DNA of 37,171 nucleotides from a virus. Of the stretch, positions 1 through 37,171 are shown in pieces. Location: the IMG/VR virus record IMGVR_UViG_3300031521_000191, positions 1 through 37,171 of that record; one strand, given 5' to 3'. The notes under the pieces were generated by a model, which saw nothing but the letters and a program-made list of their open reading frames with translations, ran no database searches and had not been told where the DNA came from. The stretch's first letter is position 1; every line of letters begins with the position of its first letter. The translations under genes and the position numbers were made by a program.

Positions 1-108
1 TAGTGGCTTGCCCTGGAGTAGCCTAACGGCTATCGAGCCCGTCCAGAGTCCCTTGCGAAGCGCGAGCCACTCAGGGCTACCCTGGACTACGTCGTACCAG
101 GTGATCAT
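1..108 (-). CDS. YqaJ exonuclease, duplicated N-terminal fragment
   Basis: This is the first 36 codons of the exonuclease found complete at 36567-37148, repeated because of the terminal redundancy. It runs off the window edge. It is not a separate gene. Confidence 0.9.
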   Translation of the reverse strand, partial: MITWYDVVQGSPEWLALRKGLWTGSIAVRLLQGKPL

Positions 109-131
109 AGCATCTTCTCCAACTCATCCTG
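1..131. repeat. Terminal direct repeat, left copy
   Basis: These bases recur at 37041-37171. Positions 1-126 match exactly, position 127 is T here and G at 37167, and 128-131 match. The repeat lies wholly inside coding sequence. Joining the copies restores two intact overlapping genes, so this looks like the redundant end of a circular assembly rather than a physical phage terminus. Confidence 0.93.
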
Positions 132-392
132 TACCATCGGCCAGTCCGTCGGATCGACTCGTCGTGACCACGACCACTTATTATGCTTCTCTACCGTCTC
201 TTTCTGAAGGGGTTGATAGTCAGCCTTCGGGCTCTTCTTCACTTCGATGGACCCCCAGAACCCCTCAAGCATGAAGATGACGTCAGGACACCCATCAGGA
301 ATGCCGGGTTGCGGCTTGATAACCATAACGTAGCACCCCTTACCCTTGAGGTATTTGCGTATTTCAGACTGAAGATTACTCTCAATGCTCAT
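105..392 (-). CDS. VRR-NUC domain nuclease
   Basis: This 95-residue protein is a stand-alone VRR-NUC domain, a member of the PD-(D/E)XK nucleases related to Holliday-junction resolvases. The visible core is GIPDGCPDVIF near residues 30-40 (catalytic Asp37), then IEVKKS with Glu50 and Lys52, and a downstream PLQ. The length is normal for minimal phage VRR-NUC proteins. Such proteins cut branched or structured DNA during replication and recombination. The start overlaps the upstream gene by ATGA, and its own TGA overlaps the ATG of the YqaJ exonuclease across the circle junction. Translation of the two nucleases is therefore probably coupled. The terminal-repeat mismatch changes Asp89 to Ala. 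Confidence 0.9.
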   Translation of the reverse strand: MSIESNLQSEIRKYLKGKGCYVMVIKPQPGIPDGCPDVIFMLEGFWGSIEVKKSPKADYQPLQKETVEKHNKWSWSRRVDPTDWPMVQDELEKML

Positions 393-730
393 ATGAGGTC
401 CATCAATTCTTCAAGGGTTTTGTCAACGGTCTCCAGCTCTTTGTCAGGGAATGGCTCGGCATCTTCGAGTAGCGCATCTACAGCATTGTAGTCATGTTGG
501 AAACATATCTCCGCGTCACCCTTCTGAAACCAGCTCACGGGCAGTTCGTTGCGCCATCCATACTCTTGCAAGAAGCATATGGTACAGGTGTGGATATGGA
601 GCGATTCAAGCTCTCTATCAATCTTCAGGACGGCCGTGGTAAATATAGCCTTCCACTTATGAAGCTGCGCTGTCGATATTTGCGGCAGCATTGTCTCTAT
701 CGTTCGTACTGTCAGTTCGGGGTCGGTCAT
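389..730 (-). CDS. Hypothetical early protein, 113 aa
   Basis: I do not recognise this protein. It is acidic and helical, has a CTIC pair near residues 49-52, and ends in a Glu-rich tail. The start is supported by an AGGAGG box about 7 nt upstream. Its first 74 nt overlap the 3' end of the zinc-finger gene in another frame, and its end overlaps the VRR-NUC start by 4 nt. Its place between a zinc-finger protein and two nucleases suggests a part in recombination, which is inference only. Confidence 0.75.
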   Translation of the reverse strand: MTDPELTVRTIETMLPQISTAQLHKWKAIFTTAVLKIDRELESLHIHTCTICFLQEYGWRNELPVSWFQKGDAEICFQHDYNAVDALLEDAEPFPDKELETVDKTLEELMDLI

Positions 731-848
731 CGTCTTCCTCCTTTTCTTTTTCTTCCCAGTGTTCGGCGTTCACATGTGCTGATAGAGCAGACTTAGAGTA
801 GTATACGAACCAGCAGTAGGGGCACGGTCTCGGTGTTCTATCAATCAT
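657..848 (-). CDS. Small C2H2 zinc-finger protein, 63 aa
   Basis: The N-terminal half holds one C2H2-type finger: Cys9 and Cys12 in CPYC, then His25 and His30, spaced C-x2-C-x12-H-x4-H. The C-terminal half is a low-complexity charged tail. The start is set by a GGAGGG box about 7 nt upstream, inside the previous gene, with which it shares 8 nt. The tail-coding part overlaps the next gene by 74 nt. Single C2H2 fingers in phage proteins may bind nucleic acid or stabilise small proteins. The overlap and ribosome site make the gene likely real although short. Confidence 0.72.
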   Translation of the reverse strand: MIDRTPRPCPYCWFVYYSKSALSAHVNAEHWEEKEKEEDDDRPRTDSTNDRDNAAANIDSAAS

Positions 849-1599
849 CGTCTAGTCCCTCCGCAAGTATTTCAAGGCCTTTTGCGCTCTGAGCAAATCC
901 ACGAATCCACTCTGTCGTCATGGCCTTATTCTCAGCATAATATTTCCCATCATCGCCCATAATAGCATGTGCGGGGGCGACTAATGTATTGTAATCGGGT
1001 ACATAGACGTCTTCACCACCGAGTAGGCTGATGGCCTTCGGGAGCTTGCCGTCGATCTGGTCAAATATAAGCTCGATGGCTTTGAATTTCCCCTTTTGCA
1101 CGTTGCGCAAGAGGTTAGCAACGATGACTGACTTGACCATCGGCTTGTGAGTCTCTAGCGGTAGGTCCACGCCATCCTCAATAGCCTTCTCTATCCGTCT
1201 CTTGTAGAGTCGTACCACTCGTATGACATCGCGCGGCATCCCACGCATCTCCTTGAGTGTCTCGCGGAGCTTGGCGCTTGCGGGGTCGTAGGAGCTCTTC
1301 TTCTCCTTCTCAGCGTCCTCGGGAGCTTCAATCTCCTTCGTGCCGGGCTCGATCTCCTTAGCGTTCATGTATTTGATGTAGAACTTCGGGACTTTTATCT
1401 CGATGACTGTATCTTGGAGTCCATCAGACCTATCGAACGCGAGCTTTATGGCTGGGATATCATCACTATCGGCGCAGATACGGATGAGTGAGGTGAGCGA
1501 GCCATCATCTACCGTAGAGGTCTTGTCCTTCTCGAGCATACAGAACTCGTACCAGTCGGTGTGTAGCATCTCTTCGAAGCGTGATTTGAGTGATGGCAT
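841..1599 (-). CDS. Hypothetical protein with TerS/DUF5681-like C-terminal segment
   Basis: The product has 252 residues, with a Lys/Glu-rich linker around residues 85-105. From about residue 150 there is a helical segment in which a KGKFKAIELIFDQIDGK stretch recalls the small-terminase-like family (DUF5681 type), where a similar A-I-x-x-I-x-D-R/Q-x-D-G-K pattern occurs. No small terminase is visible elsewhere. It sits directly behind the SF3 helicase, sharing one base with it, and so could instead be a replication accessory protein. The terminase link is weak. The start overlaps the stop of the helicase gene. Confidence 0.7.
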   Translation of the reverse strand: MPSLKSRFEEMLHTDWYEFCMLEKDKTSTVDDGSLTSLIRICADSDDIPAIKLAFDRSDGLQDTVIEIKVPKFYIKYMNAKEIEPGTKEIEAPEDAEKEKKSSYDPASAKLRETLKEMRGMPRDVIRVVRLYKRRIEKAIEDGVDLPLETHKPMVKSVIVANLLRNVQKGKFKAIELIFDQIDGKLPKAISLLGGEDVYVPDYNTLVAPAHAIMGDDGKYYAENKAMTTEWIRGFAQSAKGLEILAEGLDDD

Positions 1600-3005
1600 T
1601 AGAGCAACTCCATGAGACTGTCGTAGGTCTTGTCGGTACTATTCTCTGATATATCCAGCTCAACGTCGCTGCCGACCTTCTGGAACATACCGAACCTCTG
1701 GCCGAGACTGATGAGCTCTCGAGGGTCCCAGTTCTCGCAGACGTAGCGCGTCACAAGTTTGCCATCGATGTAGAATGACTTGCGTTCATAGCCGATGATC
1801 TTCGCGGCATGAGCAATCGACTTCTTACCGAGTGCGGTATAGCTGCGCTCGTCGCACCACCTCTGGTAGTCTCGAGTTAGGTCAGTAAAGTTCGTGAAGC
1901 CCCAGATGTCGGTAGCCAGTAGCTCTTCGAAGTATGTCTCGGCGGTGTTGACCTCCTCGTCGTAGTCTTCTTTGGCCTTGAGCGTCTGTACGCTGAAGTC
2001 ATAGCTATACCCCTTATTCTTGATGATAACAGTGGTCCGCAGCATTTCTCCTAGCAGATCTGATAGGAAGTTCTTTTTAGCAAACAACTTCTCGTCAAAT
2101 GTGCTGTCCTGGGGGAAGCTGGCTTTGAAGGGGATGGTGAATGTGCGACGCCTCACGCCCTGGGTCTTGTCTGCGAAGGTAGGAATATTGTTGGCGTTGA
2201 AGATAGTATGGACGTTGCCGTCAACTATCGTACCGTCCTGGCTGTTGAAGCGGTGGACGCTGAATGTGCTGTGTTCTGCGAGGTTTTTGTAGCCGCCAGT
2301 GTCCTTTACGTGGCCATCGTTGGACTCAAGACAGATATTGCCGAGCCGTCCGTTGATCATTGGAGTATCGCGCTCATCCTCAATTTGCTTGACGGTAAGC
2401 TGACTGAACCAGCGATTATGCGTGTAGGGCGCTTTAGAGCCGAATATAGCGTACAAAGCCTTGAGTGTGGTAGATTTACCATTTGCGCCGTTGCCGAGGA
2501 ACCAGAAGACTCCAAAGGGCTTCTTGTACATAAATATGGGCGAGAGGGCTTTGATAATGTCATCTGCGAGCTCTTTGTCGCCACGCGCGAGCTCCTCAAG
2601 CCATTTGCGGTGTGAATTACCCTCAGTGGGATTGATGGCGGTGGTATAGACGCAGTCTTCCGCTGAGACGTCGGTGATAAACTCAAGCTTCTTCATATCC
2701 CATACGCGGCCATCGGGGGTAGCGATGTACTGTGCGTATTTAGTGAGATCGTCAGAGCTTGTGAAGAATAGGTGTTGGAGGTCCTTGATCTGGGTCTGGC
2801 GTATGCCCGCCCCATGGACTTGGTAGCAGATACGCGCGAACTCGTCGTATGATAGTGGCTCCCACCCGTCTTTAGCGCGATAGAGCACCGCACCTCTGAA
2901 TCGTACAATACGATATTTCACGCTTACTGCGCGAGCCTGTCGCTGTTTGAGCGACATCTTCTCTTCAGTATTAGTTAATACAAGCTCTTCGTCTTTTTTT
3001 GCCAT
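1599..3005 (-). CDS. SF3 (D5-type) replicative helicase, no primase domain
   Basis: This 468-residue protein carries the D5/P4-type superfamily 3 helicase fold. It has Walker A GNGANGKST at 171-179, a B-type strand NICLESND at 224-231, a motif C region IFNANNIP at 269-276, and the arginine-rich GVRRRTF at 284-290. The C-terminal 100 residues resemble the D5 C-terminal winged helix. Only about 150 residues precede the ATPase domain, and I see no prim-pol or DnaG catalytic motif in them. It is therefore a helicase without the usual fused primase. It probably unwinds the phage origin and recruits host primase and polymerase. An AGGGG box lies about 6 nt before the ATG. Confidence 0.9.
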   Translation of the reverse strand: MAKKDEELVLTNTEEKMSLKQRQARAVSVKYRIVRFRGAVLYRAKDGWEPLSYDEFARICYQVHGAGIRQTQIKDLQHLFFTSSDDLTKYAQYIATPDGRVWDMKKLEFITDVSAEDCVYTTAINPTEGNSHRKWLEELARGDKELADDIIKALSPIFMYKKPFGVFWFLGNGANGKSTTLKALYAIFGSKAPYTHNRWFSQLTVKQIEDERDTPMINGRLGNICLESNDGHVKDTGGYKNLAEHSTFSVHRFNSQDGTIVDGNVHTIFNANNIPTFADKTQGVRRRTFTIPFKASFPQDSTFDEKLFAKKNFLSDLLGEMLRTTVIIKNKGYSYDFSVQTLKAKEDYDEEVNTAETYFEELLATDIWGFTNFTDLTRDYQRWCDERSYTALGKKSIAHAAKIIGYERKSFYIDGKLVTRYVCENWDPRELISLGQRFGMFQKVGSDVELDISENSTDKTYDSLMELL

Positions 3006-3146
3006 ATATCCCCTATTTTCCCACTACTCGTGTTAATTTCATAGCCCCACATTTAGCGTTAGCATGGACAGCGGGGACACCACGAATGGTTGTTCCCGCC
3101 GCGCCTCTATCTTCACATGTACTGGTTAGAAGCCCCGCCGTCGATG

Positions 3147-3332
3147 CTATTTCTTGTCTGCTCTGTCGAAGTACTGCTGTAACGCAATCCTGATGATGAG
3201 ACTTTGTGACATGGTGGTCCTCTTCTTCTCTTCTACCAAGCGATTGTAGAGGGTCAAGTCACCTTTTGGTCCCGCAAGATTGGCGCCAACAAATCCGACC
3301 TGTTTGCTGCGTACTCGCTTAATATCGACCAT
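3147..3332 (-). CDS. Ribbon-helix-helix (CopG-like) small protein
   Basis: This 61-residue basic protein ends in a segment (KKRTTMSQSLIIRIALQQYF) that fits the strand-helix-helix pattern of CopG/Arc-type DNA-binding proteins: a polar strand, then MSQSLIIRIAL, then a short helix. It starts one base inside the stop of the SSB-like gene (TAATG), so its translation depends on that gene. It may autoregulate the replication operon or mark an origin. Function is inferred from fold pattern only. Confidence 0.72.
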   Translation of the reverse strand: MVDIKRVRSKQVGFVGANLAGPKGDLTLYNRLVEEKKRTTMSQSLIIRIALQQYFDRADKK

Positions 3333-3925
3333 TACAAGTCCATATCATCGAAGTCGGGAATATCCTCGGCTTCTTTTTCAGTCACGGGAGTCGAGCTGGC
3401 GATGAGATCGTCGGCAGCAGCATCGGCACGCGCGTCAGCATTCGGGTCTTCATATGGGTAGTGCCAGATATCACCGTAGCTAGATGTATCGTATTTGCCC
3501 TGTGGGTCAACAAAGAGAAAGGCCTTTTTACCGATCAGTTTCTCTGAGAGTAGCTTCGCAGCTACGTCCCGAGCCTCGGTAAGGTCGCTGATGCCACCGA
3601 ATAGCTTCTTGCCAAGTGTGCGCACGGCGTCCTTCTTCTCTTCACCGACGTTATGGACGATGAGTCCGAGGACTTTGGTGACTGACATCTTCGCACCACC
3701 CTCTGTATGGAAGTAGAGTGTCGTGACTGCCGTTCGGTCCTCATCGGCCGGATCGAATACCGTGACTTCGATAACATCAGAGCTATCATTAGCTTTGGTC
3801 TTCTTTTGGACTGGTGCGACCATGCCGATTGTTACTTCATGCGTACCGTATTTGAATCCTTTACCGCCACCCTTGTAGGGTTCACCGACATTGTTGAGTA
3901 CGTCGTCGAAAATACCTTTAGTCAT
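3332..3925 (-). CDS. SSB-like single-stranded DNA-binding protein
   Basis: The 197-residue product has a beta-rich N-terminal part and a long acidic C-terminal tail that closes on DIPDFDDMDL. This closely resembles the acidic hydrophobic tip with which bacterial and phage SSB proteins bind partner proteins. It lies 4 nt downstream of a RecA-like/Sak4-like ATPase, a common pairing because Sak4 proteins act with SSB. I do not see a textbook OB-fold signature by eye, so the call rests on the tail, size and neighbours. Confidence 0.75.
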   Translation of the reverse strand: MTKGIFDDVLNNVGEPYKGGGKGFKYGTHEVTIGMVAPVQKKTKANDSSDVIEVTVFDPADEDRTAVTTLYFHTEGGAKMSVTKVLGLIVHNVGEEKKDAVRTLGKKLFGGISDLTEARDVAAKLLSEKLIGKKAFLFVDPQGKYDTSSYGDIWHYPYEDPNADARADAAADDLIASSTPVTEKEAEDIPDFDDMDL

Positions 3926-3929
3926 ATTA

Positions 3930-4550
3930 TTATTTTGCTCCTTGCTTGTAATAGGCGTTAATGTTATCGTTCACTATTTTGAGGTCGTTCGGCATCGTCC
4001 CTCCTTCGAACATATCTACTGGAGATTTGATACCCGAGCCGTCGGTCTTCACCTTGAATATGAACTCACCAAGGTCTACCTCCGCCTGGAGGACGATATT
4101 CGACCATCCCTCGGGGTTGTTATTTTTGCGAGTAGCCTGGCCAAGCGTCTTGAGTGCAAGCGTGCTTGAGCTGGGGTCTTCAAGGTGTCCTAAGAGGTAG
4201 AAGTTCTGATCTGAGTCCTTGTTGAGTATGGATTCGACCAGATGGTAAAAGTCTTTCGACAGACTGTCGTAGATCTCAAATGGATTCTTCTTACTATCGG
4301 CGCTGAAGACCTCTCGCGTGAACAGGTAATTGACATCATCAATCACGACGATGGGTTTTTTGCTTGCGATGACTACCTTCTTCACCTCGAGCATTGTCTT
4401 GACGGTGACTGGATTGATGTCTGTACGAAATGGCAACTCTTTACCCGTGACCGTGACGTAAGTCACCTCGGTCTTCTTGAGGTTGCGGAGACTGTACGAT
4501 TTGCCGGTTCCGGGGTTGCCGAGTACAAATATTAGACGCGCGTTTGACAT
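3930..4550 (-). CDS. RecA-like/Sak4-like AAA ATPase
   Basis: This 206-residue P-loop ATPase has Walker A GNPGTGKS at 11-18 and Walker B PIVVIDDVNYL at 66-76 with Asp71 and Asp72. Its size and arrangement fit the phage nucleotide-binding family (AAA_24/Sak4-like) that promotes single-strand annealing or strand exchange. Followed by an SSB-like protein and accompanied by YqaJ and VRR-NUC nucleases, it probably forms a phage recombination module. The start is the ATG sharing one base with the upstream TAA. A DNA-packaging or partition ATPase role is less likely. Confidence 0.85.
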   Translation of the reverse strand: MSNARLIFVLGNPGTGKSYSLRNLKKTEVTYVTVTGKELPFRTDINPVTVKTMLEVKKVVIASKKPIVVIDDVNYLFTREVFSADSKKNPFEIYDSLSKDFYHLVESILNKDSDQNFYLLGHLEDPSSSTLALKTLGQATRKNNNPEGWSNIVLQAEVDLGEFIFKVKTDGSGIKSPVDMFEGGTMPNDLKIVNDNINAYYKQGAK

Positions 4551-4789
4551 TATCGGTCCTCCTTAATGATTTGCCAGCATTTTTTGAACTCTTGCATGCT
4601 AGGGAATTGGTGAAGACTACCTGCGGTTACGTTATCGTCATAGCCGCTGCGCTTATACACGAAAATTTTTCTTCCGAACCATCGCTTTTTGATTGCGAGC
4701 GGATAGATTGCGCCGACAACGAATCGATAGGTAATTGATGGTGACGCCGGTGGAACTTTCGCGCACCATGCGAGTACATATTTGGTCAT
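4550..4789 (-). CDS. Hypothetical protein, 79 aa
   Basis: This is a small basic protein of mixed strand and helix character, rich in aromatic residues. I do not recognise a family. It is linked to both neighbours by one-base TAATG overlaps, so it belongs to the replication and recombination operon and is very probably translated. Confidence 0.7.
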   Translation of the reverse strand: MTKYVLAWCAKVPPASPSITYRFVVGAIYPLAIKKRWFGRKIFVYKRSGYDDNVTAGSLHQFPSMQEFKKCWQIIKEDR

Positions 4790-5085
4790 TAGTTTTCACC
4801 CTCCTCTGGGAACATAATTGATGATCCAGACGAGACGTACTCGCCCTCACGGTGAAACATGTTGGCTAGGAGTGTACAGATCCGAGACTTCACTTCTGAA
4901 TCAATGACCTGAAGCTTCTTTAATCTATCGTCATATTCGATAGTACTCTCATGCACCTCCTGACGATATCTAGAGTCAAATGGGCTATCGAGTGTCTCAG
5001 GATTGACTGCCATGAGGTATTGAGCGATACGCTCACGCTCGTGTCTTACGCCGAGCCTGTAGGCCCACTGTAGTAAGCGCAACAT
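4789..5085 (-). CDS. Hypothetical protein, 98 aa
   Basis: The protein is helical, with many Arg and Glu residues in the first half (RHERERIAQYL) and a short acidic end. No family is recognised. It shares one base (TAATG) with the Gp157-like gene upstream and one with the gene downstream, marking it as part of the same translated chain. Confidence 0.7.
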   Translation of the reverse strand: MLRLLQWAYRLGVRHERERIAQYLMAVNPETLDSPFDSRYRQEVHESTIEYDDRLKKLQVIDSEVKSRICTLLANMFHREGEYVSSGSSIMFPEEGEN

Positions 5086-5474
5086 TATGATAACACCTTG
5101 AACTTCTTGACGATGTAGTACGAGAGAGACTCGGTGATGCCGTCAGGCAAACTACCTGTGAGCACGGCTTGCGCCTTGATCTTCTCGGTGTCGAGTGCCG
5201 ACTTGAGGTACTTGACGTCAACGTCCATGATGTCATCGGCCTTGTAGTTGACTCGCTCGGCGAGCGTGATGAATCCAGAGAGTTTTTCGGTGTCGATACT
5301 TACCTTCGTTACACCAGTATCGATCATGGATTGCTTGATGAGTTCAGCAGCTTCTTTCGACTCCTTCTCAAGAGCCTTGTACTGAGCCTCCATGAGTGCG
5401 AACTTCTGAAGGACCGCGAGGGCTTTCTTGGTGTTGGGGTTTTTAATAATTGCGTTGGTTTGATTCTCGGTCAT
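5085..5474 (-). CDS. Gp157/Gam-like coiled-coil recombination accessory protein
   Basis: The chosen ATG at 5474 has an AAGGAGG box 4-5 nt before it. A longer reading to 5540 is possible, because an ATG there directly follows the TAA of a 21-codon gene. The 129-residue product begins with a long helical, Lys/Glu-rich segment (ALEKESKEAAELIKQSM). It ends in a strand-rich part with the pattern of phage Gp157-type proteins, in which an alternating helix and TxK-x-SIDTE strand precede a conserved lysine-rich end. Gp157-like proteins are usual in recombination modules of siphoviruses and podoviruses. The family call is by pattern, not alignment. Confidence 0.75.
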   Translation of the reverse strand: MTENQTNAIIKNPNTKKALAVLQKFALMEAQYKALEKESKEAAELIKQSMIDTGVTKVSIDTEKLSGFITLAERVNYKADDIMDVDVKYLKSALDTEKIKAQAVLTGSLPDGITESLSYYIVKKFKVLS

Positions 5475-5540
5475 ATGACCTCCTTTATTTAAATATTCTG
5501 AAGCTTGGTAGTTATCGTAGTTATCTTCGACCCAGCTCAT

Positions 5541-5606
5541 TTACTTTACTCGGACGATTATTATATGTTTACTTGGTATAAATTCTACTGGAACATGAAA
5601 TACCAT
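5541..5606 (-). CDS. Tiny leader ORF, 21 aa
   Basis: A strong AAGGAGGG box lies 5 nt before an ATG that opens 21 codons, giving MVFHVPVEFIPSKHIIIVRV plus Lys. The stop abuts the ATG at 5538-5540 (TAAATG). It is the first reading frame after the core early promoter at 5651-5679. It may be a small functional peptide or a leader ORF that sets translation of the recombination genes. Function is unknown. Confidence 0.6.
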   Translation of the reverse strand: MVFHVPVEFIPSKHIIIVRVK

Positions 5607-5650
5607 GATACCCTCCTTATGTGTTTTGCGTTCCGTTGCTTGACCTTATC

Positions 5651-5679
5651 AGCTTATCAAATTTGTTAAAGATTGTCAA
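5651..5679 (-). promoter_or_regulatory. Core early promoter (sigma70-like, extended -10)
   Basis: On the minus strand a perfect TTGACA (5674-5679) is followed after 17 nt by TAAGCT (5651-5656), preceded by TGA as in extended -10 boxes. Transcription should start near 5644, about 38 nt before the 21-codon ORF. The position separates the accessory genes from the replication and recombination genes, so it probably lets the latter be expressed independently. Confidence 0.6.
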
Positions 5680-5824
5680 TAGGCTTTTCGTGATCTTCGC
5701 TAGGTTCTTTCGGGTCGAGTCCTTGTGTTGCCCAGAAGATTGCCCGTTCAGCCACCCGCTTAAAGAATGATTCATTCCACTTACGGGCTACTTCTGCGTG
5801 TTCAGGGTTGAGTTCTTTGCTCAC
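5666..5824 (-). CDS. Hypothetical protein, 52 aa, GTG start
   Basis: The best start is the GTG at 5822-5824, which overlaps the TGA of the small membrane-protein gene (GTGA) and has a TGGAG box 7 nt upstream. A longer frame to 5896 would run antisense to that logic. The product is helical and acidic at the end, with FFKRVAERAIFWATQGL in the middle. No family is recognised. The core early promoter lies at its 3' end. Confidence 0.65.
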   Translation of the reverse strand: MSKELNPEHAEVARKWNESFFKRVAERAIFWATQGLDPKEPSEDHEKPIDNL

Positions 5825-5919
5825 TTGATTGCTCCAGTGATGTTCAAGCATACCGCCATTAGGATAGCTCCTACTGCCATACCAATGATGAAACAATCGG
5901 ATTTATCTGGTCTTTTCAT
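5821..5919 (-). CDS. Single-pass membrane mini-protein, 32 aa
   Basis: After a short charged start (MKRPDKSD) comes one hydrophobic helix (CFIIGMAVGAILMAVCLNI, about residues 9-27), then a short tail. An AAGGAG box lies upstream. The ATG overlaps the preceding stop as ATGA and the stop overlaps the next GTG. Such early phage membrane peptides sometimes affect host membrane functions or superinfection. No specific role can be assigned. Confidence 0.7.
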   Translation of the reverse strand: MKRPDKSDCFIIGMAVGAILMAVCLNITGAIK

Positions 5920-6095
5920 TCCATTTTCTCCTTCGTAATATCTTTAGTAGCCTCAAACCATATCTTGTCTTTCTCTTCAAATGTAAGTCCTGGCTTGTAA
6001 TATCCTCTGCATTTGAGGCATACACCCAATATGAGACTGCTAGGTGCTTCAAGTTCAGCCGTACCGCACTCATCAAAGTTTTTGCATTTAGTCAT
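5916..6095 (-). CDS. Small zinc-ribbon-like protein, 59 aa
   Basis: Four cysteines, at positions 4, 10, 26 and 29 (the last pair in CLKC), suggest a small zinc-binding ribbon. A charged helical C-terminal half follows. The ATG overlaps the preceding TGA (ATGA), the stop overlaps the next ATG, and GGGGGAG lies upstream, so translation is well supported. It is one of several cysteine-pair proteins in this stretch. Partner and function are unknown. Confidence 0.75.
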   Translation of the reverse strand: MTKCKNFDECGTAELEAPSSLILGVCLKCRGYYKPGLTFEEKDKIWFEATKDITKEKME

Positions 6096-6604
6096 CTCTT
6101 CTCCCCCTTAGCCTTCTTGAGTTCAAGGATGTTCTTTCGAGCAGCCATGTGACTTCTTAATTGTTTGACTGGCACAATGTCGTATCGTTCATGTGCTCTC
6201 AGCTCGCCATCAATCTCTGCCTCTTCACGGGTTCGCTGAAGCAACTTTACCTTGTTCTTTTCAAGCTCAATCCTATCTTTCCAGAAGTTCACCTCGGCTT
6301 GCTTTAATTCAAGCTGTTGGGTTGTCTCTTCACGGGCTTTTTGGATGAGAGGTGACATAAGCTTCACGATTGCTTTTATGTGTTGACCACCCACTTCGTA
6401 GGTATGCCTGTAGCCACCAATGTCAGTCCATTCGCCACCGATAAGTTCAATGCGGATGTCTTCTGCAAGCTCTCGCAACTCATTGTCTAATGATGGGGTA
6501 GGACAGTAATTATGCGTCCATCCTTCCCCATTTAGTGTCGCAAGGTCATCGCTCCCAATTTTACCGCCACACTTCACGCAGACTCTTCCTGTGTATTTAC
6601 TCAT
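6092..6604 (-). CDS. Zinc-ribbon module fused to coiled coil, 170 aa
   Basis: The start at 6604 lies just after the stop of the previous gene and has an AGGAGA box; a longer frame to 6715 would overlap that gene. Residues 1-34 carry a CVKCGG knuckle and a conserved GSDDLATLNGEGWTH segment, almost identical to the start of the protein at 7626-8099. The rest is a long Lys/Glu-rich helical region, about residues 90-160, likely a coiled coil. The shared module suggests the two proteins bind the same target or arose by partial gene duplication. No known family is recognised. Confidence 0.78.
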   Translation of the reverse strand: MSKYTGRVCVKCGGKIGSDDLATLNGEGWTHNYCPTPSLDNELRELAEDIRIELIGGEWTDIGGYRHTYEVGGQHIKAIVKLMSPLIQKAREETTQQLELKQAEVNFWKDRIELEKNKVKLLQRTREEAEIDGELRAHERYDIVPVKQLRSHMAARKNILELKKAKGEKR

Positions 6605-6605
6605 G

Positions 6606-6875
6606 CTATTTCTCTCCTGCTTCGTGGGCAAGGCGGGTGCCTTTACAAACTGGGCAAGAGAGGAATAACCAGCCGTCATCAGGCATTGGCGTACCGTCTT
6701 TTTCCTTTTGACCAACTACGATTACCCGACCCTCTGGTGAATTACACGCATACTCATTCAGCTCTGAGGCTTGGCAAGGAACATAGCCAGTGCCATCACA
6801 CTCGTCACATGAGTTGCCGTCTGGGTGCGGAATACCAAGTGCCGTGTACCTATCTTCAATTATGATTTTGTCCAT
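6606..6875 (-). CDS. DnaJ-type zinc-knuckle protein, 89 aa
   Basis: Two cysteine motifs, CDECDGTGYVPC near residues 23-34 and CPVCKGTR near 74-81, fit the CxxCxGxG knuckles of the DnaJ/anti-TRAP class. The spacing would let them form one zinc site. No J domain is present, so it is not a chaperone of the usual kind. Small phage proteins of this type often modulate RNA- or protein-binding partners. It lies in the chain of overlapping early genes. Confidence 0.75.
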   Translation of the reverse strand: MDKIIIEDRYTALGIPHPDGNSCDECDGTGYVPCQASELNEYACNSPEGRVIVVGQKEKDGTPMPDDGWLFLSCPVCKGTRLAHEAGEK

Positions 6876-6876
6876 C

Positions 6877-7158
6877 TTACTTTTTTCCTTCTATAAACTT
6901 CATAAGGTTAGCTCGCTGCTCGGCACGAAGCTCCTCACGTATTTCACAATAACGGTCGGTCTCAGCCTCTCTTCCCTTGACGATGTAGATTATCTTATCT
7001 ACGTTTATTACATCGCTCTTAATGAGGTCACGGATAGCTTGCACGAACTGTTCCTCGTCCATATGGAGGTTGCCTGTGTCGGGGTCTTTACCCGCTCTCA
7101 CTGCTGAATAAATCGTCAGTAGCTTCTCTTCAAACGTACTTCGAGTATCTTGTGTCAT
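6877..7158 (-). CDS. Hypothetical protein, 93 aa
   Basis: The protein is helical, with an acidic middle and a basic C-terminus. No family is recognised. The ATG overlaps the TGA of the upstream gene (ATGA), and GGAG lies about 8 nt before it. It shares the opening MTQD with the next gene upstream, which may be chance or a trace of duplication. Confidence 0.7.
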   Translation of the reverse strand: MTQDTRSTFEEKLLTIYSAVRAGKDPDTGNLHMDEEQFVQAIRDLIKSDVINVDKIIYIVKGREAETDRYCEIREELRAEQRANLMKFIEGKK

Positions 7159-7433
7159 TTCAGTTCTCCAGCTTCATGAAGTGCTAGGGTTAGTTTGAGG
7201 AGGGCTTTGAGGGGTGTATCTGACACTAATCTAGTTACACGAGGCAACCCTGCATTATAATTATCAGTTAGTTGCTCTTTTACGACTGAGACGCCTTTTG
7301 GTAGCTTCTCTAGTAGGTAATCTGAGGTGAACTCATAGACCATCTTTCCATCGACGAAACGAGTATGATGTACCCATCCAAGTCTCTTGAATACCTGCTC
7401 CCCTAGCTCAAATAGTTCTTTGTCTTGTGTCAT
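7155..7433 (-). CDS. Hypothetical protein, 92 aa
   Basis: This is a mixed strand and helix protein, with an aromatic-rich central part and a leucine-rich C-terminal helix (PLKALLKLTLALHEAGEL). A GGGAGG box lies 7 nt before the ATG, and the ATG overlaps the upstream stop. It is not recognised. It probably belongs to the variable host-interaction set of the early region. Confidence 0.7.
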   Translation of the reverse strand: MTQDKELFELGEQVFKRLGWVHHTRFVDGKMVYEFTSDYLLEKLPKGVSVVKEQLTDNYNAGLPRVTRLVSDTPLKALLKLTLALHEAGELK

Positions 7434-7624
7434 AGGTTATCCTCCCGATTAGGCATTAATGTTTTTACCAAATTAGCCACCTCTTTATGTATGCGTGATG
7501 ATATTTCATCATCTTTCGTATCGAGATAAATGGTGATTCGCCACTCGCCACTCGGTAGTTGTCTACGCTCAGTAGCCCACAGAGGCTTCTCTCTATCTGC
7601 CCGCATGAAGGGTATGCCGCTCAT
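7430..7624 (-). CDS. Hypothetical protein, 64 aa
   Basis: I prefer the ATG at 7624, just beyond the stop of the preceding gene with a purine-rich AAGGAAAGG box, over a longer frame to 7684 inside that gene. The product has a strand-rich middle (WRITIYLDT) and a helical end. No family is recognised. It overlaps the next start by ATGA. Confidence 0.62.
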   Translation of the reverse strand: MSGIPFMRADREKPLWATERRQLPSGEWRITIYLDTKDDEISSRIHKEVANLVKTLMPNREDNL

Positions 7625-7625
7625 C

Positions 7626-8099
7626 TTACTCTGCCTTTCCTTGGTTATTACGGGTACGCTCGGCAAGCTGTTTGCCACGGTCACAGTCGCAATACTTCAT
7701 CTGTACTGGCATGTCTATGTGTATACGCCCTTCAAATCCACCGATGTCACCATCAGTTCCATATCCATTGATCTGTGACTTCACAGTAGAATAGCCCTTG
7801 CCATAGCAGTTATGACAACCGCCATAGGCTCGCTCTATTTCTCGCACCTTTTGATCGGCGTATAGTTGCTTCTGTTGGGAGATAAACCTTGTCAACTTCA
7901 CATGGTCATCGTGATTCAGCTTATCGAACATGCCAGTATTCCACAGAAAGTCCCGTAGCCCTGCATTTTCCTCACTGAGTAGTTTGGGTGTTGTCGTACA
8001 GGATATGTGTGTCCATTCTTCTCCGTTTAGAGTTGCGAGGTCGGCGCTCCCAATTTTTCCGCCACACCGTACACAAACTCTTCCGTTATATTTACTCAT
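7626..8099 (-). CDS. Zinc-ribbon module fused to DnaJ-type knuckles, 157 aa
   Basis: Residues 1-34 repeat the module of the 6092-6604 protein (CVRCGGKIGSADLATLNGE). The middle is helical. The C-terminal third carries CHNCYGKGY near residue 95 and YCDCDRGK near 138, knuckles of the DnaJ cysteine-rich type. It thus combines the cysteine modules of two neighbouring proteins. The start overlaps the upstream stop as ATGA. Function is unknown, and nucleic-acid or host-protein binding is plausible. Confidence 0.78.
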   Translation of the reverse strand: MSKYNGRVCVRCGGKIGSADLATLNGEEWTHISCTTTPKLLSEENAGLRDFLWNTGMFDKLNHDDHVKLTRFISQQKQLYADQKVREIERAYGGCHNCYGKGYSTVKSQINGYGTDGDIGGFEGRIHIDMPVQMKYCDCDRGKQLAERTRNNQGKAE

Positions 8100-8491
8100 C
8101 CTCTTCGTGCCTCCAGGTTACGCTTAAATTCATGAATACCAGTCACATACCCATCCGCAAAATCACTTTGACTTGGTATTGACGCGGGCGCACACTCCTC
8201 CTCTATCTGTGTAATTGCTGCGACGATCAAATCAACTGCTTTTTGTCGGTCAATTATCAGCGTGTCTAGGTCTGTGATGGTTCCCTCCTCGCGTACTCCC
8301 ACTGCCACGATGGAAGCGAAGAGGGCGTCTTCTACGAGTTCTTTCATCGTCTTGGGTGTGGTAGGGTTAGGATTCATACAGCTCTTTGTAAGTAGGTCGT
8401 CGGCTACCCTCTTAATAGATACGATATTAGCAAGACATACTTCAAAGAAAGGTTGTTTACATTCGCCATCGTAGTTATGCTTCTTCGCCAT
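8096..8491 (-). CDS. Hypothetical protein, 131 aa
   Basis: Two ATGs stand in tandem at 8494 and 8491. The second leaves 6 nt to the GGAG box and is preferred. The product is mainly helical, with a Cys-containing first third and a hydrophobic AVDLIVAAITQI helix around residue 90. No family is recognised. It overlaps the 31-codon gene upstream by 17 nt. Confidence 0.7.
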   Translation of the reverse strand: MAKKHNYDGECKQPFFEVCLANIVSIKRVADDLLTKSCMNPNPTTPKTMKELVEDALFASIVAVGVREEGTITDLDTLIIDRQKAVDLIVAAITQIEEECAPASIPSQSDFADGYVTGIHEFKRNLEARRG

Positions 8492-8570
8492 CATTTTCTC
8501 CGTTCATTATGCTTAATTCACCGATCTGCGCGTCTTGCAAATCCTGTTCGAGATCTTCGGTACGACTCAT
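8475..8570 (-). CDS. Tiny acidic protein, 31 aa
   Basis: An ATG overlapping the preceding TGA (ATGA), with GGAG 6 nt upstream, opens 31 codons. The product is strongly acidic, with a predicted helix EDLEQDLQDAQIGEL. It overlaps the following gene by 17 nt. Translation signals are good for so short a gene. Small acidic phage proteins can mimic DNA, but this is only a possibility here. Confidence 0.55.
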   Translation of the reverse strand: MSRTEDLEQDLQDAQIGELSIMNGENDGEEA

Positions 8571-8740
8571 AGTTCGCTCCAAACTGGCGCATCACGCATT
8601 TCAAATTGATGCGACTTGCAATATTCAATAGTGTATGGAACTCGGCAGCGCAAGGTCTTTGGCTGTAATATAGACATAAATATAGCCGCGATGAATACAA
8701 TAATGATCCATCCGATGAGTGCCTTATATGATTGTTTCAT
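8567..8740 (-). CDS. Membrane-anchored small protein, 57 aa
   Basis: A hydrophobic helix at about residues 8-25 (IGWIIIVFIAAIFMSIL inside it) follows a short basic start, giving a signal-anchor topology with a 30-residue soluble tail holding two cysteines. An AAGGAG box precedes the ATG. The ATG overlaps the upstream stop and the TGA overlaps the next ATG. It probably sits in the host inner membrane. The role is unknown. Confidence 0.72.
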   Translation of the reverse strand: MKQSYKALIGWIIIVFIAAIFMSILQPKTLRCRVPYTIEYCKSHQFEMRDAPVWSEL

Positions 8741-8973
8741 GCTTCTTCGCTCCTTTTCTGCGTCCGGGACGCTGGCTTATTTCGATGGAAGTTAATCTTC
8801 TCCGAAGTATGCGTAAGTTTAGTACGCTTGCTTAATTTAAATTGTAGCATACGCACGGGCTCTCCTAGCAGCGTGAGTTGGTCGAAGCTACTCAGTATGT
8901 ATACGTGCCTCCAACGGCCCTCCCAGTGGACGTAGGCGCGTAATTCGACACCTGGTTTACGGATGGCGGTCAT
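8737..8973 (-). CDS. Hypothetical basic protein, 78 aa
   Basis: This is a basic protein, strand-rich in the first half (YVHWEGRWRHVYIL) with a Lys/Arg-rich tail. It could bind nucleic acid, but no family is recognised. It overlaps both neighbours by 4 nt. Confidence 0.66.
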   Translation of the reverse strand: MTAIRKPGVELRAYVHWEGRWRHVYILSSFDQLTLLGEPVRMLQFKLSKRTKLTHTSEKINFHRNKPASRTQKRSEEA

Positions 8974-9248
8974 ATCTTTATCCTCCTGACGTTATATTCA
9001 TGCGCGAGACTGACGGCCACGAGTATCTCACCGACATTAGTGACCTCGACACGTGGTCCATTCTCCCACCATCCGCGCTTATATTCTTTCGATGACTCCT
9101 GGGGGTTGTATCGGTAGAGAAAGAACCGTATACCACGCCAACTCTGTGATCTCGCTACAGCTCCGACGAGGCTATGCTGGAATAGCCGATGGAGGCACAT
9201 AGGCTTTTCATCGAGAAGGTAGAATGTTTTACAGTTGCAAGTACGCAT
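8970..9248 (-). CDS. Hypothetical protein, 92 aa
   Basis: The N-terminus holds Cys4, Cys6 and Cys18 with His19 and His24, which might bind a metal. A basic, aromatic-rich middle follows and a strand-rich C-terminal half. Not recognised. It is chained to both neighbours by short overlaps. Confidence 0.66.
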   Translation of the reverse strand: MRTCNCKTFYLLDEKPMCLHRLFQHSLVGAVARSQSWRGIRFFLYRYNPQESSKEYKRGWWENGPRVEVTNVGEILVAVSLAHEYNVRRIKI

Positions 9249-9523
9249 TATTTATCCTTCTCCCACGGTAACGGCGTCCCGTACAATAAATGATCTCGAA
9301 TCGAATCTGTCATTTTCCTATGGATAGTTGGGTATAGGTGGTTCATCATCGCTTGCATAAGTCTAATTCTTTTACGCTCAGGTGGCCAGAACCAGCCATA
9401 CCATTTAGTGGATTTAATTTTAATGGCCGCCGGTGCTTCTAGCTTGAGCCTATCGACAATCTCCTGAAGATATGATGGGAACTCATACTCTGGTATTTTT
9501 ACTTCTTCAATATTTTTATTCAT
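9248..9523 (-). CDS. Hypothetical protein, 91 aa
   Basis: The ATG at 9523 has GAGG at a suitable 6 nt distance and lies just inside the end of the upstream gene; longer frames to 9529 or 9634 are less well supported. The product is basic and helical, with KWYGWFWPPERKRIRL in the centre. No family is recognised. Confidence 0.62.
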   Translation of the reverse strand: MNKNIEEVKIPEYEFPSYLQEIVDRLKLEAPAAIKIKSTKWYGWFWPPERKRIRLMQAMMNHLYPTIHRKMTDSIRDHLLYGTPLPWEKDK

Positions 9524-9701
9524 CGCCATCCTCGACTTTCCATGTGACATCAATCGAACCAATGACTTGATGCCCATTTTCATATCTTGTATACAATATC
9601 CTGATGCTGTTTTGACTGGTAAAAGTATATGCACTACTGATCAGGGCTCTGGTTATGAACGGTAATATATTTTTCTTAGGGTGTTCATTATTCTCGGCCA
9701 T
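9516..9701 (-). CDS. Hypothetical protein, 61 aa
   Basis: This small protein has strands in the middle and an acidic end. It begins one base inside the stop of the SNF2-type helicase (TAATG), so it is probably translated by re-initiation. No function can be assigned. Confidence 0.62.
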   Translation of the reverse strand: MAENNEHPKKNILPFITRALISSAYTFTSQNSIRILYTRYENGHQVIGSIDVTWKVEDGDE

Positions 9702-10948
9702 TATTCCTCCTCGCTATTCCATAAAGTTGCGTTAAAGTCACGTTTAGTTTTCAAACACTCCCACACCTTTCGGTCCACCGTTGCTTTAACATTAAACAGG
9801 TAATACAGACATTTCTTGGTCTGTCCGTTGCGATGTGTGCGTCCGATCGACTGCTCAAACTCTTGATATGAGTATGTCGGGCTAAAGTAGATCGTGACAT
9901 TCGCCCATTGAAGATTCAGACCTGTTGAGGCGGATTTGTAGTGCGCGACTAATATAGTATTCCGTATCTGTGCATCACTTGCGGGCAGATCGTCGTGTAC
10001 ATCGCCATCGTAGCGCAAAATATGTTTGTCTGACTTCTCGAGAGCTTTGAGAATGGCTTTTCGCTCAGAGATATAATTATAGTAGATGATTATATTATCC
10101 GAGGTATCGTTGACTATCGACATGAGATTGTCGAGCCGGGCTTCTGTAGTACTCTGGCGCAATACAGATAGGAGACGGCTTGAATTGTCAAGTAACTCCT
10201 CGGTACGCGGGTCTTTCTTTGTGAGGCGTAGTATCGTATAGAGCTTGCTCGTCTTTTTGTCCATGTGAATATTCACACCTATCATCTGGCGGTCTGGTAG
10301 TTCATGAGCTTGACTACGCGAGAGCTTGAACGCGCAGCGCGACAGTTGATACTCCATCTCGGAGACATTGATATACTTGACTAGCTCGGGAAAGCCCTTG
10401 AAGTCCTGGTAGACGCAATATTTGTGCTTGAACTCAGTGATACCTTTAGTGAAGCCAAACAGTTTAGAGTAGCCCGCGAAGTCTATCCATCCGTTAGGCA
10501 TGGGCGTCCCCGAGAGACCTATAAAGAGTCCGCCGGCCATCTTGATCTCTAGGACGGCTTTCGATTGTTTGCTCTGCGGATTCTTGAGTGAGTGGCACTC
10601 GTCGGCGATTACATCATAAACGACACCACCGTTGCGAGTAGCGCAGAATTGCCAGTGGCGCGGGCGTTTCGTCTTCGGGTCCATGAGGCGTAGGGACTCG
10701 TAAGAGATGTAGGTAATCTCGATAATGGGGAAAATATGTTGACCGTCAAACCATCGTTTGACCTCCTGTTCCCAGTCACCCGTGCGTATCTTCGATGCGG
10801 GCGCGACGACAAGTAGTCTGTGTCCCGTGTGTTGGCGTTGCCAGTGAGCAAGTGACATAAGCGTTTTTCCTGTGCCTAAGTCCGCGGCCATGATGCATGA
10901 GGGCGGTAACTTGGCGAGGTAGGCCTCTTGATATTGATAGAGCTTCAT
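9701..10948 (-). CDS. SNF2-type (SF2) DEAD-like helicase/translocase
   Basis: This 415-residue protein has the SF2 set: motif I DLGTGKT at 23-29, motif II DECH at 116-119, motif III SGTPMPN at 146-152, motif V around ASTGLNLQ at 340-347, and motif VI QSIGRTHRNGQ at 366-376. The order and the RTHRNGQ form match phage SNF2-like proteins that act on double-stranded DNA. It lacks the nuclease or chromatin domains of larger relatives. It is flanked by unknown small genes rather than the replication core. It may remodel replication or recombination intermediates or protect phage DNA. It shares one base with each neighbour (TAATG). Confidence 0.93.
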   Translation of the reverse strand: MKLYQYQEAYLAKLPPSCIMAADLGTGKTLMSLAHWQRQHTGHRLLVVAPASKIRTGDWEQEVKRWFDGQHIFPIIEITYISYESLRLMDPKTKRPRHWQFCATRNGGVVYDVIADECHSLKNPQSKQSKAVLEIKMAGGLFIGLSGTPMPNGWIDFAGYSKLFGFTKGITEFKHKYCVYQDFKGFPELVKYINVSEMEYQLSRCAFKLSRSQAHELPDRQMIGVNIHMDKKTSKLYTILRLTKKDPRTEELLDNSSRLLSVLRQSTTEARLDNLMSIVNDTSDNIIIYYNYISERKAILKALEKSDKHILRYDGDVHDDLPASDAQIRNTILVAHYKSASTGLNLQWANVTIYFSPTYSYQEFEQSIGRTHRNGQTKKCLYYLFNVKATVDRKVWECLKTKRDFNATLWNSEEE

Positions 10949-11043
10949 TAGAATGGTATCTCGTCTAAGTTATGTATAATCAATTTTCCCTCATAGAACC
11001 ACGCGAGATAGCGAGAACTCTTGTCGGTTACAGGTATCTTCAC
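10948..11043 (-). CDS. Small protein, 31 aa, GTG start
   Basis: A GTG overlapping the preceding TGA (GTGA), with GAGG 5 nt upstream, opens 31 codons that end in a TAA sharing its last base with the helicase ATG. The product has the form MKIPVTDKSSRYLAWFYEG followed by a short strand and acidic end. It is probably a real link in the translational chain and may serve mainly to couple helicase translation. Confidence 0.6.
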   Translation of the reverse strand: MKIPVTDKSSRYLAWFYEGKLIIHNLDEIPF

Positions 11044-11276
11044 GACGCCCTCGCACTCAGCGCATCGATCTTGCGCGTCAGCTTGACCTGACGGATGAGT
11101 GCGCGGTGTAAACGATTCTGAGCCCGTAGGCGTCTGATATCCGCTCTGTTGTCCGCGATAGAGTGAATATGGCCCGTGATGGCCTGTTCATATTCGTCAA
11201 GGGGCTTCATCGCTACCTTCACTTTGCGCGGTGTGGGGATGAGCTCGTCGTGTTGTATGGTGTTGCGTTTCTTCAT
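11040..11276 (-). CDS. Hypothetical basic helical protein, 78 aa
   Basis: The protein is rich in Arg and Lys, with a long helix in the second half (RRLRAQNRLHRALIRQVK), perhaps a coiled coil or nucleic-acid-binding helix. It follows an acidic coiled-coil protein whose stop shares one base with its start. The two opposite-charged proteins could form a pair. No family is recognised. Confidence 0.66.
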   Translation of the reverse strand: MKKRNTIQHDELIPTPRKVKVAMKPLDEYEQAITGHIHSIADNRADIRRLRAQNRLHRALIRQVKLTRKIDALSARAS

Positions 11277-11563
11277 TATCGCGTTGCCTCCTCTAGCTGC
11301 TTTTCAAGCTCTTCAATTTTATCTCTTGCCTCATTCAGCTCGTCGATGGCCTCGTCACGCTCTGATTCAGCGTGTGAGGTCTCTCCATCAGTATCTTCTA
11401 ACTGCTCGGTCAATTCATCGCGTTCGTTCTCGAGGTCGGTGACAAGCTCGAATATCTCCTCGAGTTTCGTGCGTCCCGTCTCGTCTGGAATGAGTGCGGA
11501 TATATCCTTGAGGAATAGCTCTCGGTGGCGCGGGTCCGTGAGGTCATATACATAGGTAGTCAT
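11276..11563 (-). CDS. Acidic coiled-coil protein, 95 aa
   Basis: From about residue 35 to the end the protein is a near-continuous Glu-rich coiled coil (heptads such as LENERDELTEQLED and KIEELEKQLEEAT). The N-terminal 30 residues look globular. It lies immediately before a basic helical protein. Such short coiled coils can be scaffolds or inhibitors of multimeric host proteins. The exact role is unknown. Confidence 0.72.
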   Translation of the reverse strand: MTTYVYDLTDPRHRELFLKDISALIPDETGRTKLEEIFELVTDLENERDELTEQLEDTDGETSHAESERDEAIDELNEARDKIEELEKQLEEATR

Positions 11564-11781
11564 GCGTGGCCTCCGTCTTCATATACCCATAGTGTGTGTT
11601 TAGGCGTTTGATTCTTATGGAATGTGACGGACACTATTTTCTTGCCAGTAGCTGTCCTGAGGAGGCTATAGGTGTAGCCTCGGCCGTCTTTCACGAGATG
11701 AGAGCCGGATGGACTCACGCCCTCTTGGTGACAATAGTTGATTGCGTCAATCAGAGCTAGATTAAATAGGATTTCTTGCAT
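11560..11781 (-). CDS. Hypothetical protein, 73 aa
   Basis: A helical start with ALIDAINYCHQEG is followed by strands (TYSLLRTATGKKIVSVTF). The size and layout could be a small alpha/beta domain. Not recognised. The ATG shares a base with the upstream TAA, and the end overlaps the next ATG. Confidence 0.68.
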   Translation of the reverse strand: MQEILFNLALIDAINYCHQEGVSPSGSHLVKDGRGYTYSLLRTATGKKIVSVTFHKNQTPKHTLWVYEDGGHA

Positions 11782-11903
11782 TATCGTGTACCCCTCCGCG
11801 CGTGGCGCTTAGCTTTAATTCGTTCAATCATACATGATTTATCACGGATCTGTTCGCGCATATACTTGCGCACTATACCCTTAGGTGGATTGTAGGCAGT
11901 CAT
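11781..11903 (-). CDS. Tiny very basic protein, 40 aa
   Basis: This 40-codon gene encodes a strongly basic helical protein (RKYMREQIRDK, then KAKRHARRGTR). AGGAGG lies 10 nt before the ATG, and the TAA shares its last base with the next ATG. It probably binds nucleic acid or an acidic partner. It is clearly part of the chained early operon. Confidence 0.65.
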   Translation of the reverse strand: MTAYNPPKGIVRKYMREQIRDKSCMIERIKAKRHARRGTR

Positions 11904-11905
11904 GG

Positions 11906-12205
11906 CTATGCTACCTCCTGAAAGTCATACGACTCATGGTTGTGCATCTCCTCGTCATGTTCTGATGAATCATCGCACGTTTCAGTGATGGATACCCACC
12001 CTCTACCGTTATCGTCATGTGTCCAGTCAAGAATATAGCTCTTGCCATTCACGGTGATATCGTGATGCGTCATCTTGTCCTCGTCTGGAAATGCGGGTGT
12101 GTCTACGATTGTTATGTCCTCAATGTCTAGGTGATACCCGTTACCGACTTGTGTAACCAATAGATCTATTGATTTTAGTATGTCGTCTTTAGTAGGATTA
12201 AACAT
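11906..12205 (-). CDS. Hypothetical acidic protein, 99 aa
   Basis: The protein is acidic and strand-rich, with many Asp, Glu and His in the last 25 residues. The start overlaps the preceding gene by 8 nt. No family is recognised. The negative charge and small size would fit a DNA-mimic or host-factor binder, but nothing in the sequence proves that. Confidence 0.68.
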   Translation of the reverse strand: MFNPTKDDILKSIDLLVTQVGNGYHLDIEDITIVDTPAFPDEDKMTHHDITVNGKSYILDWTHDDNGRGWVSITETCDDSSEHDEEMHNHESYDFQEVA

Positions 12206-12521
12206 TTTTCTTCACTCCTTTAGAATACGTAATAGCGTTAAATATATCTTGTGAGATATCGTAGCCGTAGCCGTGAGAGACACGACCAAAGACACGCACG
12301 AGTGGATTCCCCGCCTCAATAGTTTTTGGCGCATTCTCAGCGTCGCACGGGTCCATAAAGCGGATGCGCCCCAGGTTCACGTGGTCAATATTCGTTTTAT
12401 CGATGTACTGAAAGAATAGCTTGCGTGGCAATATAGCCGTGAAGTTCAATTGTGCTAGGTGATTATCCGTCATATGCTTGTGATATGAGGTATTGATAAT
12501 CTTGATTGAATTTTCATCCAT
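12198..12521 (-). CDS. Hypothetical protein, 107 aa
   Basis: This looks like a mixed alpha/beta protein with a central KLFFQYIDKTNIDHV stretch and a C-terminal helix. Not recognised. It begins 5 nt after the end of the preceding gene and overlaps the next one. Confidence 0.68.
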   Translation of the reverse strand: MDENSIKIINTSYHKHMTDNHLAQLNFTAILPRKLFFQYIDKTNIDHVNLGRIRFMDPCDAENAPKTIEAGNPLVRVFGRVSHGYGYDISQDIFNAITYSKGVKKNV

Positions 12522-12526
12522 AGTGA

Positions 12527-12790
12527 TTATGCCTCCTCTGTCACGTTGCCGTGAAAATCACAGTTGAAATAGGCGCGTGTGATCTTAGTGCGCGATAACT
12601 TGCGCTCTATCCTAGACCACCACGAGAAGTCTGTCTCACTCTGGGGTATGAATCTGTACGCCCCTAGAGTATCGGGATTGATAGCCTGTAGCTTTTTGAA
12701 TGTTTCTTCATTCAATCGAGTAGCCATCATATCTGTAATGATGTACTCTGCTCCTGGCTTGCCCTTAGCGATAATATTGATTTGTGTCAT
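12527..12790 (-). CDS. Hypothetical protein, 87 aa
   Basis: The product is alpha/beta, with a central LNEETFKKLQAINPDTLG helix and a basic second half. An AGGAGA-type box lies in the 100-nt gap upstream. No family is recognised. It is the first gene of the uninterrupted overlap chain running left. Confidence 0.68.
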   Translation of the reverse strand: MTQINIIAKGKPGAEYIITDMMATRLNEETFKKLQAINPDTLGAYRFIPQSETDFSWWSRIERKLSRTKITRAYFNCDFHGNVTEEA

Positions 12791-12895
12791 ATGCGTTTAG
12801 TCTCCTGTGACTTACTTGCTTATATTATGGCGACTAATGTCAACCTGTAGCGCCACGGCCATTATTTTGCGACTCGTGACGCTCTTAGCTTGATA

Positions 12896-13006
12896 CTAGA
12901 TGGTGATGAGGGTGATGAACCCCCAGAGTAGCGGGACGACCGCGAAGCATAAGACCCATTGTTGTCGTGCAATACGCTTGTGTCGTCGTGCTACTGATGC
13001 TCTCAT
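12896..13006 (-). CDS. Small tail-anchored membrane protein, 36 aa
   Basis: The N-terminal half is strongly basic (RRHKRIARQQ) and the C-terminal half is one hydrophobic helix (WVLCFAVVPLLWGFITLITI). This predicts a single-pass protein with a positively charged cytoplasmic end. An AAAGGA box lies before the ATG. It is the first gene after the TTGACA promoter at 13112-13140. The role is unknown. Confidence 0.68.
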   Translation of the reverse strand: MRASVARRHKRIARQQWVLCFAVVPLLWGFITLITI

Positions 13007-13111
13007 CTGATTGTGTCCTTTATGTATTGTGTTGATGTGCTTTGGTCAATGCTTTTGTTCAATCACTCATGACCTTTGGATTGTGTCAGCGTTCCTTGCT
13101 TGACTGTCTCC

Positions 13112-13140
13112 ATTTAACTACAGTGTCAATAGAATGTCAA
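13112..13140 (-). promoter_or_regulatory. Strong early sigma70-like promoter with doubled -35
   Basis: On the minus strand TTGACA (13135-13140) is followed after exactly 17 nt by TTAAAT (13112-13117). A second TTGACA lies at 13124-13129 inside the spacer, as part of a repeated CTATTGACA. The start point should be near 13105, leaving a leader of about 100 nt before the 36-codon gene. This is the best host-type promoter in the window and probably drives the accessory early operon. Confidence 0.72.
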
Positions 13141-13148
13141 TAGTATTT

Positions 13149-13406
13149 TCAAAGAATCTGCAACATATGGCACGATTCGCACGCTTTTACAGAGGTGATG
13201 ACACCACCATCATCGTTGACAGCTAATTTAAGTGATTTGCCATATGTAATGCCGTCACTTAGGATCTGGCGCGTTTCTGCACTTTTAATACCTAAAGACG
13301 CTAGGTAAATATATGCACGCTGAGGCTGTACGCCCGATTTAATGACTGCATTGACTAAGTCACGATAATGGATAGGTTTGATATTTGGGTCATTGATATA
13401 GTTCAT
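13149..13406 (-). CDS. First early gene, hypothetical 85 aa
   Basis: This helical protein has a middle part (DLVNAVIKSGVQPQRAYIYL) that could form a small helix-turn-helix-like domain. Two cysteines near the C-terminus sit in CESCH. It is the gene closest to the repeat-bearing control region, has its own extended -10 promoter at 13437-13445 and an AGGAGA box. A role in regulating the control region is plausible but not shown. Confidence 0.72.
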   Translation of the reverse strand: MNYINDPNIKPIHYRDLVNAVIKSGVQPQRAYIYLASLGIKSAETRQILSDGITYGKSLKLAVNDDGGVITSVKACESCHMLQIL

Positions 13407-13436
13407 ATAGATATCTCCTGTTTAGTTGATATAGGT

Positions 13437-13445
13437 ATTGTATCA
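13437..13445 (-). promoter_or_regulatory. Extended -10 promoter for first early gene
   Basis: The minus strand reads TGATACAAT. Transcription should begin near 13430, giving a leader of about 24 nt with an AGGAGA ribosome site before the ATG at 13406. It matches the TGnTAnnnT boxes of the late genes. Confidence 0.62.
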
Positions 13446-13480
13446 AAATGGTCTAGAAATGGCAAAACATGAAATACAAT

Positions 13481-13611
13481 ATTACAGCTACATGTCAAAA
13501 AATGGGTTTGGTGCTGTAATGTCAAAAATGTATTTGCTACAACATGTAAAAACAGAGGTAAATGGGACGCAAAAAAATCACGCGCTGACACCTTTCAATG
13601 ACATTACAGCA
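13481..13611. repeat. Inverted ATTACAGC sites (operator or origin elements)
   Basis: TGCTGTAATGTCA at 13512-13524 has an exact reverse complement at 13599-13611. The 8-nt core ATTACAGC also occurs at 13481-13488. ATGTCAAAAA occurs twice nearby. The set lies directly upstream of the first early promoter, which suggests binding sites for a regulator. Confidence 0.6.
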
Positions 13612-13841
13612 TCACTGTCTACAACCAAATAAAAAAAATATGATATATATCCCCCGTTCGTTAATCACACAGTAGGCACTTTGAATCTGTAAGTGTAATA
13701 TCTTTTTACGCTGATATATGGGCTAATATGTACGCATGTATGTGGGTATTGAATGAGTGCAGTATGATCTTGCACCCCACCCCTGTTGCTTAACGTCGCA
13801 CATTATACAATGCCCGACGTATAGCGCAGGTATGATACATA

Positions 13842-13870
13842 CATATGAATGAGCCACTCATATACATATG
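13842..13870. repeat. Dyad with CATATG flanks
   Basis: ATGAG and CTCAT (13849-13853 and 13857-13861) face each other across CCA, and both sides are bordered by CATATG (13842-13847 and 13865-13870). This looks like a protein-binding dyad. No function is known. Confidence 0.45.
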
Positions 13871-13882
13871 ATGCGCGCGCCG

Positions 13883-13914
13883 ACGACCCATGGCACCCCA
13901 CGACCCACGACCCA
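13883..13914. repeat. Triple ACGACCCA direct repeat
   Basis: ACGACCCA occurs at 13883-13890, 13900-13907 and 13907-13914, the last two sharing a base. Short clustered direct repeats beside a divergent control region recall origin iterons, but three copies are few. Confidence 0.45.
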
Positions 13915-14035
13915 GCGTGGAATGGAGGGGGGGTGGTGTGTTATGACGCAGCGTTACGAGCGTATACGTCCTCCCCCCATTTTCTATAAAAATATAGCGT
14001 TTTCTATCACAACATATTCCATTCCATTGTCAACA

Positions 14036-14044
14036 TGGTATAAT
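14036..14044 (+). promoter_or_regulatory. Extended -10 promoter, first rightward gene
   Basis: TGGTATAAT is a consensus extended -10 box. Transcription should start near 14051, 25 nt before the ATG at 14076, with CTGGAG as ribosome site. Confidence 0.7.
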
Positions 14045-14075
14045 GGATTGGTAAACACTTAACTGGAGAATTATT

Positions 14076-14345
14076 ATGGCAGACGCCCAACACCCTAAAG
14101 CCCACGTTGAAGATCAAGACGATATTGACCTTCCACGAGTTCAACCTATCTCACCTAAGCACGAGGGCATTGACCCATTGACTGAGAGTGACACGATGTA
14201 TCCACGAGACAACACGAAGGCCGACTCTGAGAAGCTTTCTCATAGGGCTGCTCCGGCTCCTGTTGACGAGCCTGAGACGACTGATGAGTTTATTGAGACC
14301 GAGTCTGACGCCGAGCCTACGAAGGGCAAGCGCCGCTTTTTCTAG
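14076..14345 (+). CDS. Hypothetical disordered protein, 89 aa
   Basis: The protein is rich in Asp, Glu, Pro and Thr, has no hydrophobic core, and ends in a basic KGKRRFF tip, so it is probably disordered with a C-terminal binding motif. It has its own promoter (14036-14044) and a CTGGAG box. It opens the rightward arm. A 5-bp ACGCG/CGCGT hairpin follows the stop but lacks a T-run. No family is recognised. Confidence 0.7.
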   Translation: MADAQHPKAHVEDQDDIDLPRVQPISPKHEGIDPLTESDTMYPRDNTKADSEKLSHRAAPAPVDEPETTDEFIETESDAEPTKGKRRFF

Positions 14346-14414
14346 GCAACGCTCGGGACGCGGCACGCGTTCAGAGAATCGAGCTTACTTTATAGAAGCT
14401 TTTGCCGTATGATA

Positions 14415-14513
14415 GAAGAGTGTTGGAGTGGTTTCCAACATGCATATGTCACTGGTCCATTCGGGCGGATCAATCCTTTGGCCTCCTCCTGTCTATCGGG
14501 GGGAGGTTTTATT
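14415..14513 (+). ncRNA. Candidate structured small RNA, about 95 nt
   Basis: A TATGAT box (14408-14413) with TTACTT 17 nt upstream predicts a start near 14420. The transcript would hold a perfect 7-bp hairpin TGTTGGA/TCCAACA (14421-14440), a second GGTCC/GGATC hairpin (14454-14471) and a terminator (14482-14513). The ATGs inside have their GGAG buried in the first stem, and their frame runs through the terminator with no stop. A noncoding RNA is therefore more likely than a gene. No known RNA family is recognised. Confidence 0.5.
14482..14513 (+). terminator. Rho-independent terminator
   Basis: CCTCCTCC (14482-14489) pairs with GGGGGAGG (14499-14506) including one G-T pair, followed by TTTT and ATTA. 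The next promoter begins at 14515. Confidence 0.75.
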
Positions 14514-14514
14514 A

Positions 14515-14523
14515 TGGTATGAT
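14515..14523 (+). promoter_or_regulatory. Extended -10 promoter of 14-codon gene
   Basis: TGGTATGAT follows the preceding terminator at once. The start point should be near 14530. Confidence 0.65.
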
Positions 14524-14554
14524 ACGAGCATCAACCGTAATAGGAGACTTCGCT

Positions 14555-14599
14555 ATGACCGGACCAAAAAAGGGCATGAAGAAAAAGTCAGCTTGCTAG
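14555..14599 (+). CDS. 14-residue cationic peptide MTGPKKGMKKKSAC
   Basis: A TAGGAGA box (14541-14547) lies 7 nt before an ATG that opens 14 codons ending in TAG. The peptide has six lysines and one terminal cysteine. It forms an entire transcription unit of its own, with promoter at 14515-14523 and terminator at 14614-14643. The stop lies within a perfect 12-bp palindrome CTAGTATACTAG (14596-14607). The complete set of signals argues that the peptide, or the small RNA carrying it, is functional. I know of no family for it. Confidence 0.55.
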   Translation: MTGPKKGMKKKSAC

Positions 14600-14613
14600 T
14601 ATACTAGTAGAAG

Positions 14614-14643
14614 ATGCGGCCCTGGCAGTTGGCCGTATTTTTT
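14614..14643 (+). terminator. Rho-independent terminator
   Basis: ATGCGGCC (14614-14621) pairs with GGCCGTAT (14631-14638), loop of 9, then a run of six T. The T-run leads straight into the next promoter. Confidence 0.82.
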
Positions 14644-14644
14644 A

Positions 14645-14653
14645 TGATAGAAT
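14645..14653 (+). promoter_or_regulatory. Extended -10 promoter of 49-codon gene
   Basis: TGATAGAAT begins directly after the T-run of the terminator. Transcription should start near 14660. Confidence 0.6.
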
Positions 14654-14685
14654 AGAGTAGTAAATATAAGCGGGAATCTAATCTA

Positions 14686-14835
14686 ATGGCTACTGTATTT
14701 AGCGGAACCAATATTGAATCCATGAATCGTAAACAGCTTCGTGTGATCGCAAGTAATGTGGGCGTATCAACGCCTGTTATCCACTCGAATTTGACGAGTG
14801 TTGCAACGTTGCTTGCAGCAATCAAAGCGAAGTAG
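14686..14835 (+). CDS. HeH/SAP-like small protein, 49 aa
   Basis: The 49-residue product has the helix-extended-loop-helix pattern of SAP/HeH domains: a first helix MNRKQLRVIASNVGV, a short loop with STPVIHSNLT, and a second helix SVATLLAAIKAK. Such domains bind DNA or RNA in phage and bacterial proteins, usually as parts of larger proteins, whereas here it stands alone. It has its own promoter and terminator (14849-14883). The ribosome site is weak (GGGAA). It may be a small nucleic-acid-binding regulator. Confidence 0.62.
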   Translation: MATVFSGTNIESMNRKQLRVIASNVGVSTPVIHSNLTSVATLLAAIKAK

Positions 14836-14848
14836 TATACTTCATGTC

Positions 14849-14883
14849 AAGAGACTCCGAGCCCACCCCGGCGTCTCTTTTTT
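14849..14883 (+). terminator. Rho-independent terminator
   Basis: AAGAGAC (14849-14855) pairs with GTCTCTT (14873-14879), with an inner CCG/CGG stem, then a run of six T. The next promoter starts two bases later. Confidence 0.82.
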
Positions 14884-14884
14884 A

Positions 14885-14893
14885 TGCTATACT
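14885..14893 (+). promoter_or_regulatory. Extended -10 promoter, leaderless methyltransferase mRNA
   Basis: TGCTATACT is followed by 6 nt and then the ATG of the FkbM gene, so the first transcribed base should be at or next to the A of the start codon. Confidence 0.65.
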
Positions 14894-14899
14894 TTTGAC

Positions 14900-15535
14900 A
14901 TGTATCAAGTAAACACATGGCTCAACCCACTGATTCAGAACTACGAGCGGTACTTTGGCATGACGAAGAAGCCGGTCGTCTGGGAGGTGGGGTCACGAGA
15001 CGGTAAGGACGCGGAGGAGATGGCGAAGCGCATCTTTTCTGGACAACCTGAGTGGTTTTGGACCAATGCGCGCGTCGTTGCGCTCGAGCCAAACCCTGCA
15101 CAGGCCAAGGTTATCCGAGAGAATTACCCCGAAATAGAGGTGTTTGAGATAGCCGCGAGTAACTTCAAGGGATCGGCCCCATTCATGGTCTATCATGGCG
15201 ACGAGGGTGCGGTCGGGTCTAGTTCTTTGCGGCTTGATTGGAAGGAAGACGACCTCGAAGGTCATCAAATCAGTGTCGAGACGGACAAATTGAGCAACCT
15301 CATCGGTGATGAAGAGATCGACATTATGAAAATAGACACCGAGGGTCACTCGATGGAGGTGCTCGAGGGGCTTGGAGACAAACTCACACAGGTCAAGGCG
15401 TATCACATTGAGACGGAGAAGTGGACCGACTCGAACATCAAGGTCAAGGCGTATATGATGAGCCACGGCTATACACTCGTCGATGAGACGGAGCAATATG
15501 GCGGGATGCCCGACCAAGTGTGGGTCAGGGCTTAG
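14900..15535 (+). CDS. FkbM-family SAM-dependent methyltransferase
   Basis: The 211-residue product shows the FkbM pattern: motif I VWEVGSRDG at 27-35, ALEPNPAQ at 61-68, an EIAASNFKG segment near 83, and DIMKIDTEGHSMEVLEGLG in the second half. FkbM enzymes O-methylate sugars or other small acceptors with S-adenosylmethionine. The ATG at 14900 is preferred over an upstream frame because a terminator and then a promoter lie just before it, making the mRNA leaderless. It ends 11 nt inside the convergent beta-propeller gene. Together they suggest modification of a glycan on the virion or host. Confidence 0.9.
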   Translation: MYQVNTWLNPLIQNYERYFGMTKKPVVWEVGSRDGKDAEEMAKRIFSGQPEWFWTNARVVALEPNPAQAKVIRENYPEIEVFEIAASNFKGSAPFMVYHGDEGAVGSSSLRLDWKEDDLEGHQISVETDKLSNLIGDEEIDIMKIDTEGHSMEVLEGLGDKLTQVKAYHIETEKWTDSNIKVKAYMMSHGYTLVDETEQYGGMPDQVWVRA

Positions 15536-16517
15536 AGTTATAGTGGGTGCTCGGCAGCTCGACGCGGCTTGGAGTCTCGTCCCAGCGCCATGCGTACCAA
15601 GTTGTATCTGAATAGGGCGACCATTTGAGTAGGTCGATAGGGACTTTGCAGATGCCGGTCAATTCGTCCTTAACGCCCAGTCCGATGATCAATTCTTCGC
15701 CCTCTTTACCCTTAGACCAGAGGAGTCCCGAGGCAAATTCGATCGTTTCTTTGAGTTGTTCGCGCCATCCCACATTGAAGTGGAAGAACTGGCTGTGCTC
15801 AAGTAGGGTCCCATCTTTGCCCCATTTGAGGGCGATTTGAGCGTAGGTCCGCTCACCAAGGACGCTTACGACGGCGTGTCCTATCGATATGTAGACGTCT
15901 TCGTAGGGGAGAAGTATCGTCCCGTTATGGATGAATAGGTCATTATCTTCGCCGATCACCACACCATCCTTGTAGATTTGAGTCGGCGAGTATATGAAGT
16001 CGAATACGTCATTTGGCTGCTCGGTTGGCGACCAGTTTTTCTCCGCGTGACCGAACGGCCGGCCGAAGTCTTTGAGGAGCGTGAATGTTCCCGCTTCGTG
16101 GTCGATCAGTATCTCTGCGAGGCGCAGTTTGTACTGACCACCTTCGACAGGGATGATGACACCGATGCCGTGCAGCCCATCTTCGCGCCAGAACAGGCGG
16201 ATATCTTCGATTCCCCACTGGAATCCGAGGTATTCTTTCTTCGCTTTGATGAGTTTGAGATCTTTGATCTCGAGTGTGTCTTCGTCGAGAATGCCGACAT
16301 GAAGGAAGTTTTCATACCCGAGTGGGTGGGTAATACCGAACTTCTCGAGGTAGTTGGTGATACACGACCTGATGGAGATGAACACCGTACCGTTAGGATC
16401 GCGCGCAAGTCCAGGGTTATAATGGACCTCGCCGATTTCTGCGTTGATTTCTAGTATCTTGGTTTCGACGTCCAACTTCGTGAGCAGTCCGTCTTTTACT
16501 AATGTGTTTACGCTCAT
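15525..16517 (-). CDS. Five-bladed beta-propeller glycoside-active protein (GH130/GH43-like)
   Basis: This 330-residue protein has the repeated beta-strand pattern of GH130/GH43-like propellers: NPGLARDPNG at 34-43, WGIEDIRLFW at 101-110, and EKNWSPTEQPNDVFDFIYS at 159-177. The GxEDxR and EKNW-P signatures occur in GH130-type mannoside phosphorylases and related putative glycosyl-active proteins. No signal peptide is seen, so it acts in the cell or in virions. It is convergent with the FkbM gene and divergent from 16566, and has its own promoter 8 nt before the ATG. Exact substrate and activity are unknown. Confidence 0.7.
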   Translation of the reverse strand: MSVNTLVKDGLLTKLDVETKILEINAEIGEVHYNPGLARDPNGTVFISIRSCITNYLEKFGITHPLGYENFLHVGILDEDTLEIKDLKLIKAKKEYLGFQWGIEDIRLFWREDGLHGIGVIIPVEGGQYKLRLAEILIDHEAGTFTLLKDFGRPFGHAEKNWSPTEQPNDVFDFIYSPTQIYKDGVVIGEDNDLFIHNGTILLPYEDVYISIGHAVVSVLGERTYAQIALKWGKDGTLLEHSQFFHFNVGWREQLKETIEFASGLLWSKGKEGEELIIGLGVKDELTGICKVPIDLLKWSPYSDTTWYAWRWDETPSRVELPSTHYNSKP

Positions 16518-16518
16518 A

Positions 16519-16527
16519 TGCTACAAT
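16519..16527 (+). promoter_or_regulatory. Extended -10 promoter, rightward
   Basis: TGCTACAAT predicts a start near 16534. The transcript has a 32-nt leader with AAAGGAG before the ATG at 16566. It shares bases 16526-16527 with the opposite promoter. Confidence 0.65.
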
Positions 16528-16534
16528 GATATCA
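16526..16534 (-). promoter_or_regulatory. Extended -10 promoter, leftward
   Basis: On the minus strand TGATATCAT ends 8 nt before the ATG at 16517, giving a leader of at most one or two bases for the propeller gene. It interlocks with the rightward box. Confidence 0.55.
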
Positions 16535-16565
16535 CAAAGTAATTCATCAAAGGAGTGCCCAAACC

Positions 16566-17111
16566 ATGAACGCAACATATCTTGCCAAAACCCTCAAAAC
16601 CGAGTCTCTCGCGGAGCTATACGCGAACATGGACCTTCCACCACTTGATGCCAACCTCGCTATCTGGGACGCCATCGATCGTGGCGAGCTTGAGGTAGAC
16701 GAGGGCGCGGAGACTATTAAGATTCTCAAAGATGTTGACCCTAGTTCTGACGATGACCTACGCAATAAGCTTATCCGCACCATGCAGCACTACGCCAAGA
16801 GCGAGATCAATATCAATCGAGGCCGCTTGAATCCTTCGATAAAAGACCCGATGACCGGCAAGGGCTATCTCTGGCACGAGTATCTCATGGCGGTCCAGCA
16901 CCTCCTTGATGACGGCACTATTGAAGAGCGTGTCGTGGACGTTCCCGAGGGTCGCAAGATGTTTACCAAGAAGAATGGCAAGCAGAAAGAAAGGGTCGCG
17001 CGACCAGCCCATAAGTTCGCTTTCCTCTGTCTTACAGAGAACAGCGCGGTCAATGATGAATGGAACGCGCGCGAGATAAATAAATGGATTGCGCAATTCG
17101 ATAAAAGCTAG
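16566..17111 (+). CDS. Hypothetical protein with winged-helix-like C-terminal part, 181 aa
   Basis: The N-terminal third is acidic and helical (LAELYANMDLPPLDANLAIWDAI). The C-terminal part (LWHEYLMAVQHLLDDGTIEER, a basic loop, then KFAFLCL) has the order of a winged helix with a basic wing. This might be a DNA-binding regulator or a packaging factor such as a small terminase, but neither is established. It has its own promoter, an AAAGGAG box and a terminator (17157-17191), so it is expressed alone. Confidence 0.7.
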   Translation: MNATYLAKTLKTESLAELYANMDLPPLDANLAIWDAIDRGELEVDEGAETIKILKDVDPSSDDDLRNKLIRTMQHYAKSEININRGRLNPSIKDPMTGKGYLWHEYLMAVQHLLDDGTIEERVVDVPEGRKMFTKKNGKQKERVARPAHKFAFLCLTENSAVNDEWNAREINKWIAQFDKS

Positions 17112-17156
17112 TAGAATGAAGGTGGTGTAAAAAACCATTTTTGTCTTCTGTCGAAC

Positions 17157-17191
17157 GGCCTCGGGGTAAAATCCGGGGCCAATCTTTTTTT
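17157..17191 (+). terminator. Rho-independent terminator
   Basis: GGCCTCGG (17157-17164) pairs with CCGGGGCC (17173-17180), loop of 8, then AATC and a run of seven or eight T. It is a strong terminator that isolates the virion operon from upstream genes. Confidence 0.88.
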
Positions 17192-17212
17192 GTGTATATT
17201 TGATGCCAGTAA

Positions 17213-17221
17213 TGCTATAAT
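17213..17221 (+). promoter_or_regulatory. Extended -10 promoter, leaderless virion protein mRNA
   Basis: TGCTATAAT, the perfect extended -10, ends 6 nt before the ATG at 17228. The mRNA should begin at the start codon. No Shine-Dalgarno is present, as expected for a leaderless gene. Confidence 0.75.
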
Positions 17222-17227
17222 TCACTT

Positions 17228-18355
17228 ATGAACGTAGCCGCAGATAAACAAAACTTGACACCCCTTAGATATTTTGATAATGGAGACGGTACGCTGTCTC
17301 CTGTTATAATCGTGGACAATGCGAGTAGCCCAGGATCGACAACGACTGAGATTACAAACGACGAGGGTAATCCCATTCCCGTGAGTGGGACTGTGACGAT
17401 TACCAATCCTACCGCTAACCCCGAGACAGGCCTCGCTAAAGATGCTTCGCTTACTACCATTGATAGTCATCTCCCAATGGGCGCTAATGTTCCTAGTGCC
17501 TCTCGTTCAGTGACGCTTCCTAATGATGTAACCGTGAGCGGTGGACAGATTGCATCCGGCTCTGGCGTACTTAACCTTGATCTCATTACTGGGACTGGGA
17601 GTGGATGGTTTGATGCTTCAAATTATCACTCTGTCTCAATTCAGGTTCAGACTGGAGCGGGCATTTCGGCTGGAGTTATTTCATTCGAGCAAACCAATAA
17701 CACAACGGCTTCTCCGAATGGTAGCATTCTTCAGATGTTTGACACTACCTCACAGGTGAGTAACCCCCTCAGTACCCTCACTGTAGCGGCTTCAACTACA
17801 AGGTTTTTTGGCACATCAGTTCTCGCAAGATACATACGAGTGCGCATCTCAACAGCAGTTGCGGGCGGAACAATTCAGGCTACCGCTGCCTTTAGCCAGC
17901 TCCCATTCGCTAATCCAGTGTTGACAGTTCAACAGGCTACGGCCGCAAACCTTAGCGTTACCGCATCAGGATCACTCACGAGTGCTGGTACAACGACGAA
18001 CACTCCCGCCAGCTCAACGACTACCGGGTCATTTCTAGCATCTGCTGCGACAACAAATGCGACGACACTTAAAGCTGGCGCGGGAACATTGTATAGCGTT
18101 ACGGTAACTAATATTGGCGCCGCTGTCTGTTTTCTGAAACTATTTAACAAGGCTTCGAATCCGACACTGGGAACCGATGCACCCGTCGCTACGATAGCCA
18201 TACCAGCGTCAGGTGTCCCCGTGACCGTAGCTATCGGAGCATTAGGCCAACGATTTGCTACTGGTATTGCATATGCGATTACGAACCTCATCGCTGATAA
18301 CGATACTACGGCTGTCGTTGCTTCTCAAGTAAAAGTAATGTGGTCATACATCTAA
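17228..18355 (+). CDS. Virion surface or decoration-type protein
   Basis: This 375-residue protein is rich in Thr, Ser, Ala and Val and is mostly beta-structure. The last 100 residues (LKAGAGTLYSVTVTNIGA, then FLKLFNKASNPTLGTDAPV, then FATGIAYAITN) match a domain often met at the end of virion proteins in unrelated phages, usually a decoration or fibre-associated domain. The N-terminal part resembles phage beta-sandwich adaptors. It opens the late operon with a leaderless promoter. Its exact place in the particle is unknown. Confidence 0.75.
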   Translation: MNVAADKQNLTPLRYFDNGDGTLSPVIIVDNASSPGSTTTEITNDEGNPIPVSGTVTITNPTANPETGLAKDASLTTIDSHLPMGANVPSASRSVTLPNDVTVSGGQIASGSGVLNLDLITGTGSGWFDASNYHSVSIQVQTGAGISAGVISFEQTNNTTASPNGSILQMFDTTSQVSNPLSTLTVAASTTRFFGTSVLARYIRVRISTAVAGGTIQATAAFSQLPFANPVLTVQQATAANLSVTASGSLTSAGTTTNTPASSTTTGSFLASAATTNATTLKAGAGTLYSVTVTNIGAAVCFLKLFNKASNPTLGTDAPVATIAIPASGVPVTVAIGALGQRFATGIAYAITNLIADNDTTAVVASQVKVMWSYI

Positions 18356-18363
18356 GGAGGCAT

Positions 18364-18645
18364 ATGACGATTGATCTACTAACCCAAGATAAAGATACCG
18401 GCTACGCTGAGATTGAGCTTCACTTGAATGTGCACGGAGAAATTCAGCATTTTCGTCAAAACGTCATGCTTCCCGTGAATGATGATGCGAAAATGCGCAG
18501 TATTCTCAAGAGCTACGGTGAAGAATATGAAGCAAGCCTCAATAATGTCGTGATCGACACTCCACTAGTTGAAGATGTCACGGCAGACCCATCGCTAGGA
18601 ACCCGGCTCAAAGAAGTCGGCCAAGCAATAAAAAGAATTTTCTAG
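18364..18645 (+). CDS. Hypothetical late protein, 93 aa
   Basis: The ATG at 18364 has an AAGGAGG box ending 3 nt before it, a short gap; an in-frame GTG at 18340 lies inside the upstream gene. The product is alpha/beta with a helical basic end (RLKEVGQAIKRIF). No family is recognised. It lies 8 nt behind the decoration-type protein and may be its partner. Confidence 0.68.
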   Translation: MTIDLLTQDKDTGYAEIELHLNVHGEIQHFRQNVMLPVNDDAKMRSILKSYGEEYEASLNNVVIDTPLVEDVTADPSLGTRLKEVGQAIKRIF

Positions 18646-18679
18646 CACTCGCAAAACTAGGGTTGATTTTTACTGTTTG

Positions 18680-18688
18680 TGCTAAAAT
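18680..18688 (+). promoter_or_regulatory. Extended -10 promoter of internal virion genes
   Basis: TGCTAAAAT predicts a start at or near 18695. There a 5-codon ATG frame occurs by the same 6-nt spacing as the leaderless genes, but the real gene begins at 18729 with GAAAGAAGAG upstream. Confidence 0.6.
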
Positions 18689-18728
18689 ACAAGTATGAAT
18701 TTAATACTTTGATGAAAGAAGAGTAATT

Positions 18729-19748
18729 ATGGCAATCAATCCAATGCAAGCGGGAAGTATCGTACAGAACGGCATCAATGACGCCGCTTCGAAGCAAGAA
18801 GCCGCAAACTTCATTCTTAAAAACCCAGCCCTCTACGGACAGGGCGATATATCGGCGGCTCAGGCTGTTCTTAGCGGTGGTACGGGCAACACTGTTCTCG
18901 ACACCCCAGACGCGTCTACTACTGTAGCTACTACAGCCCCAACTGGGGGAAAGACATACGCTCCACTTAATACTGGAGCTGTCAATAATACTCAGATAGC
19001 TATAGACCAGCTACCAAGCATTCTTCAGGCCGCTCTTGAGGCAGAACGCCAGAGCCACGATAATACCATCGGCAATTTCAACGCCGCAGAAGGTCAGCAA
19101 CGCGAGACTTACGGTAAATCTACTGATACGAATCAAATGAATTACGATGCTAATTTCATGGACTCAGTTCGAGCCGGGATCAAAGGCTTTGGCGGGTTGC
19201 TTAACATGTTACGTGGTACTGGCGCCGCTGGCGGTACTGCCGAAGACCAGGTGCGAGATGTGGTCGGTGGCGTAACCTCTAACGACATTCGTAATGGTGC
19301 AGATACGCAGCAAGCAAATCAGGGTCAGCTCGATTCCTCTTTCGGAACGTTCCTTACCGACCTGAAGGGCAAGCGTCAAGTTGCTGAAGATACGTTCACG
19401 AATAATAATCGCGCGATTCAACGAGACAACGGTACGCAGATGCAAGACCTGCTCACTAAAATGGCCGGATATTACGGTGATGCTGGTGACACTACTCGTG
19501 CAAATGACTTCATGGGACGCGCTGGAGCTCTAACACCCGCTATTGCAGGTAACACCAAAACGGCCGTGAGCGCATACGACACGACTCCCGTTGCAGTCCA
19601 GGCGCCACAACTTACCGCATTTGCGGCCCCAACTCAGCCTAATGTAGCCTCAGTCCCTCAAGATGGACAAGTTGGTTCAGGCATATTCACTATGAATCGA
19701 AGAAAGACTCAGGACACGACTCCAATAGCGCTACCAGTAGGGGCATAA
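18729..19748 (+). CDS. Internal virion / injected protein, 339 aa
   Basis: This alanine-, glutamine- and glycine-rich protein has a long helical centre and a Pro/Gln-rich end. It lacks enzymatic motifs. Its place directly before the giant internal protein and upstream of tail and portal genes is that of podovirus internal core proteins (T7 gp14/15 position). The ATG has a purine-rich ribosome site, and its mRNA probably starts near 18695. The call rests on position and composition. Confidence 0.62.
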   Translation: MAINPMQAGSIVQNGINDAASKQEAANFILKNPALYGQGDISAAQAVLSGGTGNTVLDTPDASTTVATTAPTGGKTYAPLNTGAVNNTQIAIDQLPSILQAALEAERQSHDNTIGNFNAAEGQQRETYGKSTDTNQMNYDANFMDSVRAGIKGFGGLLNMLRGTGAAGGTAEDQVRDVVGGVTSNDIRNGADTQQANQGQLDSSFGTFLTDLKGKRQVAEDTFTNNNRAIQRDNGTQMQDLLTKMAGYYGDAGDTTRANDFMGRAGALTPAIAGNTKTAVSAYDTTPVAVQAPQLTAFAAPTQPNVASVPQDGQVGSGIFTMNRRKTQDTTPIALPVGA

Positions 19749-19752
19749 CCTA

Positions 19753-22700
19753 ATGGCCTTCTGGGACGACGTTCTGAAGAATATCGGTCAGGCAAGTAAA
19801 AATGTCGGACAATTCTTCGGTGGCGTCCCCCAGAAGAAGAAGTTGCTAGATCAAGTCCAGACGAGTGCTCCTGTTCTTAGGGCGCCTACTATTCAGTCTA
19901 GCCCCCAGATTAGGACACAGTCTCCCACCAACGCGTTCCAACAGTCGAATACACCCGCTCCTACGATATCTAAGACATCGACATTTAATCCTTATCCGAC
20001 GGCTCCTACCATCAAGATAGCGCCTAAGTCACCGGCCGATCAGGAACTTGAGCGATTGACTGCTCAAAAATTAGATGCCGCAAGGAAGAATGCAAACAGT
20101 AGTCAAGATTTTATCGGTACAGTATCGAACTTCTTTACGCACAATAACGAGAAGACGGCGCAAGAGAATGCGCGTATGCAAGCGGTAAATGAGTATAGAG
20201 CTCTACATGGAGATGCCTCGAACCCTACCGTTAATAAGTTCACTGAGAATACTCGCAACCTCACGCGTGATAGCGCCGCTCAGATCAAGACACAGGCAGA
20301 TACCCTCGGAGATATCATCAAGAAGAGCTCGGATATTCCAGTCTTGTCCGACTTCACCACAATGGGATCCGCAGGGGCAAATCTCTTCTATAAGATGACC
20401 GGAGACAAAAGAAGCGAGCAGACCGCTCACGACAACTATACTCGCGCGGTACTTGGTATGAGCGACGAGGAGATATCACGATTACCAGCAGACCAACAGC
20501 AACGCCTCCGTAACCTTCAAACAGGTCTTACCGTGGCATCACCAGCCATGGGTGCACTTGATATAGCTTCATTCGGTGCACTTGGTCCATTAGTGGGCGG
20601 AGTAAAAACATTTGCTACTCAGGGCATGAAGACGCTAGCTACTCAAGCCGGTAAACAGGCCATCATCAAAGGAGCTAAGCAGACGGCAAAGACCATGGGG
20701 CGCAACGCTCTTATCGCAGGTGCGGCAGCTCCGGTAGTATCTGCTCCTATTCAGAATTATGTCAATAATGGTAATGCACTCGACTTCACGGGCGCAGATC
20801 CGTCGAGTATACCTCGTCAGTCTCTCACGGCCGCATTATGGTCCCTATTACTACCGGGAGCATCAAAGCGCCCTGCCGCTGAGGACGTCAATAATGCAAA
20901 GACGGTAGTTACCCGTGACGTTACCGATGCTGCGCGAACTGCCGCCGAAGATGCGACGAAGATTAAAGTACAGCAACCAAGAGATATTCCAGTTACCGAG
21001 GGTCCTTCAGACGTCGTTCAGGTCCCCGTAACAAACAAGACTCCCGTAGGTAAGCCTATCATCGAAGTATCTGGAGACACACCAGGACTCAGCAGGGTCA
21101 CGGCTCCTACTGAGGACCAAGTGGCGTCTAAGATGTTCCAGGCACAGCCCCAGGCACTCCCAGATCGTCGCGTTGATGGGTTTGTACTGGGTAAACTTGA
21201 AGATACCTCACTCTATACTAAGAACGAGATTCAGAGAGAGCGTCAGGCGCTTGACGAGGCCCTTGCAAACAATGAAATCAATAAGACTCAACACAAAGCT
21301 GCGAATAAAGAGCTTGATAGCCTACCTGTCGCAGATGATACCTCTAATGGTCGCAAAATAGACGTTAAGAACGTTAAATCTATACCTATAGAGGACCAGA
21401 GCACCGTACCAACCGATCTTCCAGAGACCCCAGGACAGGTACGCGTTCAGACCGCCGCCGATCCAAACGCTGCTCGTACCGCTGATGTAGCCGCTAAGAT
21501 GCCCGTCCAGCTCCCACAGACCGTTCAGGACGTCCTAGATAACCCAAAGCGCTATAACAAGCGCGAAGTAGCTTCTGCGCGCAACCAGGCTAAATTGGCT
21601 AGAGCAAAGGCGAAAGCTGATGCACAAACTGCTGCTGCTCTGGGTGAGATGAATAGCGCGTCTCCAAACGCTACCTCCGACCAGGGATTCGCTCCAACCG
21701 GTAAGCTTGGAAAATCTGAGAATGGTGGCTCATACCAAAAAGCTAGTCGAAAAGTTGAGATGCAACAGGCGATAAGTGAAACATCTCAAATGTCTCCGGT
21801 TGACGCTATCAAGTCAGCTAGAGAGAATCAGGCCAGTAGCGGAGGCTTCACTCCTCGAGATGTGAGGAATATTCGAGCTATGTTCGAAACTAAGCGAATC
21901 CAGCGCGGCACTCCCGAGTGGACCGAGGCCCGTCAGATTCTCAAAGAGGACGGCACATTGACCGCTCAAGCGCTTGCACTCAGGGGCGGTAGCACGATTC
22001 GCCGTACTGCGAGTTCGAATGAGCTGGTGAGCCAGTTTGAGAGCAAGATATATCGTCTAGCTGAAGATCCGACTAAGATTGATAGTAATATGTTCGACGC
22101 CGTAGATAACGCTACCACAAAGTTCACCGATGCCCGCGACGCTGCCGTCCAAGCTTACAATAGGTTTACAGAGGCTCCAACGTCAGGTAATGCAAGGGCA
22201 TATCATGCTGCTCAGGATGCCGCCGATGCTGCCGATAAGGCCGCCAAGATGACTGAGTTCAAGATTGCGAAGACTATTCTCAAGGGAAACAAAGATGTCA
22301 AACAGATACGAGAATTGCAGAAGATGGCGCAAGAGTCTGATCTCTACCAGATGGACGCCATTGACTCATCAATGCTCTCGGGCACAGGTACATTCTCGAG
22401 GAACTTCGTGAACTCCGCTGTCGGCGGGTCTGAAGAAGGACTATTCGGCGGTATTGCATCACGAGTTGCGAACAAATTGACCGGCGAACATGTTGGTGGT
22501 GGCGCGGGAAAGGGGACTCTTGAGGGCTTTGGCAAGGGAGTATCTAACATTGTAGACGCATCCAAGGCTCGCGCTGCGAATGCCGGATGGAACCCACTTG
22601 AGCACTTCAAGAACTGGTCTACCACCGGGAACCAGCTTGGCGACTCAGTTATCGAGAGTCAGGTTACACACAACGTACTCGATCACTACACCCAATCACT

Positions 22701-24438
22701 CAGAGATCAGGGCTATAAAGGTCGTGAATTAACAGATAGAGCATCGGTGATGGCTCGTCAGGACCCAGATAAGGTTACGAATATGTATGCCGGCTACGCT
22801 CGTGCGGCCGCTGGACTCGGTAGTGGCATCGCTAAGAGTAGCAAGATTGAAACAGTCATTAAGAATGGTATATCTGACTTCATCTCTGGTGGGAATCCTA
22901 ATCAAGTATCTGAATTTGCCTCTAAACTCCTCACTCGTATGACGGTCGGATTCCCTTCGGCAGTAGGTCGTACTATCGTTGAGGGTGGTAAAAGGGCACT
23001 TCTTGGCGCCCCAACAGCCCTCAAACTCTTCACCAAAGAGGCTCGCAACAATCCAGCAGTTCGCGCGCAGCTTATCAAGGAGAGTATCAAGCAATTTGGT
23101 ACAGGCGCTACGGTCGGTGCAATATTCTATAATCTTGGTCAGCAGGGACTTGTGACCGGTGCATACCCAAGCGATCCAGAAGAGCGCGCTCGCTGGCAGC
23201 GTGAGGGCATCACAGAGAACTCAATCAAGATAGGTGAGAACTATTACCAATTACCTGCCTATCTCGGCTCTGCGGCCCTCCCAGCCATCTTTGCGGCGAC
23301 ATTAGGACGTAACAATGGCGATACAATGACTAGTGCGAAGGAAGTAGCGGGTGGCCTAGCAAGCATCATGCCTACAGACCAGATAAGTAACTGGCTCGAC
23401 GTACTTAATGGCCGTACCGACCTAGCTAAATTTGCCAGTCAAACGGGAGCAAGCGTGGTCCGCGCGGTGACACCACTGGGCGCACTACTCAACCAGGTAG
23501 CTAAATCATTCGACCCTACACAGAATGATACCAATAGTGGAACGGCGCTAGAGAACTTTGTGAGTAAGATTCAGAGCGGTATACCTGGAGCATCCAATGC
23601 ACTCCCCGATAAAGTAGACGATACTGGCAACACCCTTATGAATCCAAATCCAGTCGCCCTTGCGTTTGGAGCCTCTTCGACTACCCAAGATAAGGGAGTT
23701 CAGCATACCGATGAGTTGAATACCCAGACGAACAGCACGATTCAAAGTATGGCCGATGCGGGAGCATTTGCAGATCCTAACCTTCAGGCCGTGCTCACAG
23801 ATGACAAGACAAAGCTAATCTACAAGAATATCGTTGATGGCAAACAAGCCACTCCAGATGATATCACGAGTCTTCAAAAGGCGATGGTGAAGGGCGTCAG
23901 TGAGCGGGGCGAAGACACCGCATATCTGGAGAAAGAGCAGTACGATACGAACGTTACGGCGCTTACCGTTAAACGTAATATGATGGCTGCCGATCCTACT
24001 ACAAAGCCAAGTGACCTCAAGAAGATGGATGTTGCTATCAGTCGAGGTAAGGTGTATAGAGATAATACTATTCCATACGATATAATTAAGTCATACGAGG
24101 ACACTAGCGTATCGGAGTGGCGTAGTTTAGGCGACCCACAGAGCGATAGTTATGACCCAGAGATGTACATAAAGATGTGGGCTATAGATGAGCTTATGGC
24201 AAAATCCGGTGTCTCTTACAATAAGACTGACCTATCAAAGCAGAAGTTTAGTGCGAAAAAAGCTGGTTCAGGTAGCGGTAGCGGTTCGCGTAGCTTCAGC
24301 TCAGACTTCGGTACACTCAAGGCTGGTACGGGAGCGCCTAATGTTCAGAAGTACGATACGATAGACGCAAAGAGCGGTAGCGTTCCAGTTATTCAGACAG
24401 TTCGACCAAATATCGTACATAAAATAGGGAGCAGTTAG
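19753..24438 (+). CDS. Giant internal virion / polyvalent protein, 1561 aa
   Basis: This is the largest gene. The first 450 residues are Pro/Gln/Thr-rich with a hydrophobic, glycine-rich segment near residues 260-330. The middle has Ala-rich helical repeats. From about residue 1110 a region with GAIFYNLGQQGLVTGAYP, then QLPAYLGSAALPAIFAATLG, then SKIQSGIPGASNALPDK resembles the LPD38-like membrane part of phage polyvalent proteins. Such proteins are packed in the capsid and injected with DNA, where they may form a trans-envelope channel. I see no lytic transglycosylase motif. Translation starts 4 nt after the preceding stop. Confidence 0.78.
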   Translation: MAFWDDVLKNIGQASKNVGQFFGGVPQKKKLLDQVQTSAPVLRAPTIQSSPQIRTQSPTNAFQQSNTPAPTISKTSTFNPYPTAPTIKIAPKSPADQELERLTAQKLDAARKNANSSQDFIGTVSNFFTHNNEKTAQENARMQAVNEYRALHGDASNPTVNKFTENTRNLTRDSAAQIKTQADTLGDIIKKSSDIPVLSDFTTMGSAGANLFYKMTGDKRSEQTAHDNYTRAVLGMSDEEISRLPADQQQRLRNLQTGLTVASPAMGALDIASFGALGPLVGGVKTFATQGMKTLATQAGKQAIIKGAKQTAKTMGRNALIAGAAAPVVSAPIQNYVNNGNALDFTGADPSSIPRQSLTAALWSLLLPGASKRPAAEDVNNAKTVVTRDVTDAARTAAEDATKIKVQQPRDIPVTEGPSDVVQVPVTNKTPVGKPIIEVSGDTPGLSRVTAPTEDQVASKMFQAQPQALPDRRVDGFVLGKLEDTSLYTKNEIQRERQALDEALANNEINKTQHKAANKELDSLPVADDTSNGRKIDVKNVKSIPIEDQSTVPTDLPETPGQVRVQTAADPNAARTADVAAKMPVQLPQTVQDVLDNPKRYNKREVASARNQAKLARAKAKADAQTAAALGEMNSASPNATSDQGFAPTGKLGKSENGGSYQKASRKVEMQQAISETSQMSPVDAIKSARENQASSGGFTPRDVRNIRAMFETKRIQRGTPEWTEARQILKEDGTLTAQALALRGGSTIRRTASSNELVSQFESKIYRLAEDPTKIDSNMFDAVDNATTKFTDARDAAVQAYNRFTEAPTSGNARAYHAAQDAADAADKAAKMTEFKIAKTILKGNKDVKQIRELQKMAQESDLYQMDAIDSSMLSGTGTFSRNFVNSAVGGSEEGLFGGIASRVANKLTGEHVGGGAGKGTLEGFGKGVSNIVDASKARAANAGWNPLEHFKNWSTTGNQLGDSVIESQVTHNVLDHYTQSLRDQGYKGRELTDRASVMARQDPDKVTNMYAGYARAAAGLGSGIAKSSKIETVIKNGISDFISGGNPNQVSEFASKLLTRMTVGFPSAVGRTIVEGGKRALLGAPTALKLFTKEARNNPAVRAQLIKESIKQFGTGATVGAIFYNLGQQGLVTGAYPSDPEERARWQREGITENSIKIGENYYQLPAYLGSAALPAIFAATLGRNNGDTMTSAKEVAGGLASIMPTDQISNWLDVLNGRTDLAKFASQTGASVVRAVTPLGALLNQVAKSFDPTQNDTNSGTALENFVSKIQSGIPGASNALPDKVDDTGNTLMNPNPVALAFGASSTTQDKGVQHTDELNTQTNSTIQSMADAGAFADPNLQAVLTDDKTKLIYKNIVDGKQATPDDITSLQKAMVKGVSERGEDTAYLEKEQYDTNVTALTVKRNMMAADPTTKPSDLKKMDVAISRGKVYRDNTIPYDIIKSYEDTSVSEWRSLGDPQSDSYDPEMYIKMWAIDELMAKSGVSYNKTDLSKQKFSAKKAGSGSGSGSRSFSSDFGTLKAGTGAPNVQKYDTIDAKSGSVPVIQTVRPNIVHKIGSS

Positions 24439-24440
24439 GG

Positions 24441-24446
24441 TACAAT
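24441..24446 (+). promoter_or_regulatory. -10 promoter, leaderless adaptor mRNA
   Basis: TACAAT ends 6 nt before the ATG at 24453, the same spacing as the other leaderless genes. The TG of the extended box is missing (GGG instead), so this site is weaker. No Shine-Dalgarno is present. Confidence 0.5.
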
Positions 24447-24452
24447 AAAACT

Positions 24453-25172
24453 ATGAGCGTCATTGATGATATCACAGAATTAGCACAAGATGTATATTCC
24501 AGCATTAACGGTGCTGAGAACGACGACGAAGACGATGATCTGACATTATTTCAAAATAGTTTCATTCGTTCTTTTAACTTATGGATTCGTGAGTATGAAA
24601 CTGAGGCCTACTGGCAACCGGCGCGCGTCACAGATTACGTTTTAGCTACGATCGCAGATACAACTACTTATTCATTTGACCTTCCAGCTATCTATCGAAC
24701 CCCCATATTTGATCAGAACAAATATCTGAAACTAGTCTTGACCGATGGTACTGTGATTACGAACTTTGCTCTTGTTGACCCCGATCAACGCGTAGTTGAT
24801 CCAGATTATGACCGACCCGACCGAGCTACCTTCATTAGTGCTGGTCGTAACGGTGGTGGCAAGGTTATATTATCTCGAGTACCGAAGGCAGAAGAGGTGG
24901 GAGCAAAAATTATACTTGATGTTGTCAAACGATTCCCTAAGTTGACAATTAGTGACGGAACAGTATTAGACTGGATATATAGCGACCAGGTTGCAACACT
25001 TGGTATTGCCAAGAATCAAACGCTTGCAGATGTCACTAAAGTCACGTTAAGTCCATCGTTCTCGCAGAAATATACGAATGAGCTTAATAAAGCCATGAAC
25101 GCGAACAGTGTCTCAACCGAGCCAGACACTATGCAGAGAGATGATTATAGCGGTATCGGTGGGATCTGGTAA
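24453..25172 (+). CDS. Head-to-tail adaptor / tail tubular A-like protein
   Basis: The 239-residue protein has the layout of T7 gp11-like tail tubular proteins: an N-terminal helix (FIRSFNLWIREYETEAYW), then a strand-rich middle with DYVLATIADTTTYSFDLP and a YRTPIF segment, and a C-terminal helical part. It should sit between portal and nozzle. The next gene begins one base inside its stop (TAATG). The call is by pattern and gene order. Confidence 0.72.
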   Translation: MSVIDDITELAQDVYSSINGAENDDEDDDLTLFQNSFIRSFNLWIREYETEAYWQPARVTDYVLATIADTTTYSFDLPAIYRTPIFDQNKYLKLVLTDGTVITNFALVDPDQRVVDPDYDRPDRATFISAGRNGGGKVILSRVPKAEEVGAKIILDVVKRFPKLTISDGTVLDWIYSDQVATLGIAKNQTLADVTKVTLSPSFSQKYTNELNKAMNANSVSTEPDTMQRDDYSGIGGIW

Positions 25173-27253
25173 TGGCAGTTACAGACGCCGTTAAAGTAAA
25201 AGGAGCACAAATCGTATCAAGCGATATCGTCTCCCTTGATGGCGGTCTGGACGAGCGTGGCGACTACAATATAGCACCGAATGCGATGAGTTATGGCCGC
25301 AATGCGATGGTCAACTCGTCCGGGAACGGTGTAAAGCGTCTCAGTAAAAAGAAGTGGCTGCCTAATGCAGTCGCCTTTAATAGCGAAGTATCGACCGTCT
25401 ACTACAATAATCAGATATATTATTTCATCGCTGATAACGGCAAGGTCCGTTACTGTCAGGATAACTCGACTTCATGGACTGCTTGTGGTGGTTCGAACGT
25501 AGTTACAACTACCGCCGGAACTATCACCACCTTCATGCGCACGAATAACTGGTTACTCGTAATGAATGGCGTTGATGAGATGCGCTATATCGATTTGGCG
25601 ACGTTTAACATGGTTCAGTTCACCTTTGTCGCTAACCCAGTGAGCGTACTCACCGCCGCCGCAACGGGCATCACAACCACAGGCTCCTTCAAGGTATACT
25701 ACGGCATCACGTATAGCTCAGACGGCGGCGGAGAGACGGCTATTGGACCGATACTCAGCCAGACAGTATCTAAAAGCCGCTCAACATGGAAATCTGATGG
25801 TACGGAGTATCTTACCGTCTCATTTAACGATACACCGCCCGCAGGAGCCACAAGCCGTAATTTGTATGCCGCTATCGCTTTGCAAGGTACAACGCCTGTA
25901 GCAAGCGATTTGGCCATGCTAGCGAACAATATTCCAGTAGCTACCGCCAGCTTCGCCGATAATGGCTCTATACCGTTCAATATCTCGTACAATACAGCCC
26001 CAGATACCAACTCCACTCGAGGCATTAAAGCCCTCTCGGGTATTATGGCTGGTGATGTTCCCGTAGTCTACGGTGATCCAGATAACCCATACGACATTAA
26101 TTTCGGTGTGCTCACAGATGCGGGAGTCTCGTTCGGAGCTAACAATGGCGGACAGAGGCTACCACTCCTCAAGGGGACTAATTATTACCCTACCTCTGTC
26201 GTAGGCTTTCGCAATAACCAGAACATTCCTAATCTTCTCGTGCTCTTCTCGAGTACCGAGGGCGTGTCTAAGCAGCGCATCATCAGCCAAAAGACGCTTA
26301 CATACGGTAATGCGACAATTAACTACTGGGGAGCTGACGACCTTAACACAGGCGCCTCATCGGTATATAGCCCCTACGGAGTGGTTGTCTCTCTTGGCGA
26401 GCTTCTTTTCCCATCATCGTTCGGTATCACCTCTATCAAAACAGAGGCTAATCTTCAGAATGTCCTCTCTCCATCGATCGTGAGTAATGAGGTCTCGAAG
26501 ACATATGCTACGATCAAGAACGCTAACTTTAATAAAATCGTTGGTGCTGCGTGGAATAATCTTGTAGCCTTTGCGATACCTAGCCGCGGGTACAACTACA
26601 ATAATCAGATACTTCTTCGAGACATGACGAATAAAGACAAACCAAAGTGGGCTATCTGGGACCTTGCAGTTGATTGGATCGGTGCGATATCTCCTCCTAA
26701 CCAGGCGAGCTTCATGTATATACGCCAGGGTAACGAGTTCTTCAAGCTTCAGGAATCGTATGTGGCAGAAGACGAGAACAGTAACGGAACATCTACTCCA
26801 TACCCAGTTACTATCGAAACGAACCTCAAGGCATTTAGCGCGGGTAAGAACTCCTACTTTGCAGCGACTCAAGCAGTGGTCTATCTGGCTGAATTTATCG
26901 GTACGGTGGTCATTACGGCCTGGTACTACAATAAGAAGGGTAAGCTGAAGCATAAGACCAAGACCTTCACTAATGGATCTAACCAGCGTAACCTGCTCTC
27001 AGGATGGGGCAACCCTCGCTTGACATGGCACAGCGGGAATAGCCGTATGAGAAACTGGTCTACACAACTACCTATATCGGGTGATTCTCCCGCAAGTCAG
27101 AAGAAAACTAAGCGCTGTCCTATCCGACTTCCTAACCCCGTTATCAATGAATATAAGATCACCATATCGAGTAACCTTGAAAATACGTCCTTCGACTTCG
27201 TAGGAAGTAACCTTGAGGGTATAAATATTGGTGTAGTTGGTGATATAGTATAA
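25172..27253 (+). CDS. Tail nozzle / stabilisation protein, 693 aa
   Basis: The N-terminus (LDGGLDERGDYNIAPNAM) and repeated strands with YYNNQIYYF, LLVMNGVDEMRY and similar blades form a beta-propeller as in podovirus tail nozzle (gp12/P22 gp10-type) proteins. It follows the adaptor by a one-base overlap and precedes the portal. It caps the tail and opens it on infection. It is too long for a minor adaptor and has no glycosidase signature. Confidence 0.75.
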   Translation: MAVTDAVKVKGAQIVSSDIVSLDGGLDERGDYNIAPNAMSYGRNAMVNSSGNGVKRLSKKKWLPNAVAFNSEVSTVYYNNQIYYFIADNGKVRYCQDNSTSWTACGGSNVVTTTAGTITTFMRTNNWLLVMNGVDEMRYIDLATFNMVQFTFVANPVSVLTAAATGITTTGSFKVYYGITYSSDGGGETAIGPILSQTVSKSRSTWKSDGTEYLTVSFNDTPPAGATSRNLYAAIALQGTTPVASDLAMLANNIPVATASFADNGSIPFNISYNTAPDTNSTRGIKALSGIMAGDVPVVYGDPDNPYDINFGVLTDAGVSFGANNGGQRLPLLKGTNYYPTSVVGFRNNQNIPNLLVLFSSTEGVSKQRIISQKTLTYGNATINYWGADDLNTGASSVYSPYGVVVSLGELLFPSSFGITSIKTEANLQNVLSPSIVSNEVSKTYATIKNANFNKIVGAAWNNLVAFAIPSRGYNYNNQILLRDMTNKDKPKWAIWDLAVDWIGAISPPNQASFMYIRQGNEFFKLQESYVAEDENSNGTSTPYPVTIETNLKAFSAGKNSYFAATQAVVYLAEFIGTVVITAWYYNKKGKLKHKTKTFTNGSNQRNLLSGWGNPRLTWHSGNSRMRNWSTQLPISGDSPASQKKTKRCPIRLPNPVINEYKITISSNLENTSFDFVGSNLEGINIGVVGDIV
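27241..27249 (+). promoter_or_regulatory. Possible extended -10 promoter before portal gene
   Basis: TGATATAGT lies in the last codons of the nozzle gene, 9 nt before the portal ATG, which has no visible Shine-Dalgarno. It fits a very short leader, but less well than the 6-nt sites. Confidence 0.42.
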
Positions 27254-27258
27254 ACATC

Positions 27259-28986
27259 ATGGCAGATAAAACATACTCAGCTCCATCAGCAGGAAAAAGT
27301 GTAAAGAAGTACGCACCCGATTCTCGCGTTCCCGGCTGGCTTCAAGAGTGGGATAAGGGCAAGACCTTCGTTGACAATCACATTAAAGACTTCAAACAGC
27401 TTGATACCATCACGAATGCTCAATATACTGGCGGTAGTCAAAAGAATCCTCAGATTGGAGATACCACGATTGCGGGTATCGTGCGCCAGATTATGCGTAC
27501 CGCAGTCAAAGTAATCCCGAATATAGCCGTAGCTATCAATGGATCGAAGGTCACTGTTGAGGCAATTATCGCGCGTAATCGTATTGAGAAGGTTATTCTT
27601 AATCCGACTACATTTGGTAAGGGGTTCATTAGCACCCTTCATCTTGGAGGCCGTGGCGCTCTCTCTAGGGGCTTCACCGTCTTCCAGGTGACAGCCACCA
27701 ATCTATATGGCAAGTTTGGCGTAACTCCTAAACAGATTCACTTCAATGACTTTGTTATTGAACCGGGTATTCAGGATGGCTCACACAGTACTTATTTCTG
27801 GATTCGGACCAAGTGGACACCGGGTAAGCTTGATCAGATTATTGCGCGTGAAGAGAAGAAGCCAGCAGGTCAGAGTACATATGATGTCCAAGCTCTCAAA
27901 GCCTTGCGTGCTCAGGGGCCAGATGGTCATGGGTCATCGGATTATGCAGAGTATCTCACGGAGATGGAGAATGCAAAGCAAGATATTGCTACAGAGACGT
28001 TCGACATACTCATACGCTACAGCAATGACCCTAGCCAGGACATCGTGACGCTTAGCCCATCAATCAATACACCGCTTCGAACAGTAGAGAATCGCTCTAA
28101 GTTCGGCTACCCTCGCACACTATTCCTCGTTATCGACCCCGCAGAGCTATCACCATTTGGCGACAGTCGTGTACGCCTTGCTTCACCTAATCAGAATTTC
28201 CTCATGGCTCTGCGTCAGAATGTTGCGACTACCTGGCTCTACAACAGCAAGCCAACGATGGTCAAATCGGGCCTGTTTACGGGAGCAACCAGCCTCAAGT
28301 CAGGCGGCGTTATCACCTCTACCGATCCACAGGCCAAGGTACAACTGTTAACTCTCGATACTACGACCGCACAGCAATACCCACAGATTAGCCAAGAGAT
28401 CGTCAAGCAGATTCAGACTATGATGGGTATGAATCCCGGACAAGCGCTTGGTGCTATCGGTGATTCGAAGACTGGTGTTGGCGCACAAGCTCAGAAACAG
28501 GGCATCGACGACGCTATTCAACAGATTACAAATATCCTCGAAGAGTTCTTATGTCAGTACGTTATCTCTGCGTTCGACCTACTCATATCCGAACAGGACG
28601 GAGAGAGCATCATTTACCTAGATGACAACGCGCGAGACGATATTATGCGCATAAAGCCTGATGCATTTACCGATCCCGAGAATCCTAACGCTATGATCGT
28701 CAACTGGAATGAATACTATGACTTCATCAAGGAGATTGATGTCTCAGTGAATAGTACGATGAGTAAGCAAGATTGGACTGATGAGAAGCGCGGCGATTTG
28801 CAAGATGCCGTCACCGTTACTGCTCAGAACACGAATCCTAATGACCCTGCTGCCGTCGCTCGTAAAGAGGTCCTTGAGGACAAACTTATCAAAGAAACCG
28901 CTCCCGAACTAGCTCCAGCGATTGATGCCGCTACCGCTAGTGCCGCAGCCCAACCACAACCAGGTTTGACACAAATGCCACAGTAA
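27259..28986 (+). CDS. Portal protein
   Basis: The 575-residue protein has the size and order of podovirus portals: an N-terminal helical region, a central beta-rich part with GFTVFQVTATNLYGKFG and VIEPGIQDG, then the long channel helices near residues 310-450 (QNVATTWLYN, GIDDAIQQITNILEEFL). The C-terminus is Ala/Pro/Gln-rich. The dodecameric portal is the DNA gate and terminase docking site. It lies between nozzle and scaffold-like genes as expected. Confidence 0.82.
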   Translation: MADKTYSAPSAGKSVKKYAPDSRVPGWLQEWDKGKTFVDNHIKDFKQLDTITNAQYTGGSQKNPQIGDTTIAGIVRQIMRTAVKVIPNIAVAINGSKVTVEAIIARNRIEKVILNPTTFGKGFISTLHLGGRGALSRGFTVFQVTATNLYGKFGVTPKQIHFNDFVIEPGIQDGSHSTYFWIRTKWTPGKLDQIIAREEKKPAGQSTYDVQALKALRAQGPDGHGSSDYAEYLTEMENAKQDIATETFDILIRYSNDPSQDIVTLSPSINTPLRTVENRSKFGYPRTLFLVIDPAELSPFGDSRVRLASPNQNFLMALRQNVATTWLYNSKPTMVKSGLFTGATSLKSGGVITSTDPQAKVQLLTLDTTTAQQYPQISQEIVKQIQTMMGMNPGQALGAIGDSKTGVGAQAQKQGIDDAIQQITNILEEFLCQYVISAFDLLISEQDGESIIYLDDNARDDIMRIKPDAFTDPENPNAMIVNWNEYYDFIKEIDVSVNSTMSKQDWTDEKRGDLQDAVTVTAQNTNPNDPAAVARKEVLEDKLIKETAPELAPAIDAATASAAAQPQPGLTQMPQ

Positions 28987-29004
28987 ATAATAATAGGAGG
29001 ATAA

Positions 29005-29307
29005 ATGACACATATACCAAACGAAGACGAGGATTTTCTAATCAGTGGCGAGGTCGATGGCTTCGCTGTTCCTGATGATATCGATGATAGTATCGCAGAG
29101 GAAGAGCTCAGTACAGAGACTAAACTTATCCAAGAGATTAGAGGCTATCTAAAAGATGCCATTGACACCCATAATTCATTCGATGCTATTATTCCTGAAG
29201 CTGAAGGTGTGATGACCACTCAGCAACAGGTTCAGATGCATAAAAGTGTGGTGATACACCTACGCCACATACAGCAGACAATCAACGCTAAGATAAAGGA
29301 GAATTAG
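29005..29307 (+). CDS. Hypothetical late protein, 100 aa
   Basis: Acidic and helical, this protein has an N-terminal DEDFLISGEVDGFAVPDD stretch and a C-terminal helix with glutamines and lysines. An AGGAGG box lies 5 nt before the ATG. It lies between portal and scaffold, where head-assembly factors are common. No family is recognised. Confidence 0.7.
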   Translation: MTHIPNEDEDFLISGEVDGFAVPDDIDDSIAEEELSTETKLIQEIRGYLKDAIDTHNSFDAIIPEAEGVMTTQQQVQMHKSVVIHLRHIQQTINAKIKEN

Positions 29308-29308
29308 T

Positions 29309-30286
29309 ATGCCAGATACAGAAGAAGATGATTTTGGTAAGGCGATGGAAGCGGCATTTGCCGATGATGGTGGAGATGTCGAAACTCCCGTAACTCCACC
29401 CGTTGACCCAGCTACACCACCAGCACCAGCTAATGTGGAGGAGCCTAAAAAAGATGACTCAGTTATTCCAGCGAATCCGGACAAAAAAGAAGAGGAACCT
29501 GTCACTCCCGCAGCAGATCCAGCGAAACCAGCGGATGCGGTCCCTGCGACGCCTCAAACTCCAGAAACGCCATCAACACCCGAAGAGCCTAAACCCCTGA
29601 CAGAAGATAGTATTCGTCAGATCCTAAGCGATGTGCGAACCGAAGAGCGAACATCAGGCCAGGCACTCAAAGAAAAAACCAACGATGTGCTTGAAGCATA
29701 CTACCCAGGAGGCCTGTCGAACGTCCTAGTGGATGAGAACACTAATAAAGAGCTGCGGACTCCCCAGGACGTCGTAGACGCGTCTGGCGGCAAGATGGAC
29801 ATGGAGGAGGCTACCAAGTGGCTCCTGAACGAACAGTACAAGCTTGACCAGAGTATCTCTAAGATACGAAGTGATGCCGAGAGGGTCGCCGAGACGACCA
29901 TGAACTTCAAGCGAGATTCGATGGACGCATTAAAGAAATATGGACTATTGTTTAAGCAATATCCACAACTTCAGCCCAAGGTGTATAACCTCTTGATGAG
30001 GCAGACGAAGCTTGATGAAGCAAAGGGTGTCGTGCTACAAGCTCCTGATGTCATGGAGCTATATGACGACTACCTCGAGCCGTATAAGTTAGCTTATGAG
30101 TTCGCTACCAAGCAGCCGGCCACCAGCCCAGTCACTCCTCCAGCGGCCGCTACGCCTCTAACACCGGCGACTCCTGGAGCGAGTGATCGAATGGATGAGA
30201 GTGGAGATGGAGGCATCGTTGAAGAGGTAGATGACCCCAACGACTTCGCACAACAGGTCACTAAAGCATTAAATAACCCAGCATAA
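29309..30286 (+). CDS. Scaffolding-like protein, 325 aa
   Basis: The first 110 residues are Pro-, Glu- and Thr-rich. A long helical middle (about 130-260) and a Pro/Ala-rich, acidic end follow. This acidic, elongated design and the site between portal and capsid genes fit a scaffolding protein that shapes the procapsid and leaves on packaging. An AAGGAG box lies just upstream. There is no sequence signature, so the call is positional. Confidence 0.7.
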   Translation: MPDTEEDDFGKAMEAAFADDGGDVETPVTPPVDPATPPAPANVEEPKKDDSVIPANPDKKEEEPVTPAADPAKPADAVPATPQTPETPSTPEEPKPLTEDSIRQILSDVRTEERTSGQALKEKTNDVLEAYYPGGLSNVLVDENTNKELRTPQDVVDASGGKMDMEEATKWLLNEQYKLDQSISKIRSDAERVAETTMNFKRDSMDALKKYGLLFKQYPQLQPKVYNLLMRQTKLDEAKGVVLQAPDVMELYDDYLEPYKLAYEFATKQPATSPVTPPAAATPLTPATPGASDRMDESGDGGIVEEVDDPNDFAQQVTKALNNPA

Positions 30287-30299
30287 GGAGGACATAATT

Positions 30300-30854
30300 A
30301 TGTCAGAAGTAACAATCAACGAACCAGAAGGCATTTCATTCTTTAGTATTCGTACTGGAGAGACTCACTATTGTAAGCTTGAGCCTACGATTGCAGCCTA
30401 CATCAACAGCTCAGATATGGGAATTAATGCATCACGCGGTCAAGATTACGGATGGAGACTGTCTGAGAAGTGGGTTAAGAAGGTTCGTGCCTTTAAACGT
30501 AACCCTGTTCAGATGTCTATTCTCACCTCTAAAAATGGTGGCCAGAAGCCTACATTAGTCCAGATTCTCTACTACATGTACGGCGAACAGCTCCAGGCTT
30601 ACTTCGAAGCCCAGGAAGACAACGAGAATCCATTTGAAGAGCAATACCTCGAGGCTATCAACCGTAGGGGTGGAAGCGGCGCAGAGCCAACACCAAAGCC
30701 AGAATTGCCACAAGCACTCGCTGATTTCCAGGCACTCGAAGAGGATGAGGACGATATGTCTAACCTGATCGATGAGGTTATCACCGAAGACGAGCCAGAA
30801 GCTCCAGTCGAACCAGTGGTTGCTGAAGAGCCTAAGCCAGCTAAAAAGAAGTAA
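30300..30854 (+). CDS. Head-associated hypothetical protein, 184 aa
   Basis: The N-terminal 110 residues look globular, with a conserved-looking RAFKRNPVQMSILTSKNGG segment. The last 70 are acidic and Pro-rich with a KPAKKK tip. An AAGGAGG box precedes the ATG. Its last 14 nt overlap the end of the convergent terminase gene. It may assist scaffold or capsid assembly. Confidence 0.68.
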   Translation: MSEVTINEPEGISFFSIRTGETHYCKLEPTIAAYINSSDMGINASRGQDYGWRLSEKWVKKVRAFKRNPVQMSILTSKNGGQKPTLVQILYYMYGEQLQAYFEAQEDNENPFEEQYLEAINRRGGSGAEPTPKPELPQALADFQALEEDEDDMSNLIDEVITEDEPEAPVEPVVAEEPKPAKKK

Positions 30855-32193
30855 ACGGAACGGATACTAGGTCAGACTCGTACTGGGTCTGGCTATCCTC
30901 TAGGGAGAGTATAAACTCTCCCTTTTCGTTCCAGTAGATATGGAGGGCAGTACAGAGGTAGCGCAAGGCGTCTGCAATATGGCTTTGTGTCTTGTGATCT
31001 GGTCCGGCGAAGTTACCCGTTTCAGGGCTGAACTTCTTACTGTATTGACGTAGACGACGATGGAACGTTCCCGTAGTGCCTACGTTTATAAGGATGCTCT
31101 TCAGCCACTCTTCAACATACCCCACGCCCACACTCACACCCTGACGCTTCAGCGTAGAGGCATTGGTAATCCCCTCGGTGATAAGCGTCTCAAGACGGCT
31201 GATACCATCGTTCAGGCTGCCCACCGTGCCGTCATGCGGCAGGAAGTGCCATCCGTACACGTATGGCTTGGCTTTTATGTCTACGGCCATCGCCTTGATG
31301 TTTGATCCATTCTTCTCAATAATGTCTATGATGCGCACCCTATTCTTGAAGAATTGGAAGAAAAGTACCACCATCGCATCTGATTTACCGAGGTCCCAGG
31401 CGGTGAATACGGGATAGGCTCGGTTGTAGGGGAACTCGCCGATAGAGCCATCTAGGTCCTTCTGGGACATAATCTCTCCGTAGTAGCTCGCGCTTGACGA
31501 CTGGCCCCAGTCGAGTAGCATCTCCTGTTTGTACTTGAAGTCATTACCGTTACGGAGTATATACCCCTGACGTATCTTCTCAAGCTGTTCGGGCTTGGTA
31601 TAGTGTGTAGCATCAATATAACAGGTGTATTTAGCAGCGTCAGTCTTGAAGCTCTCGTGCATACGACGCATAGTCTCTCCATTGATGCCGTCAATTTTTG
31701 GCGTACCTGTGTAAATACGCTTACCACCATTCTGCTCGACGATAGGGGCGATAACGTTCACCGCTTCAATCGGTTCATCTACGAACTCATCAAACCAATA
31801 CTTCTTGCCGTTAGCACCGCGTAGCGCCTCGACGTTAGTAGCGCCTACACACATGAAAACTGACCCATTTATAAGCTCAATTCGCATGTCGTCCTCAGAG
31901 TTTGATTGTCGTAAGATAAGTTCCCTTGGTATATGATCAAGCGTCTTGAATCCATCGTTCTCAATATTGTTCCAGAAGTTACGAAAGCCCATCTTAGCGG
32001 TAGGGTACACGGCTACGATCGTCTGCCTCTCCCTGACTAGGTCTGGGACGATACACTCGCTAAATGTGGTTGTAGTCTTAGCACCACGACGTCCGATGAC
32101 AAGTAATAATTCGTCAATATTCGGGTCATTATAAGCATTGACTATCTCAAGTTGATAATCGCGTAGTGGTAATCTGTGTGCGGGGACTTGCAT
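30841..32193 (-). CDS. terL: Terminase large subunit
   Basis: The 450-residue protein is a complete TerL. It has Walker A VIGRRGAKTT at 32-41, Walker B YWFDEF at 132-137, a coupling TGTP at 162-165, and a nuclease domain with AWDLGKSD (Asp267), HDG (Asp320) and SHIADALRY (Asp407). It cuts and pumps DNA into the prohead at the portal. Unusually it lies on the strand opposite to the virion genes around it, with a promoter at 32202-32207 and convergent overlap with 30300-30854. The ATG at 32193 lies 8 nt after the -10 box, so its mRNA is almost leaderless. Confidence 0.94.
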   Translation of the reverse strand: MQVPAHRLPLRDYQLEIVNAYNDPNIDELLLVIGRRGAKTTTTFSECIVPDLVRERQTIVAVYPTAKMGFRNFWNNIENDGFKTLDHIPRELILRQSNSEDDMRIELINGSVFMCVGATNVEALRGANGKKYWFDEFVDEPIEAVNVIAPIVEQNGGKRIYTGTPKIDGINGETMRRMHESFKTDAAKYTCYIDATHYTKPEQLEKIRQGYILRNGNDFKYKQEMLLDWGQSSSASYYGEIMSQKDLDGSIGEFPYNRAYPVFTAWDLGKSDAMVVLFFQFFKNRVRIIDIIEKNGSNIKAMAVDIKAKPYVYGWHFLPHDGTVGSLNDGISRLETLITEGITNASTLKRQGVSVGVGYVEEWLKSILINVGTTGTFHRRLRQYSKKFSPETGNFAGPDHKTQSHIADALRYLCTALHIYWNEKGEFILSLEDSQTQYESDLVSVPFTSF

Positions 32194-32201
32194 TCTCTTA
32201 C

Positions 32202-32207
32202 ATTATA
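32202..32207 (-). promoter_or_regulatory. -10 promoter of terminase gene
   Basis: The minus strand reads AGCTATAAT. The consensus TATAAT ends 8 nt before the terminase ATG, predicting a leader of one or two bases. No Shine-Dalgarno is seen. Confidence 0.6.
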
Positions 32208-32273
32208 GCTTATTCTTTAAGTAACAGAAGACAATACACATATTAACACTTTTGATTTGAGGAGAATGCTCTT

Positions 32274-33128
32274 ATGGCATCTAAATATGGTATCAAAACG
32301 TCTTCTGTCCTCGACAAACCACTTGAGGTTGCCTCATACGTGGCTCGTCACTTGGACGCAAACGGACTCGATTGGACCTCAGCCTCAACCGTTAAGCTCT
32401 TGAACTACGACATTAGTGCGGGTTCACTTGGAACTTACGATGAGACTGCTATTTCACAAACCGTAACGCTCGCTGAAACTGGCGATCAGGATATGACGCT
32501 TGCGTATAACAAGTACAAATTCCTTCGCATTCAGGACACGCTCGATCAGGACACTCCTATCGCAAGCCTCGCAAGCAAGTTTGCTCGCTCATGGGTTTAC
32601 GAGAAGTTTATCCCTGACTTCGACGCGTATACGCTTGCTAAGATTGTTGCCGCACGACCTGCCGCAAACAAAATTAGCTGGAATAGCGGTACGGACAATA
32701 TCAAACTCAAGTTCTTCAACACTGTCTCGGCAGTCAAGAAACGCGGTGGCGCTCCAGGCAGCATGGTTGCCTTCATTCCATTCGCCTTCTCTGATAGCCT
32801 CAAGGCTCTTGTTCTTGCATTCGATGGCTCTAACCTCGGTTACGAAACTGGTAAGAACGGCGTCATGGGTCAGCTCGATGGTGTTGTAGTCGTTGAAACA
32901 GACGACACCTACTTCCCAGCTACCTACATCGACGTTGTCGTTGTGGACAAGCGAGCAGTAGTCAAGGCTACTCCTAAGATGGACCCAGCTACCGGCAGCG
33001 GTATGAAGCTCATCAAGGATGTCCCTGGACATGGTGGATCTGAGTTGCAGCTTCGCGCTCGTGGTGATGTCTTCGTCTTTGGTATGAAAGCCAAAGCGAT
33101 CGCTACCCTGGAACGCACAAACTCTTAA
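32274..33128 (+). CDS. Major capsid protein
   Basis: The 284-residue protein has the layout of a small HK97-fold capsid protein: an N-terminal arm, then LAYNKYKFLRIQDTLDQDT, a central helix with RSWVYEKFIPDFDAYTL, and a strand-rich C-terminal domain. The gene is well expressed in appearance (AGGAG box, strong terminator directly after). It lies beyond the scaffold-like gene, as usual for coat proteins. It is shorter than T7 gp10 but close to other HK97-type coats. Confidence 0.8.
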   Translation: MASKYGIKTSSVLDKPLEVASYVARHLDANGLDWTSASTVKLLNYDISAGSLGTYDETAISQTVTLAETGDQDMTLAYNKYKFLRIQDTLDQDTPIASLASKFARSWVYEKFIPDFDAYTLAKIVAARPAANKISWNSGTDNIKLKFFNTVSAVKKRGGAPGSMVAFIPFAFSDSLKALVLAFDGSNLGYETGKNGVMGQLDGVVVVETDDTYFPATYIDVVVVDKRAVVKATPKMDPATGSGMKLIKDVPGHGGSELQLRARGDVFVFGMKAKAIATLERTNS

Positions 33129-33145
33129 TCTAAGCAATTAAGCAC

Positions 33146-33171
33146 AAGAGGGTCTTTACAGGCCCTCTTTT
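33146..33171 (+). terminator. Rho-independent terminator after capsid gene
   Basis: AAGAGGGTC (33146-33154) pairs with GGCCCTCTT (33161-33169) over 9 bp with one G-T pair, loop of 6, then TTTT. The fibre promoter starts two bases later. Confidence 0.86.
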
Positions 33172-33172
33172 G

Positions 33173-33181
33173 TGTTACAAT
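33173..33181 (+). promoter_or_regulatory. Extended -10 promoter, leaderless fibre mRNA
   Basis: TGTTACAAT ends 6 nt before the ATG at 33188. The upstream TTG at 33170 lies inside the terminator/promoter and is not the start. Confidence 0.68.
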
Positions 33182-33187
33182 GAATTT

Positions 33188-34474
33188 ATGAAATCAATAG
33201 CTTATATACCAGCAAGCAACGGTTCAGCTAACCCCTCTTTAATGACCGTTCAAACACTTCGTAGCCCAGGTGCGAGCACCATTGTCACAAATACCGTAGC
33301 TGGAGTTCCAACACTTCCAGCTAAATTTTATGCAACGATGGGTGAACCTCATACGTTTACTGATCCAATCACGAGCGAGACAATCACCGTCGTCTCCGAT
33401 GCGACAGCAGTTGACTTTGCCGGACATGTTGACACGGGACAGCTTATTATCGATGCGATAGCTCCCGGGTATGTTGATACGCGCGGTAGCCACGTGGGTG
33501 ATATCGTTATACTTCGTCCGATTACAGGATGGGCCGATAATCTTTATAATATTCTTAGTGAATCCCATAATGATGATGGTACTATCAAAAACGATGCTAT
33601 CACCACTGAGGCTCAATTTACAGATAATGTTGACCCGGTTAAGCGACAGGGCGAAGTGATGTTCGACTTTATAGTACTGGGTGGATGCGTGCTTACGGGT
33701 ACTGGATATGGCTCTACGCTTGCGTGGTCACTGACCGCTGGAGTTGTCTATATTGGTGGCAAAAGACTTACTGTTGCAGCAGCTACGGGTACGGTCACGG
33801 CCTCAAAAGATACCTACTTTGATCTCCTTGACCCAGGTACGGGTACGGTCGCCACATTAGTCAATACTGCCGGCAATATCGTCACAAACAACGCAACATC
33901 ACCAGCGCTCGCGGCCAATAGCGTTCGTCTCGGTATTATTGTATCGGGCGCAACAAATATTCTAAACGTGGGTTCAATCAACCAAGGACAAATAGGGAAA
34001 CTACTCCCTATCGCATCATCAATACCATATATGAAGACGGACTCAATCGGTAATCTCATATGTCCACGAGACCCAAATCGTAAGGTGCTCGGGTACAGGG
34101 AAATCAGGTCAAACGTCATATCGACTACGGCTTCTGGCTCTGGTACGGACATGACTGGGCTTAACCTCAATTACATTACCCCTCTTGGACGAGAGGTTGA
34201 GATAACGGGATTCATCGGGCAGGGAAGCGCATCAATCGCCAACAATGCTGTTGGCATGGAGCTCTACGACGTAACTGCTGGAGCTATAATTGCTAGTTCT
34301 TCAGCGCCGACTAACGCATCGGGAGATGCGGCGTCGGTCGCTCCATGCGTTCCAGTGTCTACTGCGGGCACTAGGAATATCAAGGCCCGCCTATATAGGG
34401 GTTCAAACGCAGCAACGGCTAACGGCAACGCCTCAGCGACCAACCCCAACTACATAATAGTCAAACTAGCATAG
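33188..34474 (+). CDS. Tail fibre / receptor-binding-like protein
   Basis: The 428-residue protein is rich in Thr, Ser, Ala and Gly and beta-structured. The central part (VYIGGKRLTVAAATGTVTAS, then TYFDLLDPGTGTV and ALAANSVRLG) is typical of phage fibre and baseplate-associated proteins. The C-terminal domain looks like a jelly-roll head (SIANNAVGMELYDVTAGA). The gene has its own leaderless promoter directly behind the capsid terminator. It probably binds the host receptor, but no enzymatic site is seen. Confidence 0.75.
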   Translation: MKSIAYIPASNGSANPSLMTVQTLRSPGASTIVTNTVAGVPTLPAKFYATMGEPHTFTDPITSETITVVSDATAVDFAGHVDTGQLIIDAIAPGYVDTRGSHVGDIVILRPITGWADNLYNILSESHNDDGTIKNDAITTEAQFTDNVDPVKRQGEVMFDFIVLGGCVLTGTGYGSTLAWSLTAGVVYIGGKRLTVAAATGTVTASKDTYFDLLDPGTGTVATLVNTAGNIVTNNATSPALAANSVRLGIIVSGATNILNVGSINQGQIGKLLPIASSIPYMKTDSIGNLICPRDPNRKVLGYREIRSNVISTTASGSGTDMTGLNLNYITPLGREVEITGFIGQGSASIANNAVGMELYDVTAGAIIASSSAPTNASGDAASVAPCVPVSTAGTRNIKARLYRGSNAATANGNASATNPNYIIVKLA

Positions 34475-34483
34475 GTAGCTACT

Positions 34484-34906
34484 ATGATGACAGAGGAAGA
34501 AAAACAGAATCCGCCTACTACCGTGAGAGAACTTGGAATTGAGTTTCGCGGCTATCTTGCCCTTGATGAAGAGCGCCAGAAACATAGTGCAGAGAATCAG
34601 GTGAGGATGACAAATGAGATATCTCGACTCGCTGCCGCACTTGAGACGTCCAATGGACTAAAAGCGGACAAACAGGCATTTGAGACACACGTTGTGTGGG
34701 GGGTGACTAATGTCGAAAGGATTGATGCTGAGCTCAAGGTGCTTAATGAATGGAAAAAAGAGTCAGATAATAGCTTCAGCACTAAGATCAAGAAACTGCT
34801 CGTTGATAACGCGGTGAAGTTTATTGTTCTTGTTATTACCGCGCTATTCTTCTTCGCGGTCATCAACTTCAGCAAGCCAGAGACGCTTCAATTAATAGGC
34901 AAATAG
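34484..34906 (+). CDS. Coiled-coil / C-terminal TM lysis-associated protein
   Basis: The 140-residue protein has an acidic start, a coiled-coil middle (about residues 30-100) and one C-terminal helix (FIVLVITALFFFAVINF). This XhlA-like layout is common just before endolysins and may help holin or anchor lysis proteins. Two ATGs at 34484 and 34487 are possible. It leads the lysis cassette. Confidence 0.7.
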   Translation: MMTEEEKQNPPTTVRELGIEFRGYLALDEERQKHSAENQVRMTNEISRLAAALETSNGLKADKQAFETHVVWGVTNVERIDAELKVLNEWKKESDNSFSTKIKKLLVDNAVKFIVLVITALFFFAVINFSKPETLQLIGK

Positions 34907-34914
34907 GAGGACTT

Positions 34915-35679
34915 ATGTGGGAACAAACAGTAGCCCCTGATTGGAGAATACCTTATGTCGGTGGTTGGTGTGAGGGCCACGTAGAAGGCATGTGGGGCCA
35001 GGCCACGCTACCTATGCAAGATAAGAATGGCAACTGGTATACGATGGGGCAATACTCGTCAGCAGCCGCTAAATGGGCGTCTGGAGTCGGTAATCACCCT
35101 GGAGAGCTACCGCCATCGGGCGTCATAGTCCCCGTCTATTTTGACCTAGGAAACGACCCTAATGAACATACTGCCGTCTCGCTCGGAGATGGACGATATG
35201 TGAGCTCAACCCTTTCGGGATATCATGACCATGGATACGTCCACCCAAGCCTTCAACACCTTATTGATATGTATGCTGGACCAAACGGCGGATGCGCATA
35301 TCTTGGCTGGAGCACGTATGTAGGCAAAATTGAAGTTGTAAAAAATAAGGAGAAGGGTATGAATTTAGAACAAGCTAGAAACGAAGCGCAAAGAATCGGC
35401 CTACTCGCCCACATGACTGAGGCAGAAATTACCCCAGACTGGGTAGAGTATCACGCGAAGAATATGGTGGCAGACCCAGCGTACGCCGCAGCACTCTCTA
35501 AGCAACTCTACGAGGGTACGAAGTGGCAGAATGATGTGTGGAAGTCCACCCATTACGATGAAGAGGTCGAGAAGGCTTACCAGAGGGGACTCGCCGCAAA
35601 CGGCAGCTCAAACGTAGCGCCAGGTACATACGTAAAAGTTGACCCATCAAGTATAGTAGAAGTAAAGGAGAAAAAATAA
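34915..35679 (+). CDS. CHAP-type endolysin with C-terminal binding domain
   Basis: The first 140 residues form a CHAP amidase/peptidase: GGWCEGHVEGMWG with catalytic Cys19 and NEHTAVSLGDG with His85. These enzymes cut the peptide part of peptidoglycan at lysis. A short linker leads to a helical C-terminal part (residues 149-254, MNLEQARNEAQRIGLL), likely for wall binding. AGGAGG precedes the first ATG. A second AAGGAG and in-frame ATG at 35359 could make the binding domain alone. The gene lies between the coiled-coil/TM protein and the holin. Confidence 0.87.
   Translation: MWEQTVAPDWRIPYVGGWCEGHVEGMWGQATLPMQDKNGNWYTMGQYSSAAAKWASGVGNHPGELPPSGVIVPVYFDLGNDPNEHTAVSLGDGRYVSSTLSGYHDHGYVHPSLQHLIDMYAGPNGGCAYLGWSTYVGKIEVVKNKEKGMNLEQARNEAQRIGLLAHMTEAEITPDWVEYHAKNMVADPAYAAALSKQLYEGTKWQNDVWKSTHYDEEVEKAYQRGLAANGSSNVAPGTYVKVDPSSIVEVKEKK
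35348..35361 (+). promoter_or_regulatory. Internal ribosome site and start inside endolysin
   Basis: AAGGAG followed by AAGGGT and an in-frame ATG (35359-35361, codon 149) lies exactly at the domain boundary. Some endolysins are known to make an extra C-terminal wall-binding subunit this way. The product would be 106 residues. Confidence 0.58.
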
Positions 35680-35681
35680 TC

Positions 35682-35978
35682 ATGGAAGTATCAGTATTAA
35701 CACTAGTCGTGGGCACAGTAATGCCTATTTTGGTGGCACTCGTCACCACCCGCATCACATCAAGCGCAGCAAAGGCATGGTTGCTGGCTGGATTGACACT
35801 TATATCGACTCTGCTCCAGGCGCTACTTTTGGCCGCACAGAGCGGTATTCCGTTTGAGCTTGGCGCGATTCTCGTTTCAGCAGTTCAGCAGTTTATTATC
35901 TCGGTAGCAATCTACTACGGGTTGTGGAAACCAACAGGTATTGCTGGCGCAGCACAAGACGTAGGGACTAGGAAGTAA
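35682..35978 (+). CDS. Holin-like membrane protein, 98 aa
   Basis: Three hydrophobic helices can be drawn: about residues 5-24 (LTLVVGTVMPILVALVT), 33-52 (WLLAGLTLISTLLQALLLAA) and 60-80 (GAILVSAVQQFIISVAIYYG), with a short charged end. The size and position after the endolysin are typical of holins that open the inner membrane for the enzyme. AAGGAG lies in the end of the endolysin gene. Confidence 0.8.
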   Translation: MEVSVLTLVVGTVMPILVALVTTRITSSAAKAWLLAGLTLISTLLQALLLAAQSGIPFELGAILVSAVQQFIISVAIYYGLWKPTGIAGAAQDVGTRK

Positions 35979-35980
35979 CT

Positions 35981-36199
35981 GTGCACGACACTAACCGCCT
36001 CGAGAAGAATATGGAGCGGTATGTGTCGATGCCCGACCAGGAATTGATGCTCGAGCTTCAACGTGCCCATGAGGTGATACAAGCGGCAAGAGAACTACGG
36101 AGACAGCGCGAAATAGGCCGTAGGGCCGTCGCTCATATTGAATGGGAAGTCACTCAGAGAGTGGAAGATGGACTCAGAGCAGACGAAGAAGTGGCGTGA
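35981..36199 (+). CDS. Hypothetical late protein, 72 aa, GTG start
   Basis: This Arg/Glu-rich, largely helical protein starts at a GTG 2 nt after the holin stop. Not recognised. It overlaps the following gene by 32 nt. It may be a spanin-like or accessory lysis protein, but no lipobox or membrane helix is seen. Confidence 0.58.
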   Translation: MHDTNRLEKNMERYVSMPDQELMLELQRAHEVIQAARELRRQREIGRRAVAHIEWEVTQRVEDGLRADEEVA

Positions 36200-36356
36200 A
36201 GCCATGTATACCGAACTCACGCACATCGAGGATCTCGAGCGAGAGTTTCCTGATGATGTGACTATTAGGCGTATCGCACGCCAAATAATGGTCTGTATCA
36301 TGTATCAGGACTACTGCGATCCCCCGGAATGGAATGACCACCGTACAATAGGATGA
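36168..36356 (+). CDS. Hypothetical protein, 62 aa
   Basis: I prefer the ATG at 36168 (purine-rich GAGAGTGGAAG upstream) to a TTG at 36138. The product is acidic and helical, with a VTIRRIARQIMVCIMYQDYC centre. It is the last rightward gene before the bidirectional terminator. Function unknown. Confidence 0.58.
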   Translation: MDSEQTKKWREAMYTELTHIEDLEREFPDDVTIRRIARQIMVCIMYQDYCDPPEWNDHRTIG

Positions 36357-36406
36357 GTCTATACTCAACTTATCTGTAAAAAGCTAACGTCGCAAAATAT
36401 ATACAA

Positions 36407-36443
36407 ATATAAAGTCCCCCTGCTACGGAGGACTTTATATTTT
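36407..36443. terminator. Bidirectional terminator between the two arms
   Basis: ATATAAAGTCC (36407-36417) pairs perfectly over 11 bp with GGACTTTATAT (36430-36440). T-rich tracts follow on both strands. It can end both the rightward lysis operon and the leftward early operon. Confidence 0.82.
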
Positions 36444-36535
36444 CGAACCACAACTCACACTATCATTATAATATAAAACTACTTCCCTAGAGAATAGCAA
36501 TTTTGGAACGCTGATATTCGGGGAAGTAGTTATTG
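36407..36535 (-). ncRNA. Candidate structured RNA downstream of exonuclease gene
   Basis: A perfect extended -10 (36542-36550) on the minus strand starts a transcript near 36535. It would first form a long hairpin: GGGAAGTAGTT (36521-36531) with AACTACTTCCC (36477-36487), 11 bp, and an inner GAATA/TATTC plus GC/GC stem. It would then run to the bidirectional terminator, about 125 nt in all. No open frame of note lies within. A plus-strand TATAAT at 36467-36472 could give the opposite transcript. No known RNA family is recognised. Confidence 0.5.
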
Positions 36536-36541
36536 GTTGTC

Positions 36542-36550
36542 ATTATAGCA
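36542..36550 (-). promoter_or_regulatory. Extended -10 promoter of RNA candidate
   Basis: The minus strand reads TGCTATAAT, identical to the box before the 17228 gene. It lies 17 bases beyond the stop of the exonuclease gene with no gene in front of it. Confidence 0.62.
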
Positions 36551-36566
36551 ACAAAGACTGTTGGTG

Positions 36567-37148
36567 TCAAGAGTTAGCTCGTCGTTTCTTCATATCGAGG
36601 CGCAGCTTGCTACGAATATTGTTACCGATGATCTTGTCATACCCTATCTCAACGACGATAAGCTGCTTCTGATCAACAATCTCTGGGTTAAAGGCGAGGA
36701 GCCGAGATTTGCGTTTGCCGGTGATGATCATACCGAAGAATATCTGGACTTTGTACTGAAGCGGTATCTTGCTTGATATGATACCCTCGAGCGTTTCGAG
36801 AGACATCTTGTCAGAGATTAGCCCATTATGCCGCATTTCGGTGAGCGCCTTACACTCAAGCAGCCATGACCGATCGATGCCGTCTGGACTATAACCAGCA
36901 TTCCAGTACACACTATTGGTAACGAATCCCGGGCGTTCTACTCTCACTCGGTACTCACGCTCGTATTCGCGGATGGCGGCTACCTCAAGGGCGTGTCCAC
37001 GGCGGGTAGAGTCATTACCGTCCCACTCGTATTCTTGCGGTAGTGGCTTGCCCTGGAGTAGCCTAACGGCTATCGAGCCCGTCCAGAGTCCCTTGCGAAG
37101 CGCGAGCCACTCAGGGCTACCCTGGACTACGTCGTACCAGGTGATCAT
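36567..37148 (-). CDS. YqaJ-family recombination exonuclease
   Basis: The 193-residue protein has the YqaJ (lambda Exo-like) layout: GSPEWLALRKG at 10-20, GHALE with Glu55, SPDGID with Asp89, LLECKA with Glu98 and Lys100, and YKVQIFFG with Gln135. It would chew one strand of duplex ends to provide single strands for the Sak4-like ATPase and SSB. Across the circle junction its ATG overlaps the VRR-NUC stop as ATGA. It is the last protein gene of the early operon. It is a little shorter than lambda Exo but complete. Confidence 0.92.
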   Translation of the reverse strand: MITWYDVVQGSPEWLALRKGLWTGSIAVRLLQGKPLPQEYEWDGNDSTRRGHALEVAAIREYEREYRVRVERPGFVTNSVYWNAGYSPDGIDRSWLLECKALTEMRHNGLISDKMSLETLEGIISSKIPLQYKVQIFFGMIITGKRKSRLLAFNPEIVDQKQLIVVEIGYDKIIGNNIRSKLRLDMKKRRANS

Positions 37149-37171
37149 AGCATCTTCTCCAACTCAGCCTG
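37041..37171. repeat. Terminal direct repeat, right copy
   Basis: This is the second copy of positions 1-131, with G at 37167 where the left copy has T. The difference may be a population variant or an assembly error at the end of the contig. Confidence 0.93.
37145..37171 (-). CDS. VRR-NUC nuclease, duplicated C-terminal fragment
   Basis: These are the last nine codons (including stop) of the gene at 105-392, repeated by the terminal redundancy. The mismatch gives Ala in place of Asp89. It is not a separate gene. Confidence 0.88.
   Translation of the reverse strand, partial: QAELEKML

Follow-up and report, generated by a model that had tools for sequence, protein, structure and literature searches.

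The virus genome analysed here contains joints at which the intrinsic terminator of one gene passes, within a few bases, into the -10 box that precedes the next. We consider it probable (roughly 0.7) that these joints serve as compact punctuation where genes follow one another in the same direction, in a Saccharibacteria-type phage transcribed by the host's RNA polymerase. The intrinsic terminator would end the upstream transcript; the -10 box, which is usually extended and would not need a -35 element, would start the next transcript right after the T-run. At two joints (3 and 4) transcription would begin on or next to the ATG, giving leaderless mRNA, which is also the prediction for many genes in the host group; at the other two (1 and 2) the next transcript would receive a short leader. 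The outcome would be insulated, mostly single-gene units in minimal DNA. The terminator would shield the next promoter from read-through traffic, and a -10-only promoter would take up no upstream room, which would suit a space-limited genome. We infer termination and initiation at the joints, the Saccharibacteria host and insulation as the benefit; the signals, their order and spacing, their excess over chance, their covariation and their conservation are read from the DNA itself. The fused join is real, as judged from the fact that relatives keep it, and it looks more like tight gene packing than a new regulatory system.

The virus genome

The window, meaning the whole stretch of DNA analysed, is the 37,171-bp IMG/VR virus IMGVR_UViG_3300031521_000191. 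Its two ends share 131 bp, with one mismatch; the record is therefore probably complete. Its genes include those for a major capsid protein (phrog_422), a primase (phrog_864), a terminase, a Sak4-like annealing protein and a YqaJ/RecE-like exonuclease. In named phages, relatives of the terminase, among them HTVC010P-like podoviruses, reach at most about 29% identity. PF00940 (T7-type RNA polymerase) was unmatched in the window, but control genomes gave no match either, so this negative is weak. An Rfam search of the whole window returned no family.

A cluster of three joints lies directly to the right of a long divergent non-coding stretch (13600-14030), a possible replication origin. This stretch has patches in common with relatives: GTCGCAC/GTGCGAC, and a C-rich patch followed by TATAAAAA. 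To the right of the cluster, a 330-aa protein (15525-16517) stands beside FkbM-type enzymes in all full-length relatives (L013, L014, L052), with about 65-75% identity in two of them. Pfam and PDB searches with this protein gave no match; its motifs resemble those of five-bladed propeller glycosidases. Its gene is separated from a 181-aa gene by two -10 boxes that overlap head to head (16517-16536; TATGCTACAAT on the + strand, TGTGATATCAT on the - strand).

Joints in the window

The preliminary description had placed three joints in the cluster and reported a recurrence at 33168-33181. All four are present. Boxes begin at 14513, 14643 and 14883, each after a T-run, and at 33171 after the capsid-gene terminator. 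The features concerned are as follows.

14036 to 14044, + strand: extended -10 promoter TGGTATAAT of the 89-aa gene (from the sequence); leader of about 25 nt, Shine-Dalgarno GGAGA at 14065
14076 to 14345, + strand: 89-aa acidic protein with motif PKHEGIDPLT (ORF)
14419 to 14512, + strand: structured RNA segment with three stem-loops, of which the third is terminator 1 (MFE -38, z -3.40)
14480 to 14508, + strand: terminator 1 hairpin, joint 1 (terminator scan, 12 bp; -20.4 kcal/mol)
14513 to 14523, + strand: extended -10 box of joint 1, TATGGTATGAT (from the sequence); predicted start near 14530
14555 to 14599, + strand: candidate 14-aa basic peptide MTGPKKGMKKKSAC (from the sequence); Shine-Dalgarno AGGAG about 8 nt upstream
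14610 to 14641, + strand: terminator 2 hairpin and T-run, joint 2 (-15.1 kcal/mol, z -3.09)
14643 to 14653, + strand: extended -10 box of joint 2, TATGATAGAAT (from the sequence)
14686 to 14835, + strand: 49-aa small helical protein; relatives in L013 and, more distant, L052
14849 to 14879, + strand: terminator 3 hairpin, joint 3 (-12.5 kcal/mol, z -4.07)
14883 to 14893, + strand: extended -10 box of joint 3, TATGCTATACT (from the sequence); its end is 6 nt from ATG
14900 to 15535, + strand: FkbM-type methyltransferase (PF05050, E=1e-11); mRNA predicted leaderless
32274 to 33128, + strand: major capsid protein (phrog_422, E=2.4e-11); joint 4 follows its gene
33146 to 33170, + strand: terminator of joint 4 (-14.9 kcal/mol, z -4.84); the stem covaries in 15 sequences
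33171 to 33181, + strand: extended -10 box of joint 4, TGTGTTACAAT (from the sequence); its end is 6 nt from ATG
33188 to 34474, + strand: 428-aa gene downstream of the capsid gene (ORF, 6-nt gap); mRNA predicted leaderless

Each joint has a stable hairpin with an immediate T-run, as expected of an intrinsic terminator; z ranges from -3.1 to -4.8 against shuffles for joints 1 to 4. All four have TGn immediately before TANNNT. One consensus base is missing from each -10 box at joints 1 to 3, and a consensus scan for -35/-10 hexamer pairs found none at the three joints of the cluster. The fused element is about 45-60 bp long. These four joints are the window terminators that can be placed between co-directional genes; other real-looking terminators lie at convergent gene ends (30923, 36413, 36434).

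For a joint to be counted, hairpin dG had to be <= -12, and the distance between the T-run start and the TG of the -10 box <= 9 nt. With a home-made terminator finder, whose absolute counts vary with thresholds, the window contains 4 joints against a mean of 0.128 in 1000 dinucleotide shuffles. Two or more joints occurred in 10 of these 1000 whole-window shuffles and three in none. When 14340-14902 was shuffled alone (n=2000), the mean was 0.007 joints and two were reached in 0/2000. A simple terminator scan listed only joint 1 of the three in the cluster; joints 2 and 3 were recognised by folding.

Another terminator-like/-10 joint precedes a 339-aa gene in the window (18678-18730) and in two relatives (G001 at 24388, G004 at 23879). 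Its hairpin is strong in both relatives and weak in the window; the leader TAATACTTTGAT is common to the window and G001.

Predicted transcription units and their products

The cluster was originally read as a chain of five units. Separate small transcription units are well supported, as the joints exceed chance and one is conserved by covariation in 15 sequences; the count is revised. The region 14036-15535 more likely holds four predicted units: the 89-aa mRNA, the 14-aa unit, the 49-aa unit and the FkbM gene. Four are preferred to five because the structured RNA has no convincing promoter of its own and no terminator separates it from the 89-aa gene. The candidate promoter TATGATAGAAG at 14409 is unconvincing, as it is without the final T of the -10 box; hence 14036-14512 is read as a single transcript, the 89-aa mRNA, with the structured RNA probably at its 3' end. 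This RNA matches no Rfam family.

In each of the three full-length relatives (L013, L014, L052), the homologue of the 89-aa gene likewise has TGnTATAAT with a leader in front of it. A P-x-H-x-G-x-D-P-L motif is common to the 89-aa protein and small acidic proteins of relatives (four or three relatives; the count varies). This protein has no Pfam match, and a search with its motif gained no further relative. A back-translation search of IMG/VR with the 14-aa peptide found no match. The HeH/SAP label given to the 49-aa protein could not be confirmed: there is no Pfam match at 0.05, and AlphaFold gives three helices at low confidence (pLDDT 67). It may at best be called SAP/HeH-like. The FkbM assignment is supported by a PF05050 match of 45.7 bits vs a cut-off of 22.7. 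Its start at 14900 agrees with the N-termini of relatives; among named phages it has no match.

Predicted leaderless starts

The distance from the end of the -10 box to the ATG is 6 nt both at the FkbM gene (14900) and at the 33188 gene. The usual distance from -10 box to start puts the first mRNA base on or beside the A of the ATG; the mRNAs from joints 3 and 4 are therefore predicted to be leaderless. Both genes also have TANNNT about 12 bp (first T) before the start codon, the arrangement used to recognise leaderless genes. The 14-aa and 49-aa units lack this arrangement and have predicted leaders of about 25 nt; of these short leaders at joints 1 and 2, one has a Shine-Dalgarno site.

Conservation in relatives

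Fifteen distinct sequences show the joint downstream of the capsid gene: the window, viral relatives, MAG contig L058 and G004. The stem of this joint is paired in 15/15, while the 5' arms differ in 15/15; inner pairs alternate among G-C, C-G, A-T and T-A. Pairs were counted from the loop outward, since a MAFFT alignment shifted stems by one column. The -10 box ends 6 nt from the ATG in 12 of the 15 and 7 nt in two. The T-run is retained in 14, and in several relatives the -10 box is without a correctly placed TGn. Changed arms with kept pairing and kept spacing are as expected from selection on terminator and promoter both.

One relative (L026) has a hairpin after the capsid gene that runs directly into TATGCTAAAAT with no T-run; this joint may therefore no longer terminate. 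The retention of such a hairpin, and the interruption of the joint 1 T-run by A after four T, would fit leaky hairpins that mainly protect or define mRNA 3' ends, in a region transcribed mostly by read-through as a single operon that internal promoters boost. This is quite improbable, as T-runs are present in 14/15 of the capsid-downstream joints and a leaderless start at this very position is better explained by a new 5' end.

The preliminary description had suggested looking for the same joint order in related phages. The joint before the methyltransferase recurs in two of them, as a terminator followed by TGTGCTATATT-TTAGAT-ATG in G002 and by TATGCT-TGATTC-ATG in G003; the FkbM-like genes behind it differ. 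This is the only joint of the cluster that the two phages keep; no relative was found to have joint 1 or joint 2. In the stretch matching the 14036-14902 cluster, G001 has no terminators. Conservation is thinner for the cluster than for the capsid-downstream joint. Relative L013 has a different arrangement at 4060-4105, where an extended -10 box is followed by a hairpin and a T-run reaching the ATG of a 75-aa gene; this is attenuator-like.

Five related phage genomes (172 kb) contain 9 copies of the full element (hairpin, T-run, -10 box, 5-8 nt, ATG), whereas shuffled sets average 0.225; in these phages the gap from -10 box to ATG peaks at 6 nt. The joint is placed between the capsid gene and the structural genes that follow, ahead of terminase in one relative and ahead of FkbM-type methyltransferases. 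Since the same joint stands before such diverse gene types, it is best regarded as general punctuation. This bears on the original proposal of separately dosed regulators or RNAs, which is unsupported. A special chain of that kind would fit the tiny 14-aa and 49-aa units, their place beside a divergent control region, and the 94-nt segment before joint 1, which is more structured than shuffles. It is very unlikely, given the use of the same joint by relatives for structural, terminase and methyltransferase genes, a structured segment with no convincing promoter, and a 14-aa peptide with no relatives.

Spread beyond this phage group

IMG/VR was scanned for CTTTTTTATGnTATAAT followed by ATG within 2-16 nt. 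At least 80 loci were found, some near-identical. Among the matches listed, a hairpin of <= -9 kcal/mol is present at 50/81 joint sites vs 53/452 control CTTTTTT sites in the same loci; as some loci are near-identical, 50/81 is not a count of independent cases. The ATG spacing at the joint sites listed peaks at 6-8 nt. Two cultured carriers, Lactococcus phages 949 and P1048, are among the matches; in 949 (NC_015263) the site is at an endolysin/hypothetical junction within 24994-25694, and in P1048 it falls within 19581-20181. Many other viral contigs carry the joint, and it is therefore not peculiar to this phage; as judged by this pattern it is present in many unrelated phages.

Termination and initiation might also be coupled. 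RNA polymerase might stay on the DNA after release and be captured at once by the adjoining -10 box, so that the output of each unit would feed the next. Recycling termination with nearby re-initiation has been shown in vitro in E. coli (PMC6978380, PMC6978322, PMC11347151), and the termination site and the next promoter here are separated by no more than about 10 bp. However, one-dimensional diffusion spans hundreds of bp, so fusion is unnecessary for coupling; restarts were usually antisense in Harden et al. (PMC6978322); and nothing in the sequence tells coupling from simple packing. Coupling is unlikely. It is likewise unlikely that the joint forms a distinct, widespread phage module whose termination step passes the same polymerase straight on to the following -10 box, so that leaderless single-gene units form relays with linked outputs and separate transcripts.

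Probable host and its start signals

A contig assigned to a Candidatus Saccharibacteria MAG carries a terminase with 68% identity. The virus probably infects these tiny Saccharibacteria; the basis is one binned contig, for which binning errors are possible, together with shared signals. A capsid alignment showed no relative in species genomes.

In 31 genomes around the MAG, TGnTAnAAT stands 6 nt before ATG 479 times vs 55 for the reversed pattern; at a 12-nt gap the counts are 116 vs 59. On a 770-kb Saccharibacteria contig (L066-L104), the gap before open frames peaks sharply at 6-8 nt. These patterns suggest that leaderless transcription is common in Saccharibacteria. A hairpin accompanies 6/20 of the strict-pattern host matches, many of which are T-runs alone; the pattern count therefore overstates how often the host has the complete fused element. 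That element occurs 5 times in the 770-kb host contig (some doubtful) vs 9 times in 172 kb of phage, making the phages about eight times denser.

Comparison with known systems

Terminators, extended -10 promoters, leaderless starts and terminator-promoter proximity are each already known. What the joint adds is the fusion of known parts into one conserved element, in which the end signal of a gene and the start signal of the following gene are combined. In the literature searched, with subscription journals mostly outside its scope, no description was found of the fused leaderless module or of leaderless starts in Saccharibacteria; the fused, often leaderless, module appears to be undescribed. 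It offers a natural test bed for polymerase recycling at an adjoining promoter, for which cultured carriers such as Lactococcus phage 949 are available. The suggested leaderless, -10-proximal starts in Saccharibacteria and their phages should make gene calling more accurate in these lineages, most of which are uncultured.

Leaderless bacterial genes have a TANNNT box about 12 bp before the start (Zheng 2011, PMC3160421), and such genes are described in Deinococcus-Thermus (Zhong 2025, PMC12340547). Joints 3 and 4 share the fixed short distance between -10 box and ATG. What sets the joint apart from these published cases is the fusion of its box to the preceding gene's terminator, the extended -10 TGn that the box usually has, and its occurrence in phages and Saccharibacteria. 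The joint resembles an extended -10 promoter of the sigma-70 type in having TGn before TANNNT, with no -35 match reported by the scan; it differs in that its spacer and upstream region are the T-run and stem of a terminator. With intrinsic (Rho-independent) terminators it shares the G+C hairpin and T-run, but the T-run enters a promoter instead of an intergenic gap. As in recycling termination, a promoter beside the terminator could receive the terminated polymerase, re-initiation here being hypothetical. Studies of that process treat distances up to about 1000 bp (PMC6978380, PMC6978322, PMC11347151), whereas in the joint, known here from sequence, the distance is within about 10 bp.
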